Assembly (NCBI GenBank): GCA_963854735.1
Contig: OY978098.1
Location: 1,610,001 to 1,674,000 of the forward strand
From: Marvania coccoides
Taxonomy: Eukaryota > Chlorophyta > Trebouxiophyceae > Chlorellales > Chlorellaceae
Reading direction: 5' to 3'
DNA length: 64,000 nt
The notes beneath the pieces were generated by a model that did not search any database, was not told where the DNA came from, and saw nothing but the letters and a program-made list of their open reading frames with translations. Below are positions 1-64,000 of the stretch, in pieces (positions within the stretch are counted from its first letter, which is position 1; every line of letters begins with the position of its first letter). A program made the position numbers and the translations under genes.

Positions 1-1
1 C

Positions 2-878
2 CCCGAGATACCGCCCGACACCGACCAGCGGCTCCTCTTGGTGTGCAACGCCGTGCACAGGAGGCTGGTCGCGCTGTCTACGACAGGGCGGTATCAAGGG
101 GCCAACCGGCTCACCCCAGAGGCCATTATGGTCACGGGGACCCCCGCGCAGATCGCGGCCGCCTTTTTCGTTGACCACGTCGTCGGGGCGGCCAACATGC
201 ACAAACGCATGATCGCGAGTCGGCCCGCGGCCGTCGAGATGGAGGCTTCTGCGCTCTGCAAGGTCCCCTCTTTACCCCCCGGGCACGCGGCCATAGCTGG
301 AACGTCTGAGGTGTTCGTCGCTCGTATCGGTCGCGGCGCATTCTGTGCCGACTATTATGAAAGCCGCGTGGCGCCAGGCACACCGATTCTGACGACCAGA
401 CAGCAGTTGACTGCGGAGCACTCGGAGCTGTACCTTGCGTGGGCGACCGCGGGTGACGCGCTACAAAAACAAATGGACCGCGAACAATACGGAAAAACTG
501 ACACGGGCGAATTAGCAGCCGCGCGCCAGGGGCTGCGGCAGTACGTCCCGCTCTGTACCGTCTCTGACCTCGAAGGCGCCGTGAGTCGCAAATGGTTCGC
601 GGGCCACCTACGGGACGCCCTCGGCGCGTTCGACATCATGGCACCAGCGGAGGGGACTGCCGTAAGAGGATCTGCTCGTTCAAGCCATCACCTGGCTGAC
701 CAAGTACATGGGGGACGGTTTCAAGCAGTCATCCGCCATCACGAACACGGGGGACTACGTGGCCTCGGAGAAGCCACAGGCGGCGGCGTTTGCAGCAGCG
801 CTGTCATGTTTGCAGCAGAAGCATGGGGCGCCGCCGCCTGTGGCTTCTCCGAGGCCACGTAGTCCCCCGTGTTCGTGA
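2..878 (+). pseudogene. Unknown ORF, open at the left edge, with an apparent frameshift
   Basis: An open frame enters from the left edge (codons start at base 2) and reads as ordinary protein to about base 660. The frame then degenerates, while from base 666 the next frame reads protein-like sequence (DLLVQAITWLTKYMGDG) to a TGA at 876-878. A one-base insertion or two-base deletion near 655-668 would explain this. I do not recognise the protein; there is no clear domain. The last third lies inside the left arm and spacer of the inverted repeat at 565-1052, so the end of the ORF is set by the rearrangement. It could be a decayed mobile-element or viral-type gene, but nothing in the sequence proves that. 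Confidence 0.35.
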
Positions 879-1052
879 TGGCGGATGACTGCTTGAAACC
901 GTCCCCCATGTACTTGGTCAGCCAGGTGATGGCTTGAACGAGCAGATCCTCTTACGGCAGTCCCCTCCGCTGGTGCCATGATGTCGAACGCGCCGAGGGC
1001 GTCCCGTAGGTGGCCCGCGAACCATTTGCGACTCACGGCGCCTTCGAGGTCA
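565..1052. repeat. Perfect 224-bp inverted repeat with 40-bp spacer
   Basis: Bases 565-788 and 829-1052 are reverse complements along the whole 224 bp in my base-by-base comparison, with a 40-bp spacer at 789-828. Both ends stop abruptly: the next bases outward and inward do not pair. The left arm is the 3' part of the unknown ORF, so the right arm is an inverted copy of coding-like DNA. It could be a recent foldback duplication or an assembly/amplification chimera. Confidence 0.9.
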
Positions 1053-1077
1053 TGACAAAAAAATTGTTAGCGGGTCG

Positions 1078-1735
1078 TTACATACATACATACATACATT
1101 ACAGGTTTAAAGTCCGCACAAAGAAGCAGCTAAGGCAACATAGCAGACTGGCACCGAAGTGCAAGCAGAAATAATAATAATAAATTGATGAATGAAAATG
1201 AGAATAAAGAAAGACCAAAGAAAAACCAACCGCTAAAAGAAACAGAGAAAAGAATAACAAAGGAAAAGAAAAGAAAAGCTTATATCCAACCACGCAGCTT
1301 CTCGTACTCGCCAGCGTCATGACTGGCTTTAATGAAAGAAGCAACCTGCTTCGGAGCTTGCTGCAGAAACTGAAAAAGATTCAAAGGAGAATAAGGGGAA
1401 GACGAAGAAGAAGATGGCGCGTCAGGGAATAAAGATGGGTAGGATGCACGCATTGCTACCAAAGAAGGGCATGTGCAGTGAAAAACCATGTGCTCTTCGT
1501 CCTCGCAAGAACCAGAAGCACACAAGCGGCATGTCCGCTGCGAATGCGGCCGCCCAACGTAGCGCCCCGTCTCCACCCCAAGATGATGCGAGCTGCAGCG
1601 GAATCTTGCCAAAGAGACCCGCCGCGGAACCGAAAGGACAGAAGAAAGGTACGGCTGCAAAATATAAGAACTCATTGTGGTATCGCCCCCCCGAATTGTT
1701 GCCTTGTAAAAGTCAGTTTTCGTCCCCGATTACTG
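1078..1735 (-). mobile_element. 5'-truncated non-LTR (LINE-type) retrotransposon 3' end
   Basis: On the minus strand a frame open from just after a stop near 1727 ends at 1280. It carries the C-terminal signature of LINE reverse transcriptase ORFs: an LARFRCSSHHLGVETGR segment followed by a Cys/His knuckle (CRLC, then DEEHMVFHC) and an APKQVASFIKASHDAG tail. A T-rich 3' UTR follows, with the segment CTTGCACTTCGGTGCCAGTC, and the element ends in a short ATGT tandem tail at about 1078-1096. Only the last part of ORF2 remains, as expected from 5' truncation during target-primed reverse transcription. A related copy lies at 39.49-39.94 kb. Confidence 0.85.
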
Positions 1736-1749
1736 ACGGTAAAAAATTT

Positions 1750-1834
1750 CAAGGGGTATGGAGGATTGCGGCCCTGGTTGAGTGACCCGGATAGCACGTT
1801 GCTCAACCAGGGCCGCAATCCTCCATACCCCTTG
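1750..1834. repeat. Perfect 33-bp hairpin
   Basis: Arms 1750-1782 and 1802-1834 are perfect reverse complements with a 19-nt loop. The hairpin sits about 15 bp beyond the broken 5' end of the LINE fragment. Its origin is unknown; it may be a small foldback element or a trace of the insertion event. Confidence 0.85.
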
Positions 1835-1835
1835 C

Positions 1836-2560
1836 AAATGTCGACCCACATTTGCTCGCAGCGCGGGGTGCACTCCCCCCCCCGCCCACGACCAGAGGTT
1901 CGTCGTACCCGCGGCAAAAGCTTGGGGAACGCTCAGCTCCTATTGAACAATGTACCGCTGGTACACATGCGCTACACATACGACTACGTTGCCTGATTTG
2001 TTCTTTGGAAACCGGCTTTTGAGTCAGAATCCGGGTTGGTACGCTTCCAGAACGCATGGAGAGGTCAAGCAAGATAAGCTATCGATAAACGATGAAATAA
2101 AAATAACAAATTTCTCGAGATAAATAAAGGAAAAAAGGCCGGGGCTTATTCATGTTGCCGGGAAGTTCGCATCATGGTGCCGTTGCCGCAAGCGTCCGTC
2201 CCAGCCCCTCGATCGCCGAGTGTCGCCTCATCGTCTCTCCAGCCGGGAGGCCCCGCCGCCCCCGAGAGAGAGTGTAAGCCAAAGGCCGCGGGTCCCACTG
2301 CAGAAATTGGCCCGGAGAACGCCGAAATGTACGAAAAGAACCAATTAAAATTATAGTCGTATTGTGCTACAAGTCCGACGAGGAGGAAGCTGAATCACAA
2401 ACGAAATCCATGAAATCCATTAACCCATGAATGCATGAATATAGAAGGGCATATGAAAAAAATAGAAAGAGAGAATAAGATGCATCTTGTCATATGACAA
2501 GACAAAAGGAATGCAAAATACAGAATTAGAGCCATAGAAAGGTGTCATTAATCACGGTAT
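1836..2560. other. Intergenic, nothing convincing
   Basis: AT-rich spacer. A 60-codon open frame on the plus strand at 2174-2356 is low-complexity (Pro/Ala/Ser) with no family resemblance, and I do not call it a gene. Confidence 0.6.
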
Positions 2561-2566
2561 TATATA

Positions 2567-2853
2567 TCAACAAAGAGGAGCAGCTGGTGCTGCTACATCA
2601 CTGGGCGTCACGCCGTCCTGTGCCCCAGCCCGCTGCAGGTCCTCAGCCAGCTGCAGGTCCAGATGGCGCTCCTTCTCCATAGCGCACGCGGCATTATAGC
2701 GGGTAGATCCTGCACACGCCCCCAAAAATGGTGAGAAACAGGAGCGCAGGGCATGTTTTTAAAGAGAGTTCAGCCGGGCCGTCGCCCCGTTCGGCGCCCC
2801 TCGCCTCGGCCGCTCCCTGTACCTTTCTCTGTCCGCTGTTTCTGCGGCGTAAT
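2567..2853 (-). CDS. Two terminal exons of an unrecognised gene (partial)
   Basis: A 31-nt exon (2823-2853, AG acceptor and GT donor) splices in phase to an exon at 2567-2709 that ends in TGA. The joined frame reads charged, helix-prone sequence (RYNAACAMEKERHLDLQ, then LAEDLQRAGAQDGV). No start codon or upstream exon could be identified, so this is the 3' part of a gene or a remnant. No function can be assigned. Confidence 0.3.
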
Positions 2854-3650
2854 CTAGGGGTGGATGGTGAAGGAATTGCTGACATTTTTGTATTTGTTGA
2901 GTGCTGGGAATACAGCAGGAAAGGTGAGAATTGGTATGCACTGAATTTGTTGTCACGCGTAGCAAAACTTAATTGAGAACGCGGTATACTAACCAATTAT
3001 ACTAACAAGGATTGCGGTATTCCCTGCCGAGGAATCGAACCCCGATCCCCGCGGATTTCCAGACCTCAGAGAGATCAGTCTCAGATGGACACGAATGAAT
3101 TCCTGAACATAACAAAGGATAAATCAATAAATCCCATCAAACTTTCACATACGCACACGACACCAAATACACCAACCATTATAGGCACCAGAAGCAAAAA
3201 TGAAATCGCAAAATCTGCTCGTTATGATAATGATTATCAAGGAAGTGGCAGCCCCTCCCCCAGGCCTCCGCATTACGCAGAGGGTGAAGGCGGCGGGGAT
3301 GCGGTCACCCACGGTCGAGAAAGTGGGTCGAAGCCTCCGCCGTTGACGCTCAAGTGTGCTTTGGGCCCGACCCCACCGTCGGGCGGTTCTCACCGATGGA
3401 CGGTGTTGGTTTGGACGACGCTGGACTTGCCGACAGGCGGTATCACCTCGAGGGTGTTGGAAAAGTTGTTGTTTAGGGGGTTTCCACCGTTGAGGTTTGG
3501 AGGTTTGGAGGTTTGGAGGTTTGAGCTCAACGGTGGAAACCCCCTAAAGTTTGTCTGTAACGCCGTTTCCAAGACTCCGCGGGCGTATACTATGTTTATT
3601 AACAACCTGGACCCTGAAATAGCTGCCGAATTGAAAAATAACACACAAAA
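2854..3650. other. Intergenic with tRNA-like B box and a hairpin
   Basis: Contains a perfect pol III B-box-like T arm on the minus strand (3030-3041) without a complete cloverleaf, and the 23-bp hairpin described separately. No credible protein gene. Confidence 0.5.
3472..3548. repeat. Perfect 23-bp hairpin with GTTTGGAG tandem loop
   Basis: Arms 3472-3494 and 3526-3548 are exact reverse complements. The 31-nt loop is more than three tandem copies of GTTTGGAG. Function unknown. Confidence 0.85.
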
Positions 3651-3749
3651 TCACGAGTTTTGCACCGGTGGAAAACGGAGCAATAAAAATAAAAATAAAA
3701 AAATATATGGTAGGGCTTGGGGCAACCACCCAGGAGGGGTGCCCACCAT

Positions 3750-3902
3750 TTCCCCTGGGCGCTGGTAGATGATGCAGATGTCCACCCTGTCCACCGACAG
3801 ATTTTCTGCAGCTGCAAAGCGCTTTTTCAGCGCCTTCAGGTCGTCATCGGTGACTGTTACCTTCGTCGTAAGCGGCGGGGGGGTATTTTTTCGCATCCCC
3901 AA
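3750..3902 (-). CDS. Possible orphan exon, hypothetical
   Basis: The minus strand reads KVTVTDDDLKALKKRFAAAE followed by LSVDRVDICIIYQRPGEMV, which has coding-like composition within an otherwise non-coding stretch. No start, stop or splice partners could be fixed. It may be one exon of an undetected gene or a fragment. Confidence 0.2.
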
Positions 3903-4210
3903 AGAGCCTGACCTGTGGGCGGCGAGCTGTTTCTAGCTTTTAGCATGGCGCTGCTGTGTCGTACGTCCCCAGGAACTGAGGTTAAACCGGCAGATGGAAG
4001 GGGCACTTCGCCTTAATGTGGCAGGGGGTGGCACGTCGACTTGCGGGTCTCTTTGGGGGCACTACTGAGGGTATGTATCCCTGGGTAAAGATGGGCATTA
4101 ATTACAATGAGCTGGTAATAATAATATCATTGACATTTTAACGTCAGTGGTTTCTTTCAAACAGCTAAAAACAGCACATTCCCTCCTCAGGGGGGCGGCC
4201 TAGCGGCACA

Positions 4211-5272
4211 TCATTTCGACGACGATGACGGCGGAGCCCCCGATGAATCCCCACCACGTGGCTGCAGCACCGCCGTCCCCACTGGGGGATCTGCTGCCTG
4301 CGCCCCCACCAGCTCTGCGCTCAGGTCCCAAAACCGCGCCGCCACCGCGGTGTCGTACGACTCCTTGCTGCTGGTCACCGCCCTGCACTTGTCCCAGTAC
4401 TTGCCAGTCACGCCCTCCACCTCTGGCGACGACGCCAGATAGATGCTGGTGGCAGCGCCCTGCGCGGGGGACAGCGCCAACGCCTGCATCCCCGCCACCA
4501 GCGGCCGCTGCCACCACGCCGCAGGCTGGTCCTGGTCGATCAGGTACCTCCCCAGCTCTGTGTTGACCACCCCGGGGTGCAGCGCGTTCACCGTGGGGGC
4601 CCCCGCCGCGGGCAGCCGCCTCGCCAGTTCGTACGAGAACAGCACGTTTGCGAGCTTGCTCTGGGCGTAAGCGCGCCACGGGCTGTACCCCTTGCGCTTG
4701 CCGTCCAGGTCGTCAAATTCGATGGCGCCGCTGAGGTGGGCCACCGAAGAGACGTTGACGATGCGGGACGAGCGCCCCGTGCCCACCATCAGCGGCAGCA
4801 GCATGGTGGTCAGCAGGTAGTGGCCCAGGTGGTTGACCCCCAGCTGCAGCTCAAACCCGTCTTTAGTGGTCAGCTCTGGGCACATCATCACGCCAGCATT
4901 GTTCACCAACACGTCCAACGGGAGGCCCATGTCCTGGGCGCGAGAGGCCCACGCACGCACGCTCCCCAGGTCCGCCAGGTCCAACTGCGCGATCTCCACG
5001 CCTCGGGCGGTGGGGACGAGGTCTTTGAGGCGGGCACGGGCCGATTCAGCTTTGGCCTGGTCGCGGCACGCCAGCACCACGTAGTACCCCTGTTGCGCCA
5101 GCGATTTGGCGGTTTCAAAGCCGATGCCGGTGTTGCCGCCCGTGATGAGGGCGACCTTGTAGTCGCGGGATGGCGGTGGCGGTGGGGAGTTGCTGGCGAA
5201 GCAGCGGATATTGGTGCTGCGGCCGGGCGCTGCGGAGGCAGAGCGCGTCAAGGGTCCACGCGCCAGTGCCAT
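4211..5272 (-). CDS. Short-chain dehydrogenase/reductase, retinol-dehydrogenase/WWOX-like
   Basis: Single-exon gene of 353 codons. It has the classical SDR layout: TGGNTGIG cofactor motif (about residues 44-51), NNAG (about 124-127), a Ser-containing VSSVAH strand (about 173-178) and catalytic YAQSK (Tyr202, Lys206). The order and spacing match NAD(P)H-dependent 'retinol dehydrogenase-like' SDRs, a group that also includes light-independent relatives of protochlorophyllide reductase. The first ~36 residues are rich in Arg/Ser/Ala with no acidic residue, consistent with an organelle transit peptide (inference). The substrate cannot be read from sequence. The C-terminal ~40 residues (Gly/Ser/Pro-rich) extend beyond the usual fold. 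It is divergent to the POLD4 gene, with 473 bp between start codons. Confidence 0.88.
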   Translation of the reverse strand: MALARGPLTRSASAAPGRSTNIRCFASNSPPPPPSRDYKVALITGGNTGIGFETAKSLAQQGYYVVLACRDQAKAESARARLKDLVPTARGVEIAQLDLADLGSVRAWASRAQDMGLPLDVLVNNAGVMMCPELTTKDGFELQLGVNHLGHYLLTTMLLPLMVGTGRSSRIVNVSSVAHLSGAIEFDDLDGKRKGYSPWRAYAQSKLANVLFSYELARRLPAAGAPTVNALHPGVVNTELGRYLIDQDQPAAWWQRPLVAGMQALALSPAQGAATSIYLASSPEVEGVTGKYWDKCRAVTSSKESYDTAVAARFWDLSAELVGAQAADPPVGTAVLQPRGGDSSGAPPSSSSK

Positions 5273-5745
5273 GATCGTCTTTGGAAAAACAAAAACAAAA
5301 ACAAAAATCTATTGAGCAAGATCAAAGTCAATTTCTGCACTGGTTCAGTAAAACTGTTTGGTGGTAAACTGTACAGATTTAATATAATGTGTGGCTGGCG
5401 AGGCCAGACGTCCAAAAATTGAACGGGAAGGTCACTTTCTTTGAAATGAAAGAAATTTGCCTCGGAAAAGAGCCCAATTTCGGGACCAAAACCTGCTTTT
5501 CTGCGCATAAAATCCTCCCTTAAAAATATAAAGCGGTCTGAACGCTTGGATAGACGCGAGCACAGCCCTTTTACCTCCTTCTACGACGAAAAACACTTTC
5601 GGATCTGAACACTTTTTTCAAGCTTTGCTGCACCGTCATTTCGCCCAGCGCGCCCTTCCATCGCATCAACGTTTAACTCAATTAATTTATCGGCGCACCC
5701 TCCTCCCATCCTTTGCCCAGCAAGGCCAGCCCAAAATTAATCAAA
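5273..5745. promoter_or_regulatory. Divergent intergenic region between the SDR and POLD4 genes
   Basis: 473 bp between two divergent start codons, AT-rich. It must hold both promoters and 5' UTRs. I see no recognisable element. Confidence 0.5.
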
Positions 5746-6099
5746 ATGTCCAGTAAATCTACGAAATCTAGGCGCATCACCTCCGCCTTTGCGCAAGTCA
5801 AGCCCGCAGTGCAGTCCACCAAGATGGCAGCTGCCGCCAGCCGCGGACTCGCAGCCGAAGAGAACAAGCCCTTTGCCCCGTCATCGCCAGTCCAGACAGA
5901 GGAGCACGACGAGCAGGCGCTGCGGCAGTTCGACCTCAACTCCAAGTACGGTCCGGTGTCGGGGATGACGCGGCTGCAGCGGTGGGAGCGGGCGGTGAAG
6001 CTGGGCTTGGACCCTCCGGCGGCGGTGCAGGAGACCATCATGCGCTACGGCGAAGACAGCAGCCTGAACAGGCACCTTTTCAGCGAGGGCAAGGTGTAG
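5746..6099 (+). CDS. POLD4: DNA polymerase delta subunit 4 (p12-like)
   Basis: Small single-exon gene of 117 codons from ATG 5746; an in-frame TTG upstream is not a likely start. The C-terminal half carries the family core: FDLNSKYGP, then GMTRLQRWERAVKLGL, then DPPAAVQE, as in animal and plant p12. The N-terminus has RRITSAF, which resembles the variant PCNA-interacting motif of human p12 (KRLITDSY). The product is the smallest polymerase delta subunit, which stabilises the holoenzyme and contacts PCNA during lagging-strand synthesis and repair. The middle is a low-complexity Ala/Ser linker. The length is close to that of the human protein (107 aa). Confidence 0.9.
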   Translation: MSSKSTKSRRITSAFAQVKPAVQSTKMAAAASRGLAAEENKPFAPSSPVQTEEHDEQALRQFDLNSKYGPVSGMTRLQRWERAVKLGLDPPAAVQETIMRYGEDSSLNRHLFSEGKV

Positions 6100-7156
6100 C
6101 AGTGGATTCGGCCATGGTTTTTGAGAGAATTTTCTTACCAGGGAAAATAAATAATGACGAATAGTTTTTTTTTTTGAAGTGTGTACCTCTTTTTCATTTT
6201 CAACAAATCAGAATTTTGCTACTCTGATGTTATTATATATCTAGCTCTTTCAAATGTAATTATTTAATGGTCGAAGGAAGGAAATGATGTGTGTCTTCCG
6301 CTAGAATACCCCGAGGCCGCTCCTCCGCCATCAAAAGAAGCAGTCTTGAGAAAAGGCGGGAAGGAAAGGCAGACCATGAAATAAATTCTGTCCCCTAGCC
6401 ATAGTGACAATATTGCCAAACCGCAACCGCGAATTTTTTTAAACGCCCACCGACCCTTTTGTTGTCGGGTGATTTTTGTCACAGTTTTGACATGCGAAAT
6501 AACCCCAGCACAGAGAGCGCTCATTTCTGTGGCCTGCGCTATACCACAAGTATTCACGAAGAGGACCAGCACCAAATTGCCAAGCCATCAAGACAAAGCG
6601 GTCACCTTGAACGCCCGGGGAGGCCGTCCCCATGCTGCGCCAGTTCATCGAGGACGCGCTGGAGGGCAAGGTTGCAGGCTGTCCGGCGTTCATATTCAAC
6701 GGGGGTATTTAGGGCACTGCGTCACACACCCCAGTGCCCTAAATTCCAATCGCCATGCAGATAGAGTTCAATGCTAGCAGGCCATGTTGCGCTCAGAGCG
6801 GCAGCAACAACACGAGGGGCGCCCGAGCCTTTTAACGTACTCAAGTCCGAGCATGCTCGAAAAAAGAATTATTACACTCACTTATAAATTATTATTATTA
6901 TTGTGGGCAACGAATCATAAATAAATGATCGATTGTCGACTCTCTCTCTGGAACAGGAAATTAAAACGGTGCGGTCCAACAGCAATGGGGGCGTATGGAA
7001 AAAAGAAAAAGGGGGCGTATTGTTGCATGCATTATAAAGAAAGAAAAAACTCGTTGAGCCACTCATACTCCAAAACCAAAATCCCAAAATGAAACAAACG
7101 CTGCTGCCTAAATTTATTTCTGTTTTGGTTCCGCTAAAAATACTAACGCACGGTTT
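6100..7156. other. Intergenic, with an ORF fragment and a small hairpin
   Basis: About 1 kb of mostly AT-rich DNA. At 6633-6712 an open stretch reads PMLRQFIEDALEGKVAGCPA and then stops; it looks like a gene fragment but has no partner exons. A 13-bp perfect hairpin follows at once. The rest includes the 3' UTRs of the convergent neighbours. Confidence 0.5.
6707..6744. repeat. Perfect 13-bp hairpin
   Basis: Bases 6707-6719 and 6732-6744 are exact reverse complements with a 12-nt loop. It could act as a stem-loop or terminator-like structure, or be a footprint of a foldback element. Confidence 0.7.
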
Positions 7157-10100
7157 TCAGCGCCAGGTCTGCTGCTGCTGCGGCTGAAAATGCGACACCC
7201 TGGGGGCCTGCCTGGACTCCATCGCCGGCTGCTTGAACTTTTTGCCTGGACTGGTCCCCGCAGAAAAAGTTCCCCGCTGCAGCAGCGCCCCCTCCACTTT
7301 GGCCATCACATCATTATACCCATTGCCAGACCCCCGGGCGCTGCTCGACGCGCCGTGGGCCTTGATGAGCTCTCCCTGGGGCAGGGAATTTTGGCGGGGG
7401 AGCACCCCGACAGCTGCGGGGGTGGGGCCGAGCGTGGCAGCGCGCTGGCGGCGGGCGGCGGCATTCTGCACCACCCCCATGTCCAGCTTGGGCACCCCCG
7501 GGCGGCCAGGCAGGAAGTCCTTTACTGCTGCTTCTGCAGGCGGGCCCTTGGTGGACTGCTGCTGCTCCAGCGACTTGATGGCCGCCCGCAGCGCATCCAG
7601 CCGGGCCCGCCGCTCCAGAATGGTCTCTGCGGCCGCAACCTTTGCCTGTTGGGGCTCTTTGGCGAGCTGCTTCACGTAGGCAGGGGCCACCGAGGCAGAC
7701 AGGTCCTTGGCGCGGCCATCCATGCTGTAGGCGGGGTTGAAGAACAGCCGTGACCCGGGATCTGCGGCAGTGGAGCTGCGCTGCGACTGCAGGGGGTGGA
7801 AGCTGTCGGTGGAGACGGTCACAGCTGCTCCTGCGCTCGCAGTGGCGCCGCTGCTGTCAGACACGTCAGACACCGTGCTGCTGCCGTACGCGCTGCTGGT
7901 GCGAGAGCGGTGCAGCTCGGCTTCTGCCGGCAGCTCAAACGTGTTGCGGCGCGCAGCGGCGTCCAAGCTGGGGCCCAGCGGCCTCCTGCTGCTGCTCTGG
8001 CTGTTGGACTGCTCCGCCATGCTGCGTGCGCTGTCCCGCGCGAAGTTCCACCCCTCTGAGGGAGCTCTCTCTGAGTCAGAAGCACCGCCGGCAGCAGCCA
8101 TGTTGCCGTACAGCTGCCGCAGCCCTAGGGGGGCAGCGGCATCCTTGGGTCTCACGGTGCCGTACATCTGCCGCAGCCCCACCTCCCCCACAGCCGTCTC
8201 CTGAATGACATGAATCATGGGCGGCGCACCCGCTGCCGCCGCATTTTGGTACATGCGCACCGCGTTATTTCTGGTGGCAAAGGTCGTTGCTGCAGGGGCA
8301 GGCGGAGGTGGGGCAGCAGCGGCGCCGCCGCTCACGTCCACGTGTACATTGTAAGGGCCCTCGCCGTTGAGGCTGTGGCCGCCCCGGCCGCCCATCGTGT
8401 CGTGGAGCTGGCGCAGCCCCACTTCAACGTCTCCCCGAGGGCCATGCACGTACCCAGCGGCGGTGCCGTGGGGCGCGTCGTAGTCCATCTTGGGGGAGCC
8501 GTGGTAGGTGTGGCCCCCGCCGGCCCGGCCCTCCCGCCGCCGCTTCCAGCAGCAGCAGCACAGCGCGACCGCCAGCGCCAGCAACATCACGCCGCCCACT
8601 GCGGCGCCCACAATCACCCCCACGCTCACCCCTCCGGCGCTGCTGCTGCTCCCCTCTGGGGGCTCTCCGGTGACCAGGGCCTCGCCACTAGGGCCCACCA
8701 CCGAGGGGTCCACAATGTCCAGAGCGGCAACGCTGGTCAGGCATGCTGCACTTGCTTTGAGGAATCCAAACGCGCAGTCGGCGCAGTTTGGGCCGGCGTA
8801 CCCGGCGTGGCACTCGCACACCCCCGCGGCGGGGAGACAGTTGCCGCCGGCGCCGCACCCACCGGGGCATGCAACAGCCGACAAACCGCAGTCTTGAGGG
8901 CAGGTGCCGTTGACCACGCCCAGGGTGGAGCGCTCCCCGATCTCGCAGATGCCGTTGCCGCACACCCCACGCCGCTCCAGCGTCATGGGGGCTGTGAGGG
9001 CCACGCTGGCGGACGTGGCGGTGGCAGCGTCAGCGGCAGACTGCAGGTTGGCCGACAGGTAGGCGGCGTTCCATGGGGAGGTGCTGGTGAAGTTGGAGGA
9101 CGGTTCCACGGCCACAGTGACCTCCAGTGGCAGCGTGAACCCTGCTGTAGTAGTAGAAAAGGAGACGGGAACAAATTTTAGTTTTTGAAGATACGGACAC
9201 ATGAAAATTTATCGTCAATTCATTAAAAAAAATACCTGGATTTTCCTGGGGGGAAGAAGGAGGTGGAGGGGGAGGAAGGAGGGCCTCCCCGGCGGTCTGC
9301 GCCAGGCGCCTCCTGCTGCTGCTTTCTTCAACGGCAGGCGTGCCCATGGACACGTTGGTCGACGAGATGGCCTCAGGGGGAAGCCCCAGCCCCTGCACCG
9401 CGCTCTTAAAAACGGCGTCGATGGGCTCTTGCAGCACGCCGTTGCCCTGGATGAGTGTGGGCGACACCGCCAGCTGCGCCACCATCACCACAGCGCACGA
9501 GTTGCCGACCCCGTCGCACACGCCGCACTCGTCCACCATGCCGCTGGGGCAGCAAACGCCATTGGCGTCCGCGGCAGGGCAGCACGTGCCCTGCATGTCC
9601 AGGAACAGCCCCGCGCCGCCGCACACCCCGCATGCGTCAACTTTACCGCCAGCGCAGCACTGCCCCGCAGCATCCAGGGAGGATCCCTGCGGGCAGCACG
9701 CCCCCGCCACATCCACCACCCCAGAACCGCAGCACGCCAGCTTGGCGTCCACTGCGCCGGCAGTACAAGAGTCCGGGGTCTCGCAGTACGCTCCAGAGTA
9801 CCCTGCATTGCAGGTGCACACGCCCGCAGCACAGGTGCCGCGCCCCAAGCAGGCGTTGTCGGCGCAGAAGTCGCACGCCTGGCGGTTGCACTGCTCCGTC
9901 TCTGCGGGCTTGGTGCCCAGGCACGCGGAGGGGTCGGCCACCGCAGCGCCAGTGGCGTCAACGCAGCTGACGGTCCGGGAACGGGTGCCCCCGCCGCAGG
10001 GCGCAGAGCACTCGCCCCAGGCGGCCGCATTCCACGCCAAGCTGGTGCAGGGCGCGGTGTTGCAGGCCATGCTTGTGGGTTCGGGCGCCTCGGTGCATTG

Positions 10101-11454
10101 CGCTCCGCTGGGGGACACGCAGGTGGCCTCGCGGGTGGTGTTGCCCCCACCACAGGCGGCGCTGCAAGTGGTCCAGGGCGAGTACTGGAAGTAGGCCTCG
10201 GCGCACTCAGTTCTGTTTTTGTATTGGGTCAAAAGAGAAGTAAAAAGAGCGTTGTAATCAATCATCGTCAAGGTATGGGAAAAGCAAAGACAATGCCTTT
10301 TTTTCCTCCCACCCAAATTATTTCAAAAAAAAAAAATCAATTAAGAAAAACCACTTACGAGCAGGACTGGGAGGTCTGGGCTGCTGCCTCAGCGCCTCCA
10401 GGGCAGGACAGCAGCGGCAGCAGCGTGCCGTCCGCGGCGTAGCACGAGGCAACGCGGGTGCTGATGCCCTCACCACACGCGGGGGAGCAGGCGCTCCAGG
10501 GGCCAAACACAATCTCAGCTGCCTCCCCCATAGTTTCAGTGCTGTTGTTGGCGTCGGTGGCATTGGGCGCGGGCTCAATGGGGCGCAGCGGCGGGGGAGG
10601 CGGCGGGAAGAACCCAAAGCCCACCACGGGCTCCACAGAGGAGCTCACCACCAGGAACTGCAGTCCTGGGCCCGAGGCAAAGGACTGCAGCCCGTCGCTG
10701 ATGGTTCTCTGAACCGTGTTGTTGCCCAGCGCGTCCGCCAACGCCACGGCCGACTGCAGGTCGGGCGTCTGCAGGGTGAGCAGGTAGCTGGAGCAGTAGA
10801 CGGGGAACTCTTGGGTGGCCTGGGAGCCGCTGCCGGAGATGCAGGCGGGGCGGCACGACCCCGCGGCCACGGCTGTGTTGATCTTGGGGTTGGAGGCGAT
10901 GGTGTAGCACACCAGGGTGTTGTTGGAAGTGTCCTTGTCGCAGGCGCCGCCGGAGGCTGCTTCGTAGACGTCTTCGGAGATGACTACGCCGTCGCCGCAG
11001 TTGTACACCGGGTTGGAGCACGGCAGCTGCTGGGTACCGCTGGTGCAGTTGGTGCCGGAGGAGAGGGAGACCTGGAGGGACAAGGGGAAGAGTAGCGTTA
11101 GCGACTGCACCACCCCTTTTTTTGGCGGCACCCTTTTAGTTTTAGTTCTACCTGGCAACCCGATAAATCCAACTGCTCGGTCAGCAGCCGAATGAAGGCG
11201 TCGTTGAGCAGCTCCTCGCCATAGCGGGCGCCCTGCAGCGTCACGTCGGCAACCACGCGGTAGAAGCGCGGGCTGGTGTAGATGAAATCACAGTTCCCTT
11301 CGTTTACGATGCTGGATGGGGAAGATGGAGCAGGTGCGGGGGCAAACGTCACGATCGGGGCTGCCTCCGCAGGAGGTGGAGGAGAGGATGGTGGTGGTGA
11401 CAGCTGGCCAGCAGCCACGTTGGCGCACAGCAGCAGCAAGACTGCTTGCAACAT
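7157..11454 (-). CDS. Single-pass receptor-like protein with TSP1 and EGF-like repeats
   Basis: Four exons (11454-11152, 11071-10359, 10212-9236, 9144-7157), all phase-consistent, give 1326 aa. The order is: signal peptide (MLQAVLLLLCANVAAG), Pro-rich linker, a unique extracellular region, three thrombospondin-type-1 repeats (WSACSPACGEG, WTTCSAACGGG, WGECSAPCGGG), an EGF-like module (CTCNAGYSGAYC), a Cys-rich block with VDxCGVCxG units, a second EGF-like module (CECHAGYAGPNC), a transmembrane segment (about residues 836-863) ending CCCCWKRRR, and a ~460-residue cytoplasmic tail. The tail has three copies of a short motif, GLRQLHD, GLRQMYG and GLRQLYG (about residues 907, 987, 1005). It is probably a cell-surface adhesion or signalling protein. 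No kinase domain is present. Ligand and partner are unknown. Confidence 0.85.
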
Positions 11455-11867
11455 GTCGTTCCAACCACCGAACAGTTAATTTGTTGTCAGACGGACATAC
11501 CGCACGCCAAGGTGCTCCAAATAAATGAATAAATATGTTGGAATTGTTGTATATGCAAATTTTATTAAATTGACGTTCTGAGTGGGAGGGGGTTTAACCA
11601 ACAACTTTTGCCGGGGCACAAAAAACACGCGCGTTCGTTGCTAAATTCGTTGTAGTGACTGGAATGAAAGCTTACATGTAAAGCAATTAACGCGTTCATG
11701 TCGCTCCCGCGTGGAGAGACCGCCGCTGCTAAAAGTCCGTTTGTTTGACGTCGTTCAAAATTGAAAAATATTGTCGATCACATTTTGAAGCCAGCATATT
11801 GTGCAATCAACGCGTGCATATATGTTTCTTGTGTTCCTCGTCTCGAACGACGTAGCCTTGTAGCCGC
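11455..11867. other. Intergenic
   Basis: Promoter side of the receptor-like gene and 3' side of the next minus-strand gene. AT-rich, with no further feature seen. Confidence 0.5.
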
Positions 11868-12687
11868 TTAGCTGGGAGGGGAGGGGGTTGGGGTAGGAGG
11901 CGGCGCCTCATCCGGCGCCTCAGCCACATTCTCGCAGCGCCCCAGTCGGGCGAGCCCTGGGGGGCAAGAAGATTCGCTGTGCCCAGGTGCTTGCTGGCTG
12001 CTCCCGCCCCCGTGTCCTCCGTTGCCGCCACCACATTTGCACTTTGCCACCGCACTTGAGATGCTGGAGGCCAGGATGTCTTCCAGCTGCTCGGTTACCA
12101 CCGAGGAGGACGCCTCAGTAGACCCAGCCCCCGACTCTGCGGTGGCATCTGCTTGCGCTGCCGCCGTCCCCATGCCATTGCGGATGACATCAGCCTCGGT
12201 GCTGGCCTGGTTGCCGCCGCAAGCTTGCGCCAGGGCGTCAGAGATGCTGGCAGAAATGTCGCCGGCCACATCTGTTACCACGGCTGCGCTGGCAGCTGCG
12301 CCCTCCTCGGGGCAATTCCCAGCACGCCGCTCCCGCCCAGTGGTGACCAGCGCCTCGGTGGAGCTCTGCATTTTTTTAAATTGGTATTATTAAATTTACT
12401 CCAATTTTTCTCCGCTGTCAAGATTCAATTACATTTCTGTCAATAAAACTCACCGCAGCCAGGGCTTCAGCGCTGACGCGGATGTTGCAAGGGCACGTCC
12501 TGCAGGCTGCAAAGGCGGAGGTAATGACGTTGACAGCGTTGGTTTCGGCGTCCACCACGGCGACTTCTACGCTGCGGATGTTGCAGCCAGCTTGGACGCT
12601 GCCGATGAGAAGGGCAGCCAGCGAGAAGACCAAAAATACTTTGGCCCTGATGATATTTTTTTTTGTGGAGATCATTTTTTGCGACAA
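11868..12687 (-). CDS. Small secreted Cys/Ala-rich protein of unknown function
   Basis: Two exons (12687-12454 and 12365-11868), phase 0, 243 aa. A hydrophobic signal peptide (VFLVFSLAALLIG) is preceded by a basic stretch; Met at 12675 is an alternative start. The mature part has several Cys pairs (CRTCPC, CKCGGG), a long Ala/Ser/Thr helix-prone stretch, and a Pro-rich C-terminal tail. No domain is recognised. It is probably extracellular or in the cell wall, by inference from the signal peptide and tail composition only. Confidence 0.7.
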
Positions 12688-13051
12688 CTGTGTGAAATTA
12701 GCTCAAAGTAATTTAATAAGTGTTTTAAAAAACTATGGACGGGGGCATTTCAAAATTGTTTTGAGCAGCATCATCCTTGAATGCTCAGCATATGAAAAAG
12801 AAAGAAACCAATTTCATGCAACAAACATTCGGAGTATATTGGGCATATGAAGCAAACATTTCTTTCTCTCAAAAGTCAGGGACTGCCCCATATTTCCTTT
12901 TCGCACGTTTACGTAGTTTGATTTCCAATAGCCGCCCTCAGGATGCTTCTCTTCGTTCTTTCTTCCTTCTCCATCAGATAACCGTCCCCTTGCCCTGCTT
13001 GTCTCATCATCATCATCATGGTCGATTTATTTTATTACAAACACTTCACCA
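12688..13051. other. Intergenic
   Basis: AT-rich spacer between two minus-strand genes, holding the 3' UTR of NAA35 and the promoter of the secreted protein. No feature seen. Confidence 0.5.
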
Positions 13052-15440
13052 CTACGTTTTCTTCGCCGCACTGCTGCTACTGCTGCTGCTTTTCAGCACG
13101 AGCGCCGGATAATACAAAATCGTGCTGTGCTGCAACGCCACCTTGAAGTCCCACCCCACGCAGAACGGCGGCGTCTTTCCCACATCCATGCCCGCCGACT
13201 GCACCAGCAGCTTCACCGCCATCATGTTTTGCACCGCAACACGAGCCACGCCCTTCAGGTGCTGTGCCTGCTCAGGAGGGAGGGTCTGGCCCGCAGCAGA
13301 CCGCTCCAGGGCTGCCACCCCATTCTGCGCCTTGTAGAACGCGTCGTAGGCGGCCATGAGCACGCGCTTTGCGTTCAGCGGCACACCCATCGGAAACAGC
13401 GACCGCTGAAAGTTCAGGAAATCATCGTAGCGCAGCGGTGCGGGGCGCACAGCGGGGGAAAAGCACCCGTACCGCTGCTCAAAGCGCTCCCGCTCGGTGT
13501 TGAAGGGCGCCAGGGGCGCGGTTATGAGCCCCAAGATGGAGAGCGCCTGCGTCAGGTGCACCAGCCCTTCGCACATCGTACGATCAACTTGGATGGCCAC
13601 AGTGGCGGCGGTGCGGGCCTCCTCCGCCGCAAGGACGTCTGAGGACGGTTTGCGCGCTTTTGCGCTCTTGCCGCCGTGCTTTTTGTTGTGCAGGGGCGGC
13701 GGCGGCGGTCGCATGCTGCTCATCTCCCCAATTGCCAGCTGTCCCTCCCCCAGCAGGTAGTTGCAGTAAAAGTACAGCGCGCTGTACTCGTGCGGTGCGT
13801 ACACCTCCAGCGGGAATCCCATCATGAGGTGAGCCACCATGGTCCAGGTTGCCTGGTTCTCAACCCACGCCGCCACTGGACCCTATAATGGAAGAATAAT
13901 CAATAGTAGGAAGGTAAGAAAGCCGCAATTGGCGGGAAAACGAAAGCAAACTTAAGATATACATATGGATCATCGGCGTCGACACCCATAAAATATTTTG
14001 CATTCAATATCCTTTTGGTTTCTCACTGCCATTGCGTTGCCCTCTGGGTCGTAGGGCTGCCAGCTCCACCCCTGCCGCTTGAACCATTCCTGCAACCCCT
14101 CCGACGCTTCCGCATTGAACGCGTGGTCGATCATGTTGCGCCAGTCCTCCAGCAGGCGGCGGCAGCGGCGGCGCTGGCGGCAGCGGTTCAGACACATCGT
14201 GTGGCACCACCCCTGCACCGCGATCGCGCACTGCTCCAGAAACACCGCCGTGTCGGGGCTGGGAGGGGCCTCCACCGACCACCCAAACTCCGCGGCAATC
14301 ATCTGCTGGGAAGGCGCCCACGCTGCGGAAGTCGACGGCCGCTGTTGCTGCTTCGAGGGCAGCCGCAGCGAGGCCACCAGCGCGCGGTGCACGACCGACC
14401 GTACGACCGGCAAGTTCTTGGGCGCTGCTGCGAACTGGATGAGCCGCGGTCGGAGCTCCCGCCAGGAGCGGCAGCTGGCAATCCACCTGCAGGCGGCGCC
14501 TATGCCCTCCAGTGTGCATTTCCAGTGCTCCACCGCATGCGCAAACGGCACCACAGTGACGACGCGAGGCGGGGCCAGCCCCATTGCTCTTCGGTGCACC
14601 TCCGGTGAAAACCCAGGGGCGGCCTCGACTGCATCCTCTGGCAACGCAGACTCCGCGCACGCCTGCAGTGCCGCGCACGCGTCGTCACATATCAGCGCCG
14701 CCTTCTCTAGGCTCTCCTTCGTGGCGGGGTGCACCGCCTGAAGGAGTTGCAGCAGCAGCAGCCGGAAGCGCAGCCGGTGCGCTGCCGGGCCCTTTCCTGC
14801 GGCCTGGATGCCCTTGCGCAGCGCTTCCTGGGCCGATTTTACCGCGGGCTGCCCTGGCAGGTCCAACCTGAATCCAAATATGTGCATGAGCATGTCTTCG
14901 TCGTCTACAACTTGGCCGCTCATTACTGCGTCATGCAGAAGGGTGCAGGTGGAGCGCACACCCACGCATGTAGCATGTAGCACGGGGTTGCTCTCCAGCC
15001 TGCATAAAAACACGCAGTTTTAGAATTTGCATTGCTGTGGTGATGGCTGTTTCTTCGTTATGGAAAACAAAAAGGAATAAAAGCCCTTGCCTGTCGGTGT
15101 TTAGGAGGTAAAGGGACGTGAATACCGACTGCGACAGCAGCACCCCCGAGTGCCACGTGGCTTCCATGGCCAGCAGGCGGTCCATCACTGCAAGCACTGA
15201 CTCATGGGTAAGTTCTTCTACCGGGGCCATCCCCTCTGCGATGAGCTCCTCTGCCGTGGAGACGTGGCCTCGGCGCAGCCCCACGTCCATCTTAGCGTCC
15301 CCTATCTCAATGGCGATCATTGCATCGTGCAGGCTGAAGTTCTCGCCGGCAAGCAGCTCGCCCACCGCCATGCCGTCGCACACCCGCTGCAGGAAGGGCT
15401 GCACGTCGACATGGTGGAGCATCGGGAGGTCGTCTCCCAT
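13052..15440 (-). CDS. NAA35: N-alpha-acetyltransferase 35, NatC auxiliary subunit (Mak10-like)
   Basis: Three exons (15440-15091, 14999-14027, 13882-13052) give 717 aa, close to human NAA35 (725 aa). The Mak10 signature is clear: GMAVGELLAGENFSLHDAM then AIEIGDAKMDVGLRR. Later segments such as GPVAAWVENQATWTM and LPPEQAQH are compatible with the family. The protein anchors NatC at the ribosome for co-translational N-terminal acetylation of Met-hydrophobic starts. The first intron uses a GC donor (CAG|GCAAGG at 15091/15090). The start at 15440 is the first ATG of the exon; an additional short upstream exon cannot be excluded. It is head-to-head with CDK5RAP3 (265 bp between start codons). Confidence 0.88.
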
Positions 15441-15705
15441 GGGAGTTTGTGGAGAGGTGGTGTCTGGCCACGCTATCAGCAGGAAGAAAAAAGCAATGTT
15501 TGATGGACTAGTGTACGGTGATGGCGTAGGAAGAGGGGAGGTTCTGGAGCCTGATCACGATGCGTGATGAGAATATAATTTTTGATATTAAAGATCATTA
15601 ATTCGAAAGGCTTTTCGGCATTTTGGATGATTTTACATCCAAAATCGAAAAAAAAATGAAAATGCAAGATTTTTATTCTGTTCTATATTCTTTTTATTTT
15701 GAATA

Positions 15706-17674
15706 ATGTTTGCACGCCTGGTAGGAGAGGGGTACGATCGCCCTGATGGCGACGACCAGCTGCCACTCGATGTGAACTACCAAAAAGTCTCCGAGTGGCT
15801 GGTGCGTTGGCGCATAGCTATGGCGCCTTGCACATTGCCATGTCATTGCTCTGTTTCACCTGCAGCAGCCAACATCGCCTGAACCCCACCCTCGACCATT
15901 TGTTGTGCAGATCGATCGAAGGCTGTTGCCTACCGACTGGACGCGCAAGTTGGCAGTCATTCAAGCCAAGGCGACAGATGCAGCAAAAGAGCTGCCTCCT
16001 GGGTTCATGGGGCAGTTTGACGGTACGTGTGCCGGGTTGCATGCTCCCCTTTGTGCCACAATGTGATCTTGCAGTTGAGCAGCAGTTTCGTGTTTTTGTG
16101 TGCAGGGGGAGAGGACGCCCCCATCGACTACTTCAGGGCGCGTGAGATTCTAACCATGCTGTCTGAGACCGCGGAGAGGGGCCTGCTGGGGTCGTTGAAG
16201 GGCGCTGCAGGCGGCTGGGGGAGAGTCCTCAAAGCCTACGAAGCCAACAGTGAGCTTTAACTGTGTAATTTTGCGATAATTAGGAACAATCTTCTCAATT
16301 TCATCATTACTAACACCCCTTCGATTACAATTACGAAACCGCGCAGTGCTGCACGTGGCTGAGGGCGGCCTCACCATGGCCAGAAACGTTGACTTTGAAA
16401 TTCCATTCTTTAAGAAGCAAGCAGCAAAAAATCAGCAGCTCATGGTAGACCTCGACCGCCGCGTCGCAGAGTCGATGAAGAGCGCGTCGGCAGCGGCTGC
16501 AGACTTTGCGCAGGAGCTCAAAGCAATGGGAATAGCGGAGCAAGCGGCAGCAGCCCCCACCCCCGGTGCGCTGCGTGCTGCGCTGGCGGGCCTGGCCCGA
16601 GAGCTGCCGGCAATGGTGCGTGAGGCCGTGGAGGCGGCGCAGGAGCCTCTCATCGGCGATGCTGCTGGGTACTACGCAGGTTTCACAGCAGCAACAGCGC
16701 CTTCCGCCGCGGCGTCCACTGCGGCGCTGCCCACGCTCGTGGAGGTGCGCGAAGGGCGCACAGAGCCCCCAAAACAGGGGCTTGCCGCGCTGGAGGAGCA
16801 GCCTGCAGCAGGAGCAAGCGGTGGAGTGTTTGGTGGCAGCGGCGATGATGACCCTTTGGCGGCGCTGCAGGCTCTGGCTGGGGGCCCTGCCGCCGCTGTC
16901 GGGGTCACCTGGGACCTGGAAGTGCCTGCGGACAGCGAGGCCAGCGCAGCGGGCGCTATCTCTTGGGATTTTGACGACGTTGCCAGAGAGGAGGGCGACG
17001 CTGGTGGCGCTGCTGCAGAGCCTGGCATCTCGTGGGACATCGACGTCAGCGCCGTGGGCGAAGACAGCGAGGCTGTGGTGGAAGCAGAGGCGCTGAACGC
17101 CACTGCTGCTGATGCTGCGGAAGTCGCTTCTTCTTCTTCCGCTGTGGCGTTCTCAGGCTCCTCTAGCGCCGAGGTGCAGCGCCTGATGGCGGACGCCGCC
17201 TACCGTGCCCGCTTTTTAGACGACTTGTACGAGCTGCATGCTTTCCTGGGGCAGCGCTGTGCTGAGCTGCCCAGCCAGAGTCAATCAGCGGTGGCTGGGG
17301 CGCCGGCAGAGGTGGCGGCAGTGGACGCAGCGGCGGCAGCGGCCATGCGCGCAGCTGTGGGCACTGTCATAGCGGCGCTCACCGGCCCTCGCATGCTGCA
17401 GCTGCTGTCCCTGGCGACCAGCTCAGTGCACTGCGAGCGTGTGGCGGCCAAGCTGGCGCGCCAGGGGGGCCAGGAAGGCAAGTTCAAACGCGCCGCTGCG
17501 GACGCTGCCGCCCGCAAAGCCGAGGCGCAGCGCCAGTTGGTGGCCGACTCTGCCAAGCTGGCTGCGTTGGTGCGGCGGACGCGGAGGGTGAAGAGCGGAG
17601 TGGAAGAGGCGCTGGGCACAAAGCTGGGGCGCAGGGTCAACGTGCAGGGCGAGATCAGCACCGCGTTGGCGTGA
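15706..17674 (+). CDS. CDK5RAP3: CDK5 regulatory subunit-associated protein 3 (C53/LZAP)
   Basis: Four exons (15706-15801, 15911-16022, 16106-16249, 16347-17674), 559 aa. The N-terminal half matches the family: NYQKVSEWLIDRRLLPTDW, a FRAREILTMLSET stretch, and RNVDFEIPFFKKQAAKNQQL. C53 is the substrate adaptor of the UFMylation E3 complex and an ER-phagy receptor. The central disordered loop holds three Trp-Asp motifs (VTWDLE near 16903, ISWDFD near 16958, ISWDID near 17027) where other C53 proteins carry shuffled ATG8/UFM1-interacting motifs. The C-terminal helical region is Ala-rich. The gene converges on the CCNDBP1-like gene, with 138 bp between stop codons. Confidence 0.9.
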
Positions 17675-17812
17675 GAAGGCATAAGGCCGGGAGCCCTTGT
17701 GTGCAAATACATGCACGAGTGCTAAAATTAAAGGGGGGCAAAAAAAAATTATTTTGGTTTTTTAATCTTCTTAACACAAACGCCATTTCACCCAACAAAT
17801 AATAACATAGCT

Positions 17813-18739
17813 TCAAGAAGAAAGTATATCCACCAGCCGCAGCGTCGCTTTCTGCGCCTCCTCTGCCGCCGCTGTTGCCGCCCCCCGCGGCACCTCTCCC
17901 AGCTCTTCGGCAATGAGCTCGCACCCCGTGGCCACCGCCTCGGCCGCTCCCCGCACCTCCTCCGCCTCCTCCTCCGCCGAGTACGCCGCCGCCGCCAAGT
18001 CATCCGCTGCCGCGCCCAGCTGCCGCGCGTGAAACAGCACGCTCTCCCAACACTCAGCATCGCTGCCGCCGCCCTCTTCGCCTCGCTTTGACTGAGCCAG
18101 CAGCTCCCGCATGGCAGCGCGCACCACGGTGCCTGCGGCGGCAACGGCGTCTCTCGCACCCCTCAGCACCTCACTCCCATTTTCCGCCGCCTCTACCGTC
18201 TCCTCGTCTTCTCCTTCTCCTTCGTCTGCTGCCTCCTCCAGCTCGGCTGCAGCGTCGTCCAGCTGCCGCGCAATCACCGCCAGCGCCCGCCCAACGGCAG
18301 TGCAGTTGTCCAGCGGGGCTTTGGCTGCGGCGTCGCACGCCTCCATGACTTGCCCCGCCAGAGGGGGCAGCGCTGCGGGGTTTGCCGCTGCAGCTGCCGC
18401 GCGCACCAGGGCGACGGCGGCATCCACGACGGCGGCTGCCGCGGCCTGCAGCGCGGCGCGCAGCGTGGGTCCGCCGTGCCCTGCTGCGCTGGCCAGCAGC
18501 ATGCACAGCGTGGTCCCAGCGTCACGCAGCCCCGCCAGCAGCGCGGTCGCCGCGTCGGGCGGCGGGGCCTGCGGCTGGCTGAACATGAACCCCACTTTGG
18601 CGGCCTCGGATTTAAGGACGGCAGCCGCTGCGGCAACTTGGTCTGCCGGCGGTGGCGGGGCAGAAGTGTCGGGGGCGCAGCGCACGATGTCTAGGGCGGT
18701 GAGCAGCGCACTGCACGTGGCTTCTGCTGCTTCCTTCAT
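17813..18739 (-). CDS. CCNDBP1: Cyclin-D1-binding protein 1 / GCIP-like protein (second cistron)
   Basis: Single exon, 308 aa from ATG 18739. The N-terminal half aligns by eye with the GCIP family: SEAAKVGFMFSQP, then a helical bundle and a CDAAAKAPLDNCTAVGRAL segment. The rest is Ala-rich helix with an acidic stretch (EEAADEGEGEDEE). The animal protein binds cyclin D and helix-loop-helix factors; the role in algae is unknown. Its ATG overlaps the stop codon of the upstream CHCH gene (ATGA at 18739-18736). No separate promoter space exists, so it is probably translated from a shared transcript. The frame is open 20 codons further upstream but without another ATG. Confidence 0.8.
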   Translation of the reverse strand: MKEAAEATCSALLTALDIVRCAPDTSAPPPPADQVAAAAAVLKSEAAKVGFMFSQPQAPPPDAATALLAGLRDAGTTLCMLLASAAGHGGPTLRAALQAAAAAVVDAAVALVRAAAAAANPAALPPLAGQVMEACDAAAKAPLDNCTAVGRALAVIARQLDDAAAELEEAADEGEGEDEETVEAAENGSEVLRGARDAVAAAGTVVRAAMRELLAQSKRGEEGGGSDAECWESVLFHARQLGAAADDLAAAAYSAEEEAEEVRGAAEAVATGCELIAEELGEVPRGAATAAAEEAQKATLRLVDILSS

Positions 18740-18996
18740 TGCTTTGTCTTGGGGCCCTTGCTGCACGCCAGCTGGAACGCCTGCACTTCCGCCAAGCACT
18801 TTTTTTGGTCGCCCTTGTTCTCCTCAAGGCACTTTTTCAAAGCCTCCACGTCGCACGGAGACAGGTTCTTAGCGGCCTGCGTGGTATGTGCGCGCGAAAA
18901 GAAGATGGAATTTTACTTATAAAACATTTTGGCACAGGCAATTTGCAAAATAAAAAATAAAATATGAGGTGCACTATTCCTCACCTGCTCGTCCAT
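18736..18996 (-). CDS. 50-aa CHCH-like twin-cysteine protein (first cistron)
   Basis: Two exons: 18996-18985 (only four codons, MDEQ, then GTGAGG donor) and 18876-18736. Together they encode 50 aa with four cysteines in helices (CDVEALKKC, ten residues, then CLAEVQAFQLAC), the layout of coiled-coil-helix-coiled-coil-helix proteins of the mitochondrial intermembrane space. The Cys spacing (CX7C and CX10C) is not the canonical CX9C, so the subfamily is uncertain. The stop codon shares two bases with the start of the CCNDBP1-like ORF. The gene is head-to-head with tubulin cofactor C (278 bp between start codons). Confidence 0.75.
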
Positions 18997-19274
18997 GCCC
19001 TTGCCCAGTTCAAACAAAAATTAATTTCAGTATGCTATATCTCGATTTGCAACCAGCAATCACTCCTCTTGCAACAATTGTTGCCAAAAAATTTTGAAAT
19101 TGTTTTTTCAAGAGCAGTTTTATCGCGTTGCCAAACAAATAAATATTTAATAAATCTGGAGTTGATTGAATCCTTCATTTCATCATCCAACCACTTGCAG
19201 TTCTCAGCTCTTTCTACGATCTTTTCAATAGTCAAACACCAGCATCTCTCTGAACACACACACAAACTATCGCG

Positions 19275-20264
19275 ATGGACGATGCCACTGCCGCCAAGCA
19301 GGCTGCTGTGGTGGAGCGGCTGAAGGCCCGAGAAGCGCAGCGCGTGGCAGAGGCCGCAAGGCGCCAAGAAGAGGCGTCTGCGTCAGGGGCACGCGAGTCT
19401 GCGCCAGCCTTTCTGCAAGAGTTTGGGCAGCGGCGGGCGGCGCTGGATCTCGAGCTGCGCAGCTGCGCCTCTCGCCCCGCCGATGACCTGGCGGCCAGCC
19501 TTTCAGCACTCGACGCCAGCCTCGCTGCCGCTGCATACTACCTGCCTCCCTACGACCTCCGCCAGTCCACCCTTGCGGTAGCAGACCTCAGAGAGCGCTT
19601 GAACGCCGCCGTGCAGGCGCAGCAGCCCCGCAAAAAGTTTTCATTCTCCAAACGGCCAGCGAGCAGCAGCAGTAGTGCACCACCAATAGCAGCAGCGCCA
19701 ACAGGCCCCCCACCACCCCAAGCCCAGCAACAGCAGCAGCACCATCCGTCTTCTGGGCGCACCATCCGGGGTCTACGGGGGCAGCGCATCACGATTTCGA
19801 CCGACGCTGTGGGCGGCAGTGAAGACGTCACGCTGGCTGACCTGGAGGGGTGCAGCGTGCGCCTGGTGGGCCCCTTGGGTGCTCTATTCATCTCTAACCT
19901 GCGGAACTGCACCGTGGAGGCCGGCCCGGTCGGCGGGGCCGCCCATGCGGAGGGGCTCCTTCGGTGCAAAATTTATTTGGCGTCCCGCCAAGTGCGCATC
20001 CACTCCGCCGAGAGCTGCGACTTCTATTTGCGTGTGCGGTCGGGGCCCATCATTGAGCACTCGCAGGGGCTGCGGTTTGCGCCCTACGCCTGCCCCGCTG
20101 CTGCCACGCGGGCGCAGCTGGCGGCGCAGGGGCTGGAGGCGGATGGCGGGGAGTGGGCGGCGGTGCAGGACTTTGGATGGCTGCGCGCCACCGCCTCACC
20201 CCATTGGAGCGTGCTGCCGGAGGGGGAGCGCCAGCAGGCTGGCAGCAGCAGCGACAAAATCTGA
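19275..20264 (+). CDS. TBCC: Tubulin-binding cofactor C
   Basis: Single exon, 329 aa. An N-terminal helical region (residues 1-125) is followed by a Ser/Pro/Gln-rich linker and the beta-helical C-CAP/cofactor C domain (about 155-305). The domain carries the arginine-finger loop SRQVRIHSAESCDFYLRVRS, the Q-x-R-x-H element that stimulates GTP hydrolysis by beta-tubulin in the supercomplex with cofactors D and E. Lengths and domain order match plant and animal TBCC. The start at 19275 is the first ATG. Confidence 0.93.
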   Translation: MDDATAAKQAAVVERLKAREAQRVAEAARRQEEASASGARESAPAFLQEFGQRRAALDLELRSCASRPADDLAASLSALDASLAAAAYYLPPYDLRQSTLAVADLRERLNAAVQAQQPRKKFSFSKRPASSSSSAPPIAAAPTGPPPPQAQQQQQHHPSSGRTIRGLRGQRITISTDAVGGSEDVTLADLEGCSVRLVGPLGALFISNLRNCTVEAGPVGGAAHAEGLLRCKIYLASRQVRIHSAESCDFYLRVRSGPIIEHSQGLRFAPYACPAAATRAQLAAQGLEADGGEWAAVQDFGWLRATASPHWSVLPEGERQQAGSSSDKI

Positions 20265-20372
20265 AATTCTTTTTTTGTAAATTTAAAAATGCGTAACCAA
20301 TTTAATAAAAGAAACCCATATTCATTTATCCCGCTCTTCCGCCGTCGAATATTGCCTCCCAAATCGTCACCA

Positions 20373-21353
20373 TCATCTTCTTCGACTCAACTCAACTGCG
20401 ATCTGCGCCCCCACCACTGCATTGTTCTTCACCAACCAAATGTTGGCCTCCAGCGACCGCCCGCCCGTCAGCTCCCTGATGCGCTCCAGCAGAAATGGCG
20501 TCACGTCTTTGCCCTTCACGCCCCGCTCCCCCGCTTCCCTCAACGCTGTCTCCACGGCAGCATCTATTTCAGCACCCGCCGCCGCGTGCTGCCGCGGAAT
20601 GGGCACCCCAATCACCATGCCGCTTCCCAGCTGCATACTTACCGCCGCGTGGATGGCCTCCGCCGCCTCCCCCGGCGAGTCGAAACGGCAGGCGGCCTTG
20701 CACCCGCTGTGTGGCGTGAAAAACGCGGGGAACTCGTCAGCACCGTACGCCGCCACGCACACCCCCTGCGTCTCCAGAAATTCCAGCGTGCGAGGGATGT
20801 CCAGCACGCTCTTTGCGCCCGCACATACCACGGCCACCGGCGTTCGCCCCAGCTCAGTGAGGTCAGCAGAGACGTCCATAGAAGACTCGCACCCACGGTG
20901 CACGCCGCCAATGCCCCCTGTCACAAACACCGCGATCCCCGCCCGCGCGGCCAGCAGCATGGTGGCGCTGACCGTGGTGGCCCCGTCTGCACGCTGCGCC
21001 ATCACAGCGGGGAGGTCCCGCCGGGAGATCTTTCGCACTGCTGTGCCGGCGCGGGCGATGCGCTCCAGCTGCGCCGCGGTGAGGCCCACATGGGGGACGC
21101 CCGCGAGGATCGCCACGGTGGCTGGCACTGCGCCGTTGGATCGCACGACCGCCTCGACTTCTTCAGCGGTGCGCAGGTTTTGGGGGTAGGGCATGCCGTG
21201 GCTGATGATGGTCGACTCCAGAGCCACCACGGGGCGGCCAGCGTGCAGCGCGTCGCGCACCTCGGGGCTCAACACGATGTGGTTTGCTGCATCTGCAAAG
21301 TGACCTGCGATGACCGAGATCCGGCCCTGCGCGGCAACTGTGGGTACATTCAT
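20373..21353 (-). CDS. PUMY: Pseudouridine-5'-phosphate glycosidase
   Basis: Single exon, 326 aa, full length for the PsuG family. Signature stretches are ALESTIISHGMPYPQN, GGIGGVHRGCE, SSMDVSADL and CAGAKSVLDIPRTLE; the Lys in the last is probably the Schiff-base lysine (from family knowledge). The enzyme cleaves the C-C glycosidic bond of pseudouridine 5'-phosphate to uracil and ribose 5-phosphate, downstream of a pseudouridine kinase, in RNA nucleoside salvage. In plants it is peroxisomal; no clear PTS1 is seen here (C-terminus SRRR). No kinase fusion is present. It is head-to-head with the RNA cyclase gene, with 147 bp between start codons. Confidence 0.93.
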   Translation of the reverse strand: MNVPTVAAQGRISVIAGHFADAANHIVLSPEVRDALHAGRPVVALESTIISHGMPYPQNLRTAEEVEAVVRSNGAVPATVAILAGVPHVGLTAAQLERIARAGTAVRKISRRDLPAVMAQRADGATTVSATMLLAARAGIAVFVTGGIGGVHRGCESSMDVSADLTELGRTPVAVVCAGAKSVLDIPRTLEFLETQGVCVAAYGADEFPAFFTPHSGCKAACRFDSPGEAAEAIHAAVSMQLGSGMVIGVPIPRQHAAAGAEIDAAVETALREAGERGVKGKDVTPFLLERIRELTGGRSLEANIWLVKNNAVVGAQIAVELSRRR

Positions 21354-21500
21354 GCCTGAAATAATTTATAGCAAAGTTAACAAAGAATAAAGAGCGTCAG
21401 GGGAGCCAGAGTCCGGAAGCAATGTCGATGAATTTTGAAAATATATGCAGCGAATTGAGAGCTTGAGACGCTTTCAATTTCAATACAGCACACTTATTTG

Positions 21501-23151
21501 ATGTCCCATTTTTCGAAGAAAATGCGGCTGAGCGGCGAAAGCCCTGGAGCTGGGCCACAGCCAGCTCCCAAGATTCACATCGATGGTGAAAAATTCCGGC
21601 CTTGCTTCCACACCAATGCGACTGAAGCAGCCTCTAATCAAGGTCACGATGACTTCACCCCAGCCCCGCTTTCCCTTGACTCTGTAGGCAGCATGTTGGA
21701 GGGGGGCGGTCAAATTTTGCGCATGGCCGCCAGCTTGGCAGCCATTACCGGCACTCCAATCTCAGTGGACAGCATCAGGGCCAACCGTGCCAAGCCTGGC
21801 CTGCGGCCGCAGCACCTCACTGGGCTCCAGCTGGTTGCGTCTCTGTGCCACGGCAGCCTCGAGGGCGGCACCATTGGGTCCACAGAAATTTCGCTAGTTC
21901 CAGGTGAGAGTGGAATCAATAAAGTAAATAAATACAAAATAAACTTCCAAAATCTTTGGCGAATGATCTGTCGTCAGTTTGGCGTTCCCATTCTATGTGG
22001 CCACCCAAAATCACGAGTTCCCTTATTTTCTGAGAATTATTAGGCCCGCTGCGGTGCGAAGACGCCTGCGCCGACACAGGGACTGCTGGAAGCTGCATGC
22101 TGCTGGCGCAGGTCGCTCTGCCGTGTCTTCTGTTTGCCAGCCCCGTCACCAAAGGTGCACCTCGATAATTTAGTAGTGTTGTGAAAATTATTACTGTTTC
22201 ATTTGTTTTTCTCTTTTCAGCGAAAATGAAAAATACTAGACTGCTTCCATTTTACATATTTCATCAGTCTCTTTTCTCATTACGCCCTGCATGCGACAGC
22301 TAGCCCAAGCAAAAAATGAATTCACTGCTTGTTTCCCTGCCCTCTTAATAGAATCAGAAGAGAAGCAGGAGTCCCTGCTGGAGCTGCGCGGCGGCACCGA
22401 CGCCTCGATGGCCCCACCCGTTGGCTACATGCAGCACGTCCTGCTGCCCACGCTGCGCAAGCACATTGGGATCGAAGCTGACGTGGCGCTCATACGGCGA
22501 GGATTCTTCCCCAAGGGCCAGGGCATGGTGTCGCTGCGCATTCGTGCTCTCTCCCCAGGTACAGCGCTGCCTGCGTTCACCATCAAGCCCCCCAGAAGGG
22601 CGGTGCCAAAAATTAGCGTGCTGGCCTTCACCGCCGGCAAGGTGAAAGCCACCGTGGGCGAGCGCATGGCAGCGGCAGCAGAAAAGGCAATACGCGCGCG
22701 CCCTGAAGTGCAGTTTGAGGCGCTGGAAACGACCGTAACACACGAGCCTGCAGCCCTTGCATTCGGCGACGGCTGCGGCATTCTCTTGGTGGCGGAGACC
22801 GCAGAGGGGTGTGTGCTGGGGGCTTCAGGGGTGGGGGAACGTGACGTGAGTGCCGAGGAGGTGGGCAGCCGCGCGGGAGGTGAGCTTGCCGATGCAATGG
22901 GCAGTGGGGCGTGTGTTGATGCGTGGCTGATGGACCAGTTGGTGATATTTATGGCGCTGGCGCGGGGGGAGTCAGAGGTTGTGGGGCGAGAGCCCACGCT
23001 GCACACCCGTACCGCGATTGCGGTGGCAGAGGCGCTGACAGCGGCAAAGTTCTCAGTCGAAAAGTATTTGGAAAGTGGAGAAAGGGAGGACTGCCTGTGG
23101 AGCGTCAAATGCCAAGGAATAGGGCACACTGCGCCCTCGTTTCCGGCTTAA
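21501..23151 (+). CDS. RTCA: RNA 3'-terminal phosphate cyclase
   Basis: Three exons (21501-21903, 22044-22154, 22352-23151), 437 aa. Family blocks are present in order: LEGGGQILRMAASLAAITG, RANRAKPGLRPQHLTGLQL, DTGTAGSCMLLAQVALPCL, ELRGGTDASMAPPVGYMQ, then FFPKGQG and LHTRTAIAVAEAL. The enzyme converts RNA 3'-phosphates to 2',3'-cyclic phosphates with ATP. RTCA fits better than the RCL1 ribosome-biogenesis paralogue because the C-terminal DQLVIFMALA and HTRTAI blocks are kept. Residues 1-60 form a low-complexity N-terminal extension. The residue before the DQ block is Trp (DAWLMDQ), where bacterial RtcA is thought to have its catalytic His. Confidence 0.88.
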
Positions 23152-23961
23152 ACATATATAGCGTTCGCTCATATGTCCTCTCTTCAAATTCACAAAAAAA
23201 AAAAAAAAAAGGCGGGCAAAACCTCGCTCCTTTCGTTCTCGAAGACCTACCGTGGTTGGGTCGAAATTACCATGTAAATTTGATAAATATTGGAGAACGT
23301 GAGCGAATTCGCAATAAACCGTTTTTATTTATTCTTGTCCTTTTTTTTCCGAATCAAGTACGTGAAAAGCAATAAACAAACTGCTTAATGCGCCCCTTAA
23401 TTAATGGGCTGGATGTTATGCGTTCTTTGACTTCGATCACAACTTCATATTGCCATTTTCCCTAAACTTTTGCAAACTGACCATTGCACTGTCAAGACCC
23501 AGTTTCTCTTCAAGATAACGGCTTTCCATGCAGCCCACGAAATGCAAATCATAACTGATGCCGTTAGTGCTGCAGCATCATTTCATGGCATGACGCAGGG
23601 CACGTGTAGGAACAGCTGGCCTCGTTTTCTTCTCTATCTCACGGGCACGTCGACGACTAGCTACGACGAAATGAATAGCTCTAACTTATTATTTATAAAT
23701 TGAAGAACTGAATTCTAGGGGTTCTCAGCCCAAAGAACACGCACTCACGCGGTAAAAAAATGGCCACTGCAAATTTTGAAGAAGACTCGTGATTTTTTTG
23801 CCCCGCGGACCCTCTACGCTCTTCACAAGCAGTCTCTATTCCAATATTTCGATACCAAATTTGCAACGGCAATTTTACGGCACAACTCTCTTCGGTCCAT
23901 TTTGTTATCGAGAGACCGGGCAATTTCACGGCAGGAGACAGAACCAATCGTTGTGCAATCT
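23152..23961. other. Intergenic
   Basis: About 800 bp, AT-rich, with a 17-nt poly-A run near 23192. It holds the 3' UTR of RTCA and the promoter and 5' UTR of the cysteine oxidase. No gene seen. Confidence 0.5.
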
Positions 23962-25259
23962 ATGCGGCAAGTGCTCCGCAGAGTTTCCCGGCGCCCCACG
24001 TGTCACCAGACCCGCTCCCGAGCAGCGAAATCGTCTCGGGGCTCGATGACCGCCGGGCGTCCCCAGCTGCAGCTCCTGTGGGACCTCGCGCACACCACGC
24101 TCGGCGGGGCCCACCCGCCCTCGGTACAGCAGCTTGACGAGCTGCGCACAGCCCTAGGTGCGTACATTGTTCCCCACAAGCCTTTATATCCAACCTTATT
24201 ATGTGATGCTTTTATTTCCGCCTTCCGATACCAACACTCTCTCTTCCCTTCCCTTTTCAGCCCTTGTGCCGCTCTCCGAGCTGGGCCTTTCCCCGCCCAG
24301 CCCGCCGCTGTCCCCCACGCAGGCGAGCTGCCGCCCCATCACCTACCTCCACATCTACGAAGACGTCAACTTCTCTATGGGCATCTTCTGCCTGCCAGCG
24401 TCCGCACAGATCCCGCTGCACAACCACCCGGGAATGACGGTGTTCTCCCGCGTGCTGTACGGCAGCATGCACGTCAAGTCCTTTGACTGGAAGCACCCTG
24501 ACTCCGACTCAGCCCTGGTGCTGCCAGTGTACAACCACACCTTCACAGCCAAGGACCGCCCCGCAGCGCTGTTCCCCACCTCGGGCGGCAACATCCACCA
24601 GTTCACCGCGCTCACAGACTGCGCCGTGCTGGACCTGTTGTCGCCGCCGTACTCCACAGACGACCACCGTGACTGCACCTACTACAGGGAGGTCACGGGC
24701 GAGGGGGGGGGGCAGGAGCTGGAGGAGTACGAACCCCCAACCGAATTTGCCATAAGTGAGTTTTTTTCTTCCATAGTTTACGTTTTGTTTGGAGTTGGGG
24801 GGGGGAGGGGGGGGGGGGGCGCGTGCTGGCAAACCATATTTCGTATTTGAAGGAAGCTTATTTTCAAGGGTTTGTGCACCAGGATTGTTCCCCTGCATTT
24901 CTCTCGCCTTTCGTTGCCTGTGATACGAACGACAAACTTTATCTTGATAATTTACTGCTCATCTCAATTTACTGCTCTTGTTTCCTCCCCAATTTATTAA
25001 AACTGCAGACAGCGGCCAGTACCAGGGCATCCAAGTGGGGGCGGCGCACCGCCTCACGTCGCTGCCTGGCACTGCAGACGGCGGCAGCAGCGGCAGCAGC
25101 ATTGAGAGCGGCAGCTCCCCGCGCTCCGTCACGCCGCCCCACCTCCACATCAACTCTTCAGACGAGAGCCCAGAGGACGTGGTGGCTGGAGAGATCGCCA
25201 GCAAATTCAACCTTGGACCAAACACCAGCTTGATTGAAACTGCCAAAAGCGGGAGATGA
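23962..25259 (+). CDS. PCO: Plant cysteine oxidase (PCO/ADO-type thiol dioxygenase)
   Basis: Three exons (23962-24157, 24261-24755, 25009-25259), about 313 aa. The cupin core has YLHIYEDVNFSMGIFCLP, the iron-binding PLHNHPGMTVFSRVLYGS (two His ligands) and GGNIHQFTA (third His), as in plant PCOs and animal ADO. The enzyme uses O2 to oxidise N-terminal Cys to sulfinic acid, marking proteins for the Arg/Cys N-degron pathway, so it works as an oxygen sensor. The last exon is a Ser-rich tail with a phospho-site-like SSDESPEDVV. The start is uncertain: ATG 23962, ATG 24046 and further upstream in-frame codons are all possible. Intron 2 contains a G-run. Confidence 0.88.
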
Positions 25260-26164
25260 CATGCATCGATGCGACAATGACAGTGCTTTTTTTCTTTCGT
25301 TTTACCTTTTCTTCTTCTTCTTCTTCTTTTTCGGGACTTCAAACTTGAAGCCCCGGCACCCTTTTAATCCCTTTTCTTTTTTCTTTCTTGCTTATACAAG
25401 TAGCTTTTCACCCCTGTTTCTGCATTAAATTTATATCCATCTTTTCGCTTTGCCTTGTTGCCTTTCGCCGGTTCGTTTTCCCCCTCTTTTTTTCTTCTTT
25501 TCTCCCCCGGCCCCTCCTTGCGATTTTTTTCAGCTGCCTGTCCTTTGTTCGTATTTCATTTGGGTTTTCTCCAACTGACTGGTTTAAAATCGTATGGTGG
25601 TACTTTCTTCTTTCTCTTTCCCTGTTTTATCTTGAACAGGGAGGTGCCATGAGACTATTGTGGCAAGGCAAGGAAAAAAAAAATGCATGCCAGAGGAAAG
25701 AGTTCGTATTGTGCTTCCTCCTCTGCCTGCCGTACATGGCCAATTCATTGATGCCGTTCAAAAGTAACTGTCATTTTTCTGAAATTATACTTGGAACAGC
25801 GTCAAACGCTTTGTAACACTGTCCATTGCAGTGTAGTTTTATCGTCGCCTCGCAGTACACGTAGCCAGTCGGCATTTTTTCACCACGTAAAAAAGGTGAA
25901 AAGCAAAACAAAAAAGAGCGGGCAGAAGAAAAAGAAAGATCCCTCTGAGACCCAACCCAAGCCGTAAAACGGAGTGATGGAAATTTCATAAAATAGAATT
26001 CAGCAGAAAGCGGCATTCATTACGGATTACGGTTATAAAAAAACTGAGTTGTTACCGGCATATAGACTGTGCATGTTTAAAAAATTGGCGATCCATTGAT
26101 GACAGCGCGATCTCATTAGGCTATCCCAACGTAGATTCACGAATTTTGAGGATCTCTGCTGTTT
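25260..26164. other. Convergent intergenic region
   Basis: T-rich DNA after the cysteine oxidase gene and before the end of the next minus-strand gene. Long open frames here are poly-Phe/Ser and not credible. Probably 3' UTRs and spacer. Confidence 0.5.
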
Positions 26165-27389
26165 CTAAGAAAATGAGGCGGTGACGGGGCCGGAAGACCT
26201 GGCCGCAGCTGGCTTGTACTGCATAACATATAGATAAATGACGTGATGATTATTATACGCAATGAAGATACACCAGGGAAGGTCTGGACTATTAATTATA
26301 CGGAATTAACGTACCGTTACACCAAGGATGCCCGTCACCTTGGGCTTGAGAAGCTTCTTCACGGTGACGTAGACGTTGAGCCCCGGGGTGGGCTTCTTGG
26401 AGAAGCGGTTAGGGTTGCGCAGCGTAACTTCGACATCAACATACGGCATTTTAATAAGAGCGTACCCAGGGGGGCTGCGGTAGTATCCAATCACCACCTT
26501 GGTGTTGCCAGAAAGTGCCTTGACGACCTTGGTTTTGGATGCGCGAATGGGCTTTTCCTTGTTGATGTAAATGTCCAGATACCGGGTGTTGGGGTCCCCT
26601 GCCACGCGTACGAATTTTGCGCGAATTACGTTGCCGCTCCAGATCACGCGCAGCTCGCCCGCCACGGTGGTGTTGGGCTTCGTCCCCGGCACCTTTTCAA
26701 ACTTGGAATCGATATGAAGGCCAGATCCATCGCTGAGGATGTCGTACCATGTGCCGACGACGCCCTGGAACTGGAAAATTTTGCCGGTGAAGCTCTTAAA
26801 GTAGGGATCGCCCCACATTTGGCCAGTGCACGAGCCAGGCTTGTTGCAAGGGTCCAATTTCTGCGGAATGCAGCCACACCGGGGCACAGGCTTGCCGTAC
26901 TCGCAGGGAAGGAGCTTGACAAACGACGAGTCGCAGGGGTCCCTGTAGCAGCGAAACGACACTTTATTAAAATAATTAAAGAATGGAAGCTGCTGCTTTT
27001 TATTTTATTAGAAGATTATTACTCTGCTTTTGAGCCCCTGACAATTCTTTTCTTTTTGCGCACCTGCAGCCACAGGGGTAGTAGTACGCCTCATGGCAAA
27101 CGGGGAGCGCCTGGTGTGGATCACAGTGCGGCTCGGGCTCCGGATCTTCAGGCGTCAGATCGGGGTGGAAATTGTCGCCCCCAGGTCCCTCGGGGAACTT
27201 GGGATGGTGGTGCTTCTTTTTGTGGTGCCCGGGTTTCTCGTGGTGATCGCCGTCGTGGTAACTGTCTTCTTTAGGATAGCCATCATACGGAGCCTCCTCG
27301 GCTCCAACGTCGGCACCAGCGAAGGCTTGGAGCGGGACCGACACAAGCAAAAGTGCCACCAGTATACTGACTTTTGGTGGCGGACCCAT
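26165..27389 (-). CDS. Secreted His-rich protein with VWD/root-cap-like domain
   Basis: Three exons (27389-27064, 26942-26315, 26218-26165), 335 aa. The signal peptide is VSILVALLLVSVPLQAFAGA. A His/Lys/Pro-rich stretch (HDGDHHEKPGHHKKKHHH) and Cys-rich linkers (YYYPCGC, CGC) follow. The main domain starts at GDPYFKSFTGKIFQFQG and runs through WYDILSDGSGLHIDSKF to GILGVTYKP, as in plant root-cap/LEA-like proteins and the von Willebrand D fold (GDPHF motif). It is likely extracellular; the His cluster could bind metal (inference). The short last exon was found because it restores the conserved GVTYKP end. Confidence 0.78.
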
Positions 27390-28840
27390 TGGCGAAAATG
27401 ACGTTTGCAGCGTTAATGTGGAGAAGCGCAAATGTTTTAACTCGATCCCTGCACAAAATTCGGTTATTGTCGACAATGAAATTTGTGGGTGGCAAATTAA
27501 AATAAAAACGAAATTTGAATTGAGCTTCAAAATGCAGAACAATGGACACTCACTTGCCGTCTCCTCTATTTATATCCCAATTTCCAGTTGGGTGCAGCAC
27601 AAAAAAAGTGTAATCCTTGTGTGTCGGTGCGATACGAGTCGGCCGGCACTTCGGGGCATGAGAAGCTGATTTCAAAATTGGGCGCGATGCCGCGCTGAAA
27701 TTGCAACAATTGTGCACAGACAGAATACTTCGTCGCACTTGACCTCCCTATTGGCATTTTTCAAAGCACTCGGAAAATATTTTATGATCCATCTACATCT
27801 TTTAAAATTTAAAAAAAGACACCTGCCTCCTCCCCGCAGGAAACTGTGTCAACATACGTTCTCCCATAAAAAAAACTGTCATCGGTGCAAAGATTTTCAG
27901 TATATTCGCTGGTCAACGATTTTTTGCCGAGCTGTCCCAAAAATTGTTGGGTTGGGTGGCATTTTCGGCCAATTCGCGTGCTAATGAACGCATTACAAAA
28001 TTCTTAATGGGTTTTTGACATGCAATGATCTGGGTTCTGACATCTGCAAAGACTTGCTGCCTGCCATCGCCCCCAACGAAAAAAGGGGGGGCATCCCAAC
28101 AGTCCACAGCCACCAGCTCCTTCCCTGATGTCCCTCCAGCTGTGCAAAGACGGCGCCTACTACTTGTCACCAACCTGCTGTTGCTGTTGCGGGGTATGAA
28201 CCGCTGGGTATGACCCAGTTTTCCCAGCGGAGCCGCACAGCAGCCTGGTGTGGGAGGGGAGTCTGACAGCGGCGGCAGTGGCAACCCAACAGAGCTCCTG
28301 GTATTGATGGTACTATTATCGATGGGAGGAAAATGCAGAGGGTGGCAGCAGCAACGGTGACGGGGGAGTGAAAGCGCAGCGACAGTAATAGCAACAGCGA
28401 GGCACCACCGGTTGAGGAAAAAACAGCAGTCCTACTCCTACCGACGGCAGCAATACCCCAGAGTAGCTGACATGGACGGCGCTGACCTTCTTATAGCAGC
28501 AGCGTGCTGGGTGGATGCCCCCTGTATTCACTTTGGCGGTGGGCAGAGGAAGCGGGCACGCAGCAGCGATTTGAGAGGGCTTATACCGAGGACGCAGTAA
28601 GGTGAATCTACTGTCACCTGCCAGGGAATGGGCGCGAGCAGATGAACTGCATTTTAATATTATGGGACGCTACCGACGCTGCGCTGTGCGACATGACTTC
28701 TTGGGTTGTTTCATTTATTTCTCTGTTAGATTCGTATTAAATAAAATCAACGGTGAATTTTACATTGGATGCCCACATAAAAGATAACAAGCTAGATCAT
28801 CGATTTCGCGTTGCAGTTGGAGGCATCCCGTTGCCAAAAA
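27390..28840. other. Long divergent intergenic region
   Basis: 1.45 kb between divergent start codons. GC-richer islands at 28.0-28.6 kb give short open frames (for example a 42-codon frame at 28471-28599) without family resemblance. These may be 5' UTR exons of the dynamin gene or decayed sequence. Confidence 0.45.
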
Positions 28841-31766
28841 ATGGATACCCCCACCACACAAAATGAGACACTGGGGCACACACTTATCCCAGTTATCAAC
28901 AAGATTCAGGACATTTTTCAGGTAAACCTCCCGAGAGATTTTTTTTCGTCAGATCCCGTTGGCTGCTCAGTTTTAGGCCCACAAGCCTCACCCGCACCCC
29001 ATTTCCTGCTCGAATGGCTCTAACTATTTTTTATGACGTGTAGATGAGCCCTGATGTGCGGCTGGACCTCCCCCAAGTCGCCGTTGTCGGCAGTCAGAGC
29101 AGCGGAAAGTCAAGCGTGCTGGAGGCGCTGGTGAGCTACAGCAGTATATTTTTCCTAACCTCGAAGATTGACCATCTCTCAGCTCATTTCTAAACCTATA
29201 ACCCTGTCAATTGATTTCCTTCTCTTTCTCAGGTTGGCCGTGACTTTTTGCCAAGAGGGTCCAACATCGTCACCCGCCGCCCGCTCATCCTGCAGCTCAT
29301 AAAGACGGTGGCGGGACAGGGGTCGCGCTCGGAGTGGGGAGAGTTCCTGCACTGCCCAGGTCGGTCAAACTCAAAACAAAGCAGCCACCCAACTCACCGC
29401 TTTTCCTCTTCCCCAGTACTATAAGCAAATTTCATTCTCTTCCCAACCCCTTTCTTACAGGCAAGCGCTTCCACGACTTTGACCGCATCCGGCAGGAGAT
29501 TGTGGCTGAAACTGAGCGCCTGCTGGGCAACAACAAGGGCGTCTCAGACCAACCCATCCGCCTCAAAATCTACTCCCCCCACGTCCTCACAATGACGTTG
29601 GTGGACCTCCCGGGGCTGGCGCGCGTACCAGTGGGTGATCAGCCCCCCGACATCGAGGCCCGCTTGCGCCGCCTCATCCTCAATTACGTTTCTTCTCCTT
29701 CCTGCGTCATTCTCGCCGTCTCCCCCGCCAACCAGGATTTGGCCTCCTCCGACGCGCTGGACATCGCGCGGCAGGCGGACCCCGACGGCCTGCGCACCGT
29801 GGGGGTGCTCACGAAGCTGGATATCATGGATAGAGGGACCGATGCTGCAGCCATGCTGCGGAACGAGGTGGTGCCGTTGCGGATGGGCTACGTGGGCGTG
29901 GTGCTGCGCAGCCAGGAGGACATTGCGCAGCGCCGCGGGATGGCGGAGGCGCGGGAAGGGGAGCGCGCGTTTTTTGCGTCTCGTTCTGAGTATGCCGACG
30001 TCACCGCCCACTGCGGTGTTGCCACGCTGGCGCGGCGGCTGAACACCATCCTGGTGGACCACATCCGGGAGGCACTCCCCGGGCTGCGGAGCAGGCTGGA
30101 GGAAGCGGCCACGGCGCGGCGACGGGAGTTGCGGCTGTACGGGGAAGCCCCACCGGGCAGCACAGGCGCCGCCCGTGGCGCGCTGCTGCTGTCCATTCTG
30201 GACTCGTACTCGTCGCGGTTTGCAGCCCTGCTGGACGGCCACGGCGACCACTTGCCCATCACAGAGCTGGCGGGGGGGGCCCGCATCCGCCACATTTTTC
30301 ACGACATATTCTCAGCGGGGCTGGACGCGCTGGACCCCACCGCGGAGCTGTCGGACGAGGACGTTCGCACCGCCATCAAGAACTCGGGCGGCATCAAGGG
30401 CTCGCTGCTCATTCCCGAGGCCCCCTTCGAGTTGTTGGTGCGGCGGGCGATCGACCGGCTGCTGGGCCCCTCGCTGCAGTGCAAGGAGTTTGTGCACGCA
30501 GAGCTGCTGCGGGTGGCGGCAGCGTGCGTGCCCCCCGAGGTGGGCCGCTTCCCTGCGCTGCAGAGCGTCATGTCGGAGGCAGTGGAAGAGCTGGTCAATG
30601 CCGGGGCTGCCCCCGCTGAGCACATGATCAAGAACCTGGTGGCGTGCGAGCTGGCCTTCATCAACACCTCCCACCCCCAGTTTGTGGGCGGCAACCGCGC
30701 CATCGCGGAGGTGCTGGGGCGTCGCAGTGGCGGCAGCGGTGACGATGACGTCGTGCGCGCGCACCGCCCCGGCTTGCGGGAAGGCGGGAAAGGCAGCAAC
30801 GGTGCTGGGCCGCGAGGAAACGCGTCTGCTGGCGCAGTCGGCGTGAGGGCCCACCCAGTGGCTGCCTCCACCGAGGGGTTGGCGGTGGCTGCCAGGCTGG
30901 CGGTGGCGCGTCCCGAGGTGTTCAGGCCCGCGGAACTGATGGGCGGGGGGTGGGAGAATGGAAGCGGCGGCTCCGCGGGAGGGTCTGAGGAAGAAAGAGG
31001 CCCAGGGTCAGGGGACATGGATGAAGCCCCCAAGGGGTGGTTTACCAACTGGTTTGGGCGGGGAGGGCCCTCCGGGGTGGTTCCCTCGGGTCTGGGCGCC
31101 ATCACGGAGAGCAGCAGCCCCTCTGAGCCGGTGCTGCAGCGGCCGCCGCCGACGCTGCGTGTGCCCAAGGCCGCCAGCGACCAAGAGGGGGTGCAGGTGG
31201 AGGTGACGCGGGTGCTGGTGGACTCGTACTTTGACATCGTGCGCAAGAACCTGCAGGATGCGGTGCCCAAGGCGGTGATGCACTTTCTGGTGGGCGCCAC
31301 CAGGCGCTCGCTGCAGCAGCACCTCATCAGGGCGCTGTACCGGGAGGAGCTTCTGGGGGAGCTGATGCAGGAGCGGGACGACGTGGCAGCGAGGCGGCAG
31401 CAGTGCCAGGACGCGCTGCGTGCGCTGCGGGCGGCGGTGAAGACGCTGGAGGCTGTGCCTGGGGAGTTGACGGGCAGGGTGGCAGGGAGTGGGCCCCGGT
31501 GGAGCATACAGAGCTTAAAAACCCACGGCAGTGGAGGGGGAAGCGGTGGGGGGTACCATTTTGCTCAACCCAGCGGAGGAGCGTCGGCAGCATCAATGAC
31601 CACCGAAGGGGGGTCAAAAAACGGGACGGGGGGCCGCACTAGCAGCCCGCTGAAGAGCGGGTTGAAGGATCGTGCGGCCAAGGTTGTGCAGAAGCAGGCG
31701 TCGGCGGCGGTGAATCTGCTGGCTGGGCGAGGGGCGGAGAACGTGGCAGTGTATGAAGTCAAGTAA
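28841..31766 (+). CDS. Dynamin-related GTPase (DRP1/DRP3/DNM1L-like)
   Basis: Four exons (28841-28921, 29044-29130, 29233-29359, 29461-31766), 866 aa. GTPase motifs are all present: G1 [10 protein letters not shown]2 Thr in NIVTRRPL, G3 DLPG, G4 TKLD. The middle/stalk domain follows, with no PH domain, then a long Gly/Ser/Pro-rich insert where the B-insert lies, and a GTPase effector domain ([31 protein letters not shown]). The C-terminal ~120 residues are low-complexity. Dynamins of this type drive fission of mitochondria and peroxisomes. The exact subclass is not decided by sequence alone. Confidence 0.92.
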
Positions 31767-32172
31767 AGTGAATAAGAGAAAGTAGAGCTGTGGCGGAATG
31801 GCTGCCTCATCCCTAAGTGAGTGAAAAAGCTGCTAAATTTTACTAATGAGGCTGCAGATGTCCTGGCTTTTAGTTACCAACAACATTGCTGCCATTGTAA
31901 AAGGTTGAAGGCCATGCAAATAACGAATGAGAATAAATCGAGATAAAAAGCACGCAACGTATCAAAATGGGAAGTACAGTATATTCTGAAGTCCTTTTTG
32001 ACAAACAAAGTAATGCCTGGAACGGAAACTGAAGAAAAAAATCACACGCCAATTATTGGAAATGGCATCACATAAATGCACCCTTGCTACCCAAGAATTT
32101 CCCAAAGCAGATAGCTTAGAAAAAGGAGCTCGCATTCAATCCAATAACAAAAGCAATTATTTAGAATTGTAG
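31767..32172. other. Convergent intergenic region
   Basis: About 400 bp, AT-rich, between the dynamin and DOHH stop codons. Nothing else seen. Confidence 0.5.
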
Positions 32173-33281
32173 CTATGCCGCTCCGACATCAGCGTACTCA
32201 AAACCTCCGCTCTGCTCGTGCTCCAGCATGTCCAGCGCCACGATGCAGCTGTCGGCCACGATGGGCTCAGGGTCGGTGGCGTACCGCCGCAGCAGCTCCA
32301 GGCACTCTGGCGCAGCGATGGAACCCAGCGCCTCTGCCGCCTCGTGCCGCACCATCGCATTCTCCGCCGCGTCTCCCAACACCACCCGCAGCTTCTCCAC
32401 CGCGTGGTTGTCCTGCATCTGCCCCAGCACGTACGCCACCTCGTGCTTGAGCAGCGCGGAATGGGAAGCAAAGGAGGCGCACAGCGCGTCCATGGCCGCA
32501 GCGCCGCCGCGGTTGCGCAGCGCAAACATGGCACGGTAGCGGTCGAAGATGCGCTCCTGCTCGTCCACCAGCTGGGAGCTCAGAGCGGGGGTGGGGACGG
32601 TGGCAGCAGCTGGCGGGGTAGGATCCACCGACGTGTAAGGAGAGGAGGATGCCCCCTCTGGGGCGTCAGGGTTGGCTTCCCGGGCCTTTGCGGTGAAATA
32701 CTCGATGCGCTGCAACGCCAGCTGACAGGTCTGTGCCACCTCCAAGCAGCTGTCGTCCTGGTGCTCGCGCAGCGGCTGCAGGCATGCCTCGGTGGCGATG
32801 GCGCCCAGGGCCTCGCCAGCCTCGTGGCGCACCCTGCAAAATTGATGACATGGAATATAAGCATAAAATATACTCTAGCACGCCTACCGAAACTGTATTT
32901 TTTACATAACATACATAGGATGCTCAGAGTCGTCGTTCAAGATGTCGGTGAGGGTGGCCACGGCGGCGGGGTCCTGGCGCTGTCCCAGGCAAAAGGCCAC
33001 CTCGTGGCGGAACAGGGCAGAAGGGTCTTTCAACCCTGCAGAGGTAGAAACGGTGCGAGGGGCGTGTTTTTTTTTTTTTGAAAAATAAAATTGCGTGCGA
33101 TTGAGACATGCAATGCACGGATTTAATTACCTAGCAGCATTATTTCATGGGCTTCCTTGCCAGAAATGTTTCTCAAAGAGAACAATATCCTGTATTTTTG
33201 GGACAGAGAGGTGCTGGGGCCGGTTAACTTTGTTCGAAGCCTGGCCAAAACGGCCGGCTCTGCCTCTCGCATCGCGACCAT
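32173..33281 (-). CDS. DOHH: Deoxyhypusine hydroxylase
   Basis: Three exons (33281-33131, 33035-32915, 32833-32173), 310 aa (human 302). It is a HEAT-repeat protein with the four metal-binding His-Glu pairs: FRHEVAF, VRHEAGEAL, LKHEVAYVL and VRHEAAEAL, plus YRILFSLRNI at the N-terminus. It hydroxylates deoxyhypusine on eIF5A, completing hypusine synthesis, with a di-iron centre held by the His-Glu motifs. A Pro/Ala-rich linker joins the two halves, as in the family. It is head-to-head with the GST-like gene (328 bp). Confidence 0.95.
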
Positions 33282-33609
33282 TCTACCCTGCCGATTTATT
33301 GCAATTTTTTTAATATGCTAATAAGTGATGGCGGCTGCAGAAACGGGGTGATTTAAAAAAATCCTGTGGAGGAAAGCAATGAACAGAAAAACAAGGAAAT
33401 TCTCGCTCCGTGGGGCTAGTTTCATCATTATTTTTATTTTATTAAACAACTGGAAGATCACCAGTGGTGGGCATCGAGGGAGAATGCGTGGCTCAATTGC
33501 TGGAGCGAGAAATTCACAGTTCTTTAAAACGTCCCTCCCACGGCTAATTGCACACTCCAGAGGCCTTCCTAACTCACCCAGAGCCCAGCCAGTGGCTCCA
33601 GCTGCCAAT

Positions 33610-35553
33610 ATGTTTGCCAAACTCTTCTCCACGCAGGCACAGGTGATTTTCTCTTCACATTTCTCGATCAAAATATCCTACCTTGCTGCCATTCCGCCGG
33701 GAACTCCTCTATATGTGGTTCAGCTCTTATTCCCAAGCAATCACGCGCTAATACGTGCATTTATCTGACGAACAAAAACAAAACAATCGTTTTTTTAATG
33801 CAGAAGCCTCCCACCGGTGGTGCTTCTCCCGCCCCCAAAGCCATGCCCGCCCTGCACTTTGCTGACACTGCCCCCTCGTGGGAGCAGCTGCAAGCGATTG
33901 TGGCCCAGCAGCAAAATGATCTTGGGTGTGAGCCTCAAGACCTTGAGACAGGTCCCGCCAGCCCGTTCGCACTGCGCCGCACATTTGGCCGGCCAGGCGA
34001 GCCCCGGGTCAAGCTGTACCGCGACCACGCGGCCTGGTGCCCCTATTGCCACAAGGTTCTTGATTCTCTCTTCTAATTTTCTTTTAAAATTTCCCAAAAC
34101 TTTAATGCTCAAAATTTCTGGTGCGCCGTGAGCAGGTTGTGCTGATGCTGGAGGAAAAGAAGATCCCTTACGTCATCGAGAAGATCAACATGCGGTGCTA
34201 CGGCGACAAGCCCCGGGATTTCATGGCCAAGGTGCCCAGCGGGCTGCTGCCTGTACTGGAGATCGACGGCAGGATCATCACAGAGTCTGCCGTCATCATG
34301 ACGCTGCTGGAGGAGCTGTATCCCGGCCATAACCCGCTGCTGCCGCCGGAGGGCACCCCGGAGCGCGCGCGCGCCTCCACTCTACAGCGCCTCGAGCGCC
34401 GACTGTTTGGCGACTGGCTGCAGTGGCTGTGCAACGGGTGGGGCGGCGACAGCGCCAAGGCCGCGTTCTTGGCCACCATGGATCTGGTGGAGCGGGAGCT
34501 GGGATTCACTGAGGGCCCCTACTTTTTGTCAGAGTTCAGTCTCATCGACGTGGTCTTTGCGCCCTTCCTGGAGCGAATCGCCGCCTCCATCGCCTACTAC
34601 AAGGGCTTCGTCGTCAGAGGGGAGGTAAGCGCGTGAAAAGAGGGGGAAACCACGCAATTTTAAACATTTAAATTCAATAAATGCTTGTTTTTCTGCAGGG
34701 ACGATTCACCAACTTGGAGCGCTGGTTTGCGGCCATGGAGACGCGTGAGCCCTACCTGGCCTTCCGCTCCGACTACTTCACGCACTGCCACGACCTCCCG
34801 CCTCAGCTGGGTGGCTGCGTGTCCACCCCAGAGGCCGCCCCAGTAGCGGCGGCCATCGACGGCACAGACGGCCAGAGCTGGCACCTGCCGTTGGCCCTTC
34901 TGAGCCCCACCTCGCTGGAGCCGTTCTGCCCGGGGGAAGACCCCCCTAGGGACCGCCTCAAGGCTGCAGCCAAGCTTGTATCCAACCATGAGGCGGTGAC
35001 GAAATTTGCGCTGAGAGGGGTGGGCCAGCCGGGCCCTCGCCCCGTTTCCGCCCCCCTTTCCGATCCCACAGCCATACCCGGTACGAGCACACCGTGTCTT
35101 TTATTCACTATATATGAAATTTGCATTTTAGATTCATTGATTTAGCACCTCAAATTAAGATTATAACACCGTGCTTTATTAGAACAATTCCTTTAGATTT
35201 TTTTGATTTTTGTATTGGAGGCTTTCTTGCGTGTAGCCCATTGCCTTCCCCTAACTGCGTCACACCTTTTTCTTCTTCGTGCATTTTTAAATGCAGACAT
35301 GTCCTACCACCCAGAGGTGGATGCCGCCCTGCGCCACGTGGCCAGGGCGCTGCTGGAGGGCGGCGGGGAGGCGGCGGCGCCCATGCAGGTGACAACCGAA
35401 GCAACAGCGGGGTTCAAAAACGGGGCTGCGGTGGTTCCCTCGCTGGCATACATGCGGGATCGGGTCGGCGTTCCTCGGGACCTGCCGTTGCCGGCGGCGC
35501 GGCAGCTGAGGGCGCACCTAAACTGGGCAATCGACGGAGTAAACTCTCAGTAA
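33610..35553 (+). CDS. GST/glutaredoxin-like CPYC protein
   Basis: Five exons (33610-33642, 33804-34055, 34136-34624, 34699-35080, 35297-35553), all in phase, 470 aa. A thioredoxin-fold N-domain has the WCPYCHKV active site followed by VVLMLEEKKIPYVIEKINMR and the cis-Pro segment PSGLLPVLE, then a GST-type helical C-domain (GPYFLSEFSLIDVVFAPFLERI). It resembles plant plastid GST-family proteins whose CPWC/CPYC active site favours glutathione-dependent reductase chemistry over conjugation. The first exon is only 11 codons (MFAKLFSTQAQ). A ~170-residue C-terminal extension follows the GST domain. Confidence 0.85.
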
Positions 35554-36038
35554 AACAGCCTGGTGAATGCACGTGGAAGGCTCTGATGTAACCAATTGCG
35601 CGTTAAATCGGGGAGGCAGCCGTGGTAGTTGCGACGAGGGGGCTGACTGACCAAAATTCGAAATGTCCTGCCTCTTTCCTTTTCTTCGTCCCAGAGAAAT
35701 TCAAGCTCACCGTCATTTATTCATTACTCCTCGCATCGATTCCATTTTACTTATTTCCTGTCTGGTTGCATGACTCCACCCTTCATGAGACGTAGAACAC
35801 TCGCAGAAACTCGATAGATCTCGGTTGAGAATTTGAGAATCCCACCTGCAACTCGGGAACCATGCCGCTCGCCGACCCCGGTTTTGAAGGGCGTACACGC
35901 CGAATTTAACTTATACCGTGGACCGCCCGGGTGTTCGGCTTCACAGACCACGAACGACCCCAAAATCAATCAAGACTCTTGCCGCGAGGTCGAAAACCGC
36001 AGATCCCCCGTCCGCGCGTCGACACAACTCGAGTAGAG
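35554..36038. other. Intergenic
   Basis: 485 bp without a supported gene; a 67-codon open frame at 35833-36036 is probably the 5' UTR of the next gene. Confidence 0.45.
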
Positions 36039-37197
36039 ATGTGGCGTTCACCTTTTCTCGACCAGGTGAGCCCTTTTTTCGGTCCCCAGACGCCGTGTTG
36101 GCACTCGGTGGTCCTGCCTCGCCCTATTCCACTCCTTTCCCTCCCTCTTCACCCCTCGCTAAGCCCACCACTTTTATGTACCATTGCATTTGCACGTTTT
36201 CGCCCCGCGGCGGGCCTCAATTTCCCCATGTCTGCCAATAAAGCAATCCAAATGCAATTTTTTTTTGACGCCCTTGTCCATTTTTCTGCCTGCTGCGCAG
36301 GACCCTGGTCGCATCGAAGTGCCAGTGTTCATAGATGAGGCTCGCATCAACCCGGCCGAGCTCGGCGACCCGGTGCCGTGCAATCCTCCTAGCAAGCTCC
36401 TGGCTGGCGCTACCAAAGGCCTCTCCAGCCCAGGCACTCCCACAGGGCTGGCAGAGGACCCCAGCCTGGTGTCTGCCGCGCTGGGCGGCAGCGTGGCCAC
36501 GTTTACCCACAGCCAGCCCAACTCAGCCACGAGCAGCCTTGCCAGCCTGCTAAACGAGGCCGAGTTGCAGGGCGCCTTCGCCACCGCCTCTCGCGACTCC
36601 TCCTTCCGCTCTTCGGTGGACCTGGCGCGCCACGCGGGCGGCTGCGGCCACCACTCCCGCCTCAGCTCCATCGACTGCATGTCTGAGGAGTCTCACGAGG
36701 ATGCATTGGAGGCCATCGTCCACTTTGACCATGACTGCTGCGCTGCGCTGCCCCCCGTGAAGCTGCAGACCAGCCCAGGGTGCCCCGGGGAAATGGTACC
36801 CGTGTTCATGAACCTCCACGGCACCGACAGCGGCGAAATGGCGGTACCGGGGATGGCGGTACGCCCGCTGCGCATGCTGAGCCACACCATGCCCACCGCA
36901 GCAGGCACCTACAACCCGTACGACCTCTCCAGGTCGCTTGCGGAGTTCAAGCTGAAGCGCACGGCGTCTCCTGCGGCAGGGGCGCGGCCGCCGCCGCCCA
37001 ACCCTGGGCCTCACGCCCCGTCCACAGGCCTGCCAGCTGCCTTCCACCGCAGGCCGGCAGGGCTGGCGCGTCCCGCCTCCAGCATGCGTCCATACGCGAT
37101 GAGTTCGTTGAGAGCGCCTGCAGACGACGAGCCTGCGTGCATGGTGATGATTCCGGGCATGCGGAGAGTGACCCCTCCCGCAACGACAACAACATAG
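36039..37197 (+). CDS. Unrecognised Ser/Pro-rich protein
   Basis: Two exons (36039-36065, nine codons; 36301-37197), phase 0, 307 aa. I do not recognise a domain. Visible features are a short acidic/hydrophobic N-terminal segment (RIEVPVFIDEARI), a related stretch VPVFMNLHG further on, a Ser-rich block (SLASLLNEAELQGAFATASR), NPYDLSRSLAEFKLKR, and a Pro-rich C-terminus. It is largely disordered and probably intracellular; no signal peptide is seen. Confidence 0.65.
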
Positions 37198-37738
37198 CGA
37201 ACGTTTTCCTCTGATAATATATAACTAATAAAAAGAAGTTTACAGGTTAAACCCCCTGAGCATGGCAACATCAAGGGAGGGAAAGACGTGTTTTTTCAAA
37301 CCCATATCTCTCAACTTTGTTTTCTGTTCATTCCTGTTTTTTGTTTTTTTTGCTCTTCCTTTCCCCCAATCCCTCACTCTCTCTCTTCAACACGGCAAGA
37401 CTGTTGTAGTAGAAGTAAAATAACGGCTGGTTGCGTGAACGAATTTCTTTCTCTCATCCCCCCCCCCCTCTCTGAGACATTTTTTACTTCACTGAAGTAG
37501 AAGTCGCCATGCATTATAGTAGGTTAGTTTGCATCAGAATTTAAATCAATCTTCAACGTTGAGTGTGACTAATTGTTGTTTTTGCTTGTTTTTTGGCATT
37601 TGAGACGCTCGATGTTTCTGGCACGGACTCTATATTTTTATTTGTTTTTCCTGCAGTTGCGCGTTTACTCTGATTTATTGTGATTTGTGTGTACAGTGAG
37701 ATGATAAGGACTGCTCTCCTGTAAATATTTGATTTTCG
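37198..37738. other. Convergent intergenic region
   Basis: T/C-rich 540-bp spacer between two convergent genes. Nothing else seen. Confidence 0.5.
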
Positions 37739-38707
37739 TCAGATCACTCGCTGCTCCACCGCCGCCTCTGTCTCTGAGGTGTTGCATCGGCTGTCCTCGC
37801 CGCTCCCCAGCAGCAGCACGCTGCGGGGTTCTTCGGAATCGTCAGGCAGTGCTGGAGGGCGCAGAAAGCCCAGTTCGCCCAGCAACCTGTGCAGCGATAA
37901 GTGTTGGGAGGTCCAGTTGTTGGCTTGTTTAAACGAGGGAAGAATGCGAATCCAATGCTGACAGCATCAGCGATTGATTCTCAGCTTACCATGCTTCTGC
38001 TGCCTCCCTTTCTTTGTCAAACACAGGCCTGTCGTCCAAGTAGACAAGTCCCGGCAGCGCAGCAATCATGCGCTTGCGATAGTGGGGGGTGGCCCGCACC
38101 AGCGGGTTCGCCCCCAGGTATACACATTTGACATGCGACAGGCTGCGCAGGACCCGCAGCACCCCCTCAAAGTCCATCAGCTCGTTGCCCTGCAGGTCCA
38201 CCGTCTGCAGCTCAGGGCAGGAAGCCAGGGCGGCGATGCTCTCGGGGGAGCACAGCCGGTTGTCGGCGCACAGCAGCGTGGCCAGATTGGCGACGCCTGC
38301 CAGCGCACTGAGGTCTGTCAGCTGGTTGCTGCTGACATTGAGCGAGTGCAGCTCGGGGGCTTTGGCGTTCAGGCCCTCAAGGGACGTCAGCGCGTTGTTT
38401 TGGAGGTACCTGCATCACTCAAAGAAACGCGTGAAAGATGAGATTGTGTGGATGTGGAGAGAGCGCTTAAAAAAGGCCTTGATGATTGAGCGCACAGGCA
38501 CTTGAGATGCAGGAGCGGCGGCAAAGTGGCCATGTTTGACAGAGCATTCCCCTCTAGGAAGATGGATTTCACGTTGACGTAGTCTTTGAGCCCAGCCACC
38601 GACGTGAAGCCCCCAAAGTTGCAGTAAAGAATGTCGTTCAGGCTGGGGGTGGTGTACAGATTGTGGCGCTTGCATAGCGCCCGAACGGCGTCCGCAGTCA
38701 GTTCCAT
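37739..38707 (-). CDS. DNAAF1: Dynein axonemal assembly factor 1 (LRRC50/ODA7-like)
   Basis: Three exons (38707-38496, 38409-37990, 37886-37739), 259 aa. The N-terminus ALCKRHNLYTTPSLNDILY matches the DNAAF1 entry motif. Five or six SDS22-type leucine-rich repeats follow (VKSIFLEGNALSNM, LYLQNNALTSLEGL, VDLQGNELMDFEGV), then the LRR cap TPHYRKRMIAALPGLVYLDD and RPVFDKEREAAEAW. The family acts in the cytoplasm to preassemble outer- and inner-arm dyneins for motile cilia. The protein is shorter than human (725 aa) because the long C-terminal tail is almost absent. It is head-to-head with elongin C (228 bp). Confidence 0.88.
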
Positions 38708-38935
38708 AGTTTTTGACCGATTTAAACCCGGTTTACTAGCCCGGAGCCTATCTAAGATAAGCGCAGGAAGTTTTAGATTTGTGGTCAACTCTGAAGAAGA
38801 AATTTGGAGATTTTGAAGCCCCTGCTTGTGTGATTCCACGTAAAGCAATTTTATTGTTGATTTCTAAAGAAAATCTTAGTGGGTTCCACAGAGAGGGAGG
38901 GCCGTGCAAGGCTTTCGTCGAAGTGTTATAAAATA

Positions 38936-39361
38936 ATGACAGATCAAAGTTTCGCTGGTGCACCGCCCATGGGCAAGGTGAAACTCATCAGCGGGGACGA
39001 TTTCGAGTTCATTATCGACGAGGACGCAGCGAAAGTGAGTTCCACCATCCGAGGGATGCTGGATTCTCAAGGTGAGTCAGCGGGTCATTCGCTGACGCCC
39101 GTTCTTCCCCACCAAATTTTTATTCCGGCATTATTCCTGACCCATCTCCCCCCCACCATCCCTGCAGGCGAGTTCCAGGAGACCACGTCCCGCACCATCC
39201 ACTTGCGAGAAATCCCCGCCCGGGTGTTGGAGAAGTGCTGTCAGTACTTTTACTACAAGCTGCGCTACACCAACGTCCCCTCCAAGGACATCCCTCAGTT
39301 TCATGTGCCGCCTGAGCTGGCGCTGGAGCTGCTCATGGCCTCAAATTACCTCGACACCTGA
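38936..39361 (+). CDS. ELOC: Elongin C
   Basis: Two exons (38936-39071, 39168-39361), 109 aa, close to the family's usual ~112. BTB/POZ/Skp1-like fold: VKLISGDDFEFIIDEDAAKV, SSTIRGML, TIHLREIPARVLEKCCQYF, YYKLRYTN and the C-terminal PPELALELLMASNYLD. It is the adaptor between elongin B/cullin-2/5 ligases and BC-box substrate receptors, and part of the elongin transcription factor. Confidence 0.96.
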   Translation: MTDQSFAGAPPMGKVKLISGDDFEFIIDEDAAKVSSTIRGMLDSQGESAGHSLTPVLPHQIFIPALFLTHLPPTIPAGEFQETTSRTIHLREIPARVLEKCCQYFYYKLRYTNVPSKDIPQFHVPPELALELLMASNYLDT

Positions 39362-39487
39362 TTTTTTCTTTCTTGTGTGTTGGCGAGGAGCATGGGCTGT
39401 TGATAGAGCCTCTCCAGTGTAAGTTGGGGAGGAAGAGAAAACACGTGGAAACAGAATCAGGCGCTCCCACGAAATTGAGTATGTCTT

Positions 39488-39942
39488 AGAAAATACACGG
39501 TGCTGTTTACGCTGTTTTTAATGCCCCGAAGCAGGTTGCTTCTTTCATTAAGGCTAGCCATGATGCTGGAGGTTACGAAACGCTCCGCGGTTGGACTTAA
39601 GCGTTGCAATTTCTTTTTTCTTCGGTTTCTTTTCTTAATAATCGTTGTTTCTTTTGGCGGTTGTTTTTCTTTTCTTATTATAATCTCAAACTTATCTGAA
39701 GAAATTGTTTTAATAAGTAAAGTAGAGAGGTCTTAAAGTTCTAAAAATCTCAAAATATTTGATGTTGCTGTTGTGGGTGGTGTGCATGAGGTTCCAGATA
39801 GTTTTGCCCTGGCCGGGCCTTATATAATGTTACTTATTTATTCACTATTTTTTTATTTATGCTTGCACTTCGGTGCCAGTCTGCTACGGTGCCTTAATTG
39901 CCCTTTTGTGCGGACTTTAAACCCTGTAATATATGTATGTGG
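39488..39942 (+). mobile_element. Second, more truncated copy of the LINE 3' end
   Basis: Bases from about 39525 encode APKQVASFIKASHDAGGYET and end in TAA, matching the C-terminus of the copy at 1.1-1.7 kb. The same T-rich 3' UTR follows, with CTTGCACTTCGGTGCCAGTC (about 39861-39880) and TGCGGACTTTAAACC, ending in a short ATGT tail near 39935. It keeps only a few dozen codons of ORF2, so it is strongly 5' truncated. The two copies differ at many positions, so they are separate old insertions of one family. Confidence 0.85.
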
Positions 39943-40004
39943 TGGGGCAGTGGGGATGGGAGGTGGTAACAAAGACCGCAAAAAGGTGACTGAAGGGGCG
40001 GTGA

Positions 40005-40467
40005 ATCGCCCATACAAAATGGGCACAATGCTTGAAGGTCGTCGACCTCCTGAGAGACAAGGACACGGTGGCTTACAGCATAAGCGACCCCGCCAGGGCG
40101 AAGTATTCCGTTGTCGGCAACTACAGTTCATGGCAGTGGTCAGTGCGCGCATTTCTTCCATTCGTTTTTCTTCTTTAATCACCTCACAAACATTCTTGAT
40201 CTATGAATCAGAGCCATATACAATATTTTCACACGGTCACTCTCCTGCTCCACTTTATTTTCAGGCACTGGGAAGGGCGAATACAAGGCCATCAGCAACG
40301 TGGTTGTCACCGGTCCCACGGGCGAGAAATTCACCGTGAAGAACTGCCAGATCGGCAAAGTTGACATCGTTGGCGGCGTCTACCGCTGGGCTTCCAACTC
40401 TACTGCTTGCCCCACGAAATTTGTGAAAACCTTGTACGGCGCCACCGGATGGAACGTGCCTGCCTAG
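40005..40467 (+). CDS. Orphan two-exon fragment of unknown secreted-like protein
   Basis: An open exon (40005-40142) splices in phase (GTGCGC donor, AAG acceptor) to 40276-40467, which ends in TAG. The joined reading is protein-like: VVDLLRDKDTVAYSISDP, YSVVGNYSSWQWSGEYKAIS, then CQIGKVDIVGGVYRWASN with two Cys. No start codon is available and a stop lies directly upstream, so earlier exons are missing or were separated by the LINE copy just upstream. No family recognised. Confidence 0.35.
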
Positions 40468-41164
40468 TATATTTGCAATTAATTGTCATATGAATCAGAA
40501 ATGGTCGCCACCTTCACCTAGAAAGGCTTGCATCAAGTTTGGGTCTCTGGTTTGACCCCTCAAGAACCGCTTTTTCACATTTCGCGTTACATTTTATATT
40601 CGGCCTCAACGTGAATTTTCTTATATTATTTGTCCCTATGACTTGAAATGTTTGTCTTCATGGAAGGCTTCCCTCCACTCCCCATGCGCCCACCGGCACA
40701 TTCATCGCGTTAATCTCATTGATGTGATATCATAGTTTTCTAAACTGTTTCTACCGTGTATGTCTTGAATACCACGTGTGATTATGTGGTGGTGGTATGT
40801 TGGTTAGTCGCCCCATCTCACATCTTAATGCGACCCTGGTGATTATCACGCCACCTGGCAGGCCCAATCATCCGTGTATTCGATATGTCCTGGGGTGGCT
40901 TGGAAAGGAAATCGCAATGGCTGCGAGGGAAATTGGGCTTTCGTGCGTTTGTGATGGCAATATTGGGATATTGATTTTTCATCATGGGTGTGTAAAAGGG
41001 TTTAGTAAGCTCATCCCTGCTCTTGCCGAATGCACCTAAGGCCGAACACCATAGCAGAAAAACAAAGGGACAGTGGGAGAGGGAAAATCAATACAGCTAG
41101 CCAATGCAAAACACAAACAACATTTTGAGAAGGAAGTGCTTCGCACCGCACCATCTCCTACCCA
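40468..41164. other. Intergenic
   Basis: About 700 bp. An 80-codon open frame at 40797-41039 has no family resemblance or splice partner and is not called. Confidence 0.45.
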
Positions 41165-42208
41165 TCAGCAGCCAGGAGGCTCAGCGATTGTAGCTGCCAC
41201 ACCTGCTCCTTCTTCGGGGAAATGCGCTGCCGTATTTTCTGCTGCAGCCACCCACGAGTATTTCTCCGCTTCTTCAGGCAGCAGCACCAGCAGCACGGGA
41301 AACTCCACCACCACCTTGCCTTGCAGCGTTTCCCCGAGGCTCTGCGCCAAATCCACCTTGTAGTACTCTAGCGCGTTGGCTGGCGTCCTTTCTTTCCGCA
41401 TGGCCACAACGAGGCCCTCCAGGCCACAGTCTGCGTATTTCTGCAGCTCGGGGGACTTAAGGGTGGCCCCTGGGGGCGGCACCAGGTGCGCCTGCAGCGC
41501 TGGCCCCAGCGGGGAGCCTTCGTTTATCCGAGCATCAACAGCGGTGCATTCCGCCCCCACGAAGCTCCACTCCACCCGCCAGCTCAGCGCCTGGTGCTTG
41601 GCGTCGTAGCGCGTGGTGTTGGCGCGGCGGCGCTGCATCCCCGGAGGCAAGAGATGCATCTGCACGCCGCGACGGGCCGCCTGGTGCACGAGGGATTGAA
41701 GAAAATGAGGAAGCTCGTGCTTGGGGGCGGGAGGCTTGCTGCGCTTGGCCACGTCGTCAGCGCGCTTCACCTCCTCCAGGAAGCGGTAGTCTGACAGCAG
41801 GCTGCTCTCGTCCAGCTGGCCCCTGCCCAGAAAGGCGGTGCGGTCGCGCTTGCCGCTGCATTTCGCCTGCTCCTTGTGCTCTACAAGCGCAAGAAGGGTT
41901 TAGAAGTGTATGGTATTAGTTGTATCAGAGATTAATTTATGAATTCCGGCAAGGGCCATAATCGTTTGAAGCTCCTTAGGAGGCCAAAGAACTCTATTCG
42001 AGAAGAAAAATAAATTCTTCCATAAAAGCTACCCACCATTGACGCAGTCCAGGCTGCAAGTCTTCTTGTCGCAGCGTGGGCAACAGTATTTGGCAGCTTG
42101 CTTGCCGCAAACCTGGCACAGCCCTGCCTTGCCAGGCACGGTGACCTCACCGGTGGTCCCGACGGCGGCAGAAGGCGCTGCGGGGCTCTCGTTTTTTGAG
42201 TCCGACAT
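41165..42208 (-). CDS. BCD1: Box C/D snoRNA protein 1 (BCD1/ZNHIT6-like; second cistron)
   Basis: Two exons (42208-42037 and 41880-41165), 295 aa. A HIT-type zinc finger (CQVCGKQAAKYCCPRC, TCSLDCVNEHKEQAKC) is followed by the family's RDRTAFLGRGQLDESSLLSD and YRFLEEVKRADD, then the conserved core with RGVQMHLLPPGMQRRRANTT. BCD1 is needed for box C/D snoRNP assembly (snoRNA stability, upstream of Nop58/15.5K loading) in the nucleus. Its ATG lies only 13 nt after the stop of a 50-codon ORF in the same direction, which suggests a shared transcript. Confidence 0.93.
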
Positions 42209-42221
42209 AAAGCTGCTTCAA

Positions 42222-42374
42222 TTATTGTTCTTTTTTAGGTTTGGAAATCCATTTGCGCACAGAGTTGACACCCAAGTACGCCGCACCGGCTGCGCAAGCA
42301 ACAGCAATCAGTGAAACCATTCTGAAGTGGCGCTGCAGCGACTCTGGCCCGGGCTGAAACAGCTTCGACGCCAT
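42222..42374 (-). CDS. 50-aa single-pass membrane protein (first cistron)
   Basis: Intronless 50-codon ORF immediately upstream of BCD1. It has one hydrophobic helix (MVSLIAVACAAGAAYLGV) flanked by basic residues, with a Lys-rich C-terminus (KWISKPKKEQ). Size and charge pattern resemble small mitochondrial inner-membrane subunits, but I cannot name the family. The coding-like structure and its position between the divergent start at 42592 and BCD1 support a real gene. Confidence 0.65.
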   Translation of the reverse strand: MASKLFQPGPESLQRHFRMVSLIAVACAAGAAYLGVNSVRKWISKPKKEQ

Positions 42375-42591
42375 GTTTACCACCGATGCAATTTTAATTA
42401 TATGAAGATAGTGATGACTCAAAAGGCGGTGTAGCTGAAACTTTCGGTATAAATTGGAAAAGGCTGTTTGCGACGCACATGAGCATTGCATTCTCACACT
42501 AAATTTTCTCGTCAATAATTATACTCATAGCGCATAAAATCCATGTGCAGCATGGGCACTTTGAACCTTTGAATACTTGTTAAAAATTAAA
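42375..42591. promoter_or_regulatory. 217-bp divergent promoter region
   Basis: Only 217 bp separate the start of the 50-aa/BCD1 unit from the start of the coiled-coil gene. It must hold both 5' UTRs and both promoters. No defined element recognised. Confidence 0.5.
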
Positions 42592-45500
42592 ATGCAACCG
42601 CAACGGTCGTTCACGCGAGAGCCGTTGGCCATCCGCGACAGCAATTCGCAATTGGCATCCCCCAAGGACACCGAGGTCAGCCTTGGACGCGGCATCGGTG
42701 GCTTCACCAGCGACCTCACACCTCAACAAAATTCCCAACAATTTTATTCACCGGTGAGCAATCCGCAAGGCATGCCGGTGCAGGACGTCTTTGGAGACGA
42801 GGTAAGCCGTGTAAATCTTATACCAAGCCCTCGGCACCGTTTTGCGTTTTGGTCTGGTCCTTCCAATCACCCTTTTCAAACGTTCCTTCTCCACACTGGC
42901 CAAACAGACTCCCCCAGAGAAGAAGGGCGGCCGAGAGCGCGACCTCTTCGACGCCCTGGAAGCCGCAGCCACACCCGCTTCCGAGCGCAAGCTACCCAAC
43001 GCCAGGATCGCAGCAGCAGCTGAAGTTTCCGCTGCTGTCGATCCTGCTGATTTCATGGACGTTGTCACCGCCGCAGCCCCCCCAGGCCCCGATGTGCAGC
43101 TGCACGCGGCGCTGGAGGCTCTGGATACCGTGCAGCACTTTGCTGCTGGCAAGGCGGGCACCGTCGGCGACCCTTCTGCCTCCTCAGAGACCCCCGGCCA
43201 ACGCCTGGCGTACTTTCTCAAGGAGCAGCTAGTGGCGCGCGAGGAGGCGCGGAAGAGGGCTCAAAGCGCCGCGGCCGATGCCCTTCGTGCGCTGGCAGCG
43301 AAAGAGACCGAGCTGGAGACCACCAAGCAGCAGCGGGACGCCTACAGGGACCAGTCGAAAAAGGCTGCCTCCAAGGCGCAGCGCCTGGAGGCGACCGTGG
43401 GGGAGCTGCAGCGCCGGCTGGTGGCAGCGGAGCAGCTGGCGCACGACAGCATCGAGCTGGCGAGGCGGAAGGATGCCGAGGCGGGGGCCGCCCGCCGTCG
43501 CACCGACGCCGAGCTGGAAAGCGCGCAGCGGCGGCTGGCGGAGATGGAAATGCGGCTGCACATGGCGTCGCCGCACCCCGCGGCCTCCCAGCGCGACGTG
43601 TTTGGGAGCCCTGCGGGCCCTCCCAGGCGCCTAAACGGTGAGCGAGACCGAGACGACGCCTCTGTGGCTGACAGCGAGGACCTGGTGTGTGACGAGGCTT
43701 TTGAAGAGGTGCGAGCGATGGCGCGCTGCGCCGCCAAGGGCGTTGCGGTGGTGCAGCACGGCGGCGGCAGTGAGGGCGTGAAGGCAGACCGAGAGAAGCG
43801 GCAGCTTTCTGAGGAGCACCTGCTGCGCTCTGAGATCTCCACCCTGGAGCGAAAGGCAAGACATTTTGTGTAATTTCGACAGATATTTGATCATTGAATA
43901 CCTCAATTTTGGGTGACTGCTCCAATTCCAACCAACTGATTGGTGGCTAGTTTTTCTTGTCGCTGTTGCAGTGTGAGCGTGCTGGTCACATGCTGGTCAA
44001 GGCCAACCACGCCATGCGCGTGCTGCACATGAAGCTGCAGAAGGAGCGGCAGACCGCGGCGGCGCTGCAGGAAGAAAAGTGCCTGCTGCAGTCGCAGCTG
44101 CTGGCGGCGGCAGACCGCCCCGCAGGCCTCGAACCTGAGCATCTCAGCGCGCTGCTGCAGGAGCTGGCACAGGCGCGGGCGCGAGTGGAGACGCTCGCCG
44201 ATGAGCGCTCCTCGCTGGCTGCAAAGTTGACTGCCACCGAGGGCCTGCTGAGCGAGACCGACCGCGCGGCTGCCGAGAGTGCATCGGCGGGAGAAGCGGA
44301 GGCCGCTGCTCGCCTGGAGGAGGCCCGCGTGCGCGAGACCGCGCTGGAGGCGCGCGTGGACGAGCTGGTGGCGCAGCTGTCGGCGGCAGCCGCCGCAGCT
44401 TCGCAGCTGGAGGGCATGGGCGGGGCGCTGCAAGAGGCTCGCGAGCGATGTGGCCAGCTGGCGGCGGAACTCGAAGCGGAGCGCATGACCGCGGCAGAGC
44501 GCGCCTCAGAGCTCTCCCACCTGGGCGAGGTGGCGCAGAGCTTTGCTACGGAGCTGATGCACGTGCGAGAGGAGGCCCAGCATGAACGCAGCGGGCGGGA
44601 GCGCGCAGAGCACGACAACGCGGGGCTCAAGGGCCGCCTGGAGGCTCTGATGGAGGCGGTGGGTAGGCTGGAGCGCAGCGACGGCGTGCTGGAGTCCCTG
44701 GCTGAGGGCCAGGCCGAGCTCCAGGGACGACTGCGGCAGGCTGAGGCGGCAGCGGCTGGAGCAGCTGCGACTGCTGATGCCGCCCGGGTGGACCTCCAGG
44801 CGGAGCGCACGCGCGTGTCCGAGCTGGAGCACACCGCAGAGGTGCTCAAGAGCGAACTGGCTGCGGCGGAGGAGCACAATCACGCGCTGCAGATGGGGGC
44901 AGCTGCTGCAGGCAACCAGCTCGCGGAGCTGGCCGGGAGCCACGACGCGCTGTTGCGAGAGCTGGAGAACGCTGCCGAGGAAGCGGGCATCGCCCGCAGC
45001 GACGCAGCAGCGCTGGCACAGCGCGCCGCCGCCGCCGAAGGCCGTGCCTCCGAAGCAGAGCGCAGGGCGGCGGTGCTGCAGACCTCACTGGAGTCTGCCG
45101 AGGCCCGCGAAGGCGCGCTGTCTGCGGAGCTGCAGGAGCTGGCGTACGCGGCGCAGCAGGCGGCGGCAGAAGCGGAGTCCGCTCGTGCTGCTGCAGATCA
45201 GGAGCGGCGCGAGCGCGACGAGGCGCGGGGACGGGCCGACAGGCTGGACTCCTCGGTGCGAGCCCTCACCGCGGAGTGCGAGGGCCTGCGCCGCGCGGCT
45301 GCCTCCGCAGATGGCAAGAGCCAGACGCTGGTGGACAGTATGTGCGACATGACGGGCCTCATCGACGCGGTGACCGCCCTGCAGGAGCGCACCAGGCTGC
45401 TGCAGGAAGACTGCGACGTGGCCAGCGCGCGTGCTGCGCGTGCTGAGGCTGAGCGCGACGCAGCGGCGCTGCACAGCGTGGCCTCGGATAGGGAGCTGGG

Positions 45501-48500
45501 TCACGCAAAAGAGCGGCTGGCTGCCGTGGCGGCAGCGCACCAGGACCTGCACGGCCGCCACGAAGAGTTGCGTGCCCACCACGCCGTCACCGAGCGCCAG
45601 CTGGCTGCCCTGGAGGAGGCACGGGCTGCGCTGGCGGCGGAACACTCTGCGCTGCAGCAGCGCGAGCTGGAGCTGCGCGCCGAGGTGGCGGCTGCCGCCG
45701 CCGAGGGCCAGCGCCTCCGCGCTGAGGCTGACCGTCTGGCTGCCGCCCTTGGCGATGCCCATGCGCGCTCCAGCACCAGCCAGGCGGAGCTTCAGGAGGC
45801 GCTGGCGCAGAAGGAGTCGTGGCTGGAGCGCGAGCGGGAGCTCCACCGCCGCTCTGAGAAGATGGAGAAGGCGCACGGCGTGCTGGAGGGCAAGCTGGTG
45901 CTGGCCAAGCAACGAGAAGAAAAGTACAAGGTACATTGATATGCCATAAATTGGAGTTTCTGGGTTGATTTTGTTGTCTGTAATTGAGGCATATAGGATA
46001 ATTGAATTGCTGGCTGACTGAGCCTTTTTAAGTTTTTTTTTTGCGCAGGAAGCTGCCCAGCACCTGTCTCAGCTGCAGGCTGACCTGGCGTCCTACCTTC
46101 AGGAGGCAGACGCGCTCAAACGGGACAAGGAGGCCGCAGACGACCGCGCCGCAGAGCTGACCGGGAGGTGCATGGTGCTGCTGGACCAGATCTCCGTCCT
46201 GGAGGAGGGTGTGGAGGAGGAGCGCGAAGAGCGGAAGGCGCTGGCGGCGGAGCTCGCTGCGGTGCAGGCCTGCGCCCAGAGGCTGCAGGGGCAGGTCGAC
46301 GCGCTGTCAACGCTGCCTGCGCAGGTGGCCGCGCTGGAGACTGAGCGCCAGGAGAGCGCGCGGTGGTGCGAGGACCTCACGGATGAGTTGAAGCTGGCTA
46401 CCGAGAAGCTTGAAGGGGTGACTCGAGAGCTGGAAGAGGCTCAGGAGAGGTGTGAGGCGTTGGAGACTCGGTGCGAGGAGCTGGAGGGGCGGGCAGCGGC
46501 CGCCACGGAGCGGGCTGTGGCTGCTGAGACCGCAGCGCAGCACGCTGATGCGGGGCGCATGGAGGCCGCAGCGGCGCTGGCTGTGGCGGAGCAGACCGCG
46601 GCGGTGGCCAATGCCGAGGCCAACGCAGCGCTGCGCGAGGCTTCTGGCGCGCTGGACCGCCTGCGGGAGGCGGAATCTGCAGGTGGGGCCGCGGCAGAGC
46701 GTGCTTCTCGCGCTGAAGCCGAGCTGGAGGCCCTGCGGGCGGATCACGCCACTCTGGAGGCTGCTCTGGCAACCTCCCGGGGTGCCCAAGCGGCGGTTGA
46801 GGCTGCTCTTCAGTACCGCATCGATCAGCTGGAGGGCGGAGCGTCTGAGTCTGCTGGGCAGCAGGCGCAGCTGGAGGAGGCCCGGAGGCGGCAGGTGGAA
46901 GAGCTGCGTTCTGCGGTCCAAGCAGGTTAGCCTTTTGTTTGGAAAGAAAGGGAGAATATATCTCTTTATTGCAACTGGAATGAATTTTAAGTATGATTTT
47001 TTTCGTTTCTTTCTTCTGCACAGGCTCTGCTGCGTGTGCTGCGCTGGCTGACAAGATCGACGTGGCGGTGCGCGGGCAGCGGGAGTCCATGGAGGAGTGC
47101 ACCCACCTGAGCAGCGAAGTGGAGGAACTGGAGGCCGAGTTGAACGCAGCAAGAGCGGCGCTCTCCACCACCACCGACAAGCTGGAAAGGATCACCCAGG
47201 CGCTGGAGGAGGCGCGGTCCGAAGCCGCGGCAGCGGCGGCAGCGCACCGGACGGGAGAAGTCAGGTTGGAAGCCGAGTGCAGGGCACTGCAGCGCCAGGT
47301 GGAGGTCCTGGAGGCTGCTCAGGCGCGCGGCTATGACCGCACCGACACCATGCAGCGCTCCCTAGATGCTGCGCTGCAGGAGCAGGCCACGCTGCGGGGC
47401 CAGCTGGTCGAATCTTCGCGGCAGCTGGAGGCGGCCAGAGTGGAGGCGGAATCCGCCCGTCGAGAGGCAGCGGAGGCTGAGACCCGCGCTGGCGAGTACC
47501 GCAGGGCTGCGGACACTGCGGCTGCAGAGGCTCGGCGGGCTGTGGAGTGTGCGGCGAGTGATTCCCGTGCTGTGGCAGTGGCAAAGGCGGAGGCGGAGCG
47601 CCGTGTTGCCTCCCTGGAGCAGCAGCTGGAGGTATTGGTAAGGCATTTATATGAATTTAATGATATGACAAGGTCTTTCAGCTAGATGCGTTTCTCCTTC
47701 AGTTTTCAATTTTCCGTCAAACCCCCTTCAAAACTGTTGTTCTTCTTGAACAGGAACTACTCAAGGAACATGCAGCTCGCGACGCCAAGGTAGCCAGGGA
47801 GGCGGCGGAGACGGCTAGGGCGGAAGCAAGCGCCGCCCGCGATGCAGCGGATGCAGCGGAACGCCGCCGCCTGGCTGCCGCTGGAGAGTCCAAGCTAGCC
47901 GTGCACGACCTCACCACCCGCATCTCCGCCCAGATGGCGGTCCTCAGCCGCGTGGAGGCCGCAGTGAACGGCAGCATCGATGGCGGCGACGGCGGTGGCA
48001 GCACTCCCGCCCCCTCGAGCGCTGCTCTCTCTCACTCCGTTGCCCAGATGCAGGGCGTGCTGCAAGAGTACGAAAACCTGTCTGGCGGCGTCAACGCCGC
48101 CGTGGACCACCGCCGCGCTGCGCTGCTGCGCAAGCTGAGTTCGGTGCAGTCGGGGGTGGCCCGGCTGGCAGAGGAGCGCGCGGCGCAGGAGGAACGCGCC
48201 GCCACGTGGCAGTCTGAGAAGGCCGCCATGCGGGCGGTGTGCAAGCTGGCTCTGGCTGTCACCATGGACCAAGTTTCAGGGGGCGGCGAGGCGGCGAGGG
48301 TTGCGGCAGATTTGGCCGATGCGGTGGCCGCCAACGCCGCCGCGCTGCGGTCGCTGGGGCTGGAGGCGGCGTGGGGGTCGCTGCGGAGGCTGGCGGGGTC
48401 CAGCGCCATGCGCGCTGCTGGCGCTGAGGAGCTGGCAAAACGGTGCGCTCGGTTGGAGGCTGAGGTGGCCACTGAGCGGCGCAGAGCGGAGGGAGCAGAG

Positions 48501-48860
48501 GGAGCGATGCGCTACGAAACGGAGAGGTTGCGGGGCTTTGCTGGATCGGTGCGGTGGGCTGTGGGGGATCTTTCCCCCGATGCCACAGCTGTCTACCACG
48601 ATGAGACCCCCAGCGAGCGGCTGACGGCGTGCGTGGACGCGCTGGGGACCGCGGTGCAGCGGCTGGTGCGGCGGTACCGCGCGCTGTCTCGCCACATGGG
48701 CAGCGCTGCAGGAGAGGGAACGGCAGAGGCGTCGAGAAAGTTTGGAGCGGTGGCCAGCCCCGTCAAAGCTGCTGCCGCTGCATCGAGGCAGGCAGAGGGA
48801 GAAGGTGCGGCAACGGATAGGATTCCTGCCCACCTGGGAACCCCACGGTCGGGATGGTGA
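42592..48860 (+). CDS. Giant coiled-coil protein, unknown function
   Basis: Six exons (42592-42801, 42908-43855, 43972-45930, 46049-46925, 47024-47637, 47754-48860), all phase-consistent, 1904 aa. After a ~150-residue disordered N-terminus, almost the whole protein is heptad-rich Ala/Glu/Arg/Leu coiled coil with short breaks (near exon boundaries and around KSQTLVDSMCDMTGLIDAV). No motor, kinase or membrane segment is visible. Candidates are a structural protein of centrosome/basal body, cytoskeleton or Golgi, but long coiled coils give weak homology and I assign no function. Intron 2 uses a GC donor (AAG|GCAAGA at 43855/43856). Confidence 0.85.
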
Positions 48861-49254
48861 TACCGTCCTTCCAATTGAGAGGAGTTGTTTTTCATCGGTT
48901 TCCCTAGAAGAAAGTACGTATTGGTTTACTTGCTGCATTTGCATAGATCGATTTATGACCTAAGTTCAAGTTATTGTAAATTATTAGTGAAACTGAGTTT
49001 CTTCATGCTGGTTCTTCTTTGCCGCTTTCAGCAGCTTGCATTCCCGGCGATGGTAACCTTCTACAGTTTGTCATAGTGGGAGCTGCACCATAGGATACGC
49101 AGCCAGCGAAATAAGCCTCTGCGGGCTTTTTTTAAAGCGAGAGGAGGCTGGACAAGGATGGCGTCAAAACAAATTTGAAAAAGGAAATTGTACAAAACGC
49201 TGCTGTGCTATTGCTGGTTCATTCAAGTTTGAGGTCGTAAAGAAAGAGGGAGGG
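48861..49254. other. Convergent intergenic region
   Basis: About 390 bp, AT-rich 3' flanks of two convergent genes. Confidence 0.5.
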
Positions 49255-51077
49255 TCACAATACAACGGGTAGCAGTGACTCCCCCCTGCCCACCACTTCC
49301 AGCCCGTTGTTGGAGTGGCCCAGCAAGAAAGTATCGCCCACTTGAGTGCACCCCCACAGCGCCACCTTTCGCAGCCTGCGGCACGTGTCTGCCAGCCGGC
49401 CCAGCGCCGCAGGAGACACGCGCCGGCACCAGCTGAGGTCCACTTCTTCCAGGGTCTCTTTTGCGCTGTCCCCCAGTGCAGTGACCGCTGCATCGCCGAC
49501 CCTCACCACGCCGGCCAGAACTACCTTGCGCAGCACGCGCAGCGCGGGGGCCGCTGCCGCCACCGCGGTGTCCTCCACCCGCACGCACCGCCGCAGCGAC
49601 AGCTCCTCCAGCGAGGGGCAGTGCCGCGCTAATGCGAGCACAGCTTCGCCGCCGACACCACACTCATCCAACACCACCCTGCGCAGCCCAGGCAGCGCCG
49701 CCGCCAGCACAGCCACGCCTTCGTTCGTCACGGCAGGGCAGGAGCGTATAGACACGTCGGTGAGGCCCTTCAAAGCCTCGCCAAGCACTCCTAAAAGGGC
49801 GTCGTCAACTTCAGAAATTCCGTCTAATGAAAGCGCTTGAAGAAAAGGCAGCCCTCGCGATGCGGCGGCAATGGCGTCGCACCCCACTCCGCGGCACTCG
49901 CTCAAGTCCAGCCGCCGCAAATGCGGGGCAGCGTCCGGCAAGCGCTCAAACGCAGGTCCTTGCAGCCGTGGGCACTGCGGGAGAGCTAGAGCAGAGAGTG
50001 CAGGGGCGCGGGAGAGCAGCGCTGCGACGCCCTTGTCGCTCAGGCGGTAGGCGCCGGTCAGGCGTAGCGTCTGCAGCGAGGAGAGCACTCCTCCGCTGGC
50101 TATGGCTTCGGCCACAGCGTCAGTCATCCCCCGCCCGCACATCCCCAGGTCAAGCAGCTCCAGCTTGGGGGTGGCGGCTTCCAGGATGGCCGCCTGCAGC
50201 GCCTCTGGGTCCAGCGAGGAGCAGTCGGCCAGAATTACTTCGGTCGGGGAGTGCTCCACGAAGAGGCGGGACACCTCGGGGGTGAAGGCCCTGCGACGCG
50301 CCAGCTCCGCCGCCACCTGCGCAAGAATCGGGAGTAACATTCATTTTTTTGCGAAGAACTGGCTGTTTATACGATGGTAGCATTGTTTGTACATCGAAAT
50401 GAAACAAGGCGCTCTGGGGTAAATGTATTTTTGGGGTCACAGAGAGGCTCGCGTACCTGCGCCTTGGCCTGGTCTGGCAGCCCCCACAGCGTCTCTACCA
50501 GGTCACCTGCCACGACGTCAGCCACAAGGGTCAGCGCCAACTGGGCCAGTGGCGGGATGCAACACTGGTGGCGAGGGCCCAGCGTCAGGTCCCTGGAGGG
50601 CGTCCAGTCTGGAGCAGCTTTGGATGAACTGCCATTGAGGCCGCCAACGCCACCTCTTGCGGCTTCCATGATTTTATTTTCCCTGCGCTGGAGCTCCTCC
50701 TCGCGAGCATCGGCCAGCGCCACTGCTGAGGACCAGGGCCCCAGAGACCGCGCATTTGCCTCTTCTGCGCCAGCGTGCACGCCGCTGGGGCCCTGGCCCC
50801 CCGCCTCGTAGTGCGCAAAGTGTGCTGCGCGGCTGCGCAGTTTAAAATGCGTTGTCAATAAGACGTCAAAACAGATATAGTTTGAAGTGAAAAAACAATA
50901 AATATACGAGCCTCACCGACGTGCAATGTCCCTCTGCTGCTCCCTGCGGCTCAGGGCCTGCTGTTGAGGGTCGGCAGCGGCGGCGGGGTCTCTCGGCTCT
51001 TGAGCTTGGGCGGCGGGCAGGGCGCTTGTTGAAGGGCCCGCTTCGGCATCATCCGCCCTGCGTTTCCTTCCGCCCAT
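49255..51077 (-). CDS. Rad7-like leucine-rich repeat protein
   Basis: Three exons (51077-50917, 50832-50457, 50316-49255), 532 aa. The N-terminus is basic and disordered (MGGRKRRADDAEAGPS). A region DWTPSRDLTLGPRHQCCIPP then LAQLALTLVADVV leads into about ten AMN1/Rad7-type LRRs (LELLDLGMCGRGMTD, LRRLDLSECRGVG, LEEVDLSWCRRVS). Yeast Rad7 with Rad16 acts in global-genome nucleotide excision repair and as part of a ubiquitin ligase; plant and algal relatives are less studied. An upstream in-frame ATG at 51116 is possible. The repair role is an inference from architecture. Confidence 0.78.
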
Positions 51078-51874
51078 CGCAATGCCTTCAGAATCGATAT
51101 GACATTGATATGACACGATATCTAATTATTTATTGATCACAAAATTCAATAAAATTAATTACACGTCGCGGAACCAGGTCTGTTTCATCGAATACCCAAC
51201 TCTTCTAATTGGCTTGAATCGTGGATTTGCTAAATTAGATTGAATTTAGCGCCCAAAGCAAGCAATGCATTCCTTCGGGGGTGGGGGGGGGGGGGGGTGG
51301 GGGGGGGGGGGGCGCTGGCGGAACCGTTGAGAAGCTGGGTCTCTCCTAAGTCCAGATCTAAATTCGTGTTGACTCGACTCGTGACTGTACTATTGCTCCC
51401 TGCAGCGAGCTCCCCTGATGCCACATCGGCTGGGTGACGTTGGCCATGGGCGTTTTTATTTAACGAAGCTTTACAGAACACCAACAGGTCCCTTTCTGTG
51501 TTTCGCATTTCCTCATCTTTTTAGCTTCCCTTTCTTGCATCGCCAAGCTCCGTCATTCAAAGGAATGCATTTTATTACATGTAGTCCATGAAACTAAAAT
51601 CGTAGGCATTCGTCTTGGGAATGACGCGAAAAATGAAACAAAAAAGAAGGGGAAAGAAGGCCATTCACAATATTACTCGAAGAAGAGGAAAGGAAGGAAG
51701 AAGAAGGATAAAGAAGATCAGAAGAAGTAAAATTTTGTATTTTACTTGGGCAAAAAGAGCTGGGCGGCGCTTCAGCAACCGCCCATTGTTTTTCAATGAG
51801 AATACACAGGAAGAAAATATTTGCGTTGTAGTAAAAAGCTGCCTACATTAATTATTAAACATTTGCAAAACCGT
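51078..51874. other. Intergenic with long G tract
   Basis: About 800 bp. It holds a near-uninterrupted G tract at about 51277-51312 and a purine-rich stretch at 51630-51730. No gene seen; the plus-strand open frame at 51615-51851 is Lys/Arg low complexity. Confidence 0.5.
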
Positions 51875-53413
51875 TCAACCCTGGGACGGCACCAGCCCTG
51901 CAGCAGAGCTGAGCTGCGCTGAGAACGCCGCCCGTGCTCGCGACTCGGTATCCCACAGCATGGCCGTTGGCGCCACAAATCCAAGCAAGAAGATTGCAGC
52001 ACCCGAGAAGAACCGCCAACCGCCTACATTCTGACCCGTGGCGATCGGGGCCAGTTGCACAGCCAGCACCGCCAGCTGCAGCGGCAGGTGGCGTGACAGC
52101 CGCAGCTGAAGGCCCAACCCCAGCGCTGCAGCCAGCCCTGCTACCTCCACGCCGCACCCCGCCAGGAACACCGCGCTGGCGACCATCCCCAGCCTGGACA
52201 TAGCCACCGCAGCGTCCCTCCACTGCCGCCCAATCGACAACGCGGCCAGCAGCACCAACAGCAGCGCTGCCGTCACCGGGCACGCTGCGCGCGTCTTTGG
52301 GTCTCCTCCTCGCTGTGCTTCAGGCGGGAAGACGCACATCAGCGCCGTGGAAGCAACTGTCAGCGCCATGAAGAGAAAATCGACGGGTTTCAGCCGCTCC
52401 TGGCTCCACCGCCCATACTCTCGTTCCAGCGTAGGATCAGCGTAGGATTGCAACACCGGGTGCTTCTCCTGCAGGCCCTCTTCGCTGGCCGCCGCCAGCG
52501 CCGGCTTGCTGAACTGGAAGCAGCCGCCTGCCGCCGAGGCTTTGAGCAGAGGCTCGTCAACAAAATGGGCCGGCGTTGCTGCGGATGAAGCTGCAGCAGC
52601 TGAGCCCGAGAAGTCCTTTGCCCCTTGCTTACCGCCCTTGAGATGCAGCTCTTGGGGGAAGCCAGCGCACTGGCTGATCTCTTCTTCCTCCATGTGCGCC
52701 ACTATCGCCGCTGCAGCGACGGCAGGCCGCAGCAGCGGCTCCGACGCCGGCGGCGGGGGGTCGCCGTCGGCCCCTGGCTCCTCCTCGTCGCAATCCTCCT
52801 CTTCCACCATCTCCAGCTCCCCGTCGCTGTCGCTGTCGCAGCAGGGGCACCCGGTGTGAATGCCAACCATCGTCTCCACAGAACATATCACTCCAGGGGC
52901 GGTGCGTCCCAGCGCCGTCGACAGCAGGCTGCACAACACGCCCGCGCCAGCCAGCCGCTTGGCGCTGAGGTTGGGAGCCCTGGAGAAGCTCAGCAGCAGC
53001 GCCCCGCGGGCGCCGCTGCCGGAAATGGGGATGCAGGCAACGTGGGTGCACTGCGGGGCATCGGTCACGGCCTGCTCGATGTCGGTCATGCCGCGGAGAA
53101 CGCGCGCTCCCGCGCCAGCTAGGCTGGCCAGCAGCGGGACCCCCTGGCGGGCCACGAGGCCCAGGCAGCTGCCGGTGTCAGAGTGCAGGGAGACGTGGGC
53201 GCCGTCGTGGGCGATGCTGCTGCGGGAGGACACGATCCAGTCCTGGTTGAAGGACTTGACGCCGATGGTAAAGTGCTCGAGGCCGGGGAAGAGTGAGCTC
53301 AGCGCCGCTGCAGCCGTGCGGGAGGTTGTAGAACTGCCAAAGGAGGCTGCAAGGTGGTGGGTGGCCACCTCCAGTCGACTCAAGATGGACGCGGCCTCGG
53401 GTGAGGTGTTCAT
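51875..53413 (-). CDS. Putative GAF-like sensor with multi-pass membrane domain
   Basis: Single exon, 512 aa. The N-terminal ~180 residues have a GAF-like rhythm ([56 protein letters not shown]). An acidic, low-complexity middle (EMVEEEDCDEEEPGADGD) and a linker YADPTLEREYGRWSQERL lead to about five hydrophobic segments (DFLFMALTVASTALMCVF, AALLLVLLAALSI and others) to the C-terminus. The linker-plus-TM module resembles, to my eye, the membrane part of some algal nucleotide cyclases, but no cyclase or kinase domain is present. The GAF call is inference. Confidence 0.6.
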   Translation of the reverse strand: MNTSPEAASILSRLEVATHHLAASFGSSTTSRTAAAALSSLFPGLEHFTIGVKSFNQDWIVSSRSSIAHDGAHVSLHSDTGSCLGLVARQGVPLLASLAGAGARVLRGMTDIEQAVTDAPQCTHVACIPISGSGARGALLLSFSRAPNLSAKRLAGAGVLCSLLSTALGRTAPGVICSVETMVGIHTGCPCCDSDSDGELEMVEEEDCDEEEPGADGDPPPPASEPLLRPAVAAAAIVAHMEEEEISQCAGFPQELHLKGGKQGAKDFSGSAAAASSAATPAHFVDEPLLKASAAGGCFQFSKPALAAASEEGLQEKHPVLQSYADPTLEREYGRWSQERLKPVDFLFMALTVASTALMCVFPPEAQRGGDPKTRAACPVTAALLLVLLAALSIGRQWRDAAVAMSRLGMVASAVFLAGCGVEVAGLAAALGLGLQLRLSRHLPLQLAVLAVQLAPIATGQNVGGWRFFSGAAIFLLGFVAPTAMLWDTESRARAAFSAQLSSAAGLVPSQG

Positions 53414-54436
53414 TTTAGCGGGGAAAAGAAGAAGAATTAAATCAAGAATTAAATCAATTCATTATTTTCCCGGGGGTTGGGTGAATGAGAATTCCCGCCC
53501 ACCGGTGTGCTTCTTTTTTGTTTGATAAATGAGCGCTATTTATGGAAAACCTGAGTGCGGCGCATTATAGCGAAAATAATCACAACAAAAATATCGGGAA
53601 GGTGGTACTTCTTTTAGCGACGTCGCCTTTTTGGTATCTACTTTCTTTGTAATGAGATCATTGGGTGGGGAGGTTTGTTGGGCCTCTGGAAACAATGTGC
53701 ACTGTCTCAAGCCTGGTTATACTTGCGGGGCCCGCCATCGTCACCTGACGTCCAATTTTTCAGGCTGCCCCCCCTGTTTTGATGCCAGCTGGGTGTGACC
53801 CCGTATTCTTTTTACACAATCACCAGCTTTGAACGCTGGAATCAGCCAGAATTATGGCTGATGCACATCATTGATTGCCCTGCCAGCCCCTGCTGACAAA
53901 CACCCCCATGGGAGGAAGGGGGGTTGTCTCATGGGGGTCGGTCGATGGGAGAAAAACACAGCCGCTGTGAGCTGCTCAACCCAGACATTTTCACAAGGAA
54001 GTCGAAGCTAGGTGAGAGCGCCTCTCCCCCTAGACAAAAAACTAAACAAAGGCCCCAAGGGGGATTAATAAATTGCCCCTGTGGAACGGGGGGTGAAGTT
54101 TTTAGCCGGGCAGGTGGGGGTGGAGGTGGAGGTGGGGGGGCGTGTGGAAGGCGAGAGGTCAGGTGTATTCGAGTGGATATTAGGCTGCTATTGTAGTTGG
54201 CTGTGAGGATGTGGATTTTACGGACTGTGGAGGAAATTTCTGTGTGGTTGAGGCCACAGTCTGTAAAACCTATAAAAATAAAATACAAAAATACCCCCAA
54301 AAAAAAAACTGCTGCCCCATGATGGGTTCTTTTCTGTTCTTTCTAAAATTAGCTGTCCGCTATAAAAAAAAGATTATTTGTGTTTATCATCTTCATTTCC
54401 AGTTCACCATTTCCAAAATTTTAAGCGCTGTACAAA
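53414..54436. other. Intergenic with G-rich minisatellite and imperfect hairpin
   Basis: About 1 kb. It contains a GGTGGAGGTGGG-type G-rich stretch at 54105-54141 and a hairpin at 54216-54268. Otherwise nothing recognised. Confidence 0.5.
54216..54268. repeat. Near-perfect 15-bp hairpin upstream of PDI gene
   Basis: TTTTACGGACTGTGG (54216-54230) pairs with CCACAGTCTGTAAAA (54254-54268) with one mismatch and a 23-nt loop. Confidence 0.65.
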
Positions 54437-56145
54437 ATGCGCACTGCCCTTTTGCTGGGCTTGTGCCTGGCCGCCTGTTTGGCTCCGGGCGAGGCAATGT
54501 ATTCATCGAGTTCTCCTGTCCAGCAACTTACGCCCTCAAACTTCGATTCGGCCACTCAAGGCAAATTCACACTCGTTGAATTTTATGCACCATGGTAAAC
54601 GCCGACCCAAAACTCCTGTTTGCCAACTGAATCTCTCGAACATCTCGTTTTTTCTCCTTGCCTAGCATCTCACTAGTCGCACGTACACTCTCGATCTGCA
54701 TCAGGTGTGGGCATTGTCAAAAGCTGACTCCTGAATGGGAGAAGGCTGCGAATGCTCTGAAGGGAATCGTGGGCGTGGCGGCAGTGGATGCCGACGCCCA
54801 CGGCTCCCTGGGGCAGACCTGGGGCGTGAAGGGCTTCCCCACCATCAAGCTGCTGTACACCAACAGCGCCGGCGTGGTCAAAGCGGTTGATTACCAGGGC
54901 GGCCGCACCGCCAAAGAAATCGTCACATGGGCAATGGGCCAGGCACAGAAGCTGGCGTTGGGCCGGCTGGGCGCCAAGCCTGGAGCCAGCAGCTCTGGCG
55001 GCGGCGGCGGTGGAGGCGGTGGTGGCGATGAGTTTTACTCTGGTACATCTGTCGTCACCCTCAGCGACGCCAACTTCCACTCCCAGGTCGTGGACTCCGA
55101 CGAGCTCTGGTTTGTGGAGTTTTACGCCCCCTGGTGCGGACACTGTGCTGCCTTGAAACCGGACTGGATCTCTCTCGCGTCCTCTCTCGATGGGAAAGTC
55201 AAGGTGGGAGCCGTCGACTGCACCACCAACAAGCAGACCTGCTCCGAGTTTTCCGTTCGCGGGTTCCCCACCCTCAAGTTCTTCGGCATCAACAAGGACC
55301 GCCCGGAGGCGTACGAGGGCGGCCGCGACCTGGCGGCGCTGTCAGCGTATGCCACCGACAAGTGGTCTAGGGATCAGCCGCCCCCTGAGGTGCGTGAGCT
55401 CACCGACTCGGAGGTGTGGGTGGAGCACTGCACCGGGCACGCCGCCGACCCTTCAATCAACCTGAAGGCGGTGAAGGCCAAGCAGCTGTGCCTGGTGGCG
55501 TTCCTGCCCCACATCCTGGACACCAGCGCGACGGAGCGGCAGGCGCAGCTGGACATGCTCAAGCAGGTGTCGGCCAGCTACAAGGAGCGGCCGTTTGCGT
55601 GGTTCTGGGCGGAGGGAGCCTCGCAGCCGGGGCTGGAGGCCAATGTGGGCGTCGGGTAAGCTCTTTCCTCTCCTAATTTGCCTAGTAAAATAAAACGCAG
55701 ACCCACGAGTAGGAACCGTGCACCTACTGTAGGGCGTCCTTCCCCTGTGGGTCTCTTTAAATCTTATTTTTGTTGAGAAATAAGACAGAGCTTAATTATC
55801 CTTGGTGCTTATTGGGCATATGAAAAAGACCCACTCATCATTTCCCGTACCCCTTTTTTTTTTAACTTCTTCTGCAGAGGCTACGGCTACCCTGCGTTCA
55901 TCGCCCTTAACCCCGAGAAGGGCAAGTTTGCGTCGCTGCGTGGCAGCTTCAACGCAGGCGCGGTGAAGGAGTTCATGGACGCCGTGCGCACGGGCAGGGA
56001 GCGGGTGGCGGCTTTGGAGGGCAGCATGGCGGAGATAAAAAACACTTCGCCATGGGACGGCAAGGATGGAGAGGCAGCGGTGGAAGAGGAGTTCTCGCTG
56101 GAGGATCTGGGCATCGGAGGCGCCAGCGGCGATAGGGAGCTTTAA
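54437..56145 (+). CDS. PDIA6: Protein disulfide isomerase, PDIA6/P5-like
   Basis: Three exons (54437-54594, 54705-55655, 55878-56145), 458 aa. The signal peptide is MRTALLLGLCLAACLAPGEA. Two thioredoxin domains each have a WCGHC active site; the first Trp codon is split by intron 1. They are joined by a Ser/Gly linker with a ten-Gly run. A non-catalytic C-terminal thioredoxin-like domain follows, with the conserved GYGYPAFIALNPEKGKFAS block. It should catalyse disulfide formation and isomerisation in the ER. The C-terminus is an acidic helix ending GDREL rather than KDEL/HDEL. Confidence 0.93.
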
Positions 56146-56512
56146 AATGGAGTACTGAGGAGTCCAATAAAGGCGTCCATTCGATATTGTAAGTGACCAC
56201 CATGTTGACATGGACAATGGCGACGACGGCGGTATATACGAGCCGCCGCGCACACAGGGATGAAGGAATAGAAAGTTTGAGACTCAATACACAGGCACGC
56301 TGTATTTATAGAATGTTGAGCAGCAGCAAAATTGAAAAAAAAATGAATTTGTCTCCAGGCAGAAACAGGCACACGAACAAAGAAAGACAAAACCGAACGG
56401 TCGGTGGGACAGCGTTGTATCAAGACTGTTTTTTTTTCTCCTCTCAGGTCATTGCGCACCTCTTCCCCCGGTTTGAAACTTAATTTTAAAAGATTGAGGC
56501 CGCGTGGGACGC
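56146..56512. other. Convergent intergenic region
   Basis: About 370 bp of 3' flanks. No feature seen. Confidence 0.5.
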
Positions 56513-57346
56513 TCAGTCCCTGCTGCCGAAGATGGATCCCAGCACCGACCCTCCGCCCTTCTTGGATCCGATAGTTTTCTTGGCGGTCTTGCCCGTGGCC
56601 TTGGCAGCGGGCTTGCCGCCCTTGGGGGCGCTGGTGGGGATGGAACCGCTGCCGCCGAAGAAAGGGGTGTCCTTGAGTCCAACCTCATAGCCGGCAAAAG
56701 AGTTGGAGTCCTTGGCTCCCGCCTCCACCATGAACTCAGCAAAGCCAGGGTCAAGGGCGTTGACAGCAAAGGCGCCGCCGGCCACCACCACCAGGGAGAT
56801 GGGGAGCACCAGGGGCTTAAAGTCGAAGCCCTCGGAGGTCTCAGCAGCAGCGGGGGCCTTCTTGGCCTTGGTGGGGGCGGCAGCCTTCTCGCCCTTGGCG
56901 GCGGGCGCGGGGGAGGTGTTGTTGACAAAATTCTTGACCTCGGGCTGGACCAGGATGACCTTGGCGTCCACGGAGGGGGCACCCACGAAGAGGGCAGCAG
57001 CGGCAAGGCCAGCGGCCAGGGACGCCAAAGGAGCCCTGCGGTCGGCGCCTGAGGAGAGGGGAGGAACCGATAATTGAGGGTTAATTGGTGCTGTTTAGGG
57101 TAAATGTGCTATGAAAACGAGCGTATCTCCGGGAGAAAAAAAATAAGATGATCAAGCCTCGAGCAACCAGCCAGAGCGGCGACGATGGGGATTGCTGACC
57201 ACCCATCGACGCAGTAATCGTTCAAATTGTACCATCGGCAGCGTCAAAGACTCACTCTGGTGAGCGCACGACACAACGAGAGCCCGCTTTTGAGGCCGAG
57301 CCACAACGGCGGGGGCAGCCACAAACGCCTGCGCAACGGTCTGCAT
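56513..57346 (-). CDS. Plastid-targeted small membrane protein, unknown
   Basis: Two exons (57346-57256 and 57048-56513), 208 aa. The N-terminus (MQTVAQAFVAAPAVVARPQK) is a typical algal chloroplast transit peptide. It is followed by RRAPLASLAAGLAAAALFVG and an APSVDA site, which together look like a bipartite thylakoid-lumen signal. The mature part has a Lys/Pro/Ala-rich linker, one hydrophobic helix (PLVLPISLVVVAGGAFAV), a conserved-looking GFAEFMVEAGAKDSNSFAG segment, and a basic Gly/Lys tail. A thylakoid location is inferred; I do not recognise the family. Confidence 0.72.
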
Positions 57347-57445
57347 TTTTATTCCTTGATATAAAATGCACGCGATCGGGCCGAAAATGTCTAGAACACG
57401 AGCGGGCGAGGGACATTGCCGAGGATGAGGGAGCACTTTCTTAAT

Positions 57446-58060
57446 TTTTTTTTTATTTTTTTTTTGAGAAAAACATATTTTCAAGGAAAACATAGGTGTT
57501 TAGCTATGTTTTTCCTTGATCTTATGTAACATATTTTCAAGGAAAAACATAGCGCTACTTTAGCTACGATTTTCCTTGTTTATATGTTTTTCTGCTCTGA
57601 TTTCCTTTGAAAAACATATTTTCAAGGAAAAACATAGCTACTTTGGCTATGTTTGTCCTTGATCTTATGTTTTTCTGCTCTGATTTCCTTTGAAAACATA
57701 TTTTCAAGGAAAAACATAGCTACTGTAGCTATGTTTTTCCTTGATCTTATGTTTTCTGGTATGTTTTTTGAGAAAAACATTTTTTCGAGGAAAACATTGG
57801 TCGTTTAAAGTATTTTAGCTATGTTTTTCCTTGTTTATATGTTTTTCTCTGAAAAAAAAAACAGAAAAACATAAGATCAAGGAAAAACATAGCTACAGTA
57901 GCTGCGTTTTTCCTTTGTAAATACGTTTTTCTCAAACAAAAAAAAGCCACAGCCATGTTTTTCCTTGAAAGTATGTTTTTCCTTGAAAATATGTTTTTCT
58001 CAAAAACAAAAACAGAAAAACATAAAATTAAGGAAAAACATAGCTAAACACCTATGCAGC
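57446..58060. repeat. Palindromic satellite array with inverted ends
   Basis: About 600 bp made of repeated ~80-bp units built from AAAAACATATTTTCAAGG, a palindromic core (AAGGAAAAACATAGCTAC paired with GTAGCTATGTTTTTCCTT), CTTATGTTTTTC and TGCTCTGATTTCCTTTG. Units change orientation near 57.85 kb: the left end (57491-57526) and right end (58021-58056) are 36-bp reverse complements with two mismatches. The whole array can therefore fold on itself at two scales. The right end runs into the WD40 gene and contains its last codons and stop. Confidence 0.85.
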
Positions 58061-59743
58061 TAAAACCCAGCCTTTCCCGGCTGCACCGGACGACGCCAGC
58101 CGCCCCGCCCGCCGCCAGCCATGTGCTGCCTTCCGCCGCCACCTCAGGCCCCCACGCCACCTTGTGCAGCGCCTGCAGCCCATCCAACACCACCCCCACC
58201 ACCTTCTCCAGCTTCTCCACCCCCTTTTCAGCCTTGAGATACACGCCGGCGTTGTCCCCTTGCGCAGCCAGCTGCTGCCCGGTCAGCACGCGCAGCGCCA
58301 CCCCCTCCTCCGCGTGCATCGCCCACAGCGGCACGTGGTCGCTGCGTTTGCGGTTGTCCCAGTACAGATCGACCCCCCCCACCGCCACAACGCCGTCCTC
58401 TCCTCCGTAGGCAACGTGCGACCCCTTGGGGTGGGCGCTGACGCTCCAAATGGCGCCCTGGTTCTTGCCGCGGAAGATGTAGGTGGCGGGGGGCTTGGAT
58501 TGGCCGGTGATCTGCTCCCGCACCGCCCTGGAGTCCAGCAGCAGCCCCTTGAGAGAGGCGTCCTCCATGGCGGCCATGACGCCAAAGGGGCTGGTGGAGA
58601 TGGCGATGTCGAGGATGGTGCAGGTGGACATCTGGTGGTGGAATGCAGGACAGAAGGGGTCCCTACAGTCCCACACTTTGACGGTGCCCTCGTGGCCTGC
58701 GGTGACAAACATGCTGCGGTGGGCCAAGTCGATGGTCTGGGGGCGAGGGGGCAGCCAGTAGGCAGCGCGCAGGGGCTGCACATCCGCAGGGAAGTGGCAC
58801 AGCAGCCGCAGGCCCAGCGGGCGGCCCTGCTCGCCCGTGACGTCGGGATCCAGCTTCAGCACCGCCACCGTGCCATCCCAGCACCCCACCAGCAGCAGAT
58901 CGTAGGGTGCCACCGGAAGCCAGTCCAACCGACACGCCAGGCTGCCGGCGAGGTGGCGAGCGGTCAGGGTGGCCACGGGGGCGGGGGTGGCAACGTGGAA
59001 AGCACCTGGTGGCAGAGGAGCGCCATCACTTTCACCAGCAGCAGCAGCTAGAGAAGAGGGCTTGGGCACCGCCCAGACGCGTAGCGTGCCGTCCCCCAGC
59101 ACCGCCGCCAGCAGGCCCATCCGCGGCAGCGCGCCAGGGGCTGTTGTGTCGGCAGCGGAGGAGCAGCACGCTTCGGGCGCTGGGCACCACCTGCAGTGCC
59201 ACGCCACCCCACCATCGTGGCCCACCGCCAGCGCCATGCGAGGCAGCGGCTGGGCGTGGTCGCTGGGCGCGCCCTGTGGCGTGGGAACCTCCCACAGCTG
59301 GATGCAATTGGGGGCGGAGATGGGGACGCCTACTTGGTGCAGTGGCTGCTCCGGGGGGTGGCTCCCTATAGCCAGGTGCACCGCATGCACGCCCGGGTCG
59401 GAGCGGCAAGGCAGCGCGGGGGCGGGGCACCAGTCCAGCGCCCACACGGGGCCGCCGGCGTGCAACAAGACGTCGTTGGCGTCGGCCGCAGCGCCGTCTG
59501 CGGTGGGCAAGGTGGCGATGGCCTCAAATTTGCCGAGGCTGACGGCGTCGTTGCCGGTGTTGGGCAGCAGCAAGGGGTGGGATTCGTCGGAGCCGGGGCA
59601 GTAAGCGGCCCAGTTGCTGCAGATGGTGAAAAGATGGGGGTTTAAATGAGGTTTGAGGGCGTGATTTGATGAAAGGGCATCGTAGCGCACTCTATGGGCC
59701 GCCACGCCTCCTTGTCCGGGCTCCAGTTTTCAAATAATGACAT
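58044..59743 (-). CDS. WD40 protein, TFIIIC subunit (GTF3C2/TFC6)-like
   Basis: Two exons (59743-59691 and 59616-58044), 541 aa. The first exon (MSLFENWSPDKEAWRPI) was found because it joins in phase to NWAAYCPG. WD-type repeats include GGPVWALDWCPAP, CIQLWEVP, LAAVLGDGTLRVWAVP, DLLLVGCWDGTVAVLKLD, FVTAGHEGTVKVWDCRDPF and GAIWSVSAHPKG. The 'GGPVWALDWCP ... AIGSHPPE' block is shared with GTF3C2/TFC6 of the pol III factor TFIIIC, so a role in pol III initiation is inferred. The last codons and TAG lie inside the neighbouring palindromic array. Confidence 0.78.
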
Positions 59744-60004
59744 TTTTAAAATAAAAAAAAGTTAAAGTTCAAAAGAGAAGCAAGGCATACAGCTCAAATT
59801 GTGGGGATGATTTTAAATTGAATTTGATCTAAAATCGGGGTTGTGCAAATGATTTTTTGAGCAGGGAAATATTATTGCTTACAATTGTGCTCCCCCAGCT
59901 ATCCATTTATTAAACTGTAATTTATACATACCACGCTCTTTGTTTCCATACTCTGAAGAGAGAAAACGCGGGATACTGTCTCTGAAAAGTTGCAGCTTTT
60001 AAAC

Positions 60005-60146
60005 ATGCAGACTTTTCTGCCAAAAGCAACCTTCTTGCCGTCGGCACGGCCCCCTGTGTATCGGGGAGGACGGCAGCACATTCCATGCCGATCAGCAGGA
60101 AAAGAGACTGGGCGGCTGCTTCGAGACGGTACGTACCGTGCTGTGC

Positions 60147-60212
<66 letters not shown>

Positions 60213-60773
60213 CTTTTGTTTTAACCTCTCCTGCATGTAGTCAATCTCAATTCCTCCTTCCTTTCTCTCCCCCCTCAAAATGTAGCTCTGACGCAGCCCA
60301 AGCAGGGCACCAACCTCACGCTGCTGGCCGCCGGCAACTACCTCCGCTCCCTGGGCATCGCCAACCAGACAGACGTTACTCGCATCCTCGACATCCTCAC
60401 CAACCCCAACTCGCTGTTTGGCACCAAGGGAGGAAAGAAACCCGTCAACCCTTACGCTCGCAGAATCACAGTGGACGAGATGCAAGCAGTGGTTGATTTT
60501 CTGACGGCGGTGCTGCCCGCGGACACGGTCGTGGGCGTCATTCTTGAGTTCCCCCAGGTGTTGAGCTACTCGGTGTCCGATCGCCTGCAGCCCTTTTTCG
60601 AGTTTCTCGAAGCTGAAGTTGGACTTCCTAAAGAAAAAGTGGGGCAGGTGGTCAGCCGGAGGCCGGCGCTGCTGGGGCTGCAGAAGGGCGCGGCGGAGCG
60701 GCTGGTGGAGTACCTTCAAGTGAATGGTTCGGACAAAGAAGAAATTGTGCGATTGCTGGAAACAACGCTCTGA
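60005..60773 (+). CDS. mTERF-family protein, probably organellar
   Basis: Two exons (60005-60128 and 60286-60773), 203 aa. The N-terminus (MQTFLPKATFLPSARPPVYR) looks like a chloroplast or mitochondrial transit peptide. The body has helical mTERF-type repeats with the characteristic Pro: VVGVILEFPQVLSYSV, FFEFLEAEVGLPKEKV, VVSRRPALLGL. mTERF proteins bind organellar nucleic acid and tune transcription or splicing. It is short for the family, with two or three repeats. The intron carries a long CT microsatellite (60151-60207). It is head-to-head with the WD40 gene (261 bp). Confidence 0.82.
60151..60207 (+). repeat. (CT)n microsatellite in mTERF intron
   Basis: About 28 uninterrupted TC repeats between the GT donor and the AG acceptor; they probably extend the polypyrimidine tract. 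Expected to be length-polymorphic. Confidence 0.95.
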
Positions 60774-61227
60774 TTTTTTTTGGGATTGTTAGAATTCTTT
60801 TTGGTTACAAGGTGTCGCGCAGTTGGCCCAAGTCGTCTTAACCCAGGGTTGCCGGTGTGCTTAAGCTGGGCTGTATTTTTCAAGGCTGTACAGTCTGCAG
60901 TGAGTTGGGGTGGCAAGGTGAAAAAACAGCTGAACGCTTCTAGCCCCATACGCCGCCCGACATGCTGCATGATAATGCAGCACGTTTCAGTCCCGCGCTT
61001 GGCCACATGCACCCCTGAAAGCTCGCAGCTGTCTGCACATTTACCAAGGGAAATTCAAAATTCAGAAGTCAGGACGCGGGACTCCGTGTTGAAGATTTTG
61101 ACTTTGTTTGCTTGCATATTCAAATCATTGTCCTTAAATCAGCATAAGAGGCGCCCTCTTAGGAGGCGCCCGCAAAGAGGAAATTTAAGATCAATTTCTG
61201 GTGGTGGTACTCGAAACGCATCTCGCA
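60774..61227. other. Intergenic
   Basis: About 450 bp holding the mTERF 3' flank and the ABCG promoter. Two GAGGCGCC boxes (61149-61171) occur here. Nothing else seen. Confidence 0.45.
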
Positions 61228-64000
61228 ATGGGCCCCCGCCCGTGGGCTCCTCATTTTTTAGTATTTTTTTCTCTCTACATTGCTTCGGCCTGCGCCCAAG
61301 GCTGCCAGGTGGTCCTGCAACTCTGGCCAGCCAACTCCACGGTTTCGCTCGGCGGCGCGCTTGTGGCGCCCGTGCAAGCGCCTTTGGAGCCTGGAAATCC
61401 TGGGGCGGCGACTGGCTTGTCTGGGGATCTGGTCGCCAATTTAGACCCCTGCCCCACTGACGCTGCAGCGCTGGCGTCGGCTCTTTCCTCCGCCCAACTT
61501 TCCACCACGCTTTCCACCGGGCCGCTGCTGTTCTACCCCTCGGAGATCTCCGTCAAGAACGACTTCGCCACCTTAGAGTGGCAGGAGGTGGGCTTGAACG
61601 CCTCCGTGCAGCTGAGCTCCGTCGGTGCTTCCACGGTGCAGCTCATTTTTGCAGAGGGCTGGGTCAACAACACCTCCCTGCTCACCCCCAACGGCGAGCG
61701 TCTCGACCCCATTGGGATCAATGGCACCAATGTCACGACAGCAACGGTGCAGGCCAACGGCGCAGAGGTGACGCTCACATTGACTGACTTTGTCGTCACA
61801 ATGCCGTCTTCTTACACGTAAGCGCACCTCACAATCCCCTGCTCGAACTTTACGCGTTCGATTTTGAGGTTTCCTATTTTAGTTTCCATAAAAAACCGGT
61901 AGCAAAAACAACGAATTCTCGCAGACTTTAAACCCTCTGATAATTAAGCTCGTACCCAGGAATGCATGTATGTCTCAACCCCAAACTCGCCTTCTTCTTC
62001 TCAGTGGAACCCTTAATGGCGCCCCTTTGGAGGGTCTCACGAACTATGTGCTGTCGGGCACCATCGTGGCATCCACCGCAGTGGGCTGCCCCTCAGACTG
62101 CGGAGCAAATGGCCGATGTGCAGCCCTGGAAGACGGCACTGCCAACTGCCAGTGCGCATGCGGCTGGAGCGGCGCCGCCTGCGACGTGCCCTCTGGGTTC
62201 TGCCCCGTCTTCCCTTCAGACGCGGGTGCAGCAGCAGCAAATTGCCCCACCCTCCCGCCTGCCCCGCCGCCCGACTCCACCCCCTGCAGCAGCGGCGCCC
62301 AGTGCACGAGCTGGGAGCAGTGGAACGCCACCTCGGGGGGGTGTCAGTGCTTGGAGGGGTGGGGCGGTCCAGGATGCGACGCCTGTGAGACCAACGATGC
62401 CTGCGGCACCAGATTTTCAAATGACGGGGCCACCTGCAGCTCCTCCCGTCTCTACACCGCCGAGACCGTGTACAAAGCCTACACCTGCGACCTGGAGGGG
62501 TCTGGGCTGGATGATGTCATCGAACCTGGAACTTTTTTTGTAAGCTGCAACACGACTGCACCAACGGTTGCCGGCAGCGGCGGCGGCGCCGGGGGCGCTA
62601 CCGTGGCGGACGGTTCCTTTTGCACGGTGGACTTTGCGCTCAAGGGCCGCGGCAACAACCCCGTCTCGTGCAAGTCCTCGCTGTGCGCATTCCAGTCCAA
62701 CTCGTCGATTGTCAATTGTACGCTCTTTTTCATATTGCCGTGCATATTTCATTTCTTTCTAGTATGTGCTCACCATGCAGTCCCTTCTTTTCGAATTAGA
62801 GCGCTACTTGCTTATTTCCCCCCATCAAACTGTACAAAATGCTAAGGAAACTTTGCACTCCATTTCTTTTTCTTTATCACATGATGCAGGCCAGACCACT
62901 TCGTGTTCCTGCCGCTCCGCCTGCCCCGACCTGGCGGGCGTGTTTGCACGGATCGAGGGCCAGCCCACGGTGATTGACTGCGACGATGCTGGGCAGTGCG
63001 TTTTCGACATCAAAGACTTCTTCGTGACGCTCAAAGCGCCATGCACCAACCACGCCTGCCTGGTGCCGGGCTACGTCATGGAGGAGGGAGCCTTCACTTA
63101 CTCGCCAGACAAAGACTACAACCCCCTGCTGGCAGCGCTGCCGCTCATTGCGCTGGTCACAGTTGCAGCGGTGCTCACGGCGCACATGCTGGTGAATCGG
63201 CCCTTCTTCAAAGCCTCCGCCGTGCAAGATGACGTCATCTCGACAGTGGGGGGTGCGGCGTCTGCCAAGGCGGGCTCCCGGCTGCACCCTGTCGACCCCG
63301 TCGGTGAACTTTCTTTTACAGACATCTGCAGCATGGTGAGGCTCCCTGGCGGAGCCATTTTGAACCCATTGCAGCACGTTTCGGGCGTGGTGAGAAACGG
63401 GGAGCTGGCGGGCGTGCTGGGGCCTTCTGGCGGCGGAAAAACTTCTCTGCTCTCTGTCTTGGTGGGCAGCGCTGAGGACCGCAGCAGCTCTGCGTCCGTG
63501 AGCGGCACCGTGACGTTGGACGGCGCTCCCCTGGATGCAGCTCTAGCTATGAAGATGGCGTACTGTGCGCAAGACTCGACGCTGCTACCGACGCTCACCG
63601 TTGAAGAATGTGTGCGCTACTCTGCGCTGCTGCGCCTGCCGCGAGGCACCTCCGCGGCGGACGTTGCGACCGTGGTGAGCGGAGTTCTGGAAGAGCTGGG
63701 GCTACAGAAAATCAAGGGTTCGCAGGTGGGCGGTTCATCAGGGCTGCGGGGGGTGTCAGGCGGGGAGCGCCGCCGCGTGGCCATCGCCATGGAGCTGGTC
63801 ACCAACCCCGCCATATTGGTGTGCGATGAGCCCACCTCAGGGCTGGATTCCTACACTAGCTACAGCGTGATGCGCATTTTAAAGACCGTGGCGGCGTCTG
63901 GCCGCATCGTCATCATGTCCTTCCACCAGCCCTCACCAGCTATGTTTTCGCTGCTGGACCGCGTGTTTCTGATGGTGCAGGGGCGCTGCGCGTTCGCGGG
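61228..64000 (+). CDS. ABCG-type transporter with EGF-containing ectodomain (5' part)
   Basis: Exons 61228-61817, 62005-62717 and 62890 to the window end, in phase; the gene continues to the right. The signal peptide (HFLVFFSLYIASACA) leads a large N-glycosylation-site-rich ectodomain, EGF-like modules (CGANGRCAALEDGTANCQC, CQCLEGWGGPGC) and more Cys pairs. A transmembrane helix (LAALPLIALVTVAAVLTAHM) and an ABCG nucleotide-binding domain follow: Walker A GPSGGGKTS, Q-loop YCAQD, signature VSGGERRR, Walker B ILVCDEP. The layout matches the plant ABCG24/28 group with an N-terminal ectodomain. The C-terminal membrane domain lies outside the window. Substrate unknown. Confidence 0.92.

Follow-up and report, generated by a model that had tools for sequence, protein, structure and literature searches.

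A candidate bicistronic nuclear gene pair with a four-nucleotide stop-start overlap in the green alga Marvania coccoides

Architecture of the locus

The window analysed here is a stretch of 64,000 nucleotides from contig OY978098.1 of Marvania coccoides, and all positions below refer to it. The source genome measures 22.46 Mb; besides 13 contigs of 0.9-3.4 Mb it has two of 49 and 100 kb, which are probably organellar. The minus strand of the window carries two adjoining open reading frames, ORF1 and ORF2 (Table 1). ORF1 encodes 50 amino acids in 150 nt of coding sequence, which is distributed over two predicted exons. Since the frame of exon 2, read by eye, holds no ATG, an upstream exon is needed for ORF1 to start with AUG. 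A previous sequence-only reading had given the coordinates of both frames and an ATGA shared by the stop of the first and the start of the second; both are exact on a parse of the minus strand. Neither an Rfam family at its gathering score nor a tRNA was found within the window.

Table 1. Positions of the features of the CHCH/GCIP locus in the window
Feature	Position	Strand	Description
ORF1 exon 1	18996-18985	minus	ATG, encodes MDEQ; predicted splice, based on GT-AG borders and the open frame
ORF1 intron	18984-18877	minus	predicted; 108 nt, 36% GC, GTGAGG...CACGCAG, TATAAG at 18921
ORF1 exon 2	18876-18736	minus	conserved CHCH-type core; TGA at 18738-18736
ATGA	18739-18736	minus	stop TGA of ORF1 overlaps start ATG of ORF2 (18739-18737)
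ORF2	18739-17813	minus	GCIP/CCNDBP1-like protein of 308 aa, intronless
ATG-free run upstream	18997-19177	minus	presumed promoter and 5' leader
A AAA AAG heptamer in ORF1	18805-18799	minus	-1 slip phase leads into ORF2 frame; probably incidental
Possible alternative acceptor	18761/18760	minus	MDEQ would be fused in frame to ORF2, giving 319 aa

Divergent from this unit, on the plus strand at 19275-20264, lies a gene for tubulin-binding cofactor C (PF07986, E=1.4e-28; PF16752, E=1.5e-16). It is 278 bp away from ORF1, and the AT-rich intergenic stretch is common to both units. At 20373-21353 on the minus strand there is an intronless ORF of 326 aa that matches Indigoidine_A (PF04227, E=3.9e-134), presumably the family of pseudouridine-5'-phosphate glycosidases.

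ORF1 encodes a small CHCH-type protein

For ORF1, all 42 scored candidates proved to be homologous at E<=0.01. The 27 relatives with an organism name all come from flowering plants and the other 15 carry no such name; no named algal match was present among the 42. In an alignment of ORF1 with 14 of these relatives, neither PCDVEALKKCLEENKGD nor any of the four cysteines varies, and the cysteine spacing is C-X7-C-X10-C-X10-C throughout. Three further relatives, P0042, P0043 and P0044 (32 aa), visibly differ or are truncated where the core ends. ORF1 scored below the curated Pfam cut-offs of CMC4 (18 vs 28.9 bits), COX6B (15.6 vs 26 bits) and CHCH (14.2 vs 27.2 bits), and each of these profiles matched 15 of the 15 aligned members at E<=1. 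Among solved structures, the single sequence weakly resembled CMC4 (E=0.096) and the ORF1 profile COA6 (E=0.21). The label CHCH, as used in the sequence-only reading, is therefore appropriate in the broad sense defined by the cysteine spacing; membership in one of the three Pfam families, all of which remained under cut-off, is not supported. By analogy with such families, the product is probably a protein of the mitochondrial intermembrane space. ORF1 has one match in its own genome, and a literature search with three fragments of its core found no mention.

Two observations were made on the relatives themselves. For P0006, P0008, P0018, P0019, P0029 and P0031 the longest contigs measure 2.2-3.3 kb, which is long for the mRNA of a 60-aa protein; they may be transcripts or genomic DNA. 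In P0051, a gene model from Camellia sinensis, an ORF1-type CHCH protein is fused with a YL1_C domain protein (54.4 bits). This may reflect a plant gene with a close downstream neighbour, or a wrong gene model.

ORF2 encodes a GCIP/CCNDBP1-like protein

ORF2 matches GCIP_N (PF13324) with E=4.3e-23 and 82.5 bits, far above the curated cut-off of 27.5 bits, and stays under the cut-off of GCIP_C (PF20936; 25.7 vs 36.2 bits). A solved cyclin-D1-binding protein was matched weakly by the single sequence (E=0.087). At the level of sequence profiles, the earlier assignment as CCNDBP1-like was thus borne out through GCIP_N. The 7991 candidates sharing most words with ORF2 were scored, which yielded five relatives, one of them from EukProt; the best is 55% identical over 88%. 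In its own genome ORF2 has one match. Among viral contigs there were 72 pattern matches, none of which could be confirmed as a relative. A literature search on CCNDBP1 and alga found nothing related, and the literature matches listed for bicistronic and alga contained no report of a cyclin-D1-binding protein.

ORF2 aligns from near the first residues of four of the five relatives, the fifth (P0049) being devoid of that stretch. ORF2 therefore begins about where its relatives begin, in line with the proposal that its start coincides with the start of family similarity. As the next in-frame methionine is residue 52, the ATG within the ATGA is the natural start of ORF2. By homology, ORF1 and ORF2 are both genes.

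Evidence for a common transcript

The two conserved reading frames, each with a start and a stop of its own, lie on one strand with no gap between them. The GC content rises from 36% both upstream and in the intron to 57% in exon 2 and 71% in ORF2, and drops to 35% downstream. Hence, unlike the regions upstream and downstream of the unit, the junction of ORF1 and ORF2 contains no AT-rich spacer. In the spliced form, the AUG of ORF1 would be the sole AUG in the 330 nt that precede ORF2. The upstream run of 181 nt contains no ATG, a state that none of 2000 dinucleotide shuffles reached (mean 4.7 ATGs), a contrast that is overstated because the run was picked as the maximal ATG-free one. Spliced ORF1 has no internal ATG either, as do 18% of its synonymous recodings, so this absence is not significant alone. 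The first frame had been described as having few alternative ATGs; there are in fact none inside it, with the same proviso about the recodings.

The locus could also consist of two transcription units, with a promoter in the ORF1 intron or in exon 2 that gives rise to a monocistronic ORF2 mRNA. The sequence-only reading saw no promoter space before ORF2, which was too strong, as the AT-rich intron of 108 nt could hold a promoter. The intron is as AT-rich as the upstream region and contains a TATAAG, and exon 2 has no ATG before 18739, so that the ATG of ORF2 would come first on such a transcript. Yet 15% of 1330 composition-matched windows contain a TATAWR and the TATAAG may therefore be due to chance; moreover, a spacer like those on either side of the unit is lacking. 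We consider a separate ORF2 promoter unlikely. Neither TGTAA nor AATAAA occurs between 18876 and 17700. This says nothing on separate transcripts, because the stretch covers the end of ORF2 and the region beyond.

A different splice would bring ORF2 under the AUG of exon 1. Joining exon 1 to the possible alternative acceptor (Table 1) would place MDEQ in the ORF2 frame and skip the CHCH core. Reading across this junction stays in frame without meeting a stop, and this acceptor scores 1.07 compared to 1.14 for the assigned one, in a noisy matrix by which an out-of-frame AG at 18781 outscores both (4.51). The splice-site matrices were built from unverified ab initio introns and are too noisy to decide; a second attempt was no cleaner. 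What speaks against such a splice is that it would delete the conserved core of ORF1 and that the relatives of ORF2 have a methionine of their own near the same place. We regard it as quite improbable as the source of the ORF2 protein.

Benchmark bicistrons in the same genome

TOM22_SDHAF3 and OST4_FAM32A are the two loci that were tested in vivo in Auxenochlorella, according to a preprint (PMC11291117). The Marvania genome was searched for FAM32A (two matches) and for LYR_2 (three matches); L033 and L034 were assessed from the search output alone. At L030, a two-exon OST4-like ORF of 37 aa is followed, after a gap of 9 nt, by the FAM32A ORF. At L032, on the minus strand, a three-exon TOM22-like ORF of 74 aa precedes an LYR_2 ORF at a distance of 46 nt. 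Complex1_LYR_2 is, as we take it, the family of SDHAF3. The TOM22-like product scored above its Pfam cut-off (32.5 vs 28.7) and the OST4-like product slightly under (22.5 vs 25). The OST4-like ORF has no internal ATG, the TOM22-like ORF has two. On the other hand, no OST4-like ORF was recognised next to the second FAM32A match (L031). Inspection by eye identified neither REX1S next to REX1B nor any CDC26-like ORF next to the two matches to CYTH, and Pet100 had no match in the genome search.

At least two known algal bicistrons are thus kept in this genome, which makes another unit of such form credible. The bicistronic unit proposed in the sequence-only reading is supported by its architecture and by these two benchmarks; the common transcript itself we infer.

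The ATGA overlap

Given the stop codon TGA, an ATGA arises if the last codon ends in A, which is the case in 19% of the synonymous recodings of ORF1. The motif alone is thus not rare. With both strands counted, 244 kb of nuclear sequence contain 1503 ATGA sites; in 15 cases the open frame before the site spans at least 40 codons and the ORF after it at least 200 codons. Within this set, the CHCH/GCIP site has the top upstream coding score (0.24, followed by 0.11 and 0.08, with the other 12 negative) and, with 0.49, the third-highest downstream coding score. At 44485 on the plus strand, an ATGA is flanked by frames of 78 and 484 codons with scores of 0.08 and 0.58; it is probably internal, inside the longer ORF 43957-45939.

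The second residues of the five ORF2 relatives are E, F, S, A and C. As only S can follow an ATGA, the overlap is excluded at the listed start in four of the five. Conservation of the ATGA, suggested as a check in the sequence-only reading, was thus not seen in these four. Judged by these residues, the GCIP family does not keep the overlap as a fixed feature, although the listed starts are predictions and the relatives may not be bicistronic.

Translation of ORF2

The locus is best read as specifying a bicistronic mRNA; from the sequence we infer the splice, the common transcript and the route by which ORF2 is translated. A single nuclear transcription unit would produce one spliced, capped mRNA that carries both ORF1 and ORF2. 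The majority of ribosomes would initiate at the AUG of ORF1. Some would scan past it, and the next AUG they meet would be that of ORF2, which overlaps the stop of ORF1. Termination-reinitiation at the overlap would contribute no more than a minor share. For this reading as a whole, i. e. one nuclear unit with a spliced, capped bicistronic CHCH/GCIP mRNA and translation of ORF2 by leaky scanning, we estimate a probability of roughly 60%.

The translation route is suggested by published work on Auxenochlorella. In vivo, ORF2 output went up when the ORF1 start was weakened and down when it was strengthened (PMC11892635), and these effects favour leaky scanning over reinitiation. TOM22_SDHAF3 and OST4_FAM32A are the loci at which leaky scanning was demonstrated in that alga. 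At the Marvania locus, the start contexts of ORF1 and ORF2 score 0.73 and 1.96 bits, respectively, which is the expected direction. Among 37 ab initio starts from the same genome, however, the ORF1 start ranks at the 73rd percentile and is thus not clearly weak. Folding around the ORF2 start is ordinary (z=0.51).

The same bicistronic mRNA could instead be translated mainly by termination-reinitiation, in which a ribosome ends at the TGA and steps back to the AUG. The geometry matches the ATGA overlap of coupled gene pairs in prokaryotes (PMC6728339), and ORF1 is short, with its 150 nt of coding sequence. If the ATGA were functional in this way, a nuclear gene pair would be translationally coupled like a bacterial operon, and the GCIP-like protein would be made in proportion to a mitochondrial-type protein. 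Reinitiation predicts that weaker initiation at ORF1 lowers ORF2 output, the opposite of what was seen in green algae (PMC11892635), and the second residue is incompatible with an ATGA at the listed start in four of the five ORF2 relatives. On both counts the ATGA taken alone is no argument for termination-reinitiation, and reinitiation as the main route is unlikely.

Finally, a -1 ribosomal frameshift at the A AAA AAG heptamer would yield a CHCH-GCIP fusion protein. The heptamer has the required phase, no stop lies between it and ORF2 in the frame of ORF2, and the codons CAA AAA AAG for QKK are expected at about 4% (product of codon usages). The fold of the 98 nt downstream, however, is less stable than that of shuffled controls (z=+2.4), all 200 of which did at least equally well, and four of the five ORF2 relatives have their own methionine near the same place. 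A search for a fused CHCH-GCIP protein gave three matches among four candidates, none with a GCIP domain. Frameshifting thus appears very improbable.

Comparison with known systems

In plants, the CHCH peptide of CPuORF homology group 8 precedes a Mic1-like ORF, while arthropods and nematodes combine a first ORF of this type with different partners (PMC2075485 and PMC3426882). As in group 8, a small CHCH protein would come first in a probably dicistronic mRNA, with second ORFs that differ by lineage. Assigning ORF1 to group 8 was attractive because of its length, the CHCH character and the dicistronic arrangement. The assignment was rejected on the printed cysteine spacing and intron places. 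Group 8 follows a twin CX9C rule with 11-15 residues between the pairs, and its introns lie 3 aa past the first and 4 aa past the fourth cysteine, algae having the first and/or the second of them (PMC2075485). ORF1, in contrast, has the spacing X7-X10-X10, the single intron predicted for it precedes the first cysteine, and its partner is GCIP-like instead of Mic1-like. In the Marvania genome, a weak Mic1-type match below cut-off lies on C6 and mannosyltransferase matches lie on C10; ORF1 is on C2. Together with group 8, the locus suggests that dicistronic mRNAs have repeatedly come to carry a small CHCH-type protein as their first ORF.

The four-nucleotide stop-start overlap is shared with bacterial and archaeal ATGA pairs that are coupled by termination-reinitiation (PMC6728339). 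Unlike these pairs, the CHCH/GCIP unit belongs to a eukaryotic nucleus and contains an intron, and four of the five ORF2 relatives lack the overlap at their listed start.

The closest likeness is with the nuclear bicistronic genes of green algae, of which 36 loci in Chlamydomonas reinhardtii and 43 in Auxenochlorella protothecoides are described (PMC11892635 and PMC11291117). A short ORF1, a longer ORF2 and a minimal gap are common to them and to the CHCH/GCIP unit. They also have few upstream AUGs, as the CHCH/GCIP unit may, and their ORF1 is often mitochondrial. Unlike these loci, the CHCH/GCIP unit is known here from genomic sequence alone. The words CHCH and cyclin do not occur in the main text of either paper, and the pair was not encountered by name in the passages searched there. 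The word overlap is absent from the published main text (PMC11892635); the preprint mentions an overlap of ORF1 stop and ORF2 start at some A. protothecoides loci (PMC11291117), and overlaps of this kind are therefore not new. By analogy, the CHCH/GCIP pair would belong to the green-algal bicistronic class, with the 4-nt overlap as its distinguishing detail. One compact genome would then hold an overlapping pair as well as two benchmark bicistrons whose gaps are short but positive, and such a spacer-free pair would be a clean natural substrate to separate leaky scanning from reinitiation.
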